From the NCBI RefSeq assembly GCF_001524445.2, contig NZ_CP013418.1, positions 2,542,001 to 2,606,000 of the forward strand: DNA of 64,000 nt. Reading direction: 5' to 3'. The DNA is from Burkholderia savannae. GTDB taxonomy: Bacteria; Pseudomonadota; Gammaproteobacteria; Burkholderiales; Burkholderiaceae. The notes under the pieces are model-generated. The model was not told where the DNA came from, did no database searches, and worked only from the letters and a program-made list of their open reading frames with translations. Shown here one piece after another: positions 1 through 64,000 of this stretch; positions within the stretch are counted from its first letter, which is position 1, and each line of letters begins with the position of its first letter. Made by a program: the position numbers and the translations under genes.

Positions 1-79
1 CTTTAATCCGTTACGCGGCGCAAAAAACAAGAGTCCCGGTGCAGGTCATCAACAACTGAAATAGCCTGTGGAGACAAGC

Positions 80-313
80 ATGAAACCAACCGAATTCAAA
101 ATCACGGTTTCCGGCGCGGCTTTGGACGAGAAACAAATCGCGCATGCGTCCGCGCATATGAACATCGCGCTGCTCACCGCGCTCGTCGGCGAGAATTCCA
201 CGCAGATCAGGGGGCCTGCGTGGAATGTCATATTGCCGAACGGCGGAAAGGTCATCGTGGCCGAAGCGGCGGAGCGCTTGCTGAGAGTCTCGGAACAAGA
301 AAGCGGAGAGTGA
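80..313 (+). CDS. small protein of unknown function (77 aa)
   Basis: I do not recognise this family. An in-frame GTG exists at 68, but the ATG at 80 has a GGAG motif at 70-73 at normal spacing, so I start there. The product is soluble and acidic-neutral with no signal peptide, membrane segment or cysteine. A central RGPAWNVILPNGGKVIVAEAA stretch looks like a beta-hairpin followed by a helix. It ends one base before the start of the cysteine-rich gene at 315, which implies translational coupling and a joint role. Anything upstream lies outside the window, so this pair may be the end of a larger cluster. That the gene is real is supported by the ribosome site and coupling; its function is open. 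Confidence 0.65.
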   Translation: MKPTEFKITVSGAALDEKQIAHASAHMNIALLTALVGENSTQIRGPAWNVILPNGGKVIVAEAAERLLRVSEQESGE

Positions 314-314
314 C

Positions 315-752
315 ATGACGCCGGCCGGGGGAATCTCCGCCGGCGCGGTTCGGACGGAGGCGGGCGAGACGTCGCTCGGCACCTGCCCGAGCGCGCCGGC
401 CGAGTCGGCTTCAGCGGTGCTGGGCGCGGTGATGGAGGGCGGTACCGTCGCCTACATCAGCCCGAAGATTCCGATCAGCAGCGAATTGCTCGACGGCCTC
501 CGCGCGAACGGCGTTCCGGTCGAGAACCGCGTTCGCTTTCTCGGCCCGTGTCTGGGCGGAAAGTGTGCGCAGTGGGCCGGACACCGTTGCGGGCTCGTCG
601 ATGCGATCGTGAAGGAACCGGCCGTGCTGTCGACGCCGGTAGAAGGGCTGCCGAAGTGCGGCATCCGAAGCACGTGCAGGTGGTACGCGCAGCACGCGAG
701 CGCTGCCTGCATGCAATGCCCCGTCGTCATCTATGAGCCGCGCGCCGAATAG
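315..752 (+). CDS. cysteine-rich protein of unknown function (145 aa)
   Basis: Family not recognised. After a low-complexity N-terminus of about 35 residues, residues 36-75 look like a small alpha/beta fold. The C-terminal half carries seven cysteines at 79, 84, 92, 115, 121, 132 and 135 (C-x4-C-x7-C, then C-x5-C-x10-C-x2-C), plus one at 24. The spacing and the flanking GIRSTCRWYAQ and CMQCP stretches look like a metal or Fe-S binding site, or structural disulphides. There is no signal peptide, which favours metal over disulphides. The start is one base after the upstream stop, with GGAGAG at 305-310 as ribosome site. The stop codon sits inside a strong terminator hairpin (738-764), so this is the last gene of its transcript. 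Confidence 0.7.
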   Translation: MTPAGGISAGAVRTEAGETSLGTCPSAPAESASAVLGAVMEGGTVAYISPKIPISSELLDGLRANGVPVENRVRFLGPCLGGKCAQWAGHRCGLVDAIVKEPAVLSTPVEGLPKCGIRSTCRWYAQHASAACMQCPVVIYEPRAE

Positions 753-764
753 CGCGCGGGTTTT
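738..764 (+). terminator. rho-independent terminator overlapping the stop codon
   Basis: An 8-bp GC stem, CCGCGCGC at 738-745 and GCGCGCGG at 752-759, encloses a six-base loop and is followed by GTTTT at 760-764. The TAG stop of the cysteine-rich gene (750-752) lies in the loop and the first base of the second arm. Confidence 0.75.
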
Positions 765-1270
765 GATGAAGGCGGAGGCATTCGGGCGGCGTTGCCGTTC
801 GCGGCTGGCATCGAGCATGAGGTAGCCGGCATGACGTCCGGTGGAATGGAGGCAGGCCGCAGCGCAGCCCGCGGCAATTCGATTTCATCCGGACGAAGCA
901 AAGCGGTGAATCGTTCCGTTTGCGAAGCGACGGTGCGAGCAAATGGTCGTCGACGTGCGCCGGGACCGAACGTCGACGATCAATCCTACGGATGCCTTTC
1001 AATTTCAATGCGGAGCGACCGGGTGCGATCGGCATGCACGCGACCGTGGCCGACCGCCGCCGAAAACTTTCTTCAGACGACGTGGAAAACGACAGGTGCT
1101 TTGCCTAATTGACGGCACCGCATGGGGCTTCGAAAGCCCGGCGCATCGTCATCCCGCGATGCATTCGCAAACCGCGCCGCACGAGATGACCACAACAAGA
1201 ATAAGGATATCGAATTGTCTGAACGAGAATCGCTCCTATTATCGTCCGCATCTCACAACCGCTCGCTTCC
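765..1270. other. gene-free stretch before the cupredoxin gene
   Basis: No open frame here has a credible ribosome site or protein character; the long frames are arginine-rich shadows. The promoter of the cupredoxin/FTR1 pair should lie in the AT-richer part near 1190-1260, but I could not assign -35/-10 boxes with confidence. Confidence 0.5.
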
Positions 1271-1609
1271 ATGAACACTCTTCAGACGATTTCCGCGCTT
1301 GCGCTGGCCGCGTTCGCGGCTTCGGCGACGCACGCATTCGCAGCCGACGACACGTACGTCCTCACGCTCAAGGATCACAAATTCTCGCCGGCGAATTTCA
1401 CGATTCCGGCGGGCAAGAAGGTGAAGGTGACGGTCAAGAACCTCGACACGACGCCCGCCGAATTCGAAAGCGACGATTTCAAGGCGGAGAAGGTGGTTCC
1501 CGCGGGCAAGCAGGTCGACGTCTTCATCGGGCCGCTCAAGGCCGGCACGTACGAGTTTCACGACGAGTACCACGAAGCCGAATCGAAAACCAAACTGACC
1601 GTCAAGTAA
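1271..1609 (+). CDS. periplasmic cupredoxin-like protein, FtrB/EfeO-cupredoxin type
   Basis: A 112-residue exported protein. Residues 1-24 form a signal peptide ending AFA, and the remainder is one cupredoxin-like beta-sandwich (TYVLTLKDHKFSPANFTIPA onward). It lacks cysteine, so it cannot form a classical type 1 copper site; His36, Glu64, His97 and His101 are possible ligands. In Bordetella and Brucella FtrABCD systems, a cupredoxin-like FtrB is thought to help oxidise ferrous iron before uptake by the FTR1-type permease FtrC. The gene is 12 nt upstream of an FTR1 permease, which supports that role. No P19/FtrA gene or ferredoxin-type FtrD gene is next to the pair. The function is inferred from fold and neighbour. 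Confidence 0.8.
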   Translation: MNTLQTISALALAAFAASATHAFAADDTYVLTLKDHKFSPANFTIPAGKKVKVTVKNLDTTPAEFESDDFKAEKVVPAGKQVDVFIGPLKAGTYEFHDEYHEAESKTKLTVK

Positions 1610-1621
1610 GCACCGCGCAAC

Positions 1622-2458
1622 ATGCTCTCCACCGCCGTCATCGTCTTTCGCGAAGTGCTCGAAGCAGCGCTCGTCGTGTCCATCGTCCTCGCGGCGACCA
1701 AGGGCGTGCCCGGGCGAGGATGGTGGGTGAGCGGCGGCCTGCTCGGCGGCGTGATCGGCGCCGCGCTGATTGCGGCGTTCGCCGACGTCATCTCGGCATG
1801 GGCGTCGGGCATGGGGCAGGAGGTGTTCAACGCGGGCGTGATGTTCGTCGCGACGATCATGCTCGCGTGGCACAGCATCTGGATGGGCAAGCATGGCCGC
1901 GAGATGGCGCAGCAGTTGTCGACGATCGGTAAGGCGGTCGCCGCCGGCAGCCGGCCGTTGACGGGGCTCGCGGTCGTCGTCGGCGTCGCCGTGCTGCGTG
2001 AAGGTTCGGAAGCCGTACTGTTTCTGTACGGCATCGCGGCGAGCGATCCCGGACAAACGCCGCAGATGATCGCCGGCGGCGCGCTCGGCGTGCTCGGCGG
2101 CGTCGGGCTCGGCGTAGGCATGTACGCCGGGCTGCTGCAAATTCCGCTGAAGCGCCTCTTTTCCGTGACCAATGCGCTGATCGTCCTGCTCGCGGCGGGC
2201 ATGGCGAGCCAGGGTGTCGGGTTTCTCGTGTCGGCCGGGTGGCTGCCGTCGTGGGGCGACACCGTGTGGGATACGTCGTGGCTGCTGAAGGAATCGAGCG
2301 TCGCCGGCAAGATGCTGCATACGCTCGTCGGCTATACGGCGCGGCCGGCCGGCATTCAGATTGCCGCGTACGTCGGCACGCTGCTCGTCATCGTGCTGCT
2401 CGCCCGCAAAGTGGCGCGCACGCAGGCGACGGCCGCGTCGCCGACGCAGGCGGCTTGA
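1622..2458 (+). CDS. FTR1-family iron permease
   Basis: A 278-residue integral membrane protein with about seven hydrophobic segments. It has the two diagnostic iron-exchange motifs of the OFeT/FTR1 family: REVLE at residues 10-14 in the first helix and REGSE at 126-130 in the fourth. The family moves iron across the inner membrane, in bacteria usually coupled to a periplasmic cupredoxin or P19 protein. It directly follows the cupredoxin gene and forms a two-gene unit with it. The C-terminus ends with a final helix and a short basic tail. The usual ftrA and ftrD partners are absent, so electron handling must differ or be supplied from elsewhere. Confidence 0.88.
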   Translation: MLSTAVIVFREVLEAALVVSIVLAATKGVPGRGWWVSGGLLGGVIGAALIAAFADVISAWASGMGQEVFNAGVMFVATIMLAWHSIWMGKHGREMAQQLSTIGKAVAAGSRPLTGLAVVVGVAVLREGSEAVLFLYGIAASDPGQTPQMIAGGALGVLGGVGLGVGMYAGLLQIPLKRLFSVTNALIVLLAAGMASQGVGFLVSAGWLPSWGDTVWDTSWLLKESSVAGKMLHTLVGYTARPAGIQIAAYVGTLLVIVLLARKVARTQATAASPTQAA

Positions 2459-2948
2459 CGGGGCGTCTGTCCGCGACGCGCGCGAGCGGCGGCGTTGCAT
2501 TCCGGCGCGCCTGCCCGCAGCGGCCAGCGCGATGATGCGACGGCCGAAGCTCGATGAGCGCGGCGTCGATTCCCGTCGTTTCCGATGCGAACTGCGTGAA
2601 GCGTCATGCGCGCGGAATGATGCGGATTGCGTATCGTCACGTTCGGCTTTGAAATGGGCGGCCGTCGCGAACGATGAAGGCGGCGCGACTGCGCTTGCGC
2701 GACGCAATGGCCGCGCGGCCATGGCCGTCTGCGAACCCATGCCGCGATGTCGTTCGACTCGCTCCGGCCCCGCCTCGCGGCCGCCGCGTCTTCTCCGGCG
2801 CGATTTCTCCATCGCTTCGCGCATCGCCTGTTTTCGGCGCTGTCATCGTCGGGTCACCGCGCACCGTTAGTTTTCCTCTTCATTACCAATCGTTACGACG
2901 CTGCCGCTGCCGCGGTATGGCGCCGCGCCTTCTCGAAGAGGTTCGATC
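2459..2948. other. gene-free stretch
   Basis: Nothing convincing is encoded on either strand. The last 80 bases (about 2865-2945) are less GC-rich and should hold the promoter and leader of the phosphoesterase lipoprotein. Confidence 0.5.
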
Positions 2949-5813
2949 GTGCATAGACGTTTCCTGCTCGTTGGGATGACGACGCTCGCGCTTGCCGCGT
3001 GCAACAGCGATTCCGTCGACACGCCCGCGCTCGGCGACACCAGCACGACGCTGCTCGCGACGGGCCAACTGATTTCACCCGCGGCGGCGCCGGGCACGGC
3101 GTTCGTCGCGCTGAATCCGGGGCTCGCGGATCTGCCGAACTACGTTGCCGGCCAGCCCGTTTCCGAGGCGCTCAGCCCCGACCGCAAGACGCTGCTCGTG
3201 CTGACGAGCGGCTACAACAACGTGCTGGACGCGAACGGCAAGATGGTGAAGGCGGACTCGAACGAGTATGTGTTCGTGTTCGACGTTTCCGGCGGCGCGC
3301 CGGTCAAGAAGCAGGTGCTGCAGGTGCCCGACACCTACGTCGGCATCGCGTTCGCGCAGGACGGCCGGCATTTCTACGTGACGGGCGGCGGCGACGACAA
3401 TCTGCACGGCTTCGCGTTCTCGCAAGGCGCTTGGGGCGAGGCGGGCGCGCCGATCGCGTTGAATCACAAGACGGGCAATGGAATCGGCAGCACGCCGCTC
3501 GCGACGGGCGTCGACGTGACGGCGGACGGCAAGCGCGCGGTCGTCGCGAATCGCTACAACGATTCAGTCACGCTCGTCGATCTCGCGGCGGGCGCGGTGC
3601 TCGCCGAGCGCGATCTGCGGCCGGGCAAGAGCGGCGGCGCGTCCGGCGTGCCGGGCGGCGAATATCCGAACGCGGTGCGCGTCGTCGGCAACAAGACCGC
3701 CTACGTATCGAGCGAACGCGATCGCGAGATCGTCGTCGTCGACATCTCGACGAACGCGCCGCAGGTCGTCGGGCGCATTCCGGTGAACGGCAATCCGAAC
3801 AAGATGATCCTGAACGCCGCGCAGACGCGTCTCTACGTCGCGTCGGACAACGCGGACGTCGTTTCGGTGATCGACACGGCCGCGAATAAGGTCGTGTCGA
3901 CGGTGTCGACGGTCGCGCCTGCCGGCCTCGTCACGGAGATGCAGTATCGCGGCGCGTCGCCGAACGGACTCGCGCTGTCGGCCGACGAGCGCACGCTGTA
4001 CGTGACGAACCGCGGCACGAACGACGTCGCGGTGATTTCGCTCGCGGGCTCGTCGCCTGTCGTCACGGGCTTGATTCCGACCGGCTGGTATCCGTCCGAC
4101 GTCGCGCTCGGCGCGGCGAACGCGCTGTACGTCGTCTACACGAAGAACATGCCCGGTCCGAATCCGGGCAACTGCAAGGACAGCGGCCGCACCGTGCCGT
4201 GCCCTGTGAAGAACACGCCGGTCAAGCTCGTCGAGAATCAGTACATCGAACAACTGAGCAAGGGCGGCCTCATGTGGATGCCGGCGCCGGGCAGCAAGAC
4301 GCTCGATCAACTGACGACGCAGGTCGCGAACAACAACAGCTTCAACGCTGCGCTCACGGCGAACGACATCGCGACGATGACCGCGCTGCGCAAGAAGATC
4401 AAGCACGTGATCTACATCGTGAAGGAGAACCGCACGTACGACCAGATTCTCGGCGACGTCGGCCGCGGCAACAGCGATCCGTCGCTCGCGGAATTCCCCG
4501 ACGCGACGACGCCGAGCATGCACGCGCTCGCGAGAACGTTCGTCACGCTCGACAACTTCTACGACTCGGGCGACGTGAGCGGCGACGGCTGGCCGTGGAG
4601 CACCGGTGCGCGCGAATCGGACGCGGGCGCGAAGATGCTGCCCGTCAACTATGCGAACAGCCCGGCGCGCTCGGGCGCGCGCGGCGGCTCGTACGATTGG
4701 GAGGGCGCGAACCGCAACGTCAACGTCGGCCTGGCGGGTGCGCAGCGCGCGGCCGCGAATCCGTCGCTGCCGGCCGATCCGGATCTGCTGCCGGGCAATG
4801 CCGACGTGTCGGCGCCCGATGGCCCGTCCGACGCGCTTCAGCAGGGCTACATCTGGAACGCCGCGCTGCGCGCGGGCCTCACGGTGCGCAACTACGGCTT
4901 CTTCGCGGATCTCGCGCGCTACAGCGGCCCGAGCGCGATCCCGCCGGACCGCACACCGTTCGTCGATCACGCGGTGCAGACGTATGCGACGAGCCCGGCG
5001 CTCGTCGATCGCACCGATCCGTACTTTCGCGGCTACGACAACGCGTATCCGGATCTCTATCGCGAACTCGAGTGGGAGCGCGAGTTCAACGGCTTCGTCG
5101 CGAACGGCCAGATGCCGTCGCTGACGCTGCTGCGCCTGCCGCACGATCATACGGGCTCCTATGCGACGGCGCTCGACGGCGTGAATACGCCGGAGATACA
5201 GATGGCCGACAACGACTATGCGGTCGGCCGTGTCGCGCAGGCGGTCGCGAACAGCCCGTATGCGGCCGACACGCTGATCTTCGTCGTCGAGGACGACGCG
5301 CAGGACGGCCCGGATCACGTCGACGCGCATCGCAGCACGGCGTTCGTGATCGGGCCGTACGTGAAGCAGAATGCGGTCGTCAGTACGCACTACACGACGG
5401 TCAACATGATCCGCACGATCACCGAAGTGCTCGGCCTCGATCACCTCGGGCTCTTCGATGCGACGCAGGGCCCGATGACCGACGTGTTCGATCTGAACCA
5501 GTCGAAATGGAACTTCAAGGCGGTCGCGTCGGGCCTGCTCGCGAACACGCAGCTGCCGATTCCGGCCGGCGATATCAAGACGGCCGCGCTGAAGCCAACG
5601 CACGGAATGCGCTACTGGGCGCTCGCGACGCGCGGCATGGACTTCTCGGTCGAGGACAAGATCGATGCAGTGGCATACAACAAGGTGCTGTGGAAGGGGT
5701 TGATGAGCGGCCGGGCGTACCCGGCGCGCATCGGCGAACGCGTGACGCCCCATCGCCGCGACGACGATGACGACGTGAAGGTGTCGCAAGCGAGGAGCGC
5801 GGCGCGAGGATGA
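2949..5813 (+). CDS. lipoprotein with beta-propeller and phosphoesterase (PF04185-type) domains
   Basis: A 954-residue protein. It begins with a short signal sequence and a lipobox, LAAC, with Cys18, predicting a lipid-anchored envelope protein. Residues about 60-400 contain YVTN/NHL-like beta-propeller blades, seen as repeated stretches such as RLYVASDNADVVSVIDTAAN and RTLYVTNRGTNDVAVISLAG. From about 475 (IKHVIYIVKENRTYDQILGD) to about 850 is a phosphoesterase domain of the acid phosphatase/phospholipase C superfamily, with a metal-site region FVVEDDAQDGPDHVDAHRS. The family hydrolyses phosphomonoesters or phospholipid head groups; the substrate here is unknown. The gene stands alone and is followed by a strong terminator. 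The C-terminus carries an acidic DDDDD tract. The domain call is confident; substrate and location are inference. Confidence 0.85.
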   Translation: MHRRFLLVGMTTLALAACNSDSVDTPALGDTSTTLLATGQLISPAAAPGTAFVALNPGLADLPNYVAGQPVSEALSPDRKTLLVLTSGYNNVLDANGKMVKADSNEYVFVFDVSGGAPVKKQVLQVPDTYVGIAFAQDGRHFYVTGGGDDNLHGFAFSQGAWGEAGAPIALNHKTGNGIGSTPLATGVDVTADGKRAVVANRYNDSVTLVDLAAGAVLAERDLRPGKSGGASGVPGGEYPNAVRVVGNKTAYVSSERDREIVVVDISTNAPQVVGRIPVNGNPNKMILNAAQTRLYVASDNADVVSVIDTAANKVVSTVSTVAPAGLVTEMQYRGASPNGLALSADERTLYVTNRGTNDVAVISLAGSSPVVTGLIPTGWYPSDVALGAANALYVVYTKNMPGPNPGNCKDSGRTVPCPVKNTPVKLVENQYIEQLSKGGLMWMPAPGSKTLDQLTTQVANNNSFNAALTANDIATMTALRKKIKHVIYIVKENRTYDQILGDVGRGNSDPSLAEFPDATTPSMHALARTFVTLDNFYDSGDVSGDGWPWSTGARESDAGAKMLPVNYANSPARSGARGGSYDWEGANRNVNVGLAGAQRAAANPSLPADPDLLPGNADVSAPDGPSDALQQGYIWNAALRAGLTVRNYGFFADLARYSGPSAIPPDRTPFVDHAVQTYATSPALVDRTDPYFRGYDNAYPDLYRELEWEREFNGFVANGQMPSLTLLRLPHDHTGSYATALDGVNTPEIQMADNDYAVGRVAQAVANSPYAADTLIFVVEDDAQDGPDHVDAHRSTAFVIGPYVKQNAVVSTHYTTVNMIRTITEVLGLDHLGLFDATQGPMTDVFDLNQSKWNFKAVASGLLANTQLPIPAGDIKTAALKPTHGMRYWALATRGMDFSVEDKIDAVAYNKVLWKGLMSGRAYPARIGERVTPHRRDDDDDVKVSQARSAARG

Positions 5814-5888
5814 TGCGCCCGCCGCCGGGCGATGCGCGCGGGTGCGCCGCCCGGTCGGAATGCGCGAGACGGCGGCGCGCGCAGGGAA

Positions 5889-5925
5889 AAACGGATCGGC
5901 TTCGCGCCGGTCCGTTTGGTTTTTT
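5889..5925 (+). terminator. rho-independent terminator after the phosphoesterase gene
   Basis: A 12-bp stem (5889-5900 with 5906-5917, one G-T pair) and a TTCGC loop are followed by GG and six T at 5920-5925. The rest of 5814-6199 has no gene; it should carry the promoter for the beta-lactamase pair. Confidence 0.8.
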
Positions 5926-6199
5926 GGGGCATCGTTCGCCGCACGGCGGCGATCTCGTGCGTGCGATCGTCGCTTGTCCGGACGCCTTACGTTTGTAATA
6001 ATTCCTCGCCGAAAGCCGAAGTCCGGCCGCCGTCTTTCACGATCGATCGGCATTTCGGGCATACCGATGCGATCGATGCAAGGACGCCGCGCTGCGCCGC
6101 GCCGTATGTGACGCGCCGTCTCGCCGTCTCGCTGTCGACGGCAAAGCGCCGACGGTCCGGATTCGAACCTCCCGAACGCTCCGAATTTTCCGATTCGCC

Positions 6200-7366
6200 A
6201 TGCGCATGAGTACGCAGTTCGTCATCAGGATGTGGCTCGCGCTGAGCTGCTGCATCGCAACCGCCGCGCACGCCGCCCGCGGCATCGAGCCGGCGGACGT
6301 CGAACGCATCGTCGACGCCGTTGCGCAACCGCTGCAACAGAAGTACGGCATTCCGGGGCTCGCGATCGCGGTGAGCATCGACGGCCGACATTACTTCTAC
6401 AACTATGGCGTCGCGTCGAAAGCGACGCGGCGGCCCGTTACCGGCCGGACGTTGTTCGAGATCGGTTCACTCGGCAAGACGTTCACGGCGACGCTCGCCG
6501 CGTATGCGCAGGAAGGCGGCGAGCTGTCGTTCGCCGACAGCGTGAGCCGCTACCTGCCGTCGCTGCAAGGCAGCAGCTTCGATCGGATCAGCCTGCTGAA
6601 CATGGGCACGCAGACATCCGGCCTGCCGTTGTTCGTGCCCGACACGATCACGAATACCGCCGAGCTGCTCGACTACCTGAAGAACTGGCGGCCCGAACAT
6701 ACGCCGGGCACGCACCGCGTCTATTCGAATCTCGGCATCGGCACGCTCGGGATGATCGCGGCGGCGAGCATGAACGAGCGCTTCGAGACGTTGATCGAGA
6801 AGAACCTGTTTCCCGAATTTCGCATGACGCACAGCTACATCGACGTGCCCGCCGAGCAGCGAGGCGATTATGCGCAGGGCTACACGAAGCAGGACGCGCC
6901 GATTCGGCTGAAGGCGGGCGTGCTCGCGTCCGAGGCGTACGGCGTCAGATCGTGCACGACGGATCTGATCCGCTTCGTCGACGCGAACATGGGGCTTGTG
7001 CCGCTGAGCGAAAAATGGGGGCGCGCGATGAAAGCGACGCACGTCGGCTACTACGACGCGGACGGCATGATCCAGAGCCTCATCTGGGAGCAATACCCGT
7101 ATCCGGCGAGTCTCGACAAGCTGCTCGCGGGCAACGATCTGATCGGCAAGGATGTCGTCGCGAAGCCGTTCAATCCGCCGCTGTCGCCGAAGCAGGACGT
7201 GTGGATCAACAAGACCGGATCGACGAACGGGTTCTCGACGTATGTCGCGTTCGTGCCGTCGAAGAAGGTCGGCGTCGTGATTCTCGCGAACAAATCGTAT
7301 CCGCTGGGCGAACGAGTGACGGCGGGTTATACAATCGTCGACTCGATCGTTCGGGCCGAACGATGA
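6200..7366 (+). CDS. class C (AmpC-type) beta-lactamase family protein
   Basis: A 388-residue exported serine hydrolase. Residues 1-26 form a signal peptide ending in AHAA. All three active-site elements of class C enzymes are visible: S90-L-G-K93 with nucleophile Ser90, Y175-S-N177, and K338-T-G-S-T. Length agrees with AmpC enzymes (about 380 residues). Related penicillin-binding carboxypeptidases share these motifs, so hydrolysis of beta-lactams is likely but not certain. There is no ampR-like regulator next to it. An alternative ATG lies two codons downstream at 6206. The class D enzyme gene follows within about 30 nt, so both are probably transcribed together. Confidence 0.88.
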   Translation: MRMSTQFVIRMWLALSCCIATAAHAARGIEPADVERIVDAVAQPLQQKYGIPGLAIAVSIDGRHYFYNYGVASKATRRPVTGRTLFEIGSLGKTFTATLAAYAQEGGELSFADSVSRYLPSLQGSSFDRISLLNMGTQTSGLPLFVPDTITNTAELLDYLKNWRPEHTPGTHRVYSNLGIGTLGMIAAASMNERFETLIEKNLFPEFRMTHSYIDVPAEQRGDYAQGYTKQDAPIRLKAGVLASEAYGVRSCTTDLIRFVDANMGLVPLSEKWGRAMKATHVGYYDADGMIQSLIWEQYPYPASLDKLLAGNDLIGKDVVAKPFNPPLSPKQDVWINKTGSTNGFSTYVAFVPSKKVGVVILANKSYPLGERVTAGYTIVDSIVRAER

Positions 7367-7394
7367 CATGCACACCAACTCATCCAGATCAACA

Positions 7395-8204
7395 ATGAAA
7401 ATCCGATATGCGCTGTCGAGCGCACTCGTTCTGCTTGGCTGCGTCGCCGCCTCGGCGCACGCGAAGCCCGTCTGCACCGCGATCGCCGACGCGGCCACGG
7501 GCAGGTTCTTGCTGAAGGACGGCGATTGCGGCCGTCGCGCGACGCCCGCTTCGACGTTCAAGATCGCGATAAGCCTGATGGGCTACGACGCGGGCTTCCT
7601 GCGCAACGAGCACGAGCCCGTATTGCCGTATCGCGACGGCTACGTCGACTGGGGCGGCGCGGCGTGGAAGCAGCCGACCGATCCGACTCGGTGGCTCAAG
7701 TATTCGGTCGTGTGGTATTCGCAGCAGGTCACGCATCATCTGGGCGCGCAGCGTTTCGCGCAATATGCGAAGGCGTTCGACTACGGCAATGCGGACGTGT
7801 CGGGCGACCCCGGCAAGAACAACGGTCTCGAGCGCGCGTGGATCGGCTCGTCGCTGCAGATCTCACCGCTCGAACAGATCGGATTCCTGCGCAGGATGCT
7901 GAATCGCGAACTGCCCGTGTCGGCACACGCGATCGACATGACCGAGCGGATCGTCGATACCGCGACGCTTGCCGACGGCACGGTCGTGCACGGCAAGACC
8001 GGCATGGCCTATCCGCTTCTGGCCGACGGCACGCGCGACGAAGCGCATGGGTTCGGCTGGTTCGTCGGCTGGATCGCGCGCGGCAAGCAGACACTGGTGT
8101 TCGCGAGCCTCACGCAGGACGAGCGCAAGGAGCCCGTCTCCACCGGCATACGCACGCGCGACGCGTTCATGCGCGAGCTGCCGCAGCGCTTGGCTGTGCG
8201 CTGA
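7395..8204 (+). CDS. class D beta-lactamase, OXA-42/57/59-like
   Basis: A 269-residue exported enzyme that hydrolyses beta-lactams in the periplasm. I start at the ATG at 7395 because MKIRYALSSALVLLGCVAAS gives a clean signal peptide; an in-frame ATG at 7368 would add nine polar residues. Motifs: S53-T-F-K56 (nucleophile Ser53 and the lysine that is carbamylated in this class), S104-V-V, Y130-G-N, W139, and K201-T-G203. From memory the sequence resembles the chromosomal OXA-42/57/59 group of the B. pseudomallei complex, with several differences that argue for a sister species or a divergent allele. It follows a class C-type gene with no terminator between. Confidence 0.92.
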   Translation: MKIRYALSSALVLLGCVAASAHAKPVCTAIADAATGRFLLKDGDCGRRATPASTFKIAISLMGYDAGFLRNEHEPVLPYRDGYVDWGGAAWKQPTDPTRWLKYSVVWYSQQVTHHLGAQRFAQYAKAFDYGNADVSGDPGKNNGLERAWIGSSLQISPLEQIGFLRRMLNRELPVSAHAIDMTERIVDTATLADGTVVHGKTGMAYPLLADGTRDEAHGFGWFVGWIARGKQTLVFASLTQDERKEPVSTGIRTRDAFMRELPQRLAVR

Positions 8205-8390
8205 CGCGCGGGCGATCGACGCGGGCGATCGAACGCACCGGCATTCCTCGTATCGGCGACTCCTCGCGCGATACCACACGCGCCGGCGTGCTTTCGGCCG
8301 CGCATCTATTCGACCGACGGGAAGCGGCAGGCGTTGCAAGACGGCCTGCCGCATGTTCATCCGCGATCACGCGGGACGCAGCCATGACGT

Positions 8391-8732
8391 TCAGGACCCG
8401 GCATACGGGTTGCAGAACGTGCGCGGGCCGACGCAGCGCTCATCCTGCGCCGCCTCGGACATGCGGCCCGACGAGCCCGCCTTCGCGTCGCCGCGCGTAT
8501 CGGCGATTGCGTGCGTCGGCTGCTGCGGCTTGGCCTTGTTCGCGAAGCGCGGCGCGTAGAGCGGCGAGATTTCCGGATACGACGCGTCGGTCACGTAGTC
8601 GAGCCCGTTGGCCTTGGCCTCGACCAGCTCCTGGTAGACCTGGGCGCGCGTTTTCCCGGCCGGTGCGTCCGCGAATGCCGCAGGCGAAACGAGCGCGGCG
8701 GCGAGGGCGACAGTAAGGAATTTGGCTTTCAT
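8391..8732 (-). CDS. DUF4148 small exported protein
   Basis: A 113-residue protein with a signal peptide (MKAKFLTVALAAALVSPAAF, cleavage after ADA). The following region, KTRAQVYQELVEAKANGLDY, is the typical core of the Burkholderiales DUF4148 family. Two cysteines near the C-terminus (CVGPRTFC) could form a disulphide. Family members are abundant, small and periplasmic, with no established activity; several are induced by metals or stress. It lies just after the histidine kinase gene on the same strand but is separated by 150 nt with its own promoter region, which holds TTGNCATTTT repeats that may bind the neighbouring response regulator. Confidence 0.82.
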   Translation of the reverse strand: MKAKFLTVALAAALVSPAAFADAPAGKTRAQVYQELVEAKANGLDYVTDASYPEISPLYAPRFANKAKPQQPTHAIADTRGDAKAGSSGRMSEAAQDERCVGPRTFCNPYAGS

Positions 8733-8776
8733 ACGTTCTCCATATCAATATCGAATTCAGAAGGAGAATTCGATGA

Positions 8777-8838
8777 TTGACATTTTGAACAAGGGGCCCT
8801 CCGGCAACGTGACTCCCATATGAAGTTTTTGTCATTTT
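8777..8838. promoter_or_regulatory. TTGNCATTTT direct repeats upstream of the DUF4148 gene
   Basis: TTGACATTTT (8777-8786) and TTGTCATTTT (8829-8838) are direct repeats 52 bp apart, close to five helical turns. An inverted half, AAAATGA, follows at 8863-8869. CusR/CopR-type regulators recognise TGACA/TGTCA-containing boxes, so these are candidate sites for the adjacent response regulator. This is inference from motif shape and position. Confidence 0.45.
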
Positions 8839-8882
8839 GATGAAAAAGCCGAATTCGAATTTAAAATGATTCACGAAATGAC

Positions 8883-10337
8883 TCAAGTCTGTTCGAGATG
8901 CCAACGCGGATCATGACCCGCCGCCATGTAATCGGCGTCCTCTGCCGTATGCTCGCGAGGAAAGCGCAGGAAGAACGTCGTGAAGACGTTCGGCACGCTT
9001 TCGACCCAGCAGTCGCCGCCGTGCTCGGTGATGATCGAGCGCACGATCGCGAGCCCGAGGCCCGTGCCCGACGCCGAGTCGTATCGCGAAGGGTCGACGC
9101 GATAGAAGCGATCGAAAATTCGCGGCAGATGCACGGCTTCGATTCCGCGTCCGCTGTCGGTCACGGCGATCACGGCATTCCGCCCGGCCTGTTCGCAGCG
9201 GACGACGACCGTCGAGTGGTCAGGCGCATGGCGAATCGCATTGGACAACAGATTGCTCAGCGCCCGCTGCACGAGGATCAGGTCGCCGTTGAAGCTCGCT
9301 TCGCCTTCGACGGCGATCCCGATGCCGCGGTCCTCCGCCACCGTCTCGTAGTAGCGGACGATCCGGTCGGCCATCGCATAGGCGTCGATCGGCTCGATGT
9401 CGAGCTTGTTCTGATGGCCGTCCGCGCGTGCGAGGAACAGCATGTCGTCGACCATTCGCGCGAGCCGTTGATACTCTTCCACGCTCGATTCGATCACCTG
9501 ACGATATTCGTCGACCGACCGCCGCTGCGACAGCGCCACTTGCGCCTCGGCGAGCAGGTTGGTGAGCGGCGTGCGGATGTCGTGCGCGAGATCGGATGAA
9601 TACTCCTTCAGCCGTGTGAACGACGCGTTCAGGCGCGCGAGCATCCGGTTGAACGACACCGCGAGTTCCCGCAGCTCTCCCGCCATTTCCGTTTCGGTCA
9701 GCGGCTGTGCGAGACGGCTGCTCGAGATCTGATCGGCCTGCGCGGCGAAGCGGCGCAGCGGCCTGAGCGCGTATGCGGCGATCCAGTACGCGAGCGTCGC
9801 CGCGACGGCCGTGCCGACGAGGATGATCGCGACGATGCTGATCGCGCACGTGCGCAGCAGCGACTGCTCGCGACGGAAATCGTACTGAACGGCGACGCGC
9901 AGCGGCAAGCCCGGATTGCCGGTGAGCCGCGCGTCGGCGACGAGATAGCGCTTTGCATTGCGCTTGTCGTCGACGATCGCGGGATCGAGGCCGGGCTTGG
10001 CCCGCTGCACGCCGCCGTACGGCACGTACCAGCCGCTTTGCATGTACGCGGTGCCGCGCGCGTCGTAGATCGCGAAATCGACTTTCTCGTCGCTATGGAA
10101 CGAGTAGTAGAACCGCGTTCCCTTTTCACGCAACTCGGCGATGCTGCGCGCTTCGCCGACGTGCGCGACGATGCCGGCGAGCGTCGTTTCCATCGCGCGC
10201 TCGGACGAATACGCGAACGTGCGCGTGAGCGTTTCGTACAGCAGCAGGCCGCTGATCGCGAGCAGAACCGACGTGGACAGCGCGAACTTGATCGCGAGCC
10301 GCCCGCGCATCGTGCGCGGCACGAGCCTCTGCATCAT
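8883..10337 (-). CDS. heavy-metal-type sensor histidine kinase (IrlS/CusS-like)
   Basis: A 484-residue inner-membrane sensor. Transmembrane segments lie at about 14-34 and 162-188 around a periplasmic domain of about 125 residues. A HAMP linker (about 190-240) follows, then the HisKA helix with phospho-acceptor His252 in [10 protein letters not shown], and an ATPase domain with [11 protein letters not shown] (N box), DSGRGI (G1) and GTGLGLAIV (G2). The ATG at 10337 overlaps the TGA of the response regulator (ATGA), showing operon coupling; a second ATG sits at 10334. Architecture fits the CusS/IrlS/CzcS group that senses periplasmic metals (Cu, Zn, Cd) or related stress. B. pseudomallei has more than one irlRS-like pair; which this matches is not decided here. 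Confidence 0.9.
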
Positions 10338-11026
10338 GCGTACGATTCGCACGGCTCGCCTCGCTGCTCCAGAACATATCCCATCCCGCGGACCGTATGG
10401 ATCAGCTTGGGCTCGTAATCCTGATCGACCTTCGCGCGCACGCGCTTGATCGCGGCGTCGACGACATTCGAATCGCTGTCGAAGTTGATGTCCCAGATCT
10501 GCGATGCGATCAGCGAGCGCGGCAGGATCTCGCCTTGCCGGCGCATCAGCAGCCACAGCAGCAGGAATTCCTTCGCGGTGAGCAGGATCGTGTTGCCCTG
10601 GCGGCGCGCCTTGCGCTGGATGAGGTCGAGCTCGAGATTCGCGACGCGCAACACCGGCGCATCGGTCGCCTGGCCGCGCCGAAGCAGCGAGCGCACGCGT
10701 GCGAGCAACTCGGCGAAATCGAACGGCTTCGCGAGATAGTCGTCGCCGCCGAGCTCGAGGCCCTTCACGCGATCGTCGACATGGTCGCGCGCGGTGAGGA
10801 ACAGCACCGGCGTGCGATGCGTTCTGCGCAGTTCGCGCACGATCGTCCAGCCGTCGCAGCCGGGCAGCATCACGTCGAGTATCGCGAGGTCATAGTTCTC
10901 CGTGCGCAACTGATGCAGGCCGCTGATGCCGTCTTGTGTCCAGTCGCAAACGAAGCCGGCTTCGGTGAGCCCACGCTTCAAATACATGCCCGTCTTCGGC
11001 TCGTCTTCTACGATAAGGACCTTCAT
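10334..11026 (-). CDS. OmpR-family response regulator, heavy-metal type (IrlR/CusR-like)
   Basis: A 230-residue regulator. The receiver domain (1-118) shows the acidic pair (E7, D8), phospho-acceptor Asp51 in ILDVMLPG, the conserved Thr in FLTARD and Lys100 in YLAKPF. The winged-helix DNA-binding domain (about 128-222) includes LLTAKEF and [16 protein letters not shown] strands (here [11 protein letters not shown]). It is the first gene of a two-gene operon with the kinase and overlaps it by four bases. The sequence is very close in style to B. pseudomallei IrlR and to CusR/CopR regulators of copper and other metals. A likely target is the DUF4148 promoter at the other end of the operon. Confidence 0.92.
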
Positions 11027-11254
11027 TTCAAACTCATTAAGATTGCGTTAAATATTCTTTGAGAATGCGTGTCGTTCACAGTTCAACATTTCGGTGTGCG
11101 TGATTAAACGTGCGAAGCGAGTATCGTTTTTCGTCGGCGCGTGTCGCGATAAAACGTCGCATTCGAGAACCAATCGGCGAAGCGGGCAGGCGCGCGCGAT
11201 CGTGACGGTGATCGGCGGGAAGCGAATCGCGGAAGCGTTCGCCGGCGCTTGACG

Positions 11255-11284
11255 AAGCGTACGAAGCGTACGATGCGTACGAGG
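11255..11284. repeat. 9-bp tandem repeat, three copies
   Basis: AAGCGTACG occurs at 11255-11263 and 11264-11272, and as ATGCGTACG at 11273-11281. It lies in the gene-free interval upstream of the response regulator. Confidence 0.7.
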
Positions 11285-11416
11285 CGCGCGGCGTCGTGCG
11301 AGCCGTTGCATGATGTTCGGTGCGTCGTTCGCGTGTTCTTCACGGCGATGTCGACGTTCATCGACCGGTCGCGCGACGAGGCCGTCTGATCGTCGGCGAC
11401 GTCCAGCGTTTTCCTG

Positions 11417-11443
11417 TGTCAACTGAACGTGACAAGAATGTCA
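11417..11443. promoter_or_regulatory. TGTCA/TGACA half-site array
   Basis: TGTCA (11417-11421), eight bases, TGACA (11430-11434), AGAA, TGTCA (11439-11443). The last two form a perfect inverted repeat with a four-base spacer. It is about 390 bp upstream of the response regulator start, and could bind an OmpR-type regulator or control an unrecognised transcript in the interval. Confidence 0.35.
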
Positions 11444-12297
11444 TGCGCGCACGCCGGCGAGCGATTGAACTTCTCGGCGCGAACGAATGGAAATTTGTCG
11501 GCGAAGCGGATATCGGCACGCAACGACGCACGGATATCGATCACCCGTGATGCTCGCCGATCGTCAAATCGCCGTGCCGAAACACGCCGTCTGCATCCTT
11601 TCGGCGTCACGCGACATTGCTGAAAAACGAAAACGCGCGGTTGCGATCTCGAAGTGCGAAGCAACGCGCTGCGGATGCACGCGATGAAAAGTCCGGAATT
11701 TGTCGAGCGGCACACGCAAACGCGCCGGAGTATTCCTTATACGGCGTAGGGATATATGGCATGCGCCGCGTGCTGCACCGCACGAGCAGAGTTGGCCTGC
11801 TGCAAAAGCAGCGCCCGTAGCGATTCCTGCTTCGAACGAGCGGGCCGTGACGCACGAAGCCTCACTCGAATCGCCATTTCGTGACGGAATATGCGCCCAC
11901 CATGGCAACGCGATGTGCCCGAGCGCGAAACCGCCGCCGCAGCGCACGAAACGCGCGGAGGAAGGCCATTCCTGCACACGCGATCCGGGCTCCGCAAATC
12001 TCTCTGTTCCGCGCCCGCGACTGGCGCTTTCTTGCTCGTTTGCCATTTTCTTCTACGAGACCGTCGGTACGGAGAAACAACGCGTCGTCGCGCGAGGCGC
12101 GCGATTGGCGCGGCCCGGTAATTGAGCGAAAGCGCGGAAGCCGATTCTCCTCCAAGTGGCGGGAACGAAACTTTTTTTGATATCAGCTAAAAATGTTTGA
12201 CATGAGGATTTCAGCGAGATAAGTTTTGCGCAAGCTTTTGGAAAGAAAATGGATTGCGCGGCGCAAGCTCGGAATCGCGAATTTGACGGCGATCCGA

Positions 12298-12319
12298 GCC
12301 GGCAGCGGCCGCTGCCGGC
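12298..12319. repeat. perfect 22-bp palindrome
   Basis: Eleven-base arms GCCGGCAGCGG / CCGCTGCCGGC meet without a spacer. It has no T-tract, so it is not an obvious terminator. It lies about 430 bp upstream of mprA, inside the AT-rich block. Confidence 0.6.
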
Positions 12320-12746
12320 AGATCCGGCGGTCCGGCGCTTCTCGCCGCGTGCGATTTCGTGTCGACATTTAGAAATATGAATGTAATCCGAGTTTGCCTT
12401 CGTCGAACGACGCGGCAAACGCTTGATGCGGGCCTGACGAGTCGCAAAGACGCACCGATAAATACAAACGCGGCAAAAGGAACCTGAGAGGGTGGGGCAG
12501 ACGGAACGGGCCACCGTTCCGAGCGGTTCCCATGACGCAGATCTGGCGGAAGACGAATCGCCCGGCCCGCGCGGCCGGGCGATTCGATCGGCCGCAACCG
12601 GTTTGTCGGCAACACGTCGTCCAGTCGATTCCCATCGTTCGCATCGGCGCGGCGTGTCCTTTCTTGCCGGCAGCGCAGCGAAGCAAGCAGCTACAACACA
12701 ACATCGTCGACTCATTCCGTTCAATCTCGTTTGGGGGAGTATGGGC

Positions 12747-14261
12747 ATGTCCACGTTAATTCGTACTGCTTCGTTTAAGCTGACCGTCCTTTGTGCTGCG
12801 CTGGCCGGGTTCGCCTCGGTCGCGCAGGCGGAAACCTCGGCCGCGCCGCAAGTTCCCGGCCCCGCCGACGCGGTCAATCAGTTGATCGTCAAGTTGCGCG
12901 TCGCGAAGACGTCGCCCGATTCGTCGTCCGATTCGTCGATCGCGAAGGCCGCGCACGCCGACGTCCAGGCGGTCATCGACCGCGTGCTCGCCGCACGCAA
13001 GGCGCGCGCGGCCGGGCGCGCGTTCGGCGCGGCCGCTGCGTCGGCGCCCGGCAATTTCGCCGATCCCGCCGCGGGCATTCGCATCAAGCGCGACATGTCG
13101 GGCGGCGCGACCGTGCTGTCGTTGCAGCGCCGCGTGTCGCTCGCCGAAGCGGAGGGGCTCGCGCGCGACTTCGCGACGGATGGTGCGATCGAGTATGCGG
13201 AACCCGACGCGCGGATGCATCCGTTCCTCGTGCCGAACGACACGCGTTATTCCGAGCAGTGGGGCTACTTCAATCCGAAGGGCGGCGCGAATCTGCCGAA
13301 GGCATGGGATCGCACGACCGGATCGTCGCGCGTCGTCGTCAGCGTGATCGATACCGGCTATCGGCCGCACGCGGATCTCGCCGCGAATCTCGTGCCCGGA
13401 TACGACTTCATCTCCGATCCGGCGATCGCGAACGACGGCAACGGCCGCGACAGCGACGCGTCGGACCCGGGCGACTGGGTCACCGTGCAGGAAGACGCCG
13501 ATCCGAGCGGTCCGTTCTACGGCTGCGGCGCGAGCAACAGCTCGTGGCACGGCACGCACGTAGCGGGCACGATCGGCGCGGTGACGAACAACGGCCTCGG
13601 CGTCGCGGGCATCTCGTGGGTCGGCAAGGTGCTGCCGGTGCGCGTGCTCGGCAAATGCGGCGGGATGCTGAGCGACATCGTCGACGGCATGCGCTGGGCG
13701 GCGGGCCTGTCGGTGCCAGGCGCGCCTTCGAACCCGAATCCCGCGAAGGTGCTGAACCTGAGCCTCGGCGGATACGGCCGCACATGCAGCACGACATACC
13801 AGAGTGCGATCAACGAGATCACGTCGCGTGGCGCGAACGTCGTCGTTGCCGCGGGCAACAACGGCGGCCCGGTATCGACGACGCAGCCGGCGAATTGCCA
13901 AGGCGTGATCGCGGTCGGTGCGATCGACAGCAACGGCGTTCGCGCGAGCTTCAGCAATTACGGCGCGGCCGTGAAAATCGCCGCGCCGGGCGTCGGCGTT
14001 CTGTCGACGCTCAACGCCGGCAGGACGTCGCCGGGCGCGGACAGCTACGCGAGCTACAGCGGCACGAGCATGGCGACGCCGCACGTCGCGGGCACGGTCG
14101 CGCTGATGCTCGCCGTGAATCCGGCGCTGTCGCCATCGCAGGTCTTGCAGCGGCTGCAGTCGAGCGCGCGTCCGTTCGCGAGCGGATCGAACTGCTCGAC
14201 GAGCACCTGCGGCGCGGGTTTGCTCGACGCCGGCAACGCGGTCGACGCCGCCGCGCAGTGA
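12747..14261 (+). CDS. mprA: extracellular subtilisin-family serine protease (MprA)
   Basis: A 504-residue preproenzyme of peptidase family S8. The frame is open from 12492, but the ATG at 12747 lies seven bases after GGGGGAG (12733-12739) and opens a signal peptide cleaved after about residue 28 (VAQA). A propeptide of roughly 130 residues follows. The catalytic triad is visible: Asp202 in SVIDTG, His268 in HGTHVAG and Ser441 in GTSMATPHVAG. Four or more cysteines in the mature part (such as C260, C304, C347, C384) may form disulphides. In B. pseudomallei MprA is a secreted, calcium-stabilised protease under quorum control. The gene is monocistronic with an unusually long upstream interval. 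Confidence 0.9.
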   Translation: MSTLIRTASFKLTVLCAALAGFASVAQAETSAAPQVPGPADAVNQLIVKLRVAKTSPDSSSDSSIAKAAHADVQAVIDRVLAARKARAAGRAFGAAAASAPGNFADPAAGIRIKRDMSGGATVLSLQRRVSLAEAEGLARDFATDGAIEYAEPDARMHPFLVPNDTRYSEQWGYFNPKGGANLPKAWDRTTGSSRVVVSVIDTGYRPHADLAANLVPGYDFISDPAIANDGNGRDSDASDPGDWVTVQEDADPSGPFYGCGASNSSWHGTHVAGTIGAVTNNGLGVAGISWVGKVLPVRVLGKCGGMLSDIVDGMRWAAGLSVPGAPSNPNPAKVLNLSLGGYGRTCSTTYQSAINEITSRGANVVVAAGNNGGPVSTTQPANCQGVIAVGAIDSNGVRASFSNYGAAVKIAAPGVGVLSTLNAGRTSPGADSYASYSGTSMATPHVAGTVALMLAVNPALSPSQVLQRLQSSARPFASGSNCSTSTCGAGLLDAGNAVDAAAQ

Positions 14262-14562
14262 GCGAACGCGGGCGTTGTTGCGAAATGGTTTCGCGTTTGC
14301 GCGCGCCGATGCCCGTCATGCGGGATGCGGGCACCGGCGCGGCAAGTCGAGGCGCGAAAACGCTGATATGCAACGCCCGCATCGCGGCGCTGCCGGCCGG
14401 CGATGCCGCGTCGGCAGCGCCGAAGCATCGCGTCGCGAATGCCCGGCGTCGTCCGGGCGGCATCGCGCGCGAGACGGCCGGCAGCGTTCGCCGGCATGTT
14501 CGACAAGAAGCCATCCCGCACGGGATGACCGTTTCCAGACGATCATCGAAACAAGGACAACA
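14262..14562. other. spacer between mprA and the S15 peptidase gene
   Basis: About 300 bases without a supported gene. An imperfect GCCGGC-containing hairpin near 14476-14494 is the only structure I see. Confidence 0.4.
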
Positions 14563-16497
14563 ATGAGAATTCATCGAATCGAACCGCGTCGCACATGGAT
14601 CGCCGCACTCGTGGCCGCTACGACGCTCGCCGCATGCGGCGGCGAAGACGGCGCCGGCGTTCCGGGTGCGTCCGCGCTCGCTCAGGTCCAACAGGAGGGA
14701 GCCGCGCCGTCCGCGGCCGGCGCGCAGCAGATCGCCGCGCGCTTCTCGCCGTCCGGCGTGCCGTATGCCGATCTGTCGAGCGGCGGCCGTTATCGGCCCG
14801 TGATCGAGAACGGCCAGGCGCAGCCGTCGCTGTCGGGCGACACGATTTCCGAGGAAGCGTGGGTCGAGACGCCCGTCGATTCGGACGGCGACGGCGCGAA
14901 GGACCGCATTCACGTGCGCGTCGTGCGTCCGTCCGAGACTGCAGCGGGCGCCCGCACGCCCGTCATCGTGCTGGCGAGTCCTTACTACAACGGACTTGCC
15001 GACAGCCCGAACCACAACGTCGACGTCGAGCTCGACGGCACGCCGCATCCGACTGCTTCGGTCTCCGCACGAATCATGGCCGCCGCGCCGCAGACGCGGA
15101 TCTGGCAGCAGGTCGACGCGGCCGCCGCGGGGCGTTCGTGGATCGAGGGCTATTTCGTGCCGCGCGGCTTCACGGTCGTGTATGCGGATTCGCTCGGCAC
15201 CGCAGGCTCGGACGGCTGCCCGACGATCCTGACGCGCGACGAATCGGTGGCGATGGCGTCGGTGATCCGCTGGCTCGGACGCGGCGCGGCCGCGAAGGAT
15301 GCGAACGGCAAACCGGTCGTCGCGACCTGGTCGACGGGCCACGTGGGCATGTACGGCGTGTCGTACGACGGTACGCTGCCGAAGATGGTCGCGAGCCTGC
15401 GCACGCGCGGGCTCGATGCGATCGTGCCGGTTGCCGGGCTGTCGAACATGTACGGCTACTACCGCTCGGGCGGGCTCGTGCGCGCGCCCGACGGCTACCA
15501 GGGCGAGGACGTCGACGTCTACATCAAGGCGCTGCTGACGAATCCGCATCCGGAGCGTTGCACGCACCTGATCGACGAGGCGCTGCAGAAGGAGGATCGC
15601 AAGACGGGCGACAATTCGCCGTTCTGGGCGGCGCGCGACATTCCGAGCGCGCTTGCGGTCGCGCCCGCGCTCGTTGCGCAGGGGCTTGCCGACGACAACG
15701 TGCGAACCGAGCAGTCGACGTCGTGGTATCTGGCGATGAGGCGTCAGGGCGTGGCGGCGCAATTGTGGCTGCACCGCGCGCGTCACACCGATCCGACTCG
15801 CGTGCCCGCGATGGCCGACGCATGGACCGCTCAGGTGAACCGCTGGTTCACGCGCTATCTGCTCGGTTATGACAACGGCGTCGAGCGCAGCCCGGGTGCC
15901 GTGATCGAGCAGGCGGACGGCACGCTGCTGAAGGAGGCGAACTGGCCCGCGCGCGGCGCTTCGTCGGTCACGTATTTCGCCGGCGGCGACGGCGCGAGCG
16001 CCGGCACACTGCTGCGCGAGCCGACGGGCGGTCCGCTCGCGAAATTCACCGACGATGCGCGGATCACGGCGCTTGCGCTGGCGAACGCGAATACGGGCGA
16101 GCATCGCAGCCGCTTCGAGACGACGCCGCTCGCGAGCGCGACGCGGATCTCGGGTACCGTGAAGGCGCGCGTTCGGCTGACGTTCTCGGCGGCCGCGAAC
16201 GTGACCGCGCTCTTGATCGATCGTGCGCCGGACGGCAGCGCGACGATCGTCACCCGTGCGTGGACCGATCCGCGTAACCGCGTGTCGAGCTGGTTCTCGG
16301 AGCCGGTGCTGCCCGGCATGCCTTACGATCTGCGCCTCACGTTCATGCCGCGCGACTACAGGCTCGAAGCGGGGCACCGGCTCGGGCTCGTCGTGCTGTC
16401 GAGCGACAGCGAGGCGACGCTGCGGCCGACGCCCGGCACCGAGCTGACGCTCGATCCGGCCGGAACGTCGGTGACGGTGCCGCAGCTTCCGGCCTGA
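14563..16497 (+). CDS. S15/CocE-type X-Pro dipeptidyl-peptidase family lipoprotein
   Basis: A 644-residue envelope hydrolase. The ATG at 14563 follows AAGGA (14553-14557); the upstream in-frame extension has no signal character. The N-terminus ends in a lipobox, LAAC (Cys25). The alpha/beta-hydrolase core (about 95-460) has the S15/CocE nucleophile motif G265-V-S-Y-D-G with Ser267, a likely acid Asp in GLADDN and a likely His in RARHTDP. The C-terminal third is the jelly-roll domain typical of X-prolyl dipeptidyl peptidases and cocaine esterase (PepX_C, about 470-640). It sits behind mprA and may finish the breakdown of peptides that MprA releases; substrate preference is inferred. A perfect terminator hairpin follows. 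Confidence 0.85.
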   Translation: MRIHRIEPRRTWIAALVAATTLAACGGEDGAGVPGASALAQVQQEGAAPSAAGAQQIAARFSPSGVPYADLSSGGRYRPVIENGQAQPSLSGDTISEEAWVETPVDSDGDGAKDRIHVRVVRPSETAAGARTPVIVLASPYYNGLADSPNHNVDVELDGTPHPTASVSARIMAAAPQTRIWQQVDAAAAGRSWIEGYFVPRGFTVVYADSLGTAGSDGCPTILTRDESVAMASVIRWLGRGAAAKDANGKPVVATWSTGHVGMYGVSYDGTLPKMVASLRTRGLDAIVPVAGLSNMYGYYRSGGLVRAPDGYQGEDVDVYIKALLTNPHPERCTHLIDEALQKEDRKTGDNSPFWAARDIPSALAVAPALVAQGLADDNVRTEQSTSWYLAMRRQGVAAQLWLHRARHTDPTRVPAMADAWTAQVNRWFTRYLLGYDNGVERSPGAVIEQADGTLLKEANWPARGASSVTYFAGGDGASAGTLLREPTGGPLAKFTDDARITALALANANTGEHRSRFETTPLASATRISGTVKARVRLTFSAAANVTALLIDRAPDGSATIVTRAWTDPRNRVSSWFSEPVLPGMPYDLRLTFMPRDYRLEAGHRLGLVVLSSDSEATLRPTPGTELTLDPAGTSVTVPQLPA

Positions 16498-16548
16498 CGG
16501 CAGGCGTGCGGCGGAAAGCGGCGCGCGATGCGTGCGCCGCTCGAACGA

Positions 16549-16588
16549 GGCATCGCCGCGAGCGTCTTGCTCGCGGCGATGCCGTTTG
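16549..16588. terminator. 15-bp hairpin between convergent genes
   Basis: A perfect 15-bp stem (16549-16563 with 16569-16583) around loop GTCTT is followed by GTTTGG. It lies between the converging S15 peptidase and UDG-family genes and could serve both. Confidence 0.7.
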
Positions 16589-16656
16589 GCGAAGCCGATT
16601 CGCACGCTGAGCGATGCGCAGAGCGCGGACGATCAGCGCTTCGTTTGCCGATGCCG

Positions 16657-17313
16657 TTACCCCTGCGGCGACGGCAGCAGTTCGGCCACCTTGTCGCGCA
16701 ACGCGGGCAGCACTTGCGCGTCGAACCACGAATGCTGCTTGAGCCAGCCCTGATTGCGCGGCGACGGGTGCGGCAGCGGAATGAATTCGGGCGCGTACTC
16801 GGCCCACGCTCGCACCGTTTCGGTCAACGAAGATTTGCGGCGTGTGCCGAGGAAGCGGCGCTGCGCGTATTGACCGATCAATAGCGTCAGCCGGACGTCG
16901 GGCAGTTCGCGCAGCAGCTTGTCGAGCCAAAGCGGCGCGCATTCCGGCCGTGGCGGGTTGTCGCCGCTCGCGCCGCGTCCCGGATAGCAGAACCCCATCG
17001 GCACGATCGCGAACAGCGATTCGTCGTAGAACGTCGCATCGTCCACGTTCAGCCATGCTCTCAACCGCTTGCCGCTCGCATCGTCCCATGGAATGCCGGA
17101 CGCATGGACGCGCGCGCCGGGCGCCTGCCCGACGATCAGGATGCGCGCATGCGGATGTGCGCGCACGACCGGCCGCGGACCGCAAGGAAGGTGGGGCGCG
17201 CAGACGGTGCATGCGCGGATCTCGCGAAGGAGGGCGTCGAGGGACGCATGTCGCGCGGGCATCGAGCGCGAGCCCTTGCGGATCGGCGGCGGGTCGTTTG
17301 GTTTCGGTGACAT
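16657..17313 (-). CDS. uracil-DNA glycosylase superfamily protein
   Basis: A 218-residue cytoplasmic protein. Motif 1 of the UDG fold is seen as ILIVGQAPGARVHASG followed by IPWDDASGKRLRAWL, and the HPSPRNQGW element near residue 180 is the second catalytic-loop motif. The N-terminal cysteines in RACTVCAPHLPC recall the Fe-S ligands of family 4 enzymes but are not complete. This uncharacterised group is common in proteobacteria and may act on damaged bases or have lost catalysis. A second in-frame ATG at 17262 (MPARHAS) is also possible. It is monocistronic and convergent with the S15 gene. Confidence 0.82.
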   Translation of the reverse strand: MSPKPNDPPPIRKGSRSMPARHASLDALLREIRACTVCAPHLPCGPRPVVRAHPHARILIVGQAPGARVHASGIPWDDASGKRLRAWLNVDDATFYDESLFAIVPMGFCYPGRGASGDNPPRPECAPLWLDKLLRELPDVRLTLLIGQYAQRRFLGTRRKSSLTETVRAWAEYAPEFIPLPHPSPRNQGWLKQHSWFDAQVLPALRDKVAELLPSPQG

Positions 17314-17611
17314 CGCCCGCCATTATGCAACCGTTTCGCTACATGCGATCCGTCCCGTTTCAAACGTTTGAAGCGCGTGTCCGTAGGCGCGAACGCTGGC
17401 AATCCCGATGCACATCGGCGCGTGAAACTGGTAGGGTGGCGTGCGAATTCGTCGCGGCGACGCGTCGCGCATGGCGCGCGGATTCGGCGAGCGGCTTTGA
17501 CGAGCGGATGCGGGCGCGTGATCGGCGTCGCTTCGCCTGCGCGAAACGAGCGCGTCCACAATGCATCGGGAGCGACTGCCCGGCAGTCGACGGCAACGAG
17601 AGGAATCCTTC

Positions 17612-18364
17612 ATGAGCACTGCATCCGCCGCCGGCATCGCGCCGGCCGAATGGAAAATCCGCTGCGACCTGGCGGCCTGCTATCGTCTCGTCGCGATGCA
17701 CGGATGGGACGATCTGATCTTCACGCACATCTCGGCGCGCCTGCCCGGCCCCGATCATCATTTCCTGATCAACCCGTACGGAATGATGTTCGAAGAGATC
17801 ACCGCGTCGTCGCTCGTGAAGGTCGATCAGGCCGGCAACAAAGTCGATGATTCGCCGTATCCGGTCAATCGCGCGGGCTTCGTGATTCACAGCGCGGTGC
17901 ACGCCGCGCGCGAAGACGTGCAGTGCGTGCTGCACACGCATACGCGCGCGGGCGTCGCGGTCAGCGCGCAGCGCGGCGGCGTGCTGCCGATCTCGCAGCA
18001 ATCTACGTTCGTGCTGCCGTCGCTCGCGTATCACGCTTACGAAGGCGTCGCGCTGAAAGACGACGAGAAGCCTCGTCTGCAGGCCGACCTCGGGCGCGCG
18101 ACGTACCTGATGCTGCGCAATCATGGCTTGCTGACGGTCGGCCCGTCGATCGCGGACGCATTTCTCGCGATGTATCTGTTCGAGACGGCGTGCCAGATCC
18201 AGATCGCCGCGCAAAGCGGCGGCGAACTGATCGCGATACCGCCCGAGATCGTCGCGACGAGCGCCGAGGCAGCGTCCGTGCAGACGGGCGGCCTCGGCGG
18301 CGCGTTCGTGTGGCCTGCGCTGATCCGCAAGCTAGACCGCCGCGACGACAGTTACCAGACTTGA
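17612..18364 (+). CDS. class II aldolase/adducin family protein
   Basis: A 250-residue cytosolic enzyme of the L-fuculose-phosphate aldolase-like fold. The zinc ligands are seen in LHTHTRAGVA and in MLRNHGLLTVG; the N-terminal WDDLIFTHISARLPG motif is typical. The ATG at 17612 follows AGAGGA. Members act as sugar-phosphate aldolases or decarboxylases; this adducin-like subgroup is mostly uncharacterised, so I give no substrate. It is monocistronic and faces the end of the DNase II cluster across a GC-rich hairpin. Confidence 0.85.
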   Translation: MSTASAAGIAPAEWKIRCDLAACYRLVAMHGWDDLIFTHISARLPGPDHHFLINPYGMMFEEITASSLVKVDQAGNKVDDSPYPVNRAGFVIHSAVHAAREDVQCVLHTHTRAGVAVSAQRGGVLPISQQSTFVLPSLAYHAYEGVALKDDEKPRLQADLGRATYLMLRNHGLLTVGPSIADAFLAMYLFETACQIQIAAQSGGELIAIPPEIVATSAEAASVQTGGLGGAFVWPALIRKLDRRDDSYQT

Positions 18365-18447
18365 CGGCGAGCGATCACGTGCCGCTTGCGAGCGCGTGCA
18401 TTCACGAGCCGGGCATGCATCGCGTTCGCGATGTCGAATACAAAGGA

Positions 18448-18470
18448 GCGGCGCGCGTGGTGCGCGCCGC
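18448..18470. terminator. GC-rich hairpin between convergent genes
   Basis: A nine-base stem, GCGGCGCGC / GCGCGCCGC, has loop GTGGT. On the minus strand it is followed by a weak TCCTTTGT tract. It is a candidate terminator for the seven-gene minus-strand cluster or for the aldolase. Confidence 0.45.
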
Positions 18471-18496
18471 CCAACGCCGGTCGTCGTGCCGACAGC

Positions 18497-19651
18497 TCAC
18501 GACGCCTGCTTGCCATTCGTGTTGACGAACCTCGGGCCATAGAACACGGGTTTCGACAGATCGGTGTAGGTGCGCAAGTAGCCGATCTCGTCGGGATACA
18601 GCTCGCCGAGTTGCGCGAGGGCCGCGGCCGGCACCTGATGGCGCATGATGTTGAAGCATGACAGCACGCGCAGGTCGACCATTCCGTGCACGGCTGCGCC
18701 GAGCGTTTTCCACGACGTGGCCGACGGGCCGTTCCATACCGCGTCGAGTGTCGTCAGGATCGTCGAGAAGCTGGTGTCGAACGCGTTCAGATCATTCTCC
18801 ACCGCGCCGCGGTCGGGATCGAGCGCGAGGATGTCGGCGTAGCCGTCGCGCGGCACGGCGAGCGTGTTGATCACGACGGGCGCGGTGATCGCGGGGCCGC
18901 AGAAGAAGAGCGGCTCGTTCTTCGGATTGAAGTCGACAGGCGGCGACGGCGCTTCGTAGCGCGCGCCGTAGTAGAGCTCGGCGAAGCGCGCGTAGTGCGA
19001 TTCTTCGTTTTCGAACGGATTGCCGGCGAACACGTCGCCCCGGCTGGAACCTTCGCCTTGCCGAAGGATTTCGTCGATGCCTGCATAGAACGATTCGACG
19101 GGATCGACGCCGGGCGTATACGTGACCGTCGTGAAGCCGATATCGTCGCCGACCTGGTTGGACGGGCCGCCCGCCTGCACCGCCGCGCGCACCGCGTCCG
19201 CGTTGCGCTCGACCGCGTCGCGGATGCTCTCGTAGAACGCGGCGATCGTCGGATAGCTTTCGTCGCGGCCCAACTGGCGCAGCAGGAACGCGGGCGTCTC
19301 GATGCGCAGGAAGTTTTTGAGTTGCGGCTTCGAATAGCGCGCGAGGCCGACGTGCAGATCCGGCTCCGCGCCGCCCGGCAGTCCCGCCGTCGGATAGGCG
19401 ATCCGGATCGTCGCGAATTGCGGCGAGCCGCCTAAAGCCGCGAGCAGATTCGACGCGATCGCCATGTGTACCATCTCTTCCATCGCGACACTGCGGATTG
19501 CGTTGTACGCGGTGTAATTCTGGACTTCCAACGAAAACATCGCGGACAGGTACAGAGGCAGCGTCGAGTATTCGAGCTCGATCGCGGTCTGCAGCGCGCG
19601 CTTGATCCACGCGAGGTCGCGCGCGGCGGGCGGTACGGTGTTCGGGTTCAT
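18497..19651 (-). CDS. ferritin-like protein of the VioB/RebD C-terminal type
   Basis: A 384-residue protein. Residues 1-230 match the ferritin-like fold (PF12902) also found in the iminophenyl-pyruvate dimer synthases VioB, RebD and StaD. Helix 1 has ELEYSTLPLYLSAM and helix 2 has the EExxH di-metal motif in AMEEMVHMAIASNLL. The C-terminal half (LFFCGPAITAPVVINTLAVP onward) is conserved in the stand-alone proteins of this family. VioB-type enzymes couple two imine molecules during bisindole synthesis; there is no tryptophan-oxidase gene here, so the stand-alone protein probably has another redox or metal-dependent job. It is the last gene of the cluster, 18 nt after the propeller-like gene. 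No signal peptide. Confidence 0.8.
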   Translation of the reverse strand: MNPNTVPPAARDLAWIKRALQTAIELEYSTLPLYLSAMFSLEVQNYTAYNAIRSVAMEEMVHMAIASNLLAALGGSPQFATIRIAYPTAGLPGGAEPDLHVGLARYSKPQLKNFLRIETPAFLLRQLGRDESYPTIAAFYESIRDAVERNADAVRAAVQAGGPSNQVGDDIGFTTVTYTPGVDPVESFYAGIDEILRQGEGSSRGDVFAGNPFENEESHYARFAELYYGARYEAPSPPVDFNPKNEPLFFCGPAITAPVVINTLAVPRDGYADILALDPDRGAVENDLNAFDTSFSTILTTLDAVWNGPSATSWKTLGAAVHGMVDLRVLSCFNIMRHQVPAAALAQLGELYPDEIGYLRTYTDLSKPVFYGPRFVNTNGKQAS

Positions 19652-19669
19652 CGCATGTTCCTCGCCAAG

Positions 19670-20608
19670 TCAGCCTTGATAGAAAAGCGCATACGACGTG
19701 CCGCCGACGCGATACGGCACGACGTGGGACGCGCCCGCGGCTGTCGTGGCGGCGCCGATGCGCGTCCAGCCGAGACAGTCCGCGTGAATCCGGTAGACGG
19801 CCGTCGCGCCGTCGCCGGCGATGTACGTGACGAGCGTCGGTGCGCCGTGCGCCCAAGGCACGCACGCCGCATTCGTGATCTTCAGCGCGTCCGGCAGTTG
19901 GTTCTGCAGATAACTGCCGACTTCGACGGTGCCGAGCGCCGGATTGTCCTGAATGTGATCGATGTTGACGTTGAGCTTCGCGGTGTTGATCTTGAAGAAG
20001 AAGTTCGCGCCGCCCAGCTGAAAGAACGAGAACTGCGTCCAGCCTTTTGCCCATTCGTGATACCAGACGTTCAGCGCGAGGAGGGGCGGCGTGCCGCCCG
20101 TCGACGCGGGCGTGACGGCGACGCTGAAATTCGCGACGCGTCCCGTGTTGAAGTCGTAGCCGAGGATGTATTGCTGGCCGAGCGACGTGAACGGCGCGAC
20201 GTTCGTGAAGCCGCGCGTCGGCGTGTTGCGCGGCAGTGCGAACTTGTACGGCGGCGATGCGCTCAGGTCGGCTGCGATCGCGAAGAAGCCGAACGTGCCG
20301 TCGTCCGCGCGATACGTGAGCAGGTACGGCACGTTTCCGAGCACGAACGACGCGACGCTGTCCCACGGGCCGCCCGCAAGATCGATCCTCGAATCGGCAG
20401 GAGCGATCCACGGCGGCGCATCGCTGAGCGTGTAGACATCGGTCTTCTGCGTGGCCTTGTTGTAGGCGATCAGATCGAGCTTGCCGGCGTGCGGTAGCGC
20501 GACGAAGCTCGTGTAGCCGCGCGCGAGCGGGCCGTCGCCGTCCCACACGCGTTCCAGCATGATTTTTTCGGAGCCCGAATCAGGGCGAATCGAGTAGAGG
20601 CTGCTCAT
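19670..20608 (-). CDS. beta-propeller-like protein of unknown function (312 aa)
   Basis: No family recognised with confidence. The ATG at 20608 has an excellent AAAGGAG site. The whole length is beta-rich and periodic, with repeated segments ending in short Tyr- and Phe-rich strands (YTSFVALPHAGKLDLIAY, SVASFVLGNVPYLLTY, TSLGQQYILGYDF, GGTSYALFYQG) at about 45-50 residue spacing, as expected for a six- or seven-bladed beta-propeller or lectin. It has no signal peptide and only two cysteines. Such proteins often bind a partner or a sugar. It lies between the metallophosphoesterase and ferritin-like genes, 18 nt from the latter. Confidence 0.7.
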   Translation of the reverse strand: MSSLYSIRPDSGSEKIMLERVWDGDGPLARGYTSFVALPHAGKLDLIAYNKATQKTDVYTLSDAPPWIAPADSRIDLAGGPWDSVASFVLGNVPYLLTYRADDGTFGFFAIAADLSASPPYKFALPRNTPTRGFTNVAPFTSLGQQYILGYDFNTGRVANFSVAVTPASTGGTPPLLALNVWYHEWAKGWTQFSFFQLGGANFFFKINTAKLNVNIDHIQDNPALGTVEVGSYLQNQLPDALKITNAACVPWAHGAPTLVTYIAGDGATAVYRIHADCLGWTRIGAATTAAGASHVVPYRVGGTSYALFYQG

Positions 20609-20683
20609 GTACGCTCCTTTGCGATAGAACGGTCGAACGGTTGCTCGGCCAGACGGGAACGGCGTCCCGGCAGCGCCGGCGAA

Positions 20684-22306
20684 TCATGAGATCGGTTCGA
20701 CGAACAGCGGCAGCGGCGTCGGGTCCGCCCCCGCGATCTGGAAATAGCTGAGCCGAGCGGGCTTGCCCGCGCCGGCGAGCTCGAGAATCTGGAAGCCGCG
20801 GTTGTACCAGTCGTCGGTCAGGTCGAGCTGCAGGTCCGCTTGCTTCAGCGGAACCGGGTACTTTTGCGCGTAAGGCGCTTCGCTCGCCTGCACGGGTATC
20901 GCGCTGTGCCCCGCGCAGCGGCCTTTCGGCAGCGTCTTGAAGATGTGCGCCGCGTCGTCGCCTTCGGTCGGCCAGTCTGCCGGACGGTATGCATCCGCGA
21001 AGATGCCGAGGTTGTGCTCGTGGCCCCAGATCCACGCGGCCACGCGATCGCCGAACGTCGGACCGAATTGCCGCCATAGTCCCGTGTTCACCCATTCGCG
21101 ATTGAAATCGGATGAATCGGGCGTCCCGGACGCTTCGCGACGTTGCGCGATTCCGCACACGTCCAGCGCCGAATACAGCTGATGATGCGACAGCAGGATC
21201 GAGCGGCCGGAGAAGTTCGTCAGCTTGTCGAGATGCCAGACGGCTTCGTCGGTGCGAACGGTCACCTGATCGACGGGCGACGTGGTGTCGCGAGGCGGCT
21301 GATCGGCGAGCGACGCGAGGCGGAAGTACGGATTCCTGTCGGTGGGCCAGTGCGGGCTTGCGCCGGCGGCCGCCGTCTCGATCTTGCCGATGTGCAGCCG
21401 CTCGAGCGTCGCTTGCTGCGCCGATGCCGCGACGTTCATGTAGTGCCCGTGGTAGCCCGTGTCGAGGCCGAGGAATTGCCAGCCGTCGTCCTCGGTGCGC
21501 AGGCAGAAATAGCTTGCCTGCTGCCGTTGCGCGGGGCCGTCGACGAGTTCGCCGGAATCGAGCGCGTGCAGGAACGATACGGCGCCCGTGAAGTATTCGT
21601 GATTGCCCGGCACCGTGAAGAACGGCACGCGTCGTTTGTCGCTGCGCAGCACGTCGCGCACGAGGCCGATCAACCGGTGCTCGGTTTCGAAGCGCGTGCC
21701 GGAGAAATAGACGTCGCCGAGATGCAGGATTGCATCCGGCGAGAACTTCAGCGCGGCGACGAGCACGGCTGCCGCGACGTCGGTGCCGGTGCCGATGTCG
21801 CCGACGATCGCGATTCGCGCGCGCGCCGGCAGCTTCCATTCGATCACGCCGTAGCGCAGGTCGCCCTTGCCGGCGTCGGCGGCCTGCCACGAGCGGTACT
21901 GCGGTTCGCTGCCTTTGTGATACGGATATTGCCAGTAGTACTTGAAATACTGGACGTACATCTGCTGCCATAGCGGATTGCCGAATTTGTACTGCTGCGT
22001 CTGATGCTCGACGTCGCGCTCGATCTGCGCATCGCCGGCGATGTTCGCGTGCGCGCGGCGATGATGCAGATACGACAGATAGGTTTGCACCGCCTCTTCG
22101 TCGTTGCTGTCGGCGGGAGGCGGATCGAGCGGCCGGTTTTCGAGCATCGCGCGGCAGTAGCGGTCGGTCGCGCGCATCAGCGGATGATCGGCGTCGATGC
22201 CGGCTGACGCGCGATGCTCGAGACGGAGCGCATGCGCGAGCACTTCGGCGACGCACGACTTCCACAGCGCCAGATGCGGAACCTCGAAATGTTCGATCGG
22301 GACCAT
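20684..22306 (-). CDS. calcineurin-like metallophosphoesterase (540 aa)
   Basis: Residues about 160-450 form a metallophosphoesterase domain with all five metal-site motifs: GDIGTG (Asp170), LGDVYF (Asp198), GNHE (Asn235, His236), LSHHQLYSA and WGHEHN. The family uses two metal ions to cleave phosphomonoesters or phosphodiesters. The first 150 residues are helical and specific to this protein; the last 90 are beta-rich. No signal peptide. The start codon directly abuts the stop of the upstream paralogue gene, a sign of translational coupling. DNase II leaves 3'-phosphate ends, so one idea is that this enzyme removes or turns over such phosphates; that is inference only. Confidence 0.85.
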   Translation of the reverse strand: MVPIEHFEVPHLALWKSCVAEVLAHALRLEHRASAGIDADHPLMRATDRYCRAMLENRPLDPPPADSNDEEAVQTYLSYLHHRRAHANIAGDAQIERDVEHQTQQYKFGNPLWQQMYVQYFKYYWQYPYHKGSEPQYRSWQAADAGKGDLRYGVIEWKLPARARIAIVGDIGTGTDVAAAVLVAALKFSPDAILHLGDVYFSGTRFETEHRLIGLVRDVLRSDKRRVPFFTVPGNHEYFTGAVSFLHALDSGELVDGPAQRQQASYFCLRTEDDGWQFLGLDTGYHGHYMNVAASAQQATLERLHIGKIETAAAGASPHWPTDRNPYFRLASLADQPPRDTTSPVDQVTVRTDEAVWHLDKLTNFSGRSILLSHHQLYSALDVCGIAQRREASGTPDSSDFNREWVNTGLWRQFGPTFGDRVAAWIWGHEHNLGIFADAYRPADWPTEGDDAAHIFKTLPKGRCAGHSAIPVQASEAPYAQKYPVPLKQADLQLDLTDDWYNRGFQILELAGAGKPARLSYFQIAGADPTPLPLFVEPIS

Positions 22307-23110
22307 TCATGCCTCCGGCGCGCGCGGCGCCGCGCGGGACGTGCGCGGCCGAGGGAATTGCAGATTGATGCACGTGTCGCGCGTGAGATCGAGGCCCGGC
22401 CAGTCGTCCCACAAGCCGGCCGGCAATGCGAGCGGGCGCGGCGCCATCCGCAGCACGGGCGTCGTCAGCGCCGCAAGCCGATCGAGCTCCGGACACGGAC
22501 GCGGATGTGGAGACGCGCTGTGTATCCATGCGGCGACGTAGTCGTCGCCGCAGCACACGAGCGCGCCGTCGACGCCGTCCGGCGGCTCGGCCTGAAAGGA
22601 AGTGGCCCACACCTGCACGGCCGCGAGTAAATCGGTTGGCCGCGTATTCGCGCGACGCGCGCCGACGAAATGCTTCGCGCTGCCGAACATCCAGTCAGCG
22701 GGCCGATCGATGAGGAAGTAGGGCTGCTCGGCGACGAGCGCATCGGCATGCGGATCGATCGCGACGGGCACTTCGGGCAGCTTGCTGCGCGTCATGTCGT
22801 AGGCGTCGCCGTGCAGGTTCTGATAGATGCGCGCCGCGATCGCCTTCGTCGCGCGATCGTGCGACGAAGGCGTCGCCCAGAACATCAGCGCGGTCTGGTC
22901 CGGAACGGCGGGCGGCTTGCCGGCTTGCGGAATCATCGTCGGCAGATACGCGCGCAGGCCGACGGGCGGCTGCAGCAGCACGCAGGCCGGTACGAACACG
23001 CTGCCGAGAAACTGCGCGAAATGCTCGTAGTCGAGCGCGGGCGACCGGAAGCCGCGCCACACGTAGACGGCGTTCGGCGCGACCGGGAAGGATTCCTGCG
23101 GCGTGTTCAT
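22307..23110 (-). CDS. cluster protein of unknown family, paralogue B (267 aa)
   Basis: Not recognised. It is a clear paralogue of the gene just upstream: both start with a short tail then VWRGFRxPxL, followed by FLGSVFVPACV/KLGTVFVPATV, GLRAYLPT/GLRAYAPT, a FWATP/FWASP strand, DRPADWMFGSAKHFV/DEPADWMHGAIRHLV and a C-terminal LPAGLWDDWPGLD/LPIGLWDEWAGMD. The conserved tryptophans, Asp-Trp pairs and an internal DYVAAW/DYVVYW strand suggest a compact enzyme or binding fold. It overlaps the upstream paralogue by four bases and abuts the metallophosphoesterase gene. No signal peptide. A role within the DNase II cluster is inferred from coupling only. Confidence 0.7.
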   Translation of the reverse strand: MNTPQESFPVAPNAVYVWRGFRSPALDYEHFAQFLGSVFVPACVLLQPPVGLRAYLPTMIPQAGKPPAVPDQTALMFWATPSSHDRATKAIAARIYQNLHGDAYDMTRSKLPEVPVAIDPHADALVAEQPYFLIDRPADWMFGSAKHFVGARRANTRPTDLLAAVQVWATSFQAEPPDGVDGALVCCGDDYVAAWIHSASPHPRPCPELDRLAALTTPVLRMAPRPLALPAGLWDDWPGLDLTRDTCINLQFPRPRTSRAAPRAPEA

Positions 23111-23889
23111 CGGTTGCCCTCACGTTCGAATTGCATGTTGAAGCTGCTTCCCGCGCGCACGTCCATGCCGGCCCATTCGTCCCAGAGCCCGATCGGCAGG
23201 AATGTGGGCGCGGGCGCGAAGGTTTCCTTCCAGTCGGTCAGCACGGCCTGCAGGCGCGGCACGCCGGTCGGTGCCTGTGCCGAGCCGGCCGCGACGGGGC
23301 CGAGCTCCCAGTAGACGACGTAGTCGTTGCCCGTGCACGCGAGCGCGCCGGCAAGCGGTACGTTCTTCTGAATATCGGCGAGCGCTTTGGCGACGGCCGA
23401 GCGGAACGACACGGCGTCGACGGTGGACGGCCGCGCCGCGACGAGATGGCGGATCGCGCCGTGCATCCAGTCGGCGGGCTCGTCGTACAGATAGACGGGC
23501 TGGTCGACGGCGAGCGTGCCGTCGAAACGGACCGGAAAATCGGCGCGGCTCTGGTTGTCCTGCGTCAGATAAACGCCGTTGTGCGTCAGCGTGTACGTGC
23601 GCACCGCGAGCCGCGTGAAGCCGTTCCAGTACGTCGCGGGCGATGCCCAGAACAGGATCGCGGTTTCATCCGGCACCGACGCGGGCTTGCCGGGCAGGCC
23701 CGCCGGCACCGTCGGCGCGTACGCGCGCAGGCCCGCGTCGATCTGCATCTTCACGGTGGCCGGCACGAATACGGTGCCGAGCTTGCTCATGAATTGATCG
23801 AGGCCGAGCGACGGCAACCGGAAGCCTCGCCATACCCGCACCGAATCGGGGGCGACGCGCATGTCTTGCGGCAAATCGGGCGTGTTCAT
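23107..23889 (-). CDS. cluster protein of unknown family, paralogue A (260 aa)
   Basis: Not recognised; tandem duplicate of the downstream gene, with which it shares the motifs VWRGFR, VFVPA, GLRAY, PADWM and GLWDEW in the same order. The ATG at 23889 overlaps the TGA of the 980-residue fusion gene (ATGA). The frame is open far upstream, but that is the antiparallel shadow of the fusion gene and must not be read as an N-terminal extension. The two copies have diverged strongly outside the motifs, which points to an old duplication and possibly a heterodimer. No signal peptide or membrane segment. Confidence 0.7.
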   Translation of the reverse strand: MNTPDLPQDMRVAPDSVRVWRGFRLPSLGLDQFMSKLGTVFVPATVKMQIDAGLRAYAPTVPAGLPGKPASVPDETAILFWASPATYWNGFTRLAVRTYTLTHNGVYLTQDNQSRADFPVRFDGTLAVDQPVYLYDEPADWMHGAIRHLVAARPSTVDAVSFRSAVAKALADIQKNVPLAGALACTGNDYVVYWELGPVAAGSAQAPTGVPRLQAVLTDWKETFAPAPTFLPIGLWDEWAGMDVRAGSSFNMQFEREGNR

Positions 23890-26828
23890 TGCATGGCTCC
23901 GGTTGGGGCGGCCGGCGCGCCGGCTTCGGCGCTCGCGGGCGCGGCGGCCGGCAAGGCGGGCTTGCCGGTGGCGACGAGGTGTTGCGCGACTTTGGCGAGA
24001 AATCCGGCGGGCGGCGGAGACTCGCGTGTCTTGTCGTAGCGGCATTCGTTCGGGAACTGCCAGTGGCGATTCACGCAGAACCGGCAGGAACCTTCGGTGC
24101 GCGACAGATAGCCGCCGCCGTCGGCGTCGTGCCACGTGAGCGCGCGTTGCGCGTAGAGCTCGTCGAGCACCGACGCCATCGCCGCGTGCGCGTCGACGAA
24201 ATAGGCGCAGAGCGTGCGATACGCGTCGGGGAACTGGCTCGCGAGCCACGCGCGCGCCGCGTTCGCTGCATCGGCGTCGGCGGGCAGTTGGATCGCGACG
24301 TAATCGTACGGATATTCCTGCGTCGGCAGCACGAGCGTGAAGCCGTTCTGCGGCGTGAGCGCCGCGGCGCATTGCGGTTGCGTCGCGCTGAACGCCTGCC
24401 ATTCGCCGGCGCTCATCCGGTATTGCTGCAGGAAGAAGCTGTTGTACGAGAAGTGCGGCGTGATGACGAGGCGTGTGCGGCTGAAGTAGCGCGTGCCGTC
24501 GATCGTCACGTCGAATTCGACATAGGCCGGGTGCGCGGGGTCGCTGGTTTCCTTCAGCAGCGTGTAATCCTTGTCGGCGGGATGCGTCGACAGCGGCGGA
24601 TTGCGCCGCACGTGCGCGCCGAACGCCGCATGGAACATGTTCCAGCTCGATTGGCTGACGATGTAGAGCACGGCGGGCCGCGTCTGCACCATCTGCTTGA
24701 TCGCCCATGCGTTGCGGCTCACGCAGTTGTCGACGATGTTCGCGACGCTGGCGTCGCTGCCGCCGAGAAATCCCGGTTTCCAATGTGGAGACGCGCACGC
24801 GACCATGTCGAGTTGGCACACGTCCTCGCCGACGCGCAGCGAGGCGGCCGGGTGGCCGTCGCCGTGCAGCGTGCGCTCGAATTTTTCGAGCACGGGCACG
24901 AACTGCAGGTAGTAGCTTTGCGGCTGCTGCAACACCTCGATCTGGATGCCTTCCGGCACCGATACGCGGGCGGCGAGCACGTCGCCCGCGGCGAAGCGGT
25001 TGTGCGGCTTGTAAGTATCGAAGAGGAGTACGTAGGGGAAATCGCCCGGCTGGCCGGGGATCGCGACCTTCGTGTCGGCGGCGTCGCCATCGTAGCGCAC
25101 CGTGATCGACCACGCGGGACTGTCGTCGACGCGCGCCGCGCCCGTTACCTCGCCGCCGCGCGGCGCGATCACGCGCCCTTCCGGCAGCATGAAGCGCCGC
25201 ACGAAATCGAGATCGAGCTTCTCCTGATAGACGGTGCGATAACGGTAGTACCACGCGTATTTGGCCCACGCATCGGTGTCGCCGTCGGAAGAGAAATCCG
25301 GATAGCACCACGCGGCGCCCGTCTGGCCCGGCAGGAAGGCGGTCAGATTCGGATTGATGCCGATCGTCATGATGGGCGCCTTGCGGCAGCCGTCGATCAC
25401 TTCGCCGTTCGGAAACGCCGGCGGACGCGTGCGGCCGTTGATCCAGCGCGCCGCGCCGCTCTTGCCGTTCGCGCTCGCCGGATAGGGCACGGTGACGTCG
25501 AAATCGAATGCCGTGTACGGGCCGTACGCGCGCTTCTTCAGGTCGGCGGGCCAGAAGAACGAGCATGTGCCGCACGAGCGCACCTGGAAGGCGAGCTGCA
25601 CCTCGAGCGGGTCCTCTTCGTCGACGGGCTTGTAGTCGCGGCTCGGGTTGTAGGTCGCGCTGCCTTCGCCGGCTATCGTCGCCCACGTCGCGAGCGCGCC
25701 GTTGTAGCTCGTTTGCAGTCCGAACGTCGAGTAGATGAGACCGGACCAGTCGGCGCGCACGGCGTCGGAGATCGGCGTGCCCCGGTCGGTGCGTCGCCGG
25801 ACGATCGGGTCCGAAATGTTGCGCACGCACACGAATCGCACGCCGAGCCGGTTCGCCTGCTGGGCGATGATCGCATCGTCCATTTCGAGGCATGAGTATG
25901 CGCGCGCATCGTTGCCTTCCGCGATGTAGTAGAAGTCCGTCGTCAGGAGCGGCGCATCCTTCAACGGCCGAATTGCTGGCGCGTTCAGACATTCCGGCCG
26001 GATCGCGTCGTTGACGAGATCCGACAGCGTAAGCTCGCCGAGGCCGGGATCGTCGGGGTGGCGAGCCTTCAGCTCGTCGAAGAGCGCGGCGAGCGACTGC
26101 GGCGTCACGACCTCGTTCATCCTGAACAGCAACGTGCGCTCGACTTCGCCGACGAGCGCGGTCGACGGATACCAGGTCGGGCAGCGATACATGTTGCCGC
26201 CATCGGGGCTCGTCGTGTTCTGCGGGCGTTGCAGCTCGAGCAGCGCGGCGTTCGCGACGACCGTGTCGCCGAGGCGCTGATCGCGGCGCGCGCCGCCCGC
26301 GGTGCCGATCGTGTAGATGCGGTCGGGGCGAGCATCTTCGACGATGCATCGGATCATCGCGGACAAGCCGTCGAGCCAGGGAGAATGCGCGAGATGCGCA
26401 TTCGACTTGAACAGCAGCACGTTCCATGGGCGCCCGGAGCGATCGACGACTCGCACCATCTGAAAGAGCCCCCAGAGCGTGCCCGATTTCGAGTCCGCCG
26501 CATACGACGATGCCCCTCGCGTATACGGAAGCCATGCCTGCTTCCACGCGTAGTCGTTGTAATCGCCGGTGCGGTCGCTGTTGACGAACACGTGGTCGAG
26601 CGCGAACCACTCGGCGCTCGTCCACGTGATCACGACGATGTCGGCGCGCGGCAGCGGATCATCGGGGGCGCGCGTGCCGGGTGCGGTGCGCACGGGCTTG
26701 GTTTGGCCGATCGTGTCCCATGCGACGGGCGGCAGCGTCGTCGTGCCGCGCAGCGGCGCGGCGGCGGAGATGTCGGTGTGGCGCGTGACGAGCGGCAAGA
26801 GCGCGCTTTCGGGTAGTTGCGCATTCAT
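23886..26828 (-). CDS. 980-aa fusion: nucleoside-phosphorylase-like domain plus divergent UDG-like region
   Basis: Residues about 62-375 resemble the PNP/MTA-SAH nucleosidase superfamily: ADIVVITWTSAEW opens the Rossmann-like core, TIGTAGG (173-179) is the substrate loop, Glu315 in SCLEMDDA and Asp340 in VRNISDPI match the ribose-binding Glu and catalytic Asp. Residues about 415-800 follow the order of an Fe-S family uracil-DNA glycosylase: C419-x2-C422 and C481, then IGINPN (489-494) in the place of motif 1, CQLDMVAC (671-678), C702 before a helix and RPAVLYIVSQSSW, and TPHFS (790-794) in the place of the HPS motif. A beta-rich insert fills 560-660. The tail has C915-x2-C918 and C929, perhaps a zinc site. 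No signal peptide. The PNP call is firm; the UDG-like call is my inference from motif order. Confidence 0.75.
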   Translation of the reverse strand: MNAQLPESALLPLVTRHTDISAAAPLRGTTTLPPVAWDTIGQTKPVRTAPGTRAPDDPLPRADIVVITWTSAEWFALDHVFVNSDRTGDYNDYAWKQAWLPYTRGASSYAADSKSGTLWGLFQMVRVVDRSGRPWNVLLFKSNAHLAHSPWLDGLSAMIRCIVEDARPDRIYTIGTAGGARRDQRLGDTVVANAALLELQRPQNTTSPDGGNMYRCPTWYPSTALVGEVERTLLFRMNEVVTPQSLAALFDELKARHPDDPGLGELTLSDLVNDAIRPECLNAPAIRPLKDAPLLTTDFYYIAEGNDARAYSCLEMDDAIIAQQANRLGVRFVCVRNISDPIVRRRTDRGTPISDAVRADWSGLIYSTFGLQTSYNGALATWATIAGEGSATYNPSRDYKPVDEEDPLEVQLAFQVRSCGTCSFFWPADLKKRAYGPYTAFDFDVTVPYPASANGKSGAARWINGRTRPPAFPNGEVIDGCRKAPIMTIGINPNLTAFLPGQTGAAWCYPDFSSDGDTDAWAKYAWYYRYRTVYQEKLDLDFVRRFMLPEGRVIAPRGGEVTGAARVDDSPAWSITVRYDGDAADTKVAIPGQPGDFPYVLLFDTYKPHNRFAAGDVLAARVSVPEGIQIEVLQQPQSYYLQFVPVLEKFERTLHGDGHPAASLRVGEDVCQLDMVACASPHWKPGFLGGSDASVANIVDNCVSRNAWAIKQMVQTRPAVLYIVSQSSWNMFHAAFGAHVRRNPPLSTHPADKDYTLLKETSDPAHPAYVEFDVTIDGTRYFSRTRLVITPHFSYNSFFLQQYRMSAGEWQAFSATQPQCAAALTPQNGFTLVLPTQEYPYDYVAIQLPADADAANAARAWLASQFPDAYRTLCAYFVDAHAAMASVLDELYAQRALTWHDADGGGYLSRTEGSCRFCVNRHWQFPNECRYDKTRESPPPAGFLAKVAQHLVATGKPALPAAAPASAEAGAPAAPTGAMQ

Positions 26829-26894
26829 GGCAAGGCTCCAGGGCGATGTGGGGACGCGTGAGCGTCGACGTTTTGTTATGCGAAGGATGCTGCG

Positions 26895-27947
26895 CTATTC
26901 GGCCGATTCATGCGTTTTGCGGATCAGCTCGCGTGCCTGCGCTTCTGTCTTGCCGGGCGGCGGCACGATCAGATCGGTTTCGGACAGCGCTTTCCATAGC
27001 TTCGGATCTTGGAATGCGATCGTGCCGCCGCCGCGTTTTTCCTGCGACACCATTCGGTTGATGTCGCCGACGCACACCCAGTTGTCGGTCGTCGTGATGC
27101 CCCATTTCGCGTGGTCCTGCGTTTCGGGCCATGCCCACGGCGCGCCGAGCTTGCGCAGATCGATGAATTTGATGTCGTAAGTCTTGTGGATGCCGTCGGA
27201 ATCGAGGACGGGCGGGATCTCGCCTCGAATCCACGTCTCCACGTACATGTCGGCCTTCAGCGTCGGGCCGACGAGGTCGTTCCAGAAATCCTTGTTCCAC
27301 TTGCGGTTCTTCGCGATCACCTTGAACGGCACGCCGCCGCGGGTCTTGAAATCGAGCGCGTCGGAATCCGCGGGCGCGGACGCGGTGAGCGGCTGCGTCA
27401 GCGCATACAGCGGGCTCGAGCGATCGAGTCCGCCGGTGCGTGGCAGATAGACCTGCGGCTGCTGATGCAGCGCCATCTGCGCGGCGATCTTGCCCGCCGT
27501 CGCGAGATCGAGGCTCACGCACAGGAAGGTCTGTCCATACAGCGGCGTCGGCACGCCCGGTTCCGACGGGCTGGCATATTTCGGCCACGAATGCAGCAGC
27601 CACAATGCGGAGTTCGACGCGACATCGAATGCGATGACGCCCTTCGTATGGCCGAGCGTCGCGTTGTTCGAGCGATCGGCGTCAGCGGGCATTTCGTCGT
27701 TGTAGAGTATCCAGCCCGTCGTGCCGCCCGGATCGCCGAAGATCGCATCGAGCGTGTAGAACAGCGCGCCCTTCGAGTCTTTCATCAGATTCGGCGATTT
27801 TTGCACCGCGCCGACTTGACGATCGTAGTAGACATATTCGTAGCCGGTCGCGCTTTCGCTCTCGGCATCCTTGACCAGCTTCGGAACTTTGTAGGCGAAC
27901 CATAGATCGACGGATCGATTCAGTTCGTCGCGCGGCGAGATAGCCAT
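26895..27947 (-). CDS. deoxyribonuclease II family protein
   Basis: A 350-residue homologue of animal lysosomal DNase II (PF03265), an acid endonuclease that needs no metal and leaves 3'-phosphates. The two HxK catalytic elements of the PLD-like pseudodimer are present: H100-T-K102 in NATLGHTKGVIAFD and H279-A-K281 in QDHAKWG. The C-terminal stretch WVCVGDINRMVSQEKRGGG is the family signature. I start at the ATG at 27947, the first codon giving a family-like N-terminus (VDLWFAYKVPK); a longer frame reaches 28043. Unlike animal enzymes there is no signal peptide, so it is cytosolic or exported by an unconventional route. It is the first gene of the seven-gene cluster. To my recollection a B. 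thailandensis DNase II has been crystallised, so the enzyme itself may be known. Confidence 0.9.
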   Translation of the reverse strand: MAISPRDELNRSVDLWFAYKVPKLVKDAESESATGYEYVYYDRQVGAVQKSPNLMKDSKGALFYTLDAIFGDPGGTTGWILYNDEMPADADRSNNATLGHTKGVIAFDVASNSALWLLHSWPKYASPSEPGVPTPLYGQTFLCVSLDLATAGKIAAQMALHQQPQVYLPRTGGLDRSSPLYALTQPLTASAPADSDALDFKTRGGVPFKVIAKNRKWNKDFWNDLVGPTLKADMYVETWIRGEIPPVLDSDGIHKTYDIKFIDLRKLGAPWAWPETQDHAKWGITTTDNWVCVGDINRMVSQEKRGGGTIAFQDPKLWKALSETDLIVPPPGKTEAQARELIRKTHESAE

Positions 27948-28790
27948 CTGATGTCCCCGGTTGCTGAATGGCGCCGCATGCGCGGCGAACGACGCCCGTT
28001 CGTGCGAGGCGTCTATATCTTGTCGTCGAAGGCTTGCCTGCACCGGTTGCGTGGCACTCGCAGCCGGCAGACTATCGCTTTGCGCGGGCGCGCGAACAGA
28101 CCTTCGCGGGCAACGGGCGAATGTGCGTTGCGCGCATGCGCCGCCGAACCCAGGCGTGCGTGCGCGCGACGGCGCCCGTCGGCTCGCTCTGCGAACCGTC
28201 GGCGTCGACGATCAATGAGTAGGAATGCGAATAGGCTAGTGGACGAATCGACTGGTGCGCATAGAGGTCCCCTCCGTTTATTGCTATCCGTTGTCTTTGC
28301 GCCCGAACCCGTTCGTTGGCGACCGAAGCGGCACGGCTTCGGAAGTTGCGGGTTCTTGTGGTCTTAGCATAGAACACTCCGACGAAAACGGTAAGCCAAT
28401 TCCGGACGCGTTGCGATTACGGATCGGCGCGGGGTTTGTCGTGCGGGATGGGGATTGCGGTGGAGGGAGGTCCGATCGGAGGCTCGATCGGCTGAAGCGC
28501 GGGAAAGGCGCTTCGCGTTGCGTAACCGGCCGGATGGCGACGTCGATACGAGACAACAGCGTTCGCGCAAGCGTCACGCGTTCTGAGTTAAGCATTTCAC
28601 GCGCTCGAGCGCGGCGATCGCGGCTCGAGCGGGCGATTGCGCGGAAACACGGCTGTCATGCGCCGATACGTTTGACCGCGGGTTTGGGTCACGGCGGTCG
28701 CGACGGCACTGCATGCATTCGTCGAATCGGGCAACGCGGCGATTCGGCGACGCCGTCGTCAACGACGATGTGATTCGTTTCACTTTCGCG
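27948..28790. other. intergenic region upstream of the DNase II cluster
   Basis: About 840 bases without a supported gene; the frames present are short and Arg/Ala-rich. It must carry the promoter of the seven-gene cluster. I could not assign a promoter or operator. Confidence 0.5.
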
Positions 28791-30086
28791 TCAGGCGCGG
28801 CCGTGTACCTCGACGGTTACGTGCGACAGACTCTTGAAGCGCTTCAACAACTGATGATAGAAGCCCGAGTCGCGTGCGGGATCGCCCGTCGCGACGGACA
28901 CCACCGCGCTCATGTGGCCGGGGCCGAGACGCCAGACATGCAGATCGGTGACGCGATCGCCGCCATTTTCGATCGAGCTGCGCACGTTGGCGGCGAGGCG
29001 AGCGTCCGGGTTGACGTCGAGCAGGATGCGGCCGGTGTCGCGCATGAGGCCGTACGACCAGTTCGCGATCACGAGCGCGCCGACGATGCCCGCGAGCGGG
29101 TCCATCCACATCCAGCCGAACGCGCGCGCGAGCACGAGCCCGACGATTGCGAGCACCGAAACCGCCGCGTCCGCGATCACGTGGATATACGCGGACCGGA
29201 TGTTGTGGTCGCGCGCCGTGGCGTCGCTCGAGCCGCCGTGTTCGTGATGATGCTCGTGGTCGTGCTCGATGAACGCGAGCGAATGCTCGCCGCCGTGCAA
29301 GCTCACGATGGCGGTGAACGCGTGCGGCTCCGGGATCGTGTCGGTCGATTCCAGATAGGCGCCGCGGTTCGCCAGCCCGAACGTCTGCCGCGTCCCGTCG
29401 GAGCGGATCGTCGTGATCGTTGCAGGCGCGTCGCCGATTGCCGGCTGGCTCGCCGCCGCGGGCGCGATGCGGAATACCGGCGGCACGCCGTCCTCGAAGA
29501 TCGATACGATGAAGGCGCCTGCGCGCGTGGAGATCGTCTGCGCTTCGTCTTCGTGATCGTGATGGCCGTCGTGTCCGTGTCCATGCCCGTGATGATGGCC
29601 ATGCCCGTGGCCGTGCCCATGGTGATCGCCGCTCAGCAGCCACACGCTTGCGAGATTCACGAGCAGGCCGAGCACGGCGATCGGAATCGCTTCGTCGAAA
29701 TGGATCGGCACGGGCGACAGAAAACGCGCGACTGCTTCGTACGCAATGAACAGCGCGATCATCGCGAGCACGATTGCGCTCGTGAAGCCGGCCAGGTCGC
29801 CGAGCTTGCCCGTGCCGAACACGAAGCGCGGGTCGTTGGCGTGCCGGCGTGCATAGGTGTACGCGAGCGCCGCGATCAGCATCGCGCCCGCGTGGGTGGA
29901 CATGTGCAGGCCGTCGGCGACGAGCGCGAGCGAGCCGAACAGCGTGCCGCCGACGATCTCCGCGATCATCATCGCCGAGCACAGCGCGATGACGGTCCAG
30001 GTTCTGCGTTCGTTCTGCTCGTGTGCCGCGCCGAGGAAGATGTGGTCGTGCCCTGCGCCGAACGCGACGTTTTCGAATTCGCTCAT
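28791..30086 (-). CDS. dmeF: cation diffusion facilitator, DmeF type (Co/Ni efflux)
   Basis: A 431-residue inner-membrane transporter with about six helices. The CDF metal-site motifs are visible: HxxxD-type pairs in ADGLHMSTHAGAM and in YIHVIADAAVSVLAI. Between helices 4 and 5 is a long cytoplasmic loop with a dense His/Gly tract at about residues 154-182 and a second His cluster before helix 5 (EHDHEHHHEHGG). The C-terminal cytoplasmic domain (about 355-431) is the CDF dimerisation fold. DmeF proteins export cobalt and nickel in exchange for protons. The upstream RcnR/DmeR-type repressor, 12 nt away in the same operon, strongly supports a Ni/Co role over Zn. Confidence 0.88.
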   Translation of the reverse strand: MSEFENVAFGAGHDHIFLGAAHEQNERRTWTVIALCSAMMIAEIVGGTLFGSLALVADGLHMSTHAGAMLIAALAYTYARRHANDPRFVFGTGKLGDLAGFTSAIVLAMIALFIAYEAVARFLSPVPIHFDEAIPIAVLGLLVNLASVWLLSGDHHGHGHGHGHHHGHGHGHDGHHDHEDEAQTISTRAGAFIVSIFEDGVPPVFRIAPAAASQPAIGDAPATITTIRSDGTRQTFGLANRGAYLESTDTIPEPHAFTAIVSLHGGEHSLAFIEHDHEHHHEHGGSSDATARDHNIRSAYIHVIADAAVSVLAIVGLVLARAFGWMWMDPLAGIVGALVIANWSYGLMRDTGRILLDVNPDARLAANVRSSIENGGDRVTDLHVWRLGPGHMSAVVSVATGDPARDSGFYHQLLKRFKSLSHVTVEVHGRA

Positions 30087-30098
30087 CGATCGCTCCGA

Positions 30099-30368
30099 TT
30101 ATTTGAAGTAGCTGTGAACCACGTCGATCAACTGCTCGGTCGCGCTGCCTTCGTGGTCGTCGGCCGCGTCGACGAGATGCGTGCGAATGTGGTCCTCGAG
30201 CACGACGGCCAGCAGGCCGTTCATCGCACCGCGGCAACTCGTGATCCGCTGCAGCACCTCGTTGCAGCCGCATTCTTCCTCGAGCGCGCGCTCGATCGCT
30301 TCGACCTGCCCCTTGATGCGGCGAACGCGGTTCAGGAGCTTCTGTTTCTCTCGAATGGTGTGGCTCAT
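30099..30368 (-). CDS. dmeR: RcnR/FrmR-type metal-responsive repressor (DmeR)
   Basis: An 89-residue all-helical DNA-binding protein of the CsoR/RcnR family. The start MSHTIREKQKLLNRVRRIKG and GQVEAIERALE are typical. RcnR metal ligands can be placed: His3 near the N-terminus, Cys34-Cys36 region in EEECGCNEVL and His residues in EDHIRTHLVD. The frame is open for 82 codons upstream, but AGGGGAGAGG sits just before the ATG at 30368. Apo-repressor binds G-tract operators and releases on nickel or cobalt. Two such sites lie 16-67 bp upstream. It is the first gene of the dmeRF operon. Confidence 0.9.
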   Translation of the reverse strand: MSHTIREKQKLLNRVRRIKGQVEAIERALEEECGCNEVLQRITSCRGAMNGLLAVVLEDHIRTHLVDAADDHEGSATEQLIDVVHSYFK

Positions 30369-30383
30369 CGCCTCTCCCCTAAA

Positions 30384-30398
30384 TACCGGGGGGGAGTA
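30384..30398. promoter_or_regulatory. RcnR/DmeR-type G-tract operator
   Basis: TACC-GGGGGGG-AGTA matches the RcnR consensus TACT-G6-N-AGTA at all but one defined position and lies 16 bp upstream of dmeR. Confidence 0.8.
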
Positions 30399-30420
30399 TA
30401 TATCAATGTGCGAATTTGTA

Positions 30421-30435
30421 TAGTGGGGAGGGGTA
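30421..30435. promoter_or_regulatory. second, weaker G-tract operator
   Basis: TAGT-GGGGAGG-GGTA has the same 15-base layout of TA-flanked G-tract as the first site, 37 bp further upstream, with more deviations. Two sites flanking the promoter would fit repression by wrapping. Confidence 0.5.
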
Positions 30436-30622
30436 TGCGGCATTCCGACGCCGCGAGCTGCAGGCGACGCTACGCCGAGCGCGGACGGCTCGCCTTGCCG
30501 CGGATCATGCGCGGGCGATCGCTGCCGGTGCGGCGCCGATCCGCCGCACGATTGCTTCTTCGCGTCGATGTAAGAGGGATGAATCGTCGCGTGCCTGGCG
30601 GCGCGCGGACGCACGGTGTCGC

Positions 30623-30659
30623 GCGGAAAACGACAAGGGCGCCGATGGCGCCCTTGTCG
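30623..30659 (-). terminator. rho-independent terminator for the Gly-rich protein gene
   Basis: A perfect 13-bp stem (30631-30643 with 30647-30659) around GAT is followed, on the minus strand, by TTTTCCGC (30630-30623). It lies just downstream of the gene ending at 30687. Confidence 0.8.
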
Positions 30660-30686
30660 TCGACTTCGTTCGTCGAGATGGATCGA

Positions 30687-31052
30687 TCAGCTTGTCTTGC
30701 CGACGGCCACGTGCTTGCCCACATGGTGGTGGTTCATATGGGTCGACGCATGGCGCGCGTGAGAGCGCGACGTTTGCGTGCTCGCGCGATCGGCCTGCGT
30801 ATCCGAGCGATCCGCTGCGCGGGAGAGGCCCTTGTCGCGGTCGCCGGACTTGAAGCCGTTCGTGTTCGTCATGCCGGAACTGCTCATATGGCCCGCCGAC
30901 ATGCCGCCCGAATTGCCGCCGGCACCACCCATGCCGCCCATGCCGCCGCCGTGGCCGCCGCCACCGGCACCGCCGCCCGCCGCGTGCGCGGCCGACGACA
31001 TCAAGATGAACAGACCCGTAGCAGTCAGCGCGACCAAACGATTACCTTTCAT
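30687..31052 (-). CDS. small exported glycine-rich protein
   Basis: A 121-residue protein with a clear signal peptide (residues 1-24, ending AHA), then a Gly/Met/His-rich segment of about 35 residues (GGGAGGGGHGGGMGGMGG) and a polar, Arg/Ser/His-rich tail ending VGKHVAVGKTS. No enzyme motif. The His and Met content would allow weak copper or nickel binding, which would fit the neighbouring metal-efflux operon, but this is only suggestive. It has its own terminator and a separate promoter region, so it is not part of dmeRF. Family not recognised. Confidence 0.7.
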   Translation of the reverse strand: MKGNRLVALTATGLFILMSSAAHAAGGGAGGGGHGGGMGGMGGAGGNSGGMSAGHMSSSGMTNTNGFKSGDRDKGLSRAADRSDTQADRASTQTSRSHARHASTHMNHHHVGKHVAVGKTS

Positions 31053-31329
31053 TTTTGCCTCTTCCTATACGTTGTTTGGGCAATTGCATTGTACGAACCG
31101 CATTTGCCGTGCAACGGCGGCGTTGTAATCAAAGGTAACCGCTGCGGTAACTCCGTTGCGGCGCAACGGCGCGCGCGGGCGAAAGCCGCACGAGCGGCCT
31201 GCACAATCCGATTGCAAACGCGTGCGCGGACGAGTCGGGCCGCGTTCGTGCAAAGCGGAAGCACGCGTTACCGGTTGGTTACAAGCGTGCCGCGTTTTCC
31301 CGACGCGATCGGCGCCGCGCGGTCGCCGA

Positions 31330-32526
31330 TCAGTTCGGAACGGCGCCGGCAATTGCCGTTTTCATGAGCCCGTAGCGCGGCTTTTCCTGTGCGCTGTTCG
31401 TCAGCAATCCGTAAGCGCCGCTGCGGTCGTCATAGAGTTCGTACCAGTCGAAGCCGATGACGTTGTACGTCGCTTTCGCGGCGGCCAGCTCGGGAATCGT
31501 CTTCGCGATGTAGGCCGCGATCTGCGCGTCCGAGTTGTCCGTGTTCACGCCGATCTCGGTGACGACGATCGGCAAGTTGTAGCGGTCCTTCAGCCGCGCG
31601 AGCACGTTGTATCGGCCGGTTTTGCCGAGTGCGTTTTCGAGGTCGCCGCCGTTCGAATACCAGTGCCACTGGATCACGTCGGGCGTGAGCTTCGGGTGTC
31701 CGGTCGTGCCGTCGGGTTGCGTGCCCGTCATCAGGCCGTCGAGGAAGCCGAAATGCAGTGCGCCCGACGTCGCGTTCGCGATCAGCTTAGTCGTGCGATT
31801 CGTGTCGACCGAGCGCCAGCCGTCGAGCGCGCCTCTCAGCGCGCCGCGCCAAATGGGAAAGGTCGAATTGTCGTAATCCGAAACATTGATGCCGTCGCCC
31901 TGGATCGGCGCGTTGTGGCTGTCGATGTCGTACTCGTTGCCGAATTCCACTATCGGGATGCCGGCCAGCTTCTTCGCCGCGTAGACGGAAAGCTTGTAGG
32001 CGTACGCATAGGCGCTCGCTTCGGTCGGCTGCTGCCCGTTCAGCGAGGGATCGGCCCAGGGGTGCGCCTGGATCATCGGCAGGACCGTGACGTTGGAGCC
32101 GAGGCCGGGGATGACCGTCGACGCAAGCGTGTCGATGTGAGCCGGGATGTACACGTCTTGCCGATAAACGCTCATGCCGAGCCCGGCAAGATGGGCCGCC
32201 TGAGTGGCGAGCGGGACCGACGCATAGACGCCGCCGTCTACGTAATGTCCGTTCACGCCGAAGAACGGCAATGCCGAAGCGGTGCTCGAGGGCGACGACG
32301 CACCGGATGCGGGCGCGGCCGTGCCGGACGAAGATGTCGACGGCAAGCTGGAAGCCGGTGCGACGACGTTGTTCGTCGGTGCGGCGGCGTTGACCTTGGC
32401 CTGATCGCCGCCGCCGCCGCAAGCGGAGAGCAGCAGCGCGAGCAATGCGGCTCTCGCCGCAGGGTAATGGATAGGAATACTAATGGATTGTGTCACGCTC
32501 ATGGCGACCGCAGCTAGGCGTTTCAT
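31330..32526 (-). CDS. clan-A glycoside hydrolase-like lipoprotein
   Basis: A 398-residue protein with a lipobox LLSAC (Cys36), preceded by a rather long n-region, then a Ser/Pro/Ala linker (about 45-85). The rest is a (beta/alpha)8 barrel: VEFGNEYD holds the acid/base Glu198 after the conserved Asn, and LPIVVTEIGVN carries the likely nucleophile Glu near residue 300. These are the signatures of GH clan A (families 5, 39 and related). Target glycan unknown. Its place next to Wzz-, Wzy- and another GH-encoding gene suggests trimming or release of an exopolysaccharide. The promoter region has a TTGAG/CTCAA palindrome. Confidence 0.75.
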   Translation of the reverse strand: MKRLAAVAMSVTQSISIPIHYPAARAALLALLLSACGGGGDQAKVNAAAPTNNVVAPASSLPSTSSSGTAAPASGASSPSSTASALPFFGVNGHYVDGGVYASVPLATQAAHLAGLGMSVYRQDVYIPAHIDTLASTVIPGLGSNVTVLPMIQAHPWADPSLNGQQPTEASAYAYAYKLSVYAAKKLAGIPIVEFGNEYDIDSHNAPIQGDGINVSDYDNSTFPIWRGALRGALDGWRSVDTNRTTKLIANATSGALHFGFLDGLMTGTQPDGTTGHPKLTPDVIQWHWYSNGGDLENALGKTGRYNVLARLKDRYNLPIVVTEIGVNTDNSDAQIAAYIAKTIPELAAAKATYNVIGFDWYELYDDRSGAYGLLTNSAQEKPRYGLMKTAIAGAVPN

Positions 32527-32567
32527 GGTGGGATCTCCGGAAGGGGAAATCTCTATTTTAGGTTAAA

Positions 32568-32594
32568 TTGAGATAAACCTATCTCAAAATTGAG
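32568..32594. promoter_or_regulatory. inverted repeat upstream of the GH lipoprotein gene
   Basis: TTGAGATA-AACC-TATCTCAA (32568-32587) is a perfect 8-bp inverted repeat, 42 bp before the start codon. A third half-site, TTGAG (32590-32594), follows two bases later. It is a candidate operator. The rest of 32595-32905 has no supported gene. Confidence 0.5.
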
Positions 32595-32905
32595 CAGTGA
32601 TCTCGTTGAATATTCACGTTGGAGAGATAAATAGTGGGCTCGGGGCGGCTTTTGCCTACTCGGCGTTGGGCTCGGCGAGCGTTCGTGACGTGATGGGAAT
32701 CGGCGGGCGCGACTGGCGTGAAATACGTGGAACGCTTGTGTGGCAGGCCTTTGCCGCCATCGTGCATGGTCTCGGTTCATGCCCGATACGCGTGGGAGAA
32801 AGAAATCGATCGAATGTTTTGTCTACTGAGGTTCTTGCATGATTCATGATCGATTCATGAAACGATCGTCGGCGCCGTAGCAAAGATTTAAACGCTTGAG
32901 CCAAT

Positions 32906-32937
32906 AAAAAACCGGAGGTGCGGAAACCTCCGGTTTT
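32906..32937 (-). terminator. rho-independent terminator for the Wzz/BY-kinase operon
   Basis: A perfect 12-bp stem (AAAACCGGAGGT with ACCTCCGGTTTT, 32908-32937) and six-base loop; on the minus strand it ends in five T. It follows the gene ending at 33000. Confidence 0.85.
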
Positions 32938-32999
32938 AGGTGCGATTACTTCTTCGTATCGAATCGATTCGGAATCCGATCTGATCGGAGCCTCTGCCT

Positions 33000-35363
33000 T
33001 CAGTTTCGAGAGGCTTTCGCGACGGCTCCTTTCGCCAACCTGAACGTCTGCTTCGCCTGAGCTGGTCGGGCAGGGCGTCGAGGCTTGGTCCAACGCTCGG
33101 CGACGTCGCGCCACCCGTCCCGCAGCGACGTGCGGGGCGGGCGCGGCGGCGCGACGTATGCATTGAAAATGTGGCCGGCGATTTTCGCGCCGACGCTGTC
33201 GAGGCGCTGCAGCGCCGTTTCGAGTTCGGCCGCGCGTGTCGTCCTGCCGCGCGACACGATCAGCACTGCGTCGCAATCCTGCGCGGCGATCGAAAGCGCA
33301 TCGCTGAACGGGAGCACGGGGGGCGCGTCGACGATCACGAAGTCGTAGCGCGTGCGCAGCGTCGCCAGCAACTGCGAGAACTCGGCGCGCTCGAGCAGTT
33401 CGCCCGGATTCGATCCCGTGAGCGTACCGGGCGTCATCACGGACAGTTTGCTCTTGCCGAGCTTGACGATCGCCTTGTCGAGCGGCTGGCCGCCTTCGAG
33501 CACGTTCGCGAGACCGATGCTGCCGCCGTTGCGGCCCACGCCGAGCGGGTTGTGCGAACCGCCGCGCATGTCCGCGTCGACGAACAGCACCGACGCGTTC
33601 GCGTCGGCGAACAGATACGCGAGATTCGATGCGACGAAGCTGCTGCCGACGCCCGCGGTCGGGCCCGCGAACGCGAGCACCTTGCCGCCGCCGCGGCCGT
33701 CGTGCGCAAGCGCTGCGCGCAGGCTCGTGCGCAGCGCGCGCAGCGCCTCGATGCCCGGGTCGTTCGGATATTGCGCGGCAAGCGGCTTTACCGCCGCGCG
33801 TGAGCTGCCGGCCCTGTCGTCGCGCTGCGCGAGCGCGGCCGGCGACGGTGCGATGACCGCGACGCAGGGGATGTCCGACACGTCCGCGATCGATTGCGGA
33901 CCGTTCAGCTCATCGCGATGGCGCGCAAGCAGATACGCCGCGGCGAGGCCCGCGAACAGCCCGCCCAGCAGCGCGCCGAGAATGATGATGCCGCGCTGCG
34001 GCCATGCCTTCTTGTACGGCTTGCTTGCCCAATCGACGACGCTCACGCCCGGCGTCGTGCTCGCCACGGCGATCTCGAGCTGCTGCGCGTTGGTCAGCAC
34101 GCTCGTGTAAAGCTGCGTCGCGACCGATACCTGCCGCGACAGGCGAACGAATTCGCGTTGCGCGGTCGGCAACCGGTTGGCCGCCGTGGTCGTCTGCTGA
34201 ATTTCCTTCTTCACCTGATCGAGCTGCGTCTGCACGGTCTGATAGGTCGTGCTGCCCGGCAGGAAGCGCGCCTTCACGTTGTCGAGCGCGAGTTGCAGCA
34301 CGGTTTGATGCTCGGACAGCGAGTTCAGCCGGTTGATGAGCGCGATGCCTTGCTGGTCGACGTCGATCGTGCCCGTCGTGGTGCGGTAGCGGTTCAGCGC
34401 GTCCTCGGCTTTCTCGAGGTCCTTCTTGAGGCCGGGCAGGCGCGCGTGCAGCGAGTCGAGATTGCGCTGCGCCTTCTCCGCGCGATATTTGATGTCCTGA
34501 TCCAGATAGACGCGCACGATCGCGTTCACCATTTCCTGCACGCGCTGCGGCGTGTCGGCCTGGTAGATGAGCTTCATCATCGACGGCTCTTCGAGCGTCG
34601 AATCGCGATTCGCCACGACGGTCTTCATTTTCTTCATCACGTCGTCGTAGACGAGCTGCGTCGGCTCCTTGGCGATCGAGAACGCGATGCCGGCGCGCGC
34701 GCGCAGCGTGTCGACGCGAATCTGTCCCGCCTGTGCGCGCTCGCCGTCCGCGGCGACGGCGAACGGCACGGTCTGGCCGACCGCGCCGCGTGCGAGCAGG
34801 CGATCGCTTTTGTCGTAGAGCGCCCATTGGCCGTTTTCACCCGCGACGAGCCGGAATTTCTTGCCGAGCGCGGCGTCGGGCAGCGAGAGCTCGCCGAGCT
34901 TCAGCTTTTCGCCGCCCCATGCGAAGCCGGACAGTCCGAGGAACGGCGACGCGAGCTCATCGTCGCTCGTGTGGCCGGAAGCGAGCAGACGGCCGACGAG
35001 CGGGAAATAGTCGAGCGTGCGGATCTCGAGGTTTGCGCCGATCTGTTCGATCGCCGCGCCGACGATCGCGCGCGACGTCAGCACCTCGCTCTCGTCGTTC
35101 GCGGACGGGCCGTTCGAGATCGTGCCGGACACGTCCGACAGCGCGCTGATCGACGATCCGGGCTTCGTTTGAATCCGCAGCAGCGCTTCGGCGCGATATT
35201 GCGGCGTGGCGACGAGCGCGTACAGCAGGCCGAGCGCGAAGAACACGACGACGATCGCCGCGAATAGCGTGCGATGCCGAGCGAGGCTCCACCACAGGCT
35301 CGCGAGCCCGTCGTTTCTCTTGGCGTGCGGAGCCGCCGAAATGGGTTGTGCTTTCAGATCCAT
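33000..35363 (-). CDS. Wzz/tyrosine-kinase-type polysaccharide co-polymerase with altered P-loop
   Basis: A 787-residue inner-membrane protein. The start at 35363 (MDLKAQPIS) puts the first helix at about 32-52. A Wzz domain, a long coiled-coil region (about 250-420), the GNVR-type segment and a second membrane helix (about 450-470) follow. The C-terminal cytoplasmic BY-kinase domain shows Walker A-prime (VLFVDADMR) and Walker B (FVIVDAPPVL). Walker A reads GPTAGVGSSF: the lysine expected before the last Ser is Ser574, and there is no C-terminal tyrosine cluster. It may regulate chain length without kinase activity. It heads a run with a GH and a Wzy-like protein, as in exopolysaccharide loci such as that of BceF. 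The domains are firm; loss of activity is inference. Confidence 0.87.
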   Translation of the reverse strand: MDLKAQPISAAPHAKRNDGLASLWWSLARHRTLFAAIVVVFFALGLLYALVATPQYRAEALLRIQTKPGSSISALSDVSGTISNGPSANDESEVLTSRAIVGAAIEQIGANLEIRTLDYFPLVGRLLASGHTSDDELASPFLGLSGFAWGGEKLKLGELSLPDAALGKKFRLVAGENGQWALYDKSDRLLARGAVGQTVPFAVAADGERAQAGQIRVDTLRARAGIAFSIAKEPTQLVYDDVMKKMKTVVANRDSTLEEPSMMKLIYQADTPQRVQEMVNAIVRVYLDQDIKYRAEKAQRNLDSLHARLPGLKKDLEKAEDALNRYRTTTGTIDVDQQGIALINRLNSLSEHQTVLQLALDNVKARFLPGSTTYQTVQTQLDQVKKEIQQTTTAANRLPTAQREFVRLSRQVSVATQLYTSVLTNAQQLEIAVASTTPGVSVVDWASKPYKKAWPQRGIIILGALLGGLFAGLAAAYLLARHRDELNGPQSIADVSDIPCVAVIAPSPAALAQRDDRAGSSRAAVKPLAAQYPNDPGIEALRALRTSLRAALAHDGRGGGKVLAFAGPTAGVGSSFVASNLAYLFADANASVLFVDADMRGGSHNPLGVGRNGGSIGLANVLEGGQPLDKAIVKLGKSKLSVMTPGTLTGSNPGELLERAEFSQLLATLRTRYDFVIVDAPPVLPFSDALSIAAQDCDAVLIVSRGRTTRAAELETALQRLDSVGAKIAGHIFNAYVAPPRPPRTSLRDGWRDVAERWTKPRRPARPAQAKQTFRLAKGAVAKASRN

Positions 35364-35469
35364 CGTTATTTCCCGTGATATGCGGCGAAGGCCGCCGCAA
35401 TCCTCTGAGTCAATCCTCTTCATCGAGCGCGTGCCCGGCTCGGCGCGAAGGCGGAGCCGGGCGCGACGC

Positions 35470-36798
35470 TCATGCTCCGATCGTGATGAATATCGGCCCT
35501 CGCGTTTCCGGAACGTCGAGTCGCCTGCGGTTGCCGGCATCGAGCCCGGCGCCGTACATGTCGGTCACGGCGGCACCGGCGGGCAGCCGCGACAGGTCGA
35601 CGCCGATCGCGTTGCCGTCGCCGTAGCACCAGACCGCATACTTCGTCGCGCGCGCGGCGGTCAGCTTCAGCACCACGTAGCGCGCGTCCGAATCCAGAAA
35701 ATACTGAGCGCGTTCGGCATCCCCGGTGAACGAGAAGAGTTGGCGAACCGCGACGTACGCGGGCAGCTTCCCGTTGTCGGCGTCGAGGAGTCCGAAGTTG
35801 TGCTCCATGTTCTTGCGATCGCGGCCGTCGTCGCGAATGTCGTAGTACGACGTGAGCCCGATCTGCGAAATCCAGTTCGCGAGCAGCAGCCGCACCGCGT
35901 ACTTCGCCTGCCGCGCGCGTGCGACGCTCGAATGGCCGTCGCCGATATCGGCGACGTAGTTGTAGCCGTAGGCCGGGTACGCCCATTCGGTCGCCCAGAT
36001 CTGCTGCCGCGTCCGATACGACGACAGGTCGCGCCGCAGCGCGGCGTAGTCGGCGAACACCGTTTCCGGTTCGGTTTGCCGGTACGGATGCACGCTGACG
36101 GCGTCGGGCGCGGGCTGCGCTGCGCTGGCGATGTCGCCGACCGCGCGGATGAACGTGCGGTTGACTTGCTGCACGCCGCCCGTCGCGACGATCGCATCGG
36201 GATTCGCGGCCTTCACCGCTTGCAACGCCTGCTTCAGCACGTTGCGGTAAGCGGCCGGAGACGGCTCGCCGAGCCAGTAGGTCTTGTGGTCCTGCTCGTT
36301 CCACACCTCGAAGCGCACCGGCTTGCCCTTGTAGCGCTGCGCGGCCTTGAACACGTACCGGCGGAACGCGGCGAGCTGAGCGGGCGTCGTCGGCGGCTGG
36401 TTCGGGCTGTGCACGCGATGCATGCCGCCGAGAATGAACAGCGCGCCGAGTCCGCGCTCGGACAGATCGGCGACGAGCGCGTCGTATTTCGAGAAGTCCC
36501 AGCCGTGCGGTGTGTCCACTGCTTCCCAGAACAGGTCGGCCCGGACGAACGAGAAGCCGGCGTCCTTGACTGCGTCGAGCAGCTTCATGTCGCCGATCGC
36601 GTGCACCGCGATGCCCGTGTTGTCGCGCGATGCGACGAAGCCCGGCAAGTCGACGTATGCGCGCTTCGCGTCGGCGTTCGCATAGGCGGCGTCCAGCGCG
36701 ACGGTGCGCGCGGCGCCGGCGAGGCGAGGCGCCCCGAGTGCCGCGCCGGCGAGCGCGACGAGCAGCCGGCGGCGCGGGTTGGGCGTGCAGTTCTTCAT
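35470..36798 (-). CDS. exported clan-A glycoside hydrolase (GH39/GH5-like)
   Basis: A 442-residue protein. I start at the ATG at 36798 (MKNCTPNPRRRLLVALAG), which gives an RRR-containing signal of Tat-like look ending near residue 30. The (beta/alpha)8 barrel carries FEVWNEQD with acid/base Glu168 after Asn167 and IWATEWAYPAYG with the likely nucleophile Glu. The C-terminal 70 residues form a beta-sandwich as in GH39-type enzymes. PslG-like hydrolases of this type sit in exopolysaccharide loci and cut polymer trapped in the periplasm. It lies between the Wzz-like and Wzy-like genes, so that role is plausible; the substrate is unknown. Confidence 0.78.
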   Translation of the reverse strand: MKNCTPNPRRRLLVALAGAALGAPRLAGAARTVALDAAYANADAKRAYVDLPGFVASRDNTGIAVHAIGDMKLLDAVKDAGFSFVRADLFWEAVDTPHGWDFSKYDALVADLSERGLGALFILGGMHRVHSPNQPPTTPAQLAAFRRYVFKAAQRYKGKPVRFEVWNEQDHKTYWLGEPSPAAYRNVLKQALQAVKAANPDAIVATGGVQQVNRTFIRAVGDIASAAQPAPDAVSVHPYRQTEPETVFADYAALRRDLSSYRTRQQIWATEWAYPAYGYNYVADIGDGHSSVARARQAKYAVRLLLANWISQIGLTSYYDIRDDGRDRKNMEHNFGLLDADNGKLPAYVAVRQLFSFTGDAERAQYFLDSDARYVVLKLTAARATKYAVWCYGDGNAIGVDLSRLPAGAAVTDMYGAGLDAGNRRRLDVPETRGPIFITIGA

Positions 36799-36829
36799 GT
36801 CGTCGTTTCCTTCGCGGCGCATGGCGGCT

Positions 36830-38107
36830 TCAGCGCGCGTTCGGCGCGATCACGCCGGTGTCGTATCGCAGCCGTTCGAGCGCGATGCGCGCGCTGGCGA
36901 CGTGCGCGCGCTGCGGCGCGCGCAGACCGATCGAGCGCAGCGTGACGCCGAGGAACAGCAGGCAGCCGATCGTTTCGCAGATGTCCGTCGTCACGCCGCT
37001 CACGAGCAGGAAGCACAACATCAACCAGACGGGCCGATCGTTCGCCGGTTGCGCGAGGACGAAGCGCACGAATGCGGCGACGAGCAGCGCCGCACCGATC
37101 ACACCGAAATTCGCGACGGTGTAGAGCGCCATGTTGTCCGCGTAGCCGACGTTGAAGCCGAAGTCGGCCGTGTAGTAGCCGACCGCCGAGCCGAATCCGC
37201 CGGGCCCGATGCCGAACCAGATCAGGTGCTCGCGCAGCAGCCCTTCGATCAGCAGCGGCCACGTGTTGATGAAGCGGTCCTGCATCGAGGACAGCGAGCC
37301 CGAGCTGCCGACGTCCTGCGTGCTCGCGAGCGTGACGAGCCAGCCGGCGATCGGCAGCGCGATCGTGATCGCGGTCGTCCAGATGCAGGCCGTGCGCAGC
37401 GAACGCGTGCGCAGCATGAAATGCAGTGCGACGACGAGCGCGAGCGCGACGAGCGTCGTCTTGTTCGTCGTCGCCCAGATGCCGACGGCCGCCAGCGCGA
37501 GCAGCGCGGCGAGCGCGAGCCGCGAGCGCAGGCGCGGAAACACCCAGGTCGTCAGCAGTCCGATCATCAGGCCGGTCGTCGCGCTGCTTCGGCCGAAGCC
37601 GGGCAGCCGCGACGACGTGCCGACATACGACGACTTCGCGAGCTGCACGCTGACGCCGCCGATGTCGACGCTGCCTCCGACCCACGGCAGCTTCACGAAG
37701 TAATTGAGCAGCACGCCGCCGATGCACAGCAGCGCGAGCGCGACGAACGCGCGGAGCATCCGCTGCGACTCGAGCTCGTCGAGTGCCTCGAGCGGCATGA
37801 CGAGCGCGAACAGCATCGGCGCGATCGTCCAGATCCAGAAGCCGACCGCGCTCAGGCTGACGCCGTTCGCGAGCGACACGCACGTCTGCGCCGCCAGATA
37901 CGCGGCGATCAGCACGTGGCTCGCCTTCGGCCGCTGGACGATCGCGAGCCCGAGGCACGCGACCATCAGCGCTTTCGGCAGATAGCCGAGCGCTGCGACG
38001 CCGGCGAGCGACGTGTAGTAGCGGATCGCGCCGGACAGCACGTCGCTCGCGACTGCGATGACGAACGTCGCCGCCCAGAGTCTGTGTATCGTCGAGATAC
38101 GTTGCAT
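36830..38107 (-). CDS. O-antigen ligase/Wzy-like polysaccharide polymerase
   Basis: A hydrophobic protein of about 425 residues with ten or more membrane helices and a large periplasmic loop near the C-terminus (about residues 255-325, including FGIGPGGFGSAVGYY), the usual place of the Wzy/WaaL catalytic loop. I begin at the ATG at 38107 (MQRISTIHRLW) because the upstream extension, open to a GTG at 38200, is Pro/Arg-rich and unlike a membrane protein; starts at 38173 or 38200 cannot be excluded. It is the first gene of the set with the GH and Wzz-like genes. No glycosyltransferase or flippase gene lies nearby, so repeat units must come from another locus. Confidence 0.78.
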   Translation of the reverse strand: MQRISTIHRLWAATFVIAVASDVLSGAIRYYTSLAGVAALGYLPKALMVACLGLAIVQRPKASHVLIAAYLAAQTCVSLANGVSLSAVGFWIWTIAPMLFALVMPLEALDELESQRMLRAFVALALLCIGGVLLNYFVKLPWVGGSVDIGGVSVQLAKSSYVGTSSRLPGFGRSSATTGLMIGLLTTWVFPRLRSRLALAALLALAAVGIWATTNKTTLVALALVVALHFMLRTRSLRTACIWTTAITIALPIAGWLVTLASTQDVGSSGSLSSMQDRFINTWPLLIEGLLREHLIWFGIGPGGFGSAVGYYTADFGFNVGYADNMALYTVANFGVIGAALLVAAFVRFVLAQPANDRPVWLMLCFLLVSGVTTDICETIGCLLFLGVTLRSIGLRAPQRAHVASARIALERLRYDTGVIAPNAR

Positions 38108-38200
38108 CGGTGCGTAATGGTCGAATGGCGAGTCGGGCTGCGGATCGAACCGCCGGGGGCTGCGGGCTGGCATCGTCGAGTCTCGAACGGTTGCGGGCAC

Positions 38201-38885
38201 CGCCTTTAATCAGCGAGCGATGCCGCAAAACGGCGGTCTCGGCTCAATTCGTCTGATTCACTCCAGCCGCGCGCCCGTAGACGCGTTCGCGCGGCCAGCC
38301 GTCGTTACGACGGCCGGGTTGGCGGGAGGAGCCGCGACCGTCGGGCCGTGGCGTCGGACATGGATCGACGTGCGAGCCATGCATCTGCGTCGAAGGATAG
38401 CGTCGCCGCCCGGCGGGGAAAGTACGACAGCCCACACTACGCAGATGGGATGAAAAGCGAGGAATCGGCGCGGGCGGCGGTAAAAAATAGGGGAAGGCAA
38501 TGGCACGCGGCGCGCGCTTGGCGGAAGGCTGCGTGAAACGATGCGGCCGCTGCGGGGGCGTCGGCGGCCGTGCGCCGAAGGCAGGTGCGCAAGCGGCGCC
38601 GGAGGATCGGCGGGCGCGCTCTTGCGCGGAGTCGGCGCTGTTGCTCGAGGTCGTCGCGCGAATGTCAGGGAATGTGAGCTCGCCGGTTCTTCCGATGCGC
38701 AATCTCGAAATGGCCTTGCGTGCTTCGGCGGCCGAATCGATCGGGCACGCGGCGCAGCATCGCTCGCCGCTTGCGCGATGGACGTGCGTTCATGCGGGAT
38801 CGATCGCGCGGCGCCCCGTCATGCGCACGACGGCATGCCGAATGTGCATCGACGCTCGCGGCGCTTCGATCGCCGCGCGTTCGCG
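38201..38885. other. gene-free stretch
   Basis: About 690 bases; only low-quality Arg/Ala-rich frames. It separates the polysaccharide genes from the methyltransferase gene and should hold the promoter of the Wzy-like gene. Confidence 0.5.
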
Positions 38886-40169
38886 CTACGCGTGCCGTTC
38901 CCATCCGACCATCCGCCCGAGCTTCGCGAACAGTCCGTGCCGCGCGATCCATTCGGCGTACGCACGATATTCCGGATCGCGCATCAGATGCCGTTCCTCG
39001 GTCTTCGCGCGCAGCCAGTACAGCAGGTTCACCGCGACGAGCGCGGCCGAATGCATGATCGCGAGACGCCAGCCGAGCGGCTCGACGAACGGCACCGAGA
39101 TCATCCAGTACGACAGGTTCTTCGCGAGATACGCCGGATGCTTCGTGAAGCGATACGGGCCCGAGGTGATGATGCCGCGATTCGTCAGATTCGAGAAACG
39201 CAGTCCGAACGAGATCGTCGACAACGCATAGCAGAGCAGCAGCGCGACGATGACGACGCCCCACGCGAAGCGGATCGCGGGCGCGGACAGCAGCCAGTTG
39301 TCCCAGAACATCGAGCCTTCGTAGTGGATGTAGTTGTTCCCGATCAGCGACCAGAACGGCTGGTAGCAGATCAGCGCGGCGAGCCAGCCGAGCGTCGTCG
39401 GCTCGACGCTGCGCACGTGGCTGTCGAGAAGTCGGAACGTGCACAGGTAGCCGACCGCGCCGAACATCAGATCCATCGTGTACGACAGGTCGTACATGAA
39501 GCGGAACGTCGCGAGCGAGAACGGCGCGCTCGCGGCGCTGGCGAACGACGCGCCGATGCGATCCGCGTCGGTCGACAGATAGACGACCATCAGCGGCAGG
39601 AAGAACGCCTTCACGGCCCAGCCGGCGAGCATCTCGCGAATCGGCCGCCAGTCGGCCGGGCGCTGCCCCCGCAACAGCCATCGGGCCCAGCATAGATAGG
39701 CGTCGTCGACGTCGCGCTGGCGGCGGTCCATCCAGCCGAAATAGAACGGTGCGGCGAGCGCGACGTACGGCGCGAGCGTGCCGACGAGCGACCAGAACGG
39801 CTGGTAGAACGCGCCGTGATATTCGGGCAGCAGCCAGTAGACGAGTGCGATGCCCGCGTAGACCGACGCGAGCGCGGCGAGCCGCAGCGACACGCGCGCG
39901 ATGCTGAGCGGCCGCAGCGCGCGGTTCGCGAGACCGGCGCTCGGGCGCAGATGGACGCGCGCGACGAAGAGTTCATACGCGCCGATTGTCGCGATGATCG
40001 CCGCGCACGCGAGCAGGCTGCGTTCGGTGCCGGTCAGCGCGGCCGCGCCGCGCGACGCCCACAGCGTGACGAGCCCCGCCGCGATGCCGGCGAGGCCGAT
40101 CGAAAATGGCGTCGCCGAGCGCGGCGGCCGTTCTTGTGCGTTCGCGACGCTGTCGAGAGTGGATTGCAT
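38886..40169 (-). CDS. ICMT/phospholipid-methyltransferase-like membrane protein
   Basis: A 427-residue protein with about nine membrane helices. The C-terminal 120 residues fit the isoprenylcysteine carboxyl methyltransferase/PEMT fold: GPYRFTKHPAYLAKNLSYW supplies the SAM-binding RxxxHPxY motif and KTEERHLMRDPEYRAYAEW the conserved EE helix. The N-terminal 300 residues are an extra membrane region not found in simple ICMT proteins. In bacteria such proteins methylate lipids or small hydrophobic compounds; the substrate is unknown. It lies downstream of the GTS-repeat lipoprotein gene on the same strand, 89 nt away, and may be cotranscribed. Confidence 0.78.
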   Translation of the reverse strand: MQSTLDSVANAQERPPRSATPFSIGLAGIAAGLVTLWASRGAAALTGTERSLLACAAIIATIGAYELFVARVHLRPSAGLANRALRPLSIARVSLRLAALASVYAGIALVYWLLPEYHGAFYQPFWSLVGTLAPYVALAAPFYFGWMDRRQRDVDDAYLCWARWLLRGQRPADWRPIREMLAGWAVKAFFLPLMVVYLSTDADRIGASFASAASAPFSLATFRFMYDLSYTMDLMFGAVGYLCTFRLLDSHVRSVEPTTLGWLAALICYQPFWSLIGNNYIHYEGSMFWDNWLLSAPAIRFAWGVVIVALLLCYALSTISFGLRFSNLTNRGIITSGPYRFTKHPAYLAKNLSYWMISVPFVEPLGWRLAIMHSAALVAVNLLYWLRAKTEERHLMRDPEYRAYAEWIARHGLFAKLGRMVGWERHA

Positions 40170-40258
40170 GTCATCCCCCGTGTCATGACATGGACGGCGG
40201 GCGGCCGGGTGTTTGGATTGGTTGGTCCCGGCCGCCGCGCCGTTCGGCTCGCCCGCGC

Positions 40259-42091
40259 TTACTTGCCGGTGACGCCGCCGAGCAGGCCGCCGATCAGGTT
40301 GGTCACGGGCGCGAGCAGATTCGTCGTCGACGAGCCGCTCGCGGTCGTGGTGCCGGTCAGGCTGCCGACGACGCCCGTGGCGGGCGCGGTCGTCGTCGAG
40401 CCGGTGCTCGGGGCGGGCGACGTCGTCGCGACGGTGCCGCTCACGCCGGTGGCCAGCGAGCCGACGAGGTTCGTGACGGGCGCCAGCACGGCGTTGAGGC
40501 CCGTCGTCGCGTTGCCGCTCGTCGAGCCCGACGCGCCGCCGAGCAGGCCGGTGACGGGGGCAAGCGGGTTCGTCGTGCCGCCCGACAGCGCGCTCGTGAT
40601 CGGCGCGAGCGGGTTCGTCGTGCCGCCCGACAGCGCGCTCGTGATCGGTGCAAGCGGGTTCGTCGTGCCGCCCGACAGCGCGCTCGTGATCGGCGCGAGC
40701 GGGTTCGTCGTGCCACCCGACAGCGCGCCCGTGATCGGCGCGAGCGGATTGGTCGTGCCGCCCGTCAGCAGGCCGCCGACGCTCGAGACCGTGTTGCCCA
40801 ACTGGCTGACGACGCCGCCGACCGCCTGGACCACCTGGTTGTTCGTCGAGCCCGACACCTTCGCGCCGGCCGCGTTCAGCCCGCCGCCGACGGTGGTCAG
40901 CAGATTGTTGACGGGCGCGCCGAGGCCGGTGACGGTGCCGATCGTTTGCGTCGTGCCCGAGACGGCGTTCGTGATCGGGTTGATGACCGCGCTGACGCCG
41001 GTTTCGAGTTGCTGGACGGGCGCGCTCGTGAGCACGCTGTTCAGGCCGGAACCGACCTGCGTGACGGTGCTGCCGAGCGTGCCGACCGCGCCGCCGAGCG
41101 GCGACGTGACGGGCGCGAGCGGCGCGAGGGGGCCGGTGCCGATGCTCGTCACGACGCCGCCGAGCGACGAAACGGCATTGCCGACGTTCGACACGACGCC
41201 GGACGTCGACGTGAGCGTCGGGCCGAGCGGGTTCGTCGACGTGCCGAGCGTGCCGAGGCCGGCGGCGGTGCCGTTGCCGAGCGTCTGGACGCCGTTGCCG
41301 AGCGAACTGACGGCGTTGCCGAGGTTCGTGGTCGTCGCGCTGTTCACGCCAGGCACCGACGTGCCGGAGATCTGGTTGCCGGTGGCGGAGACGACGTTGC
41401 CCGTCGCGGTGATCAGGTTGCCGGTCTGCGCGAGGATGTTGCCGAGCGGGGAGGAGGCGGTGCCGGAAGTACCGGAAGTGCCCGAGGTACCCGAAGTGCC
41501 CGAAGTGCCCGAAGTACCCGAAGTACCCGAAGTACCCGAAGTACCCGAAGTACCCGAAGTACCCGAAGTACCCGAAGTACCCGAAGTACCCGAAGTACCC
41601 GAAGTACCCGAAGTACCCGAAGTACCCGAAGTACCCGAAGTACCCGAAGTACCCGAAGTACCCGAAGTACCCGAGGTACCCGAGGTACCCGAGGTACCCG
41701 AAGTACCCGAAGTACCCGAAGTACCCGAAGTACCCGAAGTACCCGAAGTACCCGAAGTACCCGAAGTACCCGAAGTACCCGAAGTACCCGAAGTACCCGA
41801 AGTACCCGAAGTGCCCGAAGTGCCCGAAGTGCCCGAAGTGCCCGAAGTACCCGAAGTACCCGAAGTACCCGAAGTACCCGAAGTGCCCGAAGTGCCCGAC
41901 GACCCGGACGTGCCGCCCGAACCCGAGGTGCCGGACGTGCCCGAAGTCCCCGAAGTCCCCGAAGTCCCGATGGTGGCCGGCTTGACGCCGCCGGACGACA
42001 GCGACGGACCGTCGACCGATCCGCAGCCCGAAAGCGCGAGAAGTGTGGAAATACTGATTGCGATGGCCGATTTATTGAACAGTTTTTGCAT
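40259..42091 (-). CDS. lipoprotein with collagen-like Gly-Thr-Ser repeats
   Basis: A 610-residue protein. The ATG at 42091 follows GGGAG and opens a lipoprotein signal, lipobox LALSGC (Cys about 24). Residues about 42-211 are an almost pure run of some 56 G-T-S triplets, a Gly-X-Y pattern like bacterial collagen-like proteins; Burkholderia Bucl proteins are a known example. The rest is low in complexity, rich in Gly, Asn, Val and Thr, with helical-heptad-like spacing (LGNAVSSLGNGVQTLGNG) and a 15-residue repeat (SGGTTNPLAPITSAL) near the C-terminus. It is probably a surface or periplasmic fibrous protein. Repeat number should vary between strains. Collagen triple-helix formation without proline is not certain. 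Confidence 0.82.
   Translation of the reverse strand: MQKLFNKSAIAISISTLLALSGCGSVDGPSLSSGGVKPATIGTSGTSGTSGTSGTSGSGGTSGSSGTSGTSGTSGTSGTSGTSGTSGTSGTSGTSGTSGTSGTSGTSGTSGTSGTSGTSGTSGTSGTSGTSGTSGTSGTSGTSGTSGTSGTSGTSGTSGTSGTSGTSGTSGTSGTSGTSGTSGTSGTSGTSGTSGTSGTSGTSGTSGTSGTASSPLGNILAQTGNLITATGNVVSATGNQISGTSVPGVNSATTTNLGNAVSSLGNGVQTLGNGTAAGLGTLGTSTNPLGPTLTSTSGVVSNVGNAVSSLGGVVTSIGTGPLAPLAPVTSPLGGAVGTLGSTVTQVGSGLNSVLTSAPVQQLETGVSAVINPITNAVSGTTQTIGTVTGLGAPVNNLLTTVGGGLNAAGAKVSGSTNNQVVQAVGGVVSQLGNTVSSVGGLLTGGTTNPLAPITGALSGGTTNPLAPITSALSGGTTNPLAPITSALSGGTTNPLAPITSALSGGTTNPLAPVTGLLGGASGSTSGNATTGLNAVLAPVTNLVGSLATGVSGTVATTSPAPSTGSTTTAPATGVVGSLTGTTTASGSSTTNLLAPVTNLIGGLLGGVTGK
40550..40775 (-). repeat. 45-bp coding tandem repeat, about five copies
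   Basis: Each unit encodes a 15-residue motif around GGTTNPLAPIT. Copies are nearly identical with a few synonymous changes, indicating recent expansion. Confidence 0.85.
41459..41969 (-). repeat. 9-bp coding VNTR encoding Gly-Thr-Ser
   Basis: About 56 copies of a nonamer read on the plus strand as CCCGAAGTA with variants CCCGAAGTG and CCCGAGGTA. The variants occur in blocks of adjacent identical copies, as expected from slipped-strand expansion. The unit length keeps the frame. Confidence 0.9.
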
Positions 42092-42864
42092 GACAGGCTC
42101 CCAGATAAACTTTGATGACAGCCTTCGATGCAATTTTCGTACCATTGATTACTTCGTAGAATCTCCCTTCGTTAATGTATAAAAAATATCAAATCATCGA
42201 TTAATCGTTCGAGATCGATGGGGAAATTTGGATTTTCTGCGAGGGTGTGGCCGCGCTGCTCCCGTCTTGCTACGTGACGTTCCGGGCGGCGTAACGGACT
42301 GCGCTCGGAACACGGAACACGGAACACGGAACACGGAACACGGAACACGGAACACGGGGGCCGAAGCGTACGCGTGAGGTAAGACGGCATCGCGTGACGG
42401 CGGCATCCGTGCAGGCCTGAATCGATCGCAGGCGTTGCGATATCGATCGAAAACGATCCGATTCGAAAAGGAGAGTGAGGGAGGCGTTCCGACCGGCCGG
42501 TCAGTATCGATTCGTCTTCCGCCTGCGCGGCGGCGCTGTCCGCGAGTTCGATCGGCCGCTGACCCGAGCGCCCGAATGAACCGACCCCTCGCGGCAAGCA
42601 AGCCGCAGTGACGCGCACTCGGCCGAAATTTGCCTCTCGATGAAAAGCGTCGCCCTCATCGACGGCCATGCACCCGCCGGCAATCGACTTCCGACGCATG
42701 CCGCGCGGGCCCGAGTTTCGGTTGCGCGTGTCGAACTTGCATCTCGAATTCACCGCATTTGCCGGCGTATTCGCCACGCCGGCACGCCGGCGCGCCGGCA
42801 CCGGCATGCCGGCACGAAACCCGCCGCGCGCCCCGAACCGGCCACGCGCGGCGTTTCCCGCCCG
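42092..42864. other. gene-free stretch with heptamer array and terminator-like hairpin
   Basis: No supported gene. It includes a seven-copy heptamer array (42307-42355), a cluster of GCCGGC-containing short repeats (42776-42815), and a 9-bp stem (42822-42830 with 42845-42853) just downstream of the S53 peptidase gene, which may end its transcript. Confidence 0.5.
42307..42355. repeat. heptamer tandem array, 7 x GGAACAC
   Basis: Seven perfect copies without interruption, intergenic. Confidence 0.95.
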
Positions 42865-44799
42865 TTACTTCACCGAACTCGCGCTGACCTTCGCGAAATC
42901 GAGGCTGCCGAAGCCGGTGTCGTAATCCCATCCGGACGTCGCGCTATAGCCGTAGTTGTTGTAGCCGTTGTTGCCCGACGTCACGTCGTGCAGCAGCGAC
43001 GCATTGCTCGGCAGGCCCTGATAGAAGGCCGACGTCGGCAGGCCGAGGCTGTTGCTGTTCGCCGATTCGACGCGCGCCCAGCCGCCGACGAAGATCGGCG
43101 ACGCGAGGCTCGTGCCGCCGACCAGCTGATTCGTCTGGCCGTTGATCACGAGATACGCGCCCGTCGATTGCGCGGCGTCGAACGCGACGTCCGGCACCAC
43201 GCGCTTCGTCACCGAACTGCCGAGCGCGGCCGTCTGCCAGCTCGGCGCCGTCTCGTAGCCGCTCACGCCGCCGCCTGTCGCCCACAGCCGCACCGCGTTG
43301 TCGAGCACCTGGCCGCTGCTGTTGACGTCCGCGTAGGCGAGCCCTTCGTTCCACACGGTTTCGCCCGCCCAGGTCGTCGTGCCGTTCGTCGACAGCGTCG
43401 TGCCGCCGACCGCGACGACGTACGGCGAGCTCGCCGGCGACGACACGCTGTACTTCGCCAGATTGATCTTCGTCGTGACCCGGCCGCCGCTGTACGTGCC
43501 GACGTAGCCCGGCGAACCGTACGGCGAGGTCGACCATTGATAGACGCCCGCGTCGCCCGACGACACCGAGAAGATTTGCCCCTGCGCGACCGCCTGTTTG
43601 AACACCGCGTCGTTCGCGGAGAGCGAGCCGTCCGAATTCGCGGCCGCCTCGTCTTCGCCGAGCGATACGTTGATGACCTTCGCGACGTTGTCGGTGACGG
43701 CCTTGTTGTACGCGGCGGTCAGCGTCGCGTTCGTGAGGCCGTTGTCGTTGCTGTCGCCGTTGACGGCCGCATAGAAGATGAGCTGCTTCACGCCGCCCGA
43801 CGTGCCGATGATCGTCTGGCTGTCGAGATCCCATTCGCTCGGATCGCCGTCGTTCGCGAGCGTGCCCGAGCTGCCCGCGACGACGGCGGTGTTGACGGTC
43901 GGCAGGCCCGCGTTCTGCGTGAACGTGTTCAAGTCGGCGATCGTCTGCGTCATGTCGCCCCACGTGATGATCCCGACCGTCGTATTGGTCGCGGCGGGCA
44001 GGCCGCTTGCGTCGTAGATCTGCGCGAAATCGGTCGGCTGATGGCCGACCTGCGAGCCGCCCGTCGTCGCGTTCTTCGTGATCGTGTCCGTCTGGATGCG
44101 CGCGTCGGCCGGCGTGCCGCGATGGATCAGCCGATGCGGAACGGCTGCGCTCTGCAGCCCGAGCACCGATTCGACGAACGGGCTCAGCGATGCGGGCACC
44201 AGCGCGGCCGAGTCGTTGGCGTAGACCGCCTTGCCGCGATAGTTGAAGCGCTTGAGCGTCGTGCGGAAGCCGCGCTCCGCGTTCGACGCGTTGCCTTCCG
44301 CGAAAATCAGCTTGTTGTTCGCCGATACCGTGACGTTGCTGAAGCCGTTCGCCTTCAGGTGCGCGACGACGGCCTGCACCTGGCCGTCGGTCGGCGCGAA
44401 GCGCGCCTTGAACTGCTCGGGCGTCAGGTACTTGCGATAGTTCGCGCTACCGGGCTGGTTCACTTCGCGCACGAGCGCGTCGAGCTGCGCTTCGTTGCGG
44501 CTCTTCAGCACGATGGTCACGCGCAGCGGCTGGCTCAGCTCGAGCGGCGTGACGTTCGTGTCGGTGAGCTCGGGCGTGCCGATCACGTTGAGCGTGTAGC
44601 TCGGCGCCGTCTTGGCGAGCGTCTGCGATGCGGCGGCGGCGGGCGCGCGCGCGATCAGGAAGGCGTCGGTGCGGGTCGGTGCCCAGTCGGATGCGGCTTG
44701 CGAGGAAAGCGGGGACAACGCAGCGGCGATCGCCAGCGGTAGCAGCGACAGCGCGAAGCGTTTCGAGAATAGCCGGTTGACATGCTGAGTTCTCTGCAT
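42865..44799 (-). CDS. S53 (sedolisin/kumamolisin) family serine-carboxyl peptidase
   Basis: A 644-residue secreted preproenzyme. The ATG at 44799 opens a signal peptide (MQRTQHVNRLFSKRF then a hydrophobic core, cleavage after SQAA near 36). Residues about 60-230 are the S53 pro-domain (pro-kumamolisin). The catalytic set is present: Glu322 and Asp326 in SEWDLDSQ, oxyanion Asp416 in SSGDAG, and Ser564 in GGTSLASP. Loop residues near the C-terminus (DVTSGNNG to DTGFGS) form the family calcium site. These peptidases work at acid pH outside the cell. The gene is monocistronic. With MprA, the window encodes two secreted endopeptidases with different pH preferences. Confidence 0.92.
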   Translation of the reverse strand: MQRTQHVNRLFSKRFALSLLPLAIAAALSPLSSQAASDWAPTRTDAFLIARAPAAAASQTLAKTAPSYTLNVIGTPELTDTNVTPLELSQPLRVTIVLKSRNEAQLDALVREVNQPGSANYRKYLTPEQFKARFAPTDGQVQAVVAHLKANGFSNVTVSANNKLIFAEGNASNAERGFRTTLKRFNYRGKAVYANDSAALVPASLSPFVESVLGLQSAAVPHRLIHRGTPADARIQTDTITKNATTGGSQVGHQPTDFAQIYDASGLPAATNTTVGIITWGDMTQTIADLNTFTQNAGLPTVNTAVVAGSSGTLANDGDPSEWDLDSQTIIGTSGGVKQLIFYAAVNGDSNDNGLTNATLTAAYNKAVTDNVAKVINVSLGEDEAAANSDGSLSANDAVFKQAVAQGQIFSVSSGDAGVYQWSTSPYGSPGYVGTYSGGRVTTKINLAKYSVSSPASSPYVVAVGGTTLSTNGTTTWAGETVWNEGLAYADVNSSGQVLDNAVRLWATGGGVSGYETAPSWQTAALGSSVTKRVVPDVAFDAAQSTGAYLVINGQTNQLVGGTSLASPIFVGGWARVESANSNSLGLPTSAFYQGLPSNASLLHDVTSGNNGYNNYGYSATSGWDYDTGFGSLDFAKVSASSVK

Positions 44800-45812
44800 T
44801 TTTGGAGTCCCAAGAAAATGATGAAGAACGGATGCGCAGCCTGGGTCCGACGGGGTAGGGACGCGCGGCGCGCAGCCGATGCACGGCGATGCGGCGAAGC
44901 TGACGTTCACGGCGACATGATTCCCTCCCTTCGATGGATGGCTGAGGCGGCGCGGCGTGGTCGAGCTCGACGTTCGCGGCGGCGTCGGGCGCACCCGCAT
45001 GCCGACGCGAACGCGCGCCCGATTCGGCGGGCCGTTCGTCAAATGCTTAGGAATCCCATTCATATGGCGCGCGAAAGCACTGCTTGCGCCGCGCCGCAAT
45101 TCGTTGCGCGATCCGCGTGCGGCGCGGCGGATCGGCGTCGATCCGTCACGCGGCGGCTGTACCGCGTCTTTCAGCAAATTCGGACAACACGAGCCCGTCG
45201 CGCAGCCGCGACGAAGCGGCGCGCGAGACGGAACACCTACTCAGTAGACCGGCCGGAACCGGGCGAGCCGGTCGGGGCCGTCAAATCAGTCATGCTGCCT
45301 GCGCGTCGGCGGTGCGCGGCGCCCTCTCGCCGCGCGCATCGTTCGTCGTTTGCCGCCTTCGTTGGCCGCGCCGGCCAAACGCTCGCCCACCGAGATTCCG
45401 GCATTCGCTTTGCGCCGCTCGGGAATCCAATCTCGAAAATCCGTATTAATCGAGTGATTTTCGATATTTCCGATTCGCGATGAATGGCGAAGGATTGCCG
45501 GTTAATCTGGAATTAATCGATTGTCCGGAAGCGTGCCGCGGTTTCTTCGTGGATTGAAAGCCGCCCCTCGTAAATAACGTAATTAAATTGGAAGAATTCG
45601 GTCAGGCAGATGTTTGGTTAATGCTTGCGCCGCGTATCGATGCGGCATTTGTTTGCGAAAAGATAGCAAGGAAAAAATTGAAGCGTCAAACTTTTTTTGA
45701 TTCGATCTAAAAAATTTAGAAGCGTAATTCGTTTGAACCAAATTCGATAAAGGCAGAATGTAAGCTGGGATGTGAAAAGCGTTTGATGCGCCGCAGTAAT
45801 GGCGAATAAGTA
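44800..45812. other. 1-kb gene-free interval with AT-rich block
   Basis: Open frames here look like shadows. The part 45440-45810 is clearly less GC-rich than the surroundings and holds the 14-base match to the region upstream of mprA. It is probably regulatory or a decayed remnant; no gene is seen. Confidence 0.45.
45688..45713 (+). repeat. AT-rich element shared with 12168-12193
   Basis: AAACTTTTTTTGAT is identical at 45688-45701 and 12168-12181, and both are followed five bases later by CTAAAAA, giving 21 of 26 matching positions without gaps. Confidence 0.6.
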
Positions 45813-46262
45813 TTACGAATGCGCGGGCGGCGATTTGCGGGATATGAATTGCTCGACGAGCCGCAGCGCGCCGCGGCACGCGTCGAGATCGAACGTGTGG
45901 ATCGTGTTCGACGTGGCGTCGAGCCCCAGTTGCGTCGCGAGCCAGCGTATGCCTTTCGCGCGCGCTTCGAACGCGTTGCAGCCGTCGCGCCGCATCTTCG
46001 CGGCGACGAGCGGCTCGAGCGCCGCATGCAGCTCGGACTTCGCGTGCCTGAGCTCGGCGTTCGCGAGCCGGCCGAGCGGCACGTGGCGCCGGCTGCGCGG
46101 AAAGACGCCGATCCATGCGTCGCACGGCGGGCAGATCCACAGCTCGCCGTGATCTTCGCGGTATGGATACGCTTCTTCGCCGTAGCGCGCGAGCGTCGCT
46201 TTCGCGCCGCAGTAGTCGCAGACGGGTTGAGGCAGGGCGGGAACGGGGCGGCCGACTCGCAT
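45813..46262 (-). CDS. zinc-finger DUF3268 protein
   Basis: A 149-residue cytosolic protein. Two CxxC pairs, C15-x2-C18 (VCDYCGAKA) and C44-x2-C47 (WICPPCDAW), 25 residues apart, form a zinc ribbon typical of DUF3268 (zinc-finger-containing domain). The HVPLGRLANAELRHAK helix and the C-terminal GIRWLATQLGL segment are also characteristic. No function is established for the family, though some members sit in mobile or phage regions. Here it is alone, next to an AT-rich interval. Confidence 0.75.
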   Translation of the reverse strand: MRVGRPVPALPQPVCDYCGAKATLARYGEEAYPYREDHGELWICPPCDAWIGVFPRSRRHVPLGRLANAELRHAKSELHAALEPLVAAKMRRDGCNAFEARAKGIRWLATQLGLDATSNTIHTFDLDACRGALRLVEQFISRKSPPAHS

Positions 46263-46396
46263 GATTCAAGACAATAGGTTCGTGTGTGGACAAAGCGATA
46301 GCGTATACGAATGACCGGGCCGCGCGGCCTCGGTTCCTTTCGGGCGCTTTCGCGAGCCGGAAAGCGGCGCGGCGGCGGGTGTGCGGAAGCCGCGCT

Positions 46397-46448
46397 GAAA
46401 CGGGCTAAATCGGGCTAAATTGGACCCAAACGGGCCAAAACGGGCCCG
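46397..46448. repeat. short imperfect repeats after the diguanylate cyclase gene
   Basis: CGGGCTAAAT occurs twice in a row, followed by related ACGGGCCAAA copies. Downstream of the cyclase gene; function unknown. Confidence 0.6.
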
Positions 46449-46466
46449 ACGCGCGAGCCGCGTGCG

Positions 46467-47990
46467 CTATGCGTGCTGCGCGTCGCAGACGCGGTTGCGG
46501 CCCGACGATTTCGCCCGGTACAGCGCGGCGTCGGCCATCCTGACGAGCGTCGTGTCGGAATGCGCGACGTTCTCGCGCGACGTGACGAGCCCGATGCTGA
46601 CGGTCACGCGCTCGTACGGGCTTCTTGCGTGCTCGATGTCGAGATCGTAGATCGCGCGGCGGATATGCTCGGCGATCGCGGACGCGCTCTTCGCATCGGT
46701 GTCCGGCAGCGTGATCACGAACTCCTCGCCGCCGTAGCGGGCGACGTCGTCGGCCGCGCGGCGCACGTTCAGCGCGAGGCAGCGGCCGACTTCGCGCAGC
46801 ACGTCGTCGCCCGCCTGGTGGCCGTAGCAGTCGTTGTAATCCTTGAACTGGTCGATGTCGACGAACAGCAGCGACAGCGGCCGGCCGGTGCGCAGCGCGC
46901 GCGCCCATTCGCTGCGCAGGTTTTCGTCGAACGCGCGGCGATTGCCGAGGCCCGTCAGCGCGTCCGTGCGCGCCAGCCGCTGCAGGCGCAGCTCGGCGTG
47001 CCGCCGCCAGCGCAGCTCGTGCGACAGCAGCGCGGTGCCCGTCAGGATCACGACGCCGAACACGAGCATCAACAAGCCGAGCCGCAGCGCGCGGATGCGC
47101 CATTGGAGAAAGACGTTGTGTTCGGCGGGCGATACGGCGACGACGATCGGCAGCCCCGGCAGCCGCTTGTACACGTAGAGCCGCCGCACGCCGTCGATCG
47201 ACGCGACGGCGGTGAACACGCCTTCGTCGCGCGCCTTCGCTTGCGTGAAGAGCTCCGATCCGGCGATGCTGCGCCCGACCATCTTCGGGTCGAACGGCAG
47301 GCGCGTGATCATCAGCCCGTTGGTCTCGAAGATCGACGCGGTGCCGCCCGGCCCGACCGACAGGCCGTCGAGCAGCGCGCGGAAATAGTCGATGCTGAGC
47401 GTGCCCGCGACGATGCCGCCGAACGAGCCGTCGGCGCGCGTGATGCGCCGGCTCAGCGCGATCGTCAGCGCGCCGTGCCGCAGGCGCGCGGCGTACGGCT
47501 CGCTGATGTAGAGGCCGCCCTGAGGATGGTCGCGCTGATAGGCGAAATAGTCGCGATACGCGAAATTCGCGACGGGCGGCGGATGCGGGAAATGCGAATC
47601 GAGCACGATGTCGCCGTGCTCGTTCATCACGTAGATCGTGCCGAGATACTTGCCGGTGGCCGCGCGATCGAACAGCACCTTGCTGCGTATCGCGGGGTCG
47701 AGCGCCATGATGTGCGGATCGTTGACGCCGTCGACGACCGCCTGCAGCGACAGATCGTAGAGCTCGATGTTGCGCGCGACGTCGCGTTCGAGCAGCAGCA
47801 CGAGGTTGTGCGCGTTTTCGGTCGCGTGCAGGTACGCGTCCTTGCGTGATTCGTACAGCACACGCGCGCCGAACAGCCAGATCAGCGCGAGCAGCAGCGC
47901 GCCGCAAACGATGATGCCCGCCGGCGACATCAGGCTCTGCATCCAGGACTGCAGGTAACGAGTCGCGAAGAAGGTCGAGCGCTTGCGCAT
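46467..47990 (-). CDS. membrane diguanylate cyclase with dCACHE sensor
   Basis: A 507-residue protein; start at 47990 (MRKRSTFFATRY). Transmembrane helices at about 24-43 and 301-323 flank a periplasmic double-CACHE domain (about 50-290). The GGDEF domain (about 340-500) has the active motif G420-G-E-E-F and the product-inhibition I-site R411-x-x-D414 five residues before it, so it should make cyclic di-GMP from GTP under feedback control. The ligand of the sensor is unknown; dCACHE domains often bind amino acids or other small molecules. It is a single-gene unit. Confidence 0.92.
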   Translation of the reverse strand: MRKRSTFFATRYLQSWMQSLMSPAGIIVCGALLLALIWLFGARVLYESRKDAYLHATENAHNLVLLLERDVARNIELYDLSLQAVVDGVNDPHIMALDPAIRSKVLFDRAATGKYLGTIYVMNEHGDIVLDSHFPHPPPVANFAYRDYFAYQRDHPQGGLYISEPYAARLRHGALTIALSRRITRADGSFGGIVAGTLSIDYFRALLDGLSVGPGGTASIFETNGLMITRLPFDPKMVGRSIAGSELFTQAKARDEGVFTAVASIDGVRRLYVYKRLPGLPIVVAVSPAEHNVFLQWRIRALRLGLLMLVFGVVILTGTALLSHELRWRRHAELRLQRLARTDALTGLGNRRAFDENLRSEWARALRTGRPLSLLFVDIDQFKDYNDCYGHQAGDDVLREVGRCLALNVRRAADDVARYGGEEFVITLPDTDAKSASAIAEHIRRAIYDLDIEHARSPYERVTVSIGLVTSRENVAHSDTTLVRMADAALYRAKSSGRNRVCDAQHA

Positions 47991-48581
47991 GACGTCGGAG
48001 GCCTGTCGGGCGGCCGATCGGCGGCATCGCGGTTCGCGGGGGCCGTGCGATCGGACCGTCGTTTCATCCGCCGCTTCGCGCGGGCTGCCGGCTCGCGCGA
48101 AGCAACGATTATTCGGGTTATCGTGCAATGCCGCATTTTCTTGATCATTCGAGCGTCGCACAAGGCCGTTTCCACGCGGCTGCCGCGGCGGCGCGCGATT
48201 CGGCGGCCGTTCGCCGGCCGGCACGGACGAGGGCGTCGCGCGCGTTCTTTCGTCCGTGGATACGATCGTAGATTTTCCTTCCGATTATCGCGATCGTCGA
48301 GCACGGATTCGTGCGGCGATCATTTTTCGTCGTTGCAAGCCTGATCCCGAGCTTGCGCCCCGATTGCGCATGCGGCTGATTGCCGCATGCATGCGCGGCG
48401 ATCGGATCGTCGCGTGTGTGCGCAACGGCGGCCCGGCGCTCCGGACGCAGCGAGGCGACGGGCCGATGTAATGTAATCGATGACGGGCTGGAAGGTGTGC
48501 GTAATAAAGCGCGTGGCGATGGCGCCGCGCCGAGTTCGTTGCGCGTGCAACGAACGGCATGCATTCGTCATGCCGCCGATT
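47991..48581. other. gene-free stretch upstream of the cyclase gene
   Basis: No gene seen on either strand; the promoter of the diguanylate cyclase must be here. Confidence 0.5.
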
Positions 48582-48721
48582 GCCGACCGCCGACCGCCGA
48601 CCGCCGACCGCCGACCGCCGACCGCCGACCGCCGACCGCCGACCGCCGACCGCCGACCGCCGACCGCCGACCGCCGATCGCCGATCGCCGATCGCCGATC
48701 GCTCATCGCTCATCGCTCATC
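48582..48721. repeat. heptamer tandem array, GCCGACC drifting to GCTCATC
   Basis: Twenty consecutive heptamers: about 13 GCCGACC, four GCCGATC and three GCTCATC. The stepwise change along one register shows expansion after point mutation. Confidence 0.92.
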
Positions 48722-48738
48722 GCGATTCGTCGCGGCAT

Positions 48739-48768
48739 AAAAAAAGCGCCGCCCAAAAAAGGCGGCGC
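48739..48768 (-). terminator. rho-independent terminator of the hydrolase-monooxygenase-SDR operon
   Basis: An 8-bp stem, GCGCCGCC / GGCGGCGC (48746-48768), is followed on the minus strand by seven T (48745-48739). It lies 71 bases beyond the stop at 48840. Confidence 0.85.
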
Positions 48769-48839
48769 ATCTCACGCGAATCGAACGGTTTCACAGCGCG
48801 CGTACGCGCCGCGAAAGCCGCCCGACGCGAACCGTCGGC

Positions 48840-49814
48840 TCAGCTCTCGACGCTTTCAGTCAGGCGTTCGGGCTCGGCGGGCACCGGCGCGTCGGCAACT
48901 TCGAGCAGCCAGTCGGTCGTTTGCGCGGGCTGCGTGACGGGCAGCATGTGGCCGCCGTCGACGACCTTCAGGTTGATCGCGTCGAGCCGCTTCTTGAGCG
49001 CCTCGCCGTGGCGCTGCCAGTTGAGGATCTGGTCGCCGCGGCCGTACAGCACGTCGACGGGCACGGCGAGCGACGCATAGCGGCTTTCCATGTCGGGCAG
49101 ATCCTCCGGCGCGGCGACGAGATCCGACGACGCCGAATAGAACGCGTGCGGCCGCAGCCCCATCAGGCCGCCGCCCTTCACGCCGAAATCGTGCGGCACG
49201 GTTTCCGGCGCGAAGATCAACTCGATCGCTTTGCGGCTTTGCAGAATCGACACCGGAATGCCGAGCGTGAACGACGCGAAGCGGCGCACGAGCGACGAGC
49301 GCAGAGCGAGCCCGCGGAACGGGCCGGGCGGCTCGGTTTCGGTGTGCGTGAGCGGCGCGATCAGCGCGATCCGGCTCACGCACTGCGGATGGTTGAGCGC
49401 GAGCGCGAGCGAGATCGCGCCGCCGAGCGAGTGGCCGACGACGACCGGCTTGTCGAGGCCGAGCGTCGCGATGAACATCGCGATCGTGCGAGCCTGTGCG
49501 TAGACGTTGGCGGTCGAACGCGGGCCGCGCGTCGAGCGGCCGGAGCCCGGGCGATCGACGAGGATCACGCGGTGCGACTTCGCGAGCCGTTGCAGATCGA
49601 GATACGCGAAGTTGCGCAACTGGCCGCAGAGGCCGTGCACGAACACGATCGGCGGGCCTTCGCCGTATTCGACGTAGTGCAGGCGGTCCGCGCCGACGTC
49701 GACGAACTTGCCCTCGGGCGGGAACATCTTCTTGATGCGGTGCGCGGTGAACAGCGTGAACGCAAACAGCGCGACGAACGCATAAGCGAGAAAGTGCAAC
49801 AGCTTGATTATCAT
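48840..49814 (-). CDS. alpha/beta hydrolase with N-terminal membrane anchor
   Basis: A 324-residue enzyme. I start at the ATG at 49814 because AAGGAAGGTGAT lies at ideal distance; a GTG at 49823 is inside that site. A hydrophobic segment (about 4-24) anchors the protein. The catalytic domain shows VFVHGLCG (oxyanion), DRPGSGRS, nucleophile Ser129 in VGHSLGG, the acid Asp in YGRGDQ and His in VDGGHMLP. It is the last gene of an operon with a Baeyer-Villiger-type monooxygenase and an SDR; an esterase is the expected next step, cleaving the ester or lactone made by the monooxygenase. Substrate unknown. Confidence 0.85.
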   Translation of the reverse strand: MIIKLLHFLAYAFVALFAFTLFTAHRIKKMFPPEGKFVDVGADRLHYVEYGEGPPIVFVHGLCGQLRNFAYLDLQRLAKSHRVILVDRPGSGRSTRGPRSTANVYAQARTIAMFIATLGLDKPVVVGHSLGGAISLALALNHPQCVSRIALIAPLTHTETEPPGPFRGLALRSSLVRRFASFTLGIPVSILQSRKAIELIFAPETVPHDFGVKGGGLMGLRPHAFYSASSDLVAAPEDLPDMESRYASLAVPVDVLYGRGDQILNWQRHGEALKKRLDAINLKVVDGGHMLPVTQPAQTTDWLLEVADAPVPAEPERLTESVES

Positions 49815-49819
49815 CGGGA

Positions 49820-51415
49820 TCACCTTCCTTCGTAGGCGGGCTGACGGGTGTCGTCACGTTCGGCGAGCGCCGGGCGGCGGCGCTCGAACTGCATCGCGCC
49901 GTCGGCGAGCGAGCCGAACCTGAATGTGGCGAAATCGCGCGCGTAGTTCTGGTAGGACTTCCACGGCTTTTTCGTGCCCTGCTTCGGCAGCACGCCGGCG
50001 GCGCGCTGGATATAGCCCGACGTCAGGTCGACGACGGGATCGAGCTCCATGCTGCCGGGTGCGAGCCGCGGCACGCAGACGTCGTAGCCATGCGTGCGCA
50101 TGTGCTCGAGCAGCCGGCACACGTATTGCGCGATCAGCTCGGCCTTCAGCGTCCATGACGCGTTCGTGTAGCCGAACGACGATGCGAGATTCGGCACGCC
50201 GCTGTACATCATGCCCTTGTACGACACGGTCTGCGACAGGTCGACGGGGCGTGCGTCGACGGTCACGGCCGCGCCGCCCAGCATCTTCAGCTTCAGGCCC
50301 GTGGCGGTGACGATCACGTCCGCGTCGAGGCGCTGGCCGCTCTTCAGGCGCAGGCCGGTCGGCGTGAAGCGTTCGATCTCGTCGGTGACGATCGACGCGT
50401 TGCCCGCGCGGATCGCCTTGAACAGATCGCCGTTCGGCACGAGGCAGACGCGCTGGTCCCACGGCTTGTAGCGCGGCGTCAGATGCTTGTTGACGTCGAA
50501 CTGCGGGCCGAGCTGCTTGCCCGCCGCGCGGATGATGAACTTCTTCGTCGCGTCCGGGCGGCGGCGCGCGAGGTTGTAGAAGTACATCGTCAGCAGCACG
50601 TTCTTCAGCCGCACGAGCCGGTGCGCGAGCCCCGACGGCAGCCAGCGGCGCAGCGCGTTCGCGATCGCGTCGCGCGCGGGCAGCGACACGATGTAGGTCG
50701 GCGAGCGCTGCAGCATCGTCACGTGGCGCGCGTCGCCCGCCATCGACGGCACGAGCGTCACCGCGGTCGCGCCGCTGCCGATCACGACGACGCGCTTGCC
50801 CTTGTAGTCGAGATCGCTCGGCCAATGCTGCGGATGAACGATGCGGCCCTGGTACGCGTCCATGTCCGGCCAGCTCGGCGCGTGGCCTTCGTCGTAGTCG
50901 TAGTAGCCGCTGCACATGTAGAGGAAGCGGCACGTGTAGACGGCTTCTTCCTGATGCGAGTCGCCCGCGCGCTGCACGCGCACGGTCCAGCGCGCGCTCG
51001 TCGAATCCCAGCTCGCTGCGATCACCTTGTGATTGAAGCGGATCGTCTTGTCGATGCCGTACGCGCGCGCGGTGTCCTCGATGTAGTCGAGGATCGTCTG
51101 GCCGTCCGAGATCGCCTTGTCGCTGTGCCACGGCCGGAAGCTGAAGCCGAGCGTGAACATGTCGGAATCCGAACGAACGCCCGGATAGCGGAACAGATCC
51201 CATGTGCCGCCCATCGTCGCGCGGCTTTCGAGGATCGCGTATTTCGCGTCCGGGCAGCGCTCGCGCAGGTAGTACGCGGCGCCGATGCCGGACAGCCCGG
51301 CGCCGACGATCAGCACGTCGAAGTCGGTCGCGGCGCGGGTGTCGCCGCCCGTCGCCGCCTGCGGCGCGCGATCGTTCAGCGCGCGGGCGGCGTTCCAGTC
51401 TGTCGTCGAACTCAT
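49820..51415 (-). CDS. flavin-dependent (Baeyer-Villiger-type) monooxygenase
   Basis: A 531-residue FAD/NADPH enzyme. FAD-binding GAGLSG at 38-43, NADPH-binding GSGATA at 213-218, and between them YQGRIVHPQHWP (188-199), which fits the class B monooxygenase fingerprint FxGxxxHxxxWP with Tyr in place of Phe. Length fits type I Baeyer-Villiger enzymes such as EthA and MymA relatives. Such enzymes oxidise ketones to esters. The ATG at 51415 overlaps the TGA of the SDR gene (ATGA) and the hydrolase gene starts 5 nt after it. The operon (SDR, monooxygenase, hydrolase) suggests alcohol to ketone to ester to acid plus alcohol. The substrate is not known. Confidence 0.9.
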   Translation of the reverse strand: MSSTTDWNAARALNDRAPQAATGGDTRAATDFDVLIVGAGLSGIGAAYYLRERCPDAKYAILESRATMGGTWDLFRYPGVRSDSDMFTLGFSFRPWHSDKAISDGQTILDYIEDTARAYGIDKTIRFNHKVIAASWDSTSARWTVRVQRAGDSHQEEAVYTCRFLYMCSGYYDYDEGHAPSWPDMDAYQGRIVHPQHWPSDLDYKGKRVVVIGSGATAVTLVPSMAGDARHVTMLQRSPTYIVSLPARDAIANALRRWLPSGLAHRLVRLKNVLLTMYFYNLARRRPDATKKFIIRAAGKQLGPQFDVNKHLTPRYKPWDQRVCLVPNGDLFKAIRAGNASIVTDEIERFTPTGLRLKSGQRLDADVIVTATGLKLKMLGGAAVTVDARPVDLSQTVSYKGMMYSGVPNLASSFGYTNASWTLKAELIAQYVCRLLEHMRTHGYDVCVPRLAPGSMELDPVVDLTSGYIQRAAGVLPKQGTKKPWKSYQNYARDFATFRFGSLADGAMQFERRRPALAERDDTRQPAYEGR

Positions 51416-52320
51416 GCGGGGTCCTTGCTGATGGAGGAAGGGGGAGCGGTCCGCGCCGCGGCCTGCTGGCGCGCGAGGTTGCGCTCGCGCGACTTGCGCA
51501 CGAAGCGCAGCACGAAGACTTGGTATGCGGAGCCGAACAGGCGCGCGAGCTTGTCGATGCGGCGCGCGTCGGCGCCGACGAGCACGCGCCGCGCGTTGCG
51601 CTCGACGCCCGCGACGATCTGGCGCGCGGCCGATTCGGGCGTCGTCACGTTGATGAGCCGGTTCGCCGCGCGGCGATGCGTTTCGATGTCCTGACCGGTC
51701 AGCGTCGCGATGCTCGAATCGATCCGCGACGCGGTGGCGATGTTGGTCGCGACGCCGCCCGGATGCACGCAGGTCACGCCGACCGGCGCGCCTTCGAGCT
51801 CGAGCTCCATCCTGAGCGCCTCGGTGAAGCCGCGCACGGCGAACTTCGTCGCGTTGTACGCGCTTTGCGTCGGCATCGCGACGAGGCCGAACAGGCTCGA
51901 GGTGTTGATCACGTGGCCGTCGCCCGATTCGCGCAGATACGGCAGGAACGCCTGAGTGCCGTGCACGACGCCCCAGAAGTTGATCGCCATGATCCATTCG
52001 AAATCTTCGATCCGCGCGGTCTCGGCGGGCGCCGCGAGCGACACGCCCGCGTTGTTGAAGATCAGGTTGACCTTGCCGTGCACGTCGCGCGTCGCGCGCG
52101 CCCAGGCGAACACCGCGTCGCGCGACGCGACGTCGAGCCGCTGCGACGTGATCTTCACGCCGTGCGTCGCGCAGATCGCGACGGTCTGCGCGAGGCCGCT
52201 TTCGTTGACGTCGCTGAGCGCGAGGTGACAGCCGCGCCGCGCGAGCTCGACGGCGAGGCTGCGCCCCATGCCGGAGCCCGCGCCCGTGATCGCCGCCACC
52301 TTGCCGGAAAAATTCCTCAT
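51412..52320 (-). CDS. short-chain dehydrogenase/reductase
   Basis: A 302-residue classical SDR. TGAGSGMG at 12-19 binds NAD(P), NNAG at 89-92, Ser141/142, and catalytic Y155-x3-K159. A C-terminal extension of about 50 residues (LFGSAYQVFVLRFVRKSRER) is amphipathic and may contact the membrane. The ATG at 52320 follows AGGAGG by eight bases; a GTG at 52323 is the alternative. It is the first gene of the operon with the monooxygenase and the hydrolase, facing a TetR gene. Probably oxidises an alcohol to the ketone used by the monooxygenase. Confidence 0.9.
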   Translation of the reverse strand: MRNFSGKVAAITGAGSGMGRSLAVELARRGCHLALSDVNESGLAQTVAICATHGVKITSQRLDVASRDAVFAWARATRDVHGKVNLIFNNAGVSLAAPAETARIEDFEWIMAINFWGVVHGTQAFLPYLRESGDGHVINTSSLFGLVAMPTQSAYNATKFAVRGFTEALRMELELEGAPVGVTCVHPGGVATNIATASRIDSSIATLTGQDIETHRRAANRLINVTTPESAARQIVAGVERNARRVLVGADARRIDKLARLFGSAYQVFVLRFVRKSRERNLARQQAAARTAPPSSISKDPA

Positions 52321-52365
52321 CACACGGCCCTCCTAAGGGTGTCTCCGTGATATATGTCAATTTTG

Positions 52366-52391
52366 AATGTGGTGTGAGTCGTCACCACTTT
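52366..52391. promoter_or_regulatory. candidate TetR operator in the divergent promoter region
   Basis: AATGTGGTG (52366-52374), eight bases, CACCACTTT (52383-52391): nine-base arms with one mismatch, in the 88-bp gap between the SDR and TetR genes. Outer GTCAAT (52356) and ATTGAC (52401) boxes flank it. Confidence 0.6.
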
Positions 52392-52408
52392 AATTTTTAC
52401 ATTGACTG

Positions 52409-53077
52409 ATGTCAAATAGCGAAATGGAGAACTCTCTCGAACTGGACAAGAAGGGCCGCCCGTACGGCGGGGTCGCGCCCGAGGCCCGCGCCGCGGAGCG
52501 CCGCGACGCGCTGATCCGCGCGGGCACGCGCATCTTCGGCACCGTCGGTTTCCGCCGGGCCACCGTGCGCGCGATCTGCCAGGAAGCGAAGCTCAACGAT
52601 CGCTATTTCTACGCGGCGTTCGACAGCGCCGATGCATTGCTGCGTTGCACCTATCAGCATCACGCGGAGCAACTGCGCGTTTCGGTGAAGCACGCGATCG
52701 ACGCGCTCGGCGGCGAGCGCGACGGGCTCGAAGCGAGGGTCGACGCGGGTCTCGCCGCATTCTTCGCATTCCTGCGCGACACTTGCGCGGCGCGCGTGCT
52801 GCTGCTCGAAGTGATGGGCGTGAGCACGGAAACCGACGCGACCTATCAGCGGAACCTGCTCGAATTCGGCAAGATGATCATCTCGCTCGCCGGGCCGGTG
52901 AGCGAGGAGGCCGGCGAGCGCGCGGACCAGCGGATCATCGGGCTCGCGCTCGTCGGCGCGATGACGAACGTCGGCGCGGCGTGGCTGCTGACCGGTTATC
53001 GCGATCCCGAGGAGAAGATGGTGCGCAACTGCCGGAAGGTGCTGCTCGGCACGTTGCAGTTTCTCGCGAAGCGGTGA
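52409..53077 (+). CDS. TetR/AcrR-family transcriptional regulator
   Basis: A 222-residue regulator. The N-terminal helix-turn-helix (about 32-75) is seen in ALIRAGTRIFGTVGFRRATV followed by AICQEAKLNDRYFYAAF. The C-terminal ligand domain is helical. It is divergent from the SDR-monooxygenase-hydrolase operon with 88 bp between, the classical layout of a local repressor. No good ribosome site precedes the ATG at 52409; one at 52424 is also possible. The ligand is presumably the pathway substrate. Confidence 0.88.
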   Translation: MSNSEMENSLELDKKGRPYGGVAPEARAAERRDALIRAGTRIFGTVGFRRATVRAICQEAKLNDRYFYAAFDSADALLRCTYQHHAEQLRVSVKHAIDALGGERDGLEARVDAGLAAFFAFLRDTCAARVLLLEVMGVSTETDATYQRNLLEFGKMIISLAGPVSEEAGERADQRIIGLALVGAMTNVGAAWLLTGYRDPEEKMVRNCRKVLLGTLQFLAKR

Positions 53078-53443
53078 GCGGGCGGGGCGTCGCGTCGGCG
53101 GCGCGTCGGCGTTGGACGTCGCGCGTCGATCGCGCGGCGGATGCGCGTCGATCTTGCGTCGAGCGCGCCGATGCGTTTGCGTTCGGATCGGCGCGGATCG
53201 TCTCGTCGTGCGGATCGATCGGCTGCGTGTCGACGCACGCGTCGAACGAAGGTTCGTCGCCATTCCCGCCACGGCGACGCGCGGAGCCCCGCGCACGCGA
53301 TTCGGCCGGGCTGCGTCGTCGGTCTGCCCGCGCTCGCTTCGCATTTCACTCGCAGCCGGCTCGCCGGCGCCGGCTTCGCCGATGAGCGATGCGCCGGCGC
53401 GCCTGCGTGACGCGCCGTTCAGCGCATTCGCCCTGGCTCGCGC
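53078..53443. other. gene-free stretch between convergent TetR and LysR genes
   Basis: No gene. Short GCGTCGGCG-type direct repeats follow the TetR stop. Confidence 0.5.
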
Positions 53444-54343
53444 TCACGCCGCGAGCCGGGCCTTCAGCACGTCGATCAGCGCGCGCACCTTCGCGCACGG
53501 ATGGCTCGTCGACGGAAACACCGCATGGATGTCGCCGGGCGGGAACGACCAGGCGGGCAGCACGCGCACGAGCCGGCCGGCCGCGACGTCGTCGGCGCTC
53601 GAGAAGCTCGTCGCGACGCCGAAGCCGCCGCCCGCGAGCACGGCTGCGCGGCATGCCGTCGCCGTGTTCGACGCGAACGCGCGCTTGCACCGCACGCTCG
53701 CGCGCTCGCCGCGCGCGTTCGAAAGCTCGAGCGTCGTGCGCGGCACCGTCGACAGCATCACGTACGGCAGCGCGCCGAGCGCATCGGGCGCGGCCGGCGC
53801 GCCGTGGCGCGCGACGAACGCCGGACTCGCGACGAGCCAGCGTTCGAAGCCGCCGATCTTCACCGCGCGATAGTTCGAATCGGCGAGCCGGCCGAGGCGG
53901 ATCGCGACGTCCAGGTTGTCGCGCACGAGATCGACGACGCGGTCGTCGCACTGCAATTCGACGTCGAGCGCCGGATGCGCGTCGCGCAGCGCGACGAGCG
54001 CCGGCGCGACGACGAGCGCGCCGTAGTCGACGGGCGCGCTCACGCGCAGCGTGCCGCGCAGCGGCCCCGCGTCGCCCGCCGCCGCGGCGAGCGCCGCTTC
54101 CGTCTGGCGCAGGATGTCGCGGCACGCGTCGCAGAACGCGCGGCCCGCCTCCGTCACGTTGAGCCGCCGCGTGGTCCGCACGAGCAGGCTCGCGCCGACC
54201 TCGGCTTCGAGCCGCTGCATGTGCGCGCTCACCATCGTCTTCGCGAGGCCGAGCCGCTCGGCCGCCGCCGTGAGCGACCCCGCCTCCACCACGGCGACGA
54301 AGATCGCGAGCCGGTTCAGGTTCACGTCGCGGATGTCCGCCAT
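53444..54343 (-). CDS. LysR-family transcriptional regulator
   Basis: A 299-residue regulator. The winged HTH (about 5-65) is typical: LNRLAIFVAVVEAGSLTAAA then AKTMVSAHMQRLEAEVGASL. The effector domain (about 90-295) is of the periplasmic-binding-protein type. I start at the ATG at 54343 (MADIRDVNLN), closest to family starts and behind a GGA; an ATG at 54361 would add six residues. It is divergent from the glutathione-transferase gene, which it probably controls. Confidence 0.88.
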   Translation of the reverse strand: MADIRDVNLNRLAIFVAVVEAGSLTAAAERLGLAKTMVSAHMQRLEAEVGASLLVRTTRRLNVTEAGRAFCDACRDILRQTEAALAAAAGDAGPLRGTLRVSAPVDYGALVVAPALVALRDAHPALDVELQCDDRVVDLVRDNLDVAIRLGRLADSNYRAVKIGGFERWLVASPAFVARHGAPAAPDALGALPYVMLSTVPRTTLELSNARGERASVRCKRAFASNTATACRAAVLAGGGFGVATSFSSADDVAAGRLVRVLPAWSFPPGDIHAVFPSTSHPCAKVRALIDVLKARLAA

Positions 54344-54574
54344 CGTCAATTGTCCATTCATCAGGGATTGTGTTTCGGCAATTATCCATCTTATGTGAAC
54401 GGGATGCGCGCGCTACGCTGCGGGTGTCGGCGGGCGGATCGACGCAAAGCGCAGGTTGCCGAGGCGGTCCGCCGCCGCCGTTCGTCGTGCTCCGCCTTCG
54501 CCCTTCGCGTTTCGACCTTCGTATTTCGTATCTAGCCCTTTGTATCTAGTCCTTCGTTCGAGGAGTGCCGCCCC

Positions 54575-55219
54575 ATGCCCGCCATTCGATTGCCCGCCGC
54601 GCCGATTCGGCTCCACCGGAGTTCGCTGTCCGGCCACTGCCATCGCGTTCAGTTGTTCCTGTCGCTGCTCGGCTTGCCCGTCGAGCTCGTCGAAGTCGAC
54701 ATGCGCGGCGGCGAGAACCGTCGCCCCGCGTTCCTCGCGCTCAATCCGTTCGGCCAGGTGCCGATCATCGAGGACGGCGGCACCGTGCTGTTCGATTCGA
54801 ACGCGATCCTCGTCTATCTCGCGAAGCGTTACGGCGATCCGTCGTGGCTGCCCGAAGATCCGCAAGGCGCCGCCGCGGTGCAGCGCTGGCTGTCGCTCGC
54901 GGCCGGGCCGATCGCGTACGGCCCGGCCGCCGCGCGCCTCGTCACCGTGTTCGGCGCGCCGCTCGATCACGCGAGCGCGGTGAGGATCGCGCAGCGGCTC
55001 TTCGACGTGATCGATCCCGAGCTCGCCGCCAGGCAATTTGCGGCGGGCGACCGTCCGACGATCGCCGACGTCGCCGCATATGCGTACATCGCGCATGCGC
55101 CCGAGGGCGGCGTATCGCTCGAGCCGTATCCGCACGTACGCGCGTGGCTCGCGCGCATCGAGGCGCTGCCGGGCTTCGTGCCGATGCGGGCGAGCCGCGC
55201 GGGGCTGCGCGTCGCGTGA
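54575..55219 (+). CDS. glutathione S-transferase family protein
   Basis: A 214-residue cytosolic protein. The thioredoxin-like N-terminal domain (1-85) shows the start strand, a SGHCHRVQLFLSLLGLP helix with Ser at the usual thiol-activating place, NPFGQVPIIEDG with the cis-Pro, and DSNAILVYLA for gamma-glutamyl binding. The C-terminal helical domain (95-205) includes the DRPTIADVAAYAY N-capping box. GAGGAG precedes the ATG. It conjugates or reduces electrophiles with glutathione; the substrate is unknown. The PNPOx-like gene follows 45 nt later, and a LysR gene is divergent. Confidence 0.88.
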   Translation: MPAIRLPAAPIRLHRSSLSGHCHRVQLFLSLLGLPVELVEVDMRGGENRRPAFLALNPFGQVPIIEDGGTVLFDSNAILVYLAKRYGDPSWLPEDPQGAAAVQRWLSLAAGPIAYGPAAARLVTVFGAPLDHASAVRIAQRLFDVIDPELAARQFAAGDRPTIADVAAYAYIAHAPEGGVSLEPYPHVRAWLARIEALPGFVPMRASRAGLRVA

Positions 55220-55264
55220 CGCGAGCTCGGGCGCGGCGCCGAATCGATCGCGAAGGAGAACGAC

Positions 55265-56353
55265 ATGACGCAATCCACATCGACGGCGCCCGTCGCGCCG
55301 TTTCACGACGGCGAGCTCGCCGCGCAGCGGCGCGCGGGCGTCGCGGAAGCGGCCGCCGTGTCCGGCGGGCGCGGCATCCGCACGTTCATGCCCGATCAGC
55401 ATCGCGCGTTCTACGCGCAATTGCCGTTCTTCGTCGTCGGCGGCGTCGACGGCGACGGCCAGCCGTGGGCGACGCTGCGCGTCGGCGCGCCGGGCTTCGT
55501 GTCGTCGCGGGAGCCGCGCACGCTCGACATCGCAGGCGGCGCGCTGCGCGACGATCCGCTCGCCGGCAGCTGGCGCGTCGGCAGCCTGCTCGGCGGGCTC
55601 GGCATCGAACTGCACACGCGGCGGCGCAACCGGATCAACGGCGTCGTCGCGTCGCTCGCGGGCGATGCGATGGCGGTGGCGGTCGACCAGAGCTTCGGCA
55701 ATTGCCCGAAGTACATCCAGAGCCGCACGTCGACTCCGGCGCCGCCGCAGCGGATCGACGCCGCGCCGCCGCAGCGCCGCGCCGCGCAGCTCGGCGCCGA
55801 CGACCGCGCGCTGCTTGCGCGAGCGGATACGTTCTTCATTGCGAGCGCGAACGCGTCGGAAGCGGCGGGCGGCGCGCGCGGCGTCGACGTGTCGCATCGC
55901 GGCGGGCCGCCCGGCTTCGTGCGCGTCGACGACGATCGCACGCTGACGACGCCCGACTACAGCGGCAACAATTTCTTCAACACGATCGGCAATCTGCTGC
56001 ACGATCCGCGCGCCGGTTTGCTGTTCGTCGACTTCGAGCGCGGCGATCTGCTGTACGTCGCGGTCGACGCGCGGATCGTGTGGGACGGGCCGGCGCTCGA
56101 TGCGTTCGACGACGCGCGGCGTCTCGTGCGGTTTCGGGTTCGCGAGGTGCGGCGCAGCGCGGCGGTGCTGCCGTTTCGGTGGTCGGCGCCGCGGTTCGCG
56201 CCGCAGTTCGCGGGGGTGGGAGGAATGGAGGCGGCGGGGGTGGCTGCGGCGTTGGCGACGGCTTCGGTGGCGTCGTCCGCGTCCGCGCTTTCGTCGGCGT
56301 CCGAATCCGGCACGGGAGGCGACGATATTGTGCGCTTGATGCTTGATGCGTGA
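55265..56353 (+). CDS. pyridoxamine 5'-phosphate oxidase-like flavoprotein
   Basis: A 362-residue protein. Residues about 40-150 and 195-310 resemble the FMN-binding split-barrel fold: QLPFFVVGGVDGDGQPWATL at the first strands, GIELHTRRRNRINGVV and NFFNTIGNLLHDPRAGLLF in the positions that bind FMN in the PNPOx family. The long form beside a glutathione transferase and a LysR gene is a common proteobacterial arrangement, thought to detoxify reactive compounds. AAGGAGAA precedes the ATG. The last 40 residues are Ala/Ser-rich and the 3' end runs into a heptamer array, so the C-terminus may vary between strains. Confidence 0.82.
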   Translation: MTQSTSTAPVAPFHDGELAAQRRAGVAEAAAVSGGRGIRTFMPDQHRAFYAQLPFFVVGGVDGDGQPWATLRVGAPGFVSSREPRTLDIAGGALRDDPLAGSWRVGSLLGGLGIELHTRRRNRINGVVASLAGDAMAVAVDQSFGNCPKYIQSRTSTPAPPQRIDAAPPQRRAAQLGADDRALLARADTFFIASANASEAAGGARGVDVSHRGGPPGFVRVDDDRTLTTPDYSGNNFFNTIGNLLHDPRAGLLFVDFERGDLLYVAVDARIVWDGPALDAFDDARRLVRFRVREVRRSAAVLPFRWSAPRFAPQFAGVGGMEAAGVAAALATASVASSASALSSASESGTGGDDIVRLMLDA

Positions 56354-56572
56354 TGCGTGATGCGTGATGCGTGATGCGTGATGCCCGACGCCCGACGCCC
56401 GACGTTCGATGTCCGACGCTCGATACCTGACACTTGATACTTGACGCGTAACGCTCGACCGCAAACCGCAAACCGCAAACCGCAGAACGCAGAACGCTAA
56501 ATCGCCAAATCGCCAAATCGCCAAATCGCCAAATCGCCAAATCGCCGCGAAGCGCCCGCCCCTCGCCTACCT
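56334..56572. repeat. degenerate heptamer array reaching from the PNPOx-like 3' end
   Basis: Heptamers run in one register: several GCGTGAT, three GCCCGAC, then GTTCGAT, GTCCGAC, GCTCGAT, ACCTGAC, ACTTGAT, ACTTGAC, GCTCGAC and CGCAAAC copies, passing into an 8-bp CGCCAAAT array (about 56496-56544). The stop codon of the PNPOx-like gene is inside the array. The rest of 56573-56792 holds no gene. Confidence 0.85.
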
Positions 56573-56792
56573 CGCCAAAATCCCGCTGACAACCGAAACC
56601 GCGCGCGAAACGCGCGGGCGCGCATCTTTCGTTCGCCGATCGATTCGACCACTGGCGTTCGCCGGCCGCGCACGTTATGTTCTCGTCCGACGATTGGACG
56701 GACGCGCCCGTCCGCCCGATCGAGCGGGCTGGCCAGCCCGCCGGCCGCGCCGGCGACGGCGGGCCTCTCATCCCATCATCCGAGGTACGTTC

Positions 56793-58067
56793 GTGGATAT
56801 CTTGCGCAGCTTGTGTGGCATCGTGGTATTGCTCGGCGTCGGTTTTGCGCTGTCGATCAACCGGCGTGCGATCAGCGCCCGCACTGTCGTCGCGGCGCTC
56901 GCGACGCAGCTCGCGATCGGCGCGCTCGTGCTGTTCGTGCCCGTCGGCCGCGACGCGCTCGCCGCGATCGCGCATGCGGTCAACAGTGTGCTCGAGATGG
57001 GCCAGCACGGCGTTGCGTTCCTGTTCGCGGGCCTCGTCGGCGACAAGATGTTCGCGCTCTTCGGCGACGGCGGCTTCGCGTTCGCGCTGCGCGTGCTGCC
57101 GATGATCGTGTTCGTCACGTCGCTGATCGCGGTGCTGTATTACATCGGCGTGATGAAGTGGCTGATCACGATCGTCGGCACCGCGATGGCGAAGCTGCTC
57201 GGCGTGAGCCGCATCGAGGCGTGCTCGGCCGTCGCGACGATCTTCCTCGGCCAGAGCGAGATGCCCGCGTTCGTGAAGCCGTTCATCCGGCGGATGAACG
57301 GCACCGAAGTGTTCGCGGTGATGTCGAGCGGCATGGCGTCGGTCGCGGGCTCGGTGCTCGCCGGCTACGCGGGGCTCGGCGTGAAGATGGAGTATCTGCT
57401 CGCCGCGTCGTTCATGGCGATTCCGGGCGGCCTGCTGTTCGGCAAGATGCTGTGCCCGACGACGGAGCCGTCCCGCGTCGTCGTCGATTCGCTCGAGTTC
57501 GACGAGAAGCGCGCGGCGAACGTGATCGAGGCGGCCGCGTCCGGCGCGGGCGTCGGGATGCGGATCGCCGTGAACGTCGGTACGATGCTGATCGCGTTCA
57601 TCGGCCTGATCGCGCTCCTGAACGCGATGGTCGGGCTCGTCGCCGGCTGGCTCGGCTTCGCGGGCGTCACGCTGCAGTCGCTGCTCGGCGCGCTGTTCTC
57701 GCCGCTCGCGTGGCTGATCGGCGTGCCGTGGCAAGATGCGCCGGTGGCGGGCAGCTTCATCGGCCAGAAGCTGATCCTGAACGAGTTCGTCGCGTACGGC
57801 GCGTTGTCGCCGTATCTGAAGGACGCCGCGCAGGTTGCCGCGGCCGGGCTGCCCGTGCTCGCGCCGAAGACGATCGCGATCGTGTCGTTCGCGCTGTGCG
57901 GTTTCGCGAATTTCTCGTCGATCGCGATCCTCACGGGCGGCTTCACCGCGGTCGAGCCGGATCTGCGCTCCGACGTCGCGCGCAACGGCATGCGCGCGCT
58001 CGCGGCCGCGACGCTGTCGAACCTGATGAGCGCGACGATCGCCGGGCTGTTCCTGTCCCTTTCTTGA
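56793..58067 (+). CDS. nupC: concentrative nucleoside transporter (NupC/CNT family)
   Basis: A 424-residue inner-membrane symporter. I use the GTG at 56793 because CGAGG lies at normal spacing and the product then starts like NupC ([15 protein letters not shown]). About eight or more helices are visible, with the CNT signatures [34 protein letters not shown] and [14 protein letters not shown]. It imports nucleosides, probably pyrimidine ones, with protons or sodium. It heads a nucleoside-use set: deoC follows after 13 nt, deoA and cdd further on. Confidence 0.9.
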
Positions 58068-58080
58068 ACGAGGTGCTCGC

Positions 58081-58866
58081 ATGGAGCTTTCGTTGAATCG
58101 CAACCAATTGACCGAAGCGGCGCTGAAGGCGCTGCACCTGATCGACCTCACGTCGCTCAACGACGACGACACCGACGAGAAGATCGCCGCGCTCGCCGCG
58201 TCCGCCGACACGCCGGTCGGCACGCCCGCCGCGCTGTGCGTGTATCCGCGCTTCGCCGGCGTCGCGCACGCGGCGCTCGCGGCGCGCGGGCTCGTGCTGC
58301 CGGTGGCGACCGTCGCGAATTTCCCGCACGGCGCGGCCGATCCGGATGCGGCCGCGCGCGAGACGGCCGATGCGCTCGCGCGCGGCGCGGACGAGATCGA
58401 CGTCGTGTTTCCGTATCGCGCACTGCTTGACGGCGACGAGCGGGTCGGACGCGAGCTCGTCGCGCAATGCCGCGCGGCGGCGGGCGGCCAGTGTCTGAAG
58501 GTGATCCTCGAAACCGGCGAGCTGCGCGACGCGGCGGCGATCCGCCAGGCGAGCGAGATCGCGATCGAGGAGGGCGCGGATTTTCTGAAGACGTCGACGG
58601 GCAAGGTCGCGGTGAACGCGACGCTCGACGCGGCGGCCGTGATGCTCGCGACGATTCGCGTGGCGGGGCGCGCGGTGGGCTTCAAGGCGGCGGGCGGCGT
58701 GCGCACCGCGCAGGACGCGGCGCAGTATCTGTCGCTCGCGGAGCGCGAGCTCGGGCCGGGCTATCTGACGAGCGCGACGTTTCGCTTCGGCGCGTCGGGG
58801 CTGCTCGGGAATCTGCTCGAGACGCTCGGGCATCGGGCAGGGGCGACGCGGGGCGCAGGGTATTGA
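58081..58866 (+). CDS. deoC: deoxyribose-phosphate aldolase
   Basis: A 261-residue TIM-barrel enzyme that splits 2-deoxyribose 5-phosphate into glyceraldehyde 3-phosphate and acetaldehyde. The Schiff-base lysine is Lys170 in [10 protein letters not shown]; Lys202 in [10 protein letters not shown] and the Asp in DEIDVVFPY complete the site. Length matches the E. coli enzyme. It follows nupC by 13 nt and uses the product of deoA after phosphopentose isomerisation; no deoB is in view. Confidence 0.95.
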
Positions 58867-59165
58867 GCGACGTTGCGCGAACCGAAGGGCGGCGTCAGTC
58901 GATACGGGCGCGCCGGGGGCGAATGCGATCGGGGCGCCGTTCGACGACGGCGAGGCTGTAGCCGGGGGCCGCGCTCGCACGCGCGAGTTCGGCCAGTGCT
59001 CGAAGCCACCGGCAGCCGAGCAGCGCGGTCAGGATCGCGCGCAGTCCGATGGCCGGCGCGAGCCGTTGAAGCCGCCGGCACGCCCGCCGCGACGCGCGCG
59101 TCGCGAAAGGCGCGCGCACGTGTGCGCGACCGCGTGACGGATCGACGCGCATCTCGCGGCTCCCG

Positions 59166-59345
59166 TCAGTGAACCGGCGCATAGCCGAGCTTGTGGACTC
59201 CATACGCCTCCATCCATTCCTCGCGATCGTCGAATCCCATGGCTTTGGCGAGATGGTCGGCCATGTCCTCCGGTGTCGGCGTCACCGACGAATCGTAGTA
59301 ACCCAGCGGCGTTTCCGCTTTCGGCGTCAAGATGGCGTAGAGCAT
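59166..59345 (-). CDS. 59-residue small protein
   Basis: A short gene on the opposite strand within the nucleoside cluster. ATG at 59345 follows a near-perfect AGGAGGT at five-base spacing. The product starts MLYAILTPKAETPLGYYDSS, continues with a Pro-Thr-Pro-Glu helix start and an acidic amphipathic helix (DMADHLAKAMGFDDREEWME), and ends with AYGVHKLGYAPVH. It has normal, non-shadow composition and no membrane segment. Family not recognised. A hairpin (ACCGGG-AAATT-CCCGGT, 59397-59414) lies upstream. Regulation of the neighbours by antisense transcription is possible but unproved. Confidence 0.7.
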   Translation of the reverse strand: MLYAILTPKAETPLGYYDSSVTPTPEDMADHLAKAMGFDDREEWMEAYGVHKLGYAPVH

Positions 59346-59830
59346 GTCGACCTCCTGTCTTTAGCCAACTTAACGGCCGCGGGGATCGCTTTCTTGACCG
59401 GGAAATTCCCCGGTTAGAGTGATGCGCCGAATTTGCCGGCTGTCCGGCGGCCGGTGGCGGTGGCGATGGCGATGGCGATGGCGATGGCCGGTGGCTCGCG
59501 GCTCGCGGCGAGCGGTCGCCACTCGATTCGATCGCCTCGATATGCACGCGCGCGGGACGCCGCCGCCTGCCGGAATCGGCCGTTGCCCGCGCAGCCGGAT
59601 TCGCGATCGCTTCCATCGCGGGCCCGCATCGTTCCGATCGAGCGGGCCTTCGCGGCGCGTCGGGATTGCGTGTGCGGCTTGCGCGTCCGTGATAGCGTCG
59701 CTCTTCATGAGATTCCCGCCCGGCCTGCCGGTCCCGGCAACGGATGGAACGTCGACCGCGCGCGGCGGGGCGCAGCGCCGTACGGGATGCATTCGATCGT
59801 GTCGTTGAAAATCAAATACTTGGGCAAGTC
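59346..59830. other. gene-free stretch before deoA
   Basis: No supported gene. It holds a small hairpin (59397-59414) and a 6-bp GGCGAT repeat (about 59458-59486). The deoA promoter is probably near its right end. Confidence 0.5.
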
Positions 59831-61153
59831 ATGACTTTCCTGCCGCAGGAATTCATCCGCAAGGTGCGCGACCGCGAGCCGCTCGACGCGGCCGACGTCG
59901 AGCGTTTCGTGCGCGGCGTGACGACGGGCGACGTGACCGAAGGCCAGATCGCCGCGTTCGCGATGGCCGTCTATTTCAACGAGCTGCCGCTATCGGCGCG
60001 GATCGCGCTGACGCTCGCGCAGCGCGATTCCGGCGACGTGCTCGACTGGCGCGGCGAGCGCCTGAACGGTCCCGTCGTCGACAAGCATTCGACGGGCGGC
60101 GTCGGTGATCTGACGTCGCTCCTGATCGGGCCGATGGTCGCCGCGTGCGGCGGCTGCGTGCCGATGATCTCGGGCCGCGGCCTCGGCCACACGGGCGGCA
60201 CGCTCGACAAGCTCGAGGCGATTCCCGGCTACGACGTCGCGCCGTCCGTCGACGCGCTGCGGCGCGTCGTGCGCGAGGTCGGCGTCGCGATCGTCGGCCA
60301 GACCGCGCAGCTCGCACCCGCCGACAAGCGGATCTACGCGGTGCGCGACGTGACGGCGACCGTCGAATCGATCTCGCTGATCACCGCGTCGATCCTGTCG
60401 AAGAAGCTCGCGGCGGGCGTCGACGCGCTCGCGATGGACGTGAAGGTCGGCACCGGCGCGTTCATGCCGACCGTGGAGAAATCGGCGGAGCTCGCGCGCA
60501 GCATCGTCGACGTCGGCAACGGCGCGGGGATGAAGACGGCCGCGACGCTCACCGATATGAACGAGGCGCTCGCGCCGTGCGCGGGCAACGCGATCGAGGT
60601 GCGCTGCGCGATCGACTTCCTGACGGGCGCGGCGCGCCCCGCGCGGCTGCGCGAGGTCAGCTTCGCGCTCGCCGCGCAGATGCTGACGATGGGCGGGCTC
60701 GCCGCGAACGCGGACGACGCGCGCCGGCAGTTGCGCGTCGCGCTCGAATCGGGCGCGGCCGCCGAGCGTTTCGCGCGGATGGTCACGGCGCTCGGCGGGC
60801 CCGCCGATCTGATCGAGCGGCCGCAGCTGCATTTGCCGCGCGCGGCGCTCGCCGCGCCGGTTCTCGCCGAGCGCGCCGGCTGGATCGACCGGATCGACGC
60901 GCGCGCGCTCGGGCTCGCGGTCGTCGGCCTGGGCGGCGGCCGCGCGAAGATCGGCGACGCGCTGGATTATGCGGTCGGGCTGTCCGCGCTCGCGCAGCGG
61001 GGCGCGCGCGTCGACGCGGGGCAGCCGATCGCGATCGTTCACGCGCGCGAGCCCGACGCGGCTGCGCGGGCCGCCGACGCCGTGCGGCGCGCGTATCGGA
61101 TCGGCGCGGAGCAGCCGGCGCAGGCGCACGTCGTCTATGCGGTGATCGAGTAA
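59831..61153 (+). CDS. deoA: thymidine phosphorylase
   Basis: A 440-residue enzyme, the same length as E. coli DeoA. The phosphate-binding KHSTGGVGD starts at Lys85, and the family signature [16 protein letters not shown] is intact. [13 protein letters not shown] and [10 protein letters not shown] supply the pyrimidine site. It converts thymidine or deoxyuridine and phosphate into the free base and 2-deoxyribose 1-phosphate, feeding deoC. The frame is open further upstream, but the ATG at 59831 gives the family start [14 protein letters not shown]. cdd follows after 307 nt and a repeat array. Confidence 0.95.
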
Positions 61154-61311
61154 TCGAGCGAATTGGGCCGCGCGCGAGGGGCGCACACATCGGACGCGCC
61201 GCAGGCAACGTGAGCATCGGGCGGCTCAGGAGAATCGGGCATATCGAGCCTGCCGGCCGTGCGGGGCGCTGCGATGGACGTTGGCATAAAATCGCACGTC
61301 GACGCAGACTG

Positions 61312-61388
61312 GCGTGCGGCGTGCGGCGTGCGGCATGCGGCGTGCGACATGCGACGTGCGACGTGCGACGTGCGACGTGCGGCAAGCG
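61312..61388. repeat. heptamer tandem array, GCGTGCG drifting to ACGTGCG
   Basis: Eleven consecutive heptamers with variants GCGTGCG, GCATGCG, ACATGCG, ACGTGCG and GCAAGCG in one register, between deoA and cdd. The rest of 61154-61460 shows no gene. Confidence 0.9.
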
Positions 61389-61460
61389 ACGCTCAACACC
61401 ACCATCGCACCCCGAGAACCGAATCACAGCTCATCGAATCATCGAACGAGGTAACACGAC

Positions 61461-61853
61461 ATGACGCACAACGCATTGATCGAAGCCGCGAAGGCCGCGC
61501 GCGAGAAGGCCTATGCGCCGTATTCGAACTTCAGGGTCGGCGCGGCGCTCGCGACGAAGGACGGCAAGATCTTCCACGGCTGCAACGTCGAGAACGCGTC
61601 GTACGGGCTGTGCAATTGCGCGGAGCGCACGGCGTTGTTCTCGGCGCTCGCGGCGGGCTATCGGCCGGGCGAGTTCGCGGCGATCGCGGTCGTCGGCGAG
61701 ACGGACGGGCCGATCGCGCCGTGCGGCGCATGCCGGCAGGTGATGATCGAGCTCGGCAAGCCGGCGCTCGAAATCGTCTTGACGAACATGAAGGGCGACG
61801 TGCGCGTGACGAGCGCGGGCGACTTGCTGCCGGACGCGTTCTATCTGGAGTGA
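61461..61853 (+). CDS. cdd: cytidine deaminase
   Basis: A 130-residue zinc enzyme of the short tetrameric type. Zinc ligands Cys53 (in CAE, with catalytic Glu55), Cys88 and Cys91 (PCGAC) are in place, and FHGCNVENASYGLC binds the nucleoside. It converts cytidine and deoxycytidine to uridine and deoxyuridine, the latter a substrate of DeoA. GAGGTAACACGAC precedes the ATG at 61461. Confidence 0.95.
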   Translation: MTHNALIEAAKAAREKAYAPYSNFRVGAALATKDGKIFHGCNVENASYGLCNCAERTALFSALAAGYRPGEFAAIAVVGETDGPIAPCGACRQVMIELGKPALEIVLTNMKGDVRVTSAGDLLPDAFYLE

Positions 61854-62114
61854 CGCGCGGCGCGCCGGCGGCGGCGCGTGCGCGATGCGTCGCGCCGCCT
61901 CGGGTTTCTCGTGCTTTTCCCGGTTTCCGCGCGTATTCGTACGCCTTCGTACATATTCGTGCGGTTTCATTTTTTCCCCCGCGCATTTCGTCGGTTTTTC
62001 GCGTGATGGCCATCGGCGGCCGAACGACGAACCCGCCGCGAGCCGCGCCGTCTCCCGCGTCGCAGCGTATCGGCCGGCCGCATCGCCGCGCATCCGTTTG
62101 TCACTTCTCCTTCA

Positions 62115-62128
62115 TTGACGCGCGTCAA
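62115..62128. promoter_or_regulatory. FNR/ANR-like palindrome
   Basis: TTGAC-GCGC-GTCAA, a perfect inverted repeat with the five-four-five layout of FNR/ANR boxes (consensus TTGAT-N4-ATCAA), 101 bp before the BON-protein gene. Suggests activation at low oxygen. The rest of 61854-62228 holds no gene. Confidence 0.6.
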
Positions 62129-62228
62129 GGTCCGCGCCGCGCAATGCGCGATGCTGGCTTGCGTGCGCCGCCGCGCGTTGTTCGCCGAGGGCGGCCGCTT
62201 ATCGAAACCGGTCGGCGAGGAGACGACG

Positions 62229-62876
62229 ATGAAATCGGATGCTGCGCTCAGGCAAGATGTCGAGCAGGAACTGTATTGGGACCCGTCGCTGGATGCGCGG
62301 CAGATCGACGTGTCGGTGCACGATCGCATCGTGACGCTGCGCGGCTTCGTGCCCAGCTGGGCGCAGAAGTACGCGGCGCAGAAGGCCGCGCAGCGCATCG
62401 CGGGCGCGCGGGCGCTCGTGCTCGAGCTGAAGGTGCTGCCGAGCGAATCGCCCCGCGACGACGAAGTGCTCGCCGCCGCGATCGTGTCGGCGCTCGCGTG
62501 GCAGGAAGGGCTTGCCGGGCAGGAGCTTCACGTCGACGTCGACGAAGGCTGCGTGACGCTCACGGGCGAAGTCGAGTTCGGCTATCAGCGTCAGGCGGCC
62601 GAGACGGTCGTGAGCCGGATGCGCGGCGTGATCGGCGTCGTCAACAGGATCGACGTGCGCTCGCGCGACGCGGGCGAGACCGTGCGCGAGCGCGTCGCGG
62701 ATGCGCTCGCGCGGCGCGCGCAGCGCGAGGCCGGGCATATCGACGTCGACGAGCGCGACGGCATCGTCACGCTGACCGGCACCGTCGATTCGCTGATCGA
62801 GCGGCGCGCGGCTTGCGGCGCTGCGTGGTCGGTCAAGGGCGTGCGCGAAGTCATCGATCATTTGAGCGTCGCATAG
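62229..62876 (+). CDS. BON-domain protein with three repeats
   Basis: A 215-residue protein made of three BON domains at about 5-70, 77-143 and 148-214; each has the IDVSVHDRIVTLRGFV / VDVDEGCVTLTGEV / IDVDERDGIVTLTGTV strand pair. I start at the ATG at 62229 behind GAGGAG. There is no signal peptide, unlike OsmY, so it is cytosolic. BON domains bind phospholipid or partner proteins. In B. cenocepacia a low-oxygen-activated locus encodes similar BON and universal-stress proteins, and a PfkB-like kinase; the FNR-like box and the downstream kinase fit that picture. Confidence 0.85.
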   Translation: MKSDAALRQDVEQELYWDPSLDARQIDVSVHDRIVTLRGFVPSWAQKYAAQKAAQRIAGARALVLELKVLPSESPRDDEVLAAAIVSALAWQEGLAGQELHVDVDEGCVTLTGEVEFGYQRQAAETVVSRMRGVIGVVNRIDVRSRDAGETVRERVADALARRAQREAGHIDVDERDGIVTLTGTVDSLIERRAACGAAWSVKGVREVIDHLSVA

Positions 62877-62925
62877 GCGTGGGCGGCGCTTGCGCATCGC
62901 GCGCACGGCGCCCGACACTGATCGG

Positions 62926-63086
62926 CGGCAAGCGGCAAGCGGCAAGCGGCAAGCGGCAAGCGGCAAGCGGCAAGCGGCAAGCGGCAAGCGGCAAGCGGCA
63001 AGCGGCAAGCGGCCAACGGCCAACGGCCAACGGCCAACGGCCAACGGCCAACGGCCAACGGCCAACGGCCAACGGCCAACGGCCAA
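62926..63086. repeat. heptamer tandem array, 12 x CGGCAAG then 11 x CGGCCAA
   Basis: Twenty-three perfect heptamers, 161 bp, in two homogeneous blocks that differ by two positions. It lies between the BON gene and the kinase gene. Confidence 0.95.
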
Positions 63087-63231
63087 CGGCGGCGGACCTG
63101 CTCCGCAGCAGAAGGTTCGACGCCGGACCGAACACGCGCAACGCGGCGCGCGCCGCCGCGTTCGATCACCCCGTTTCCTTTCCGTTGCGGACCCTTTTGT
63201 CACAACCACCACGATCATCCCGACCGCCACG

Positions 63232-64000
63232 ATGCCCGAAATCGTCACCATCACGCCGAACCCCGCCGTCGACGTCGCGACGTCCGTCGATCGCATCACC
63301 GACACCCGCAAGTTGCGCTGCGCGCCGGCGCGGCGCGATCCGGGCGGCGGCGGGATCAACGTCGCGCGCGTGCTCACGCGCCTCGGCGCCGATTGCTCGG
63401 CGCTCTATCTCGCGGGCGGCGATACCGGTCGCGCGCTGCGCGGCCTGCTCGCCGACGAAGGGGTGCGCGCGAGCTGCATCGACGTCGCCGGCGAGACGCG
63501 AGAAAACTTTTCGGTGCTCGAAACATCGACGGGGCGCGAATTCCGCTTCGTGCTGCCGGGCCCGGCGCTCGCGCCCGACGAATGGCCGCGCTGCGTCGAC
63601 GCGCTCGCGCGGCTCGCCGACGCGTCGCGCTATCTGGTGATGAGCGGCAGCTTGCCGCCCGGAATGCCCGACGATTGCTACGGCCGGCTCGCGCGGCTCG
63701 CGAACGCGCGCGGCGTGCGCACGGTCGTCGATACGTCGGGGCTGGCGCTCGCGGCCGCGCTCGATGCGGGCGTCTATCTGGTGAAGCCGAGCCTGGGCGA
63801 GCTGCGCGCGCTGACCGACCTGCCGCTCGACGACGACGCCGCGCGCCTCGCGGCCGCGCGCGCGATCGTCGGCAGCGGGCGCGCGCAGATCGTCGCGCTG
63901 ACGCTCGGCGACGCCGGCGCGCTCGTCGTGTCGCGCGACGATGCGGTGCGGCTGCCGGGCGTGAAGGTCGCGGTGCGCAGTGCGATCGGCGCGGGCGACA
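63232..64000 (+). CDS. PfkB-family kinase (1-phosphofructokinase/6-phosphofructokinase II), partial
   Basis: Runs off the right edge; 256 codons visible. The start MPEIVTITPNPAVDVATSVD is typical of PfkB-family phosphofructokinases, followed by the substrate motif GGGGINVARVLTRLG and MSGSLPPGMPDDCYG. The last visible residues are IGAGD, the catalytic Asp motif, so about 60 residues are missing. It phosphorylates fructose 6-phosphate or fructose 1-phosphate, or tagatose 6-phosphate. Its neighbour, a BON protein behind an FNR-like box, suggests a role in low-oxygen glycolysis. Confidence 0.88.
   Translation, partial: MPEIVTITPNPAVDVATSVDRITDTRKLRCAPARRDPGGGGINVARVLTRLGADCSALYLAGGDTGRALRGLLADEGVRASCIDVAGETRENFSVLETSTGREFRFVLPGPALAPDEWPRCVDALARLADASRYLVMSGSLPPGMPDDCYGRLARLANARGVRTVVDTSGLALAAALDAGVYLVKPSLGELRALTDLPLDDDAARLAAARAIVGSGRAQIVALTLGDAGALVVSRDDAVRLPGVKVAVRSAIGAGD

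What the first reader, a model, noticed from the sequence alone, without database searches (positions are those of the whole stretch)
18497..27947. Seven-gene DNase II cluster: candidate undescribed nucleic-acid-processing or toxic system
One strand carries, with overlaps or tiny gaps at most junctions: DNase II, a PNP plus UDG-like fusion, two paralogues of unknown family, a calcineurin-like phosphoesterase, a propeller-like protein and a VioB-type ferritin-like protein. Three of the seven act, by family, on DNA, nucleosides or phosphoesters. No signal peptides are seen, so a metal-free acid nuclease would be made inside the cell or exported without a Sec signal. I know of no named system with this set. 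Possible roles: abortive defence, a toxin delivered to competitors or host cells, or scavenging of DNA.
Basis: partly seen in the sequence, partly recalled or inferred. Interest (0 to 1): 0.82.

Follow-up and report, generated by a model that had tools for sequence, protein, structure and literature searches.

The report
Relocating seven-gene DNA-breakdown module
Some Burkholderia bacteria carry a compact set of seven genes, built around an animal-type acid DNA-cutting enzyme and a protein that may be able to strip bases from DNA, which moves around genomes as one block and whose purpose is still unknown.

Summary
The seven genes are real, lie on one strand (18497-27947) with junctions of -4 to +75 bp, and the only terminator-like site on that strand follows the last gene. 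They behave as a unit: the block is complete in four Burkholderia genomes at three unrelated sites, with dN/dS 0.11-0.34 for every gene. In Burkholderia sp. D-99 only its two ends remain. DNase II resembles a solved protein, PDB 5i3e. The 980-aa protein joins a nucleosidase/phosphorylase domain to a probable, distant UDG-superfamily domain (not proven). These occur as neighbouring genes in two distant proteobacteria, one with a propeller homologue beside them; a third has the UDG-like gene near a relative of the unknown paralogues. The phosphoesterase has relatives beside TIR and caspase/CHAT genes in 7 of 7 plasmid loci inspected (9 matched). Best reading: an export-less nucleic-acid demolition module, probably for biological conflict, kept latent by DNase II's acid requirement (recalled). 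Function is inferred; scavenging remains a serious rival. The literature tools failed.

The parts
26895..27947 (-). DNase II (350 aa), both HxK motifs (H100-x-K102, H279-x-K281), no leader seen
   Evidence: Pfam PF03265 E=2.7e-77; PDB 5i3e E=4e-228 over all 350 residues, about 91% identical by my count of the printed alignment; HxK in 25 of 26 aligned sequences, the other (L017) being cut short before them
23886..26828 (-). 980-aa fusion: nucleosidase/phosphorylase domain + probable UDG-superfamily domain
   Evidence: PF01048 E=1.3e-7; the two halves match separate adjacent genes in L049 and L116
25647..26828 (-). N-terminal PNP/MTA-nucleosidase-like domain (residues 1-394), with EM[DG]DA and R-N-x-S-D motifs
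   Evidence: profile A7 matches MTA/SAH nucleosidases in PDB, best E=9.4e-8; E315 and D340 invariant in 5 sequences
23889..25646 (-). C-terminal UDG-like domain (residues 395-980): GINPN (490-494), Cys 419/422/678/702, PH motif (His 792), extra Cys 915/918/929, a long insert between motif A and the third Cys
   Evidence: alignment A6; Cys conserved in 4 Burkholderia copies; hhalign to a UDG profile E=0.0015, probability 17%, 0 of 100 shuffles as high
23107..23889 (-). paralogue A (260 aa), unknown family
   Evidence: no Pfam/NCBIfam/PADLOC/PHROGs match; distant relatives in G707, G714, G118
22307..23110 (-). paralogue B (267 aa), 42% identical to A
20684..22306 (-). calcineurin-like phosphoesterase (540 aa), weakly closest in PDB to purple acid phosphatases
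   Evidence: PF00149 E=3.9e-11; 6 of 6 PDB matches up to E=1 are purple/tartrate-resistant acid phosphatases, E 0.028-0.23; five metal motifs recognisable
19670..20608 (-). propeller-like protein (312 aa)
   Evidence: no family match; 39% identical homologue near the PNP + UDG-like genes of G762, on the other strand
18497..19651 (-). ferritin-like protein, PF12902 (384 aa)
   Evidence: E=2.1e-46
18446..18472 (-). terminator-like hairpin (11 pairs, 10 G-C) right after the last gene
   Evidence: only minus-strand site in 18300-28400; the scan found 5 on both strands against 7.6 expected in shuffles, so weak
18514..27998 (-). conserved relocating block as delimited against G052
   Evidence: blastn of 40 kb of G052 with the window: apart from matches between the paralogues, only 18514-27998 is shared

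Best explanation
A seven-gene operon, inherited and moved as one unit, that encodes a cytosolic nucleic-acid demolition set. DNase II cuts DNA without metal at acid pH, leaving 3'-phosphate ends; the fused protein breaks N-glycosidic bonds (its nucleosidase half on nucleosides, its Fe-S UDG-like half on bases in nucleic acid); the acid-phosphatase-like enzyme removes phosphates; the propeller and the paralogue pair bind or position; the ferritin-like protein handles redox or metal. It most likely serves conflict (against a grazing or engulfing cell, a competitor or a phage). It is silent in the neutral cytosol, so it needs no immunity gene, and switches on when the cell is acidified or lysed. 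Shown: the unit, its conservation, most families, kept catalytic motifs. Inferred: UDG-like activity, order of steps, acid latch, conflict role.
For: Seven-gene synteny in four genomes at three unrelated sites, with homology ending at the block; purifying selection on all seven; in D-99 only the two ends of the block remain. Catalytic motifs kept in DNase II, the nucleosidase half, the UDG-like half and the phosphoesterase. The PNP + UDG-like pair recurs as adjacent genes in Azospirillum and G762, the latter with a propeller homologue; UDG-like near a paralogue-A relative in G707. Phosphoesterase relatives beside TIR and caspase/CHAT genes in 7 of 7 plasmid loci inspected, of 9 non-Burkholderia records matched. 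Sporadic: DNase II in 4 of 65 Burkholderia genomes, one of them a fragment. No transporter or regulator recognised among the seven. Acid, metal-free activity of the 5i3e protein is recalled, not read.
Against: No defence-system model matches. The block's phosphoesterase branches outside the TIR/caspase-linked relatives, and 4 chromosomal relatives inspected (of 8 non-own genomes matched) show no TIR/caspase genes by eye. DNase II alone occurs in Bacteroidota and others without these partners (24 of 26 loci). The UDG assignment misses the Pfam cut-off and has an hhalign probability of 17%. R-body linkage exists in one lineage only, and R-body genes are not significantly more common in DNase II carriers (4 of 4 against 29 of 61, p=0.11). 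No delivery route is visible.
Confidence: 0.4

Rival explanations
1. Nutrient scavenging: the module degrades DNA to bases, phosphate and sugar for food, with DNase II acting on DNA taken up or released in acidic niches.
For: The enzyme set forms a plausible chain (nuclease, phosphatase, nucleosidase, glycosylase). In 7 of 26 DNase II loci (L006-L012, Flavobacteriaceae/Saprospiraceae) a xanthine-dehydrogenase-like gene stands two genes upstream, in 8 a phosphoesterase gene follows directly, and in 5 an XdhC-type gene comes after that (clusters by blastp; family scans were run on the L006 members only). In Azospirillum the UDG-like half is fused to a deaminase-type amidohydrolase.
Against: No transporter, permease or regulator recognised in the block; no export signal although bacterial cytosol is near neutral; a DNA-base glycosylase is odd for food use; the block is rare and relocating. 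The dehydrogenase, XdhC and deaminase matches are below the NCBIfam cut-offs.
Confidence: 0.25
2. Phage defence: an abortive-infection operon that destroys DNA and nucleosides on infection.
For: Phosphoesterase kinship with TIR/caspase/CHAT loci; block moves as a unit; nucleosidase and nuclease folds are common effectors (recalled).
Against: No sensor-like gene (TIR, NTPase, cyclase) recognised in the block; no PADLOC match; an acid optimum (recalled) would leave DNase II idle in an infected neutral cytosol.
Confidence: 0.12
3. Biosynthesis: the genes make a modified nucleoside or oxidised small molecule, the ferritin-like enzyme being an oxidase of the VioB type.
For: In the 3 regions inspected (of 166 non-Burkholderia plasmid records with a PF12902 relative) it lies beside a LodA/GoxA oxidase and a tryptophan halogenase (Azospirillum p3), a tyrosinase (Acaryochloris) and a short GMC-annotated gene (Bradyrhizobium); PNP/UDG-like genes lie beside GMC and a gluconate-dehydrogenase subunit; tyrosinase upstream in B. 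pyrrocinia.
Against: No assembly enzymes, ligases, carriers or transporter recognised in the block; DNase II has no obvious place.
Confidence: 0.13
4. Passenger genes: unrelated enzymes that happen to travel together.
For: Several of the families also occur without the rest elsewhere.
Against: Order and all seven reading frames kept at three sites; dN/dS 0.11-0.34; re-association of some of the same families in distant genomes.
Confidence: 0.06

Closest known systems
Bacterial DNase II (PDB 5i3e, 5unb; recalled as B. thailandensis, NAR 2017, paper not readable here)
   Same: About 91% identical over all 350 residues; both HxK motifs
   Different: Known to me as a single enzyme; the other six genes and their co-inheritance are not part of what I recall
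Type IV/V Fe-S uracil-DNA glycosylases (PF03167)
   Same: Motif-A Asn, four Cys in order, PH motif; profile match E=0.0015
   Different: Below the Pfam cut-off, hhalign probability 17%, long insert, three extra C-terminal Cys, fused to a nucleosidase
MTA/SAH nucleosidase - PNP superfamily (PF01048)
   Same: Catalytic Glu and Asp motifs
   Different: Large extra segments; partner domain; substrate unknown
TIR-caspase/CHAT-metallophosphoesterase loci on alphaproteobacterial plasmids
   Same: Homologous phosphoesterase, 22-33% identical
   Different: No TIR or caspase here; block member branches outside
HAD-GMC-PNP-UDG-like-S8 clusters of Azospirillum p5 and G762
   Same: PNP + UDG-like pair; propeller homologue in G762
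   Different: No match to DNase II, paralogues, phosphoesterase or ferritin-like protein in the G762 stretch; none annotated as such in the Azospirillum stretch
R-body (Reb) loci
   Same: In B. pyrrocinia LWK2 the block lies 1.6 kb from RebB genes
   Different: On a different contig in the window's genome, G017 and G052

Membership tests
DNase II (PF03265) | Pfam score above cut-off | tested here: met
   260.6 against 23 bits
DNase II (PF03265) | two HxK catalytic motifs | tested here: met
   H100/K102, H279/K281
DNase II (PF03265) | secretion leader as in the animal enzymes (recalled) | tested here: not met
   starts at the mature N-terminus; judged by eye, no signal-peptide program
DNase II (PF03265) | acid, metal-free activity | not testable with these tools
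   recalled for the 5i3e protein only
UDG superfamily (PF03167) | Pfam score above cut-off | tested here: not met
   window half: no match; G707 homologue 16.9 against 24.3 bits
UDG superfamily (PF03167) | profile similarity to UDGs beyond chance | tested here: inconclusive
   4-sequence profile: score 32.0, E=0.0015 for one comparison, 0 of 100 shuffles as high (best 29.1), but hhalign probability 17%; Burkholderia copies only: 3, 3, 5 and 3 of 60 shuffles as high in four variants
UDG superfamily (PF03167) | four cluster Cys, motif-A Asn, motif-B His (recalled) | tested here: met
   invariant in 4 sequences of A6; in the earlier alignment A4 the second Cys did not line up
UDG superfamily (PF03167) | fold | tested here: inconclusive
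   model pLDDT 32.5, unusable
PNP/MTA nucleosidase (PF01048) | above cut-off with catalytic Glu and Asp | tested here: met
   31.8 against 25.1 bits
Purple acid phosphatase | GDxG, GDxxY, GNH, H, GHxH with the metal-binding Tyr (recalled) | tested here: not met
   the four block copies have GDVYF; the ten relatives compared have GDIYY or GDVYY
VioB (TIGR04492) | equivalog cut-off | tested here: not met
   29.2 against 1250; only PF12902 is met
Known anti-phage system (PADLOC) | match to a system component | tested here: not met
   0 of 7 proteins at E<=0.1
TIR/caspase-phosphoesterase conflict locus | TIR and caspase/CHAT genes in the locus | tested here: not met
   none among the seven proteins; the flanking genes were not scanned for them
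R-body locus cargo | linked to RebB genes | tested here: inconclusive
   linked in LWK2 and as a remnant in D-99; unlinked in G000, G017, G052

The most novel reading that the evidence does not exclude
An acid-latched 'poison pill': a relocating cargo operon of acid-active nucleic-acid-demolishing enzymes stored harmlessly in a neutral bacterial cytosol and unleashed when a grazing protist or phagocyte engulfs and acidifies the cell, in some lineages beside the pH-sprung R-body that would burst it open. Low pH takes the place of an immunity protein.
Probability: 0.12. Interest if true: 0.88.

Novelty: new variant of a known kind. Interest (0 to 1): 0.62.

Why it matters
A bacterial DNase II has a solved structure, yet why bacteria keep an animal-type acid nuclease without an export signal is, as far as I recall, open. 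Placing it in a seven-gene unit that moves as one gives that question defined partners and a strain that has lost the block. It also brings out a recurring PNP + UDG-like pair, and an unknown paralogue family found near the UDG-like gene in a distant genome, neither of which matches a named system known to me (no paper could be searched).

Tried and rejected
Structure prediction of the UDG-like half (one sequence) and of the paralogues (two sequences) gave pLDDT 32.5 and 31.1 and was discarded; no fold search was run. hhalign of the UDG-like half with Burkholderia copies only was weak; a profile with three distant homologues did better but is still not proof. The 'udg0' group is a second group of ORFs gathered from the same loci that I did not identify; it served as an unplanned negative control (98 of 100 shuffles scored as high). 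The 'udg1' group is 19 sequences from loci found with PF03167, grouped by blastp and not each re-checked. A viral-contig scan with the 980-aa protein found nothing. The PDB profile search with the UDG-like alignment gave only chance-level matches. The R-body co-occurrence test was not significant. The literature could not be searched or read, so no novelty claim rests on papers; statements about the 5i3e enzyme's activity and source, R-bodies, and the motifs of purple acid phosphatases, nucleosidases and UDGs are recalled.
Full report
What is there. Seven ORFs lie on the minus strand between 18497 and 27947, separated by 66, -4, -4, 0, 75 and 18 bp. The only minus-strand terminator-like hairpin in 18300-28400 follows the last gene at 18472-18446; no sigma-70-like promoter was found. 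Block GC (65.8%) is close to the 10 kb on either side (65.5%).

Families. DNase II: PF03265; PDB 5i3e matched over all 350 residues at E=4e-228, about 91% identical by my count of the printed alignment; both HxK motifs kept. The 980-aa protein has PNP_UDP_1 in residues 163-344. The phosphoesterase matches Metallophos; its only PDB matches up to E=1 are six purple or tartrate-resistant acid phosphatases, at weak E 0.028-0.23. The last gene is PF12902. The two paralogues and the propeller-like protein match nothing in Pfam, NCBIfam, PADLOC or PHROGs at the limits used.

It is one unit. The window's genome is a 7.43-Mb, three-contig assembly; 65 genomes of its genus were searched. DNase II occurs in 4 of 65 (own, G017, G052, and a fragment in G049), the paralogue family in 3 of 65. 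The seven genes are complete and in order in own, G017 (88-94% protein identity), G052 (73-80%) and B. pyrrocinia LWK2 plasmid pBPJTT (72-81%). Own and G017 also share flanks; 40 kb of G052 matches the window only from 18514 to 27998, apart from matches between the paralogues; LWK2 (33 kb) and G052 (20 kb) match each other only over the block, again apart from matches between the paralogues; none of 23 LWK2 flanking genes has a match in the window. So the block sits at three unrelated sites. Pairwise dN/dS is 0.11-0.34 for every gene. In Burkholderia sp. D-99 (L027; a like fragment near RebB in G049) the LWK2 locus is preserved on both sides, but of the block only the first ~90 codons of DNase II and the last ~17 of the ferritin-like gene remain; about 620 bp of LWK2 sequence just beyond the block is also missing in D-99. 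Loss in D-99 is the simplest reading.

The fusion protein. In Azospirillum argentinense p5 (L049) and in G762 (L116, another class) the two halves match adjacent genes. The Azospirillum nucleosidase-like gene has no Pfam match of its own; it is recognised through its 49% identity to that of G762 and its weaker match to the window protein. In G365 (L042) a nucleosidase-only gene occurs (PF01048); the full 980-aa query matched only own and G365 among 369 genomes of the class. In G707 (L109) a UDG-like-only gene occurs. The nucleosidase profile matches MTA/SAH nucleosidases in the PDB (best E=9.4e-8) with invariant Glu315 and Asp340. For the UDG-like half, four distant sequences share GINPN, four Cys in the order of Fe-S UDGs, a PH motif, and three further Cys; in an earlier alignment the second Cys did not line up. 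The window half has no PF03167 match. The G707 homologue reaches PF03167 at E=0.0068, below the cut-off. A profile of four sequences aligns with 19 sequences from PF03167 loci at E=0.0015; none of 100 column shuffles scored as high (32.0 against at most 29.1), but hhalign's own probability is 17%. The earlier test with the Burkholderia copies alone was weak (3, 3, 5 and 3 of 60 shuffles as high in four variants). I take UDG kinship as probable, not proven.

Re-association elsewhere. G762: propeller homologue (39%, on the other strand), then HAD, gluconate-dehydrogenase-like subunit, GMC, nucleosidase, UDG-like and an S8-like gene, named by similarity to the Azospirillum genes. Azospirillum: HAD, the same subunit, GMC, GDPD, nucleosidase, UDG-like fused to a PF01979 amidohydrolase, S8. 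G707: UDG-like, a GDPD-type protein (PF03009, 20.4 bits against a cut-off of 23.6), and, on the opposite strand, a relative of the paralogues, within about 4 kb at the end of a contig. In G714 and G118 no match to the other six proteins was seen beside the relatives of the paralogues in the stretch held. These families are rare: the UDG-like profile matched 3 of 398 Pseudomonadota genomes (own and G707, both in the query, and G762) and 1 of 190 in G762's class, G762 itself; the paralogue profile matched 4 of 398 including own.

The phosphoesterase. Of nine non-Burkholderia plasmid records with a relative I inspected seven: all seven carry TIR genes and caspase or CHAT genes close to it (two of them are Ti plasmids with the same gene row, and three matched less than a third of the query). 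On a tree with 14 sequences the block copies form an outgroup rather than nesting among these. Four chromosomal relatives, of eight non-own genomes matched, show no such neighbours by eye.

Results against a tight link. Of 26 other DNase II loci, 24 show none of the other six genes at E 1e-4; L005 has a ferritin-like gene about 5 kb away and L027 is the D-99 remnant. Some of these contigs are short. In L005-L012 (Bacteroidota) DNase II has other neighbours: a phosphoesterase gene in 8 of 26, a xanthine-dehydrogenase-like gene and a 476-aa family in 7 of 26 (family scans on the L006 members only). That 476-aa family also lies next to the nucleosidase-only gene of G365.

R-bodies. In LWK2 the block lies between a tyrosinase gene and a RebB operon. 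RebB occurs in 33 of 65 Burkholderia genomes, among them all 4 DNase II carriers; Fisher p=0.11, and in own, G017 and G052 the two are on different contigs. The link is thus one lineage.

Mechanism. The shared chemistry is breakage of phosphodiester, phosphomonoester and N-glycosidic bonds. With no leader, transporter, regulator or sensor recognised, and an acid nuclease (recalled for the 5i3e enzyme), the likeliest reading is a latent, lysis- or acid-released demolition set used in conflict; scavenging is the main rival. Confidence is 0.4, because no functional data could be had. Relocation as a unit, most family identities and conservation are shown; activity of the UDG-like half, the order of steps, the acid latch and the purpose are inferred.

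Novelty. No single known kind fits. I file it as a new variant (a conflict or catabolic enzyme island) rather than categorically new, because the recognisable parts belong to known superfamilies and the literature tools were down.

Noticed in passing
L027:10001-10331 (Burkholderia sp. D-99): Remnant of the block at an R-body locus: start of DNase II next to the tail of the ferritin-like gene; about 620 bp beyond the block are missing too.
   Followed up: yes
L116:4369-13576 and L049:3004-13385: Parallel clusters HAD - gluconate-dehydrogenase-like subunit - GMC - (GDPD) - nucleosidase - UDG-like - S8 peptidase, a gene set I cannot name.
   Followed up: partly
L050, L051, L123-L127: Recurring plasmid gene row of TIR, caspase and/or CHAT, and metallophosphoesterase in Methylobacterium, Bradyrhizobium, Rhodopseudomonas, Agrobacterium and Rhizobium.
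   Followed up: partly
L048:9447-11424 (window's own genome): A second nucleosidase-like gene (362 aa, 32% identical to the Azospirillum one) next to a 284-aa protein not scanned.
   Followed up: no
window 16657-17313 (-): An ordinary UDG-family gene (PF03167 E=5.5e-24) 1.2 kb from the block; not part of it.
   Followed up: partly
L006:3822-13647 and similar in L007-L012: Bacteroidota cluster: xanthine-dehydrogenase-like, 476-aa lipoprotein-like family, DNase II, PF04185 phosphoesterase, in five of them an XdhC-type gene.
   Followed up: partly
L111:9539-10303: Distant relative of the unknown paralogues that appears to carry a signal peptide (by eye), in a 1.5-Mb genome (G118).
   Followed up: no
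window 62890-64000 (+): ORF that begins with short peptide repeats (RQAASGK, then RPTANGQ), probably a DNA tandem repeat.
   Followed up: no
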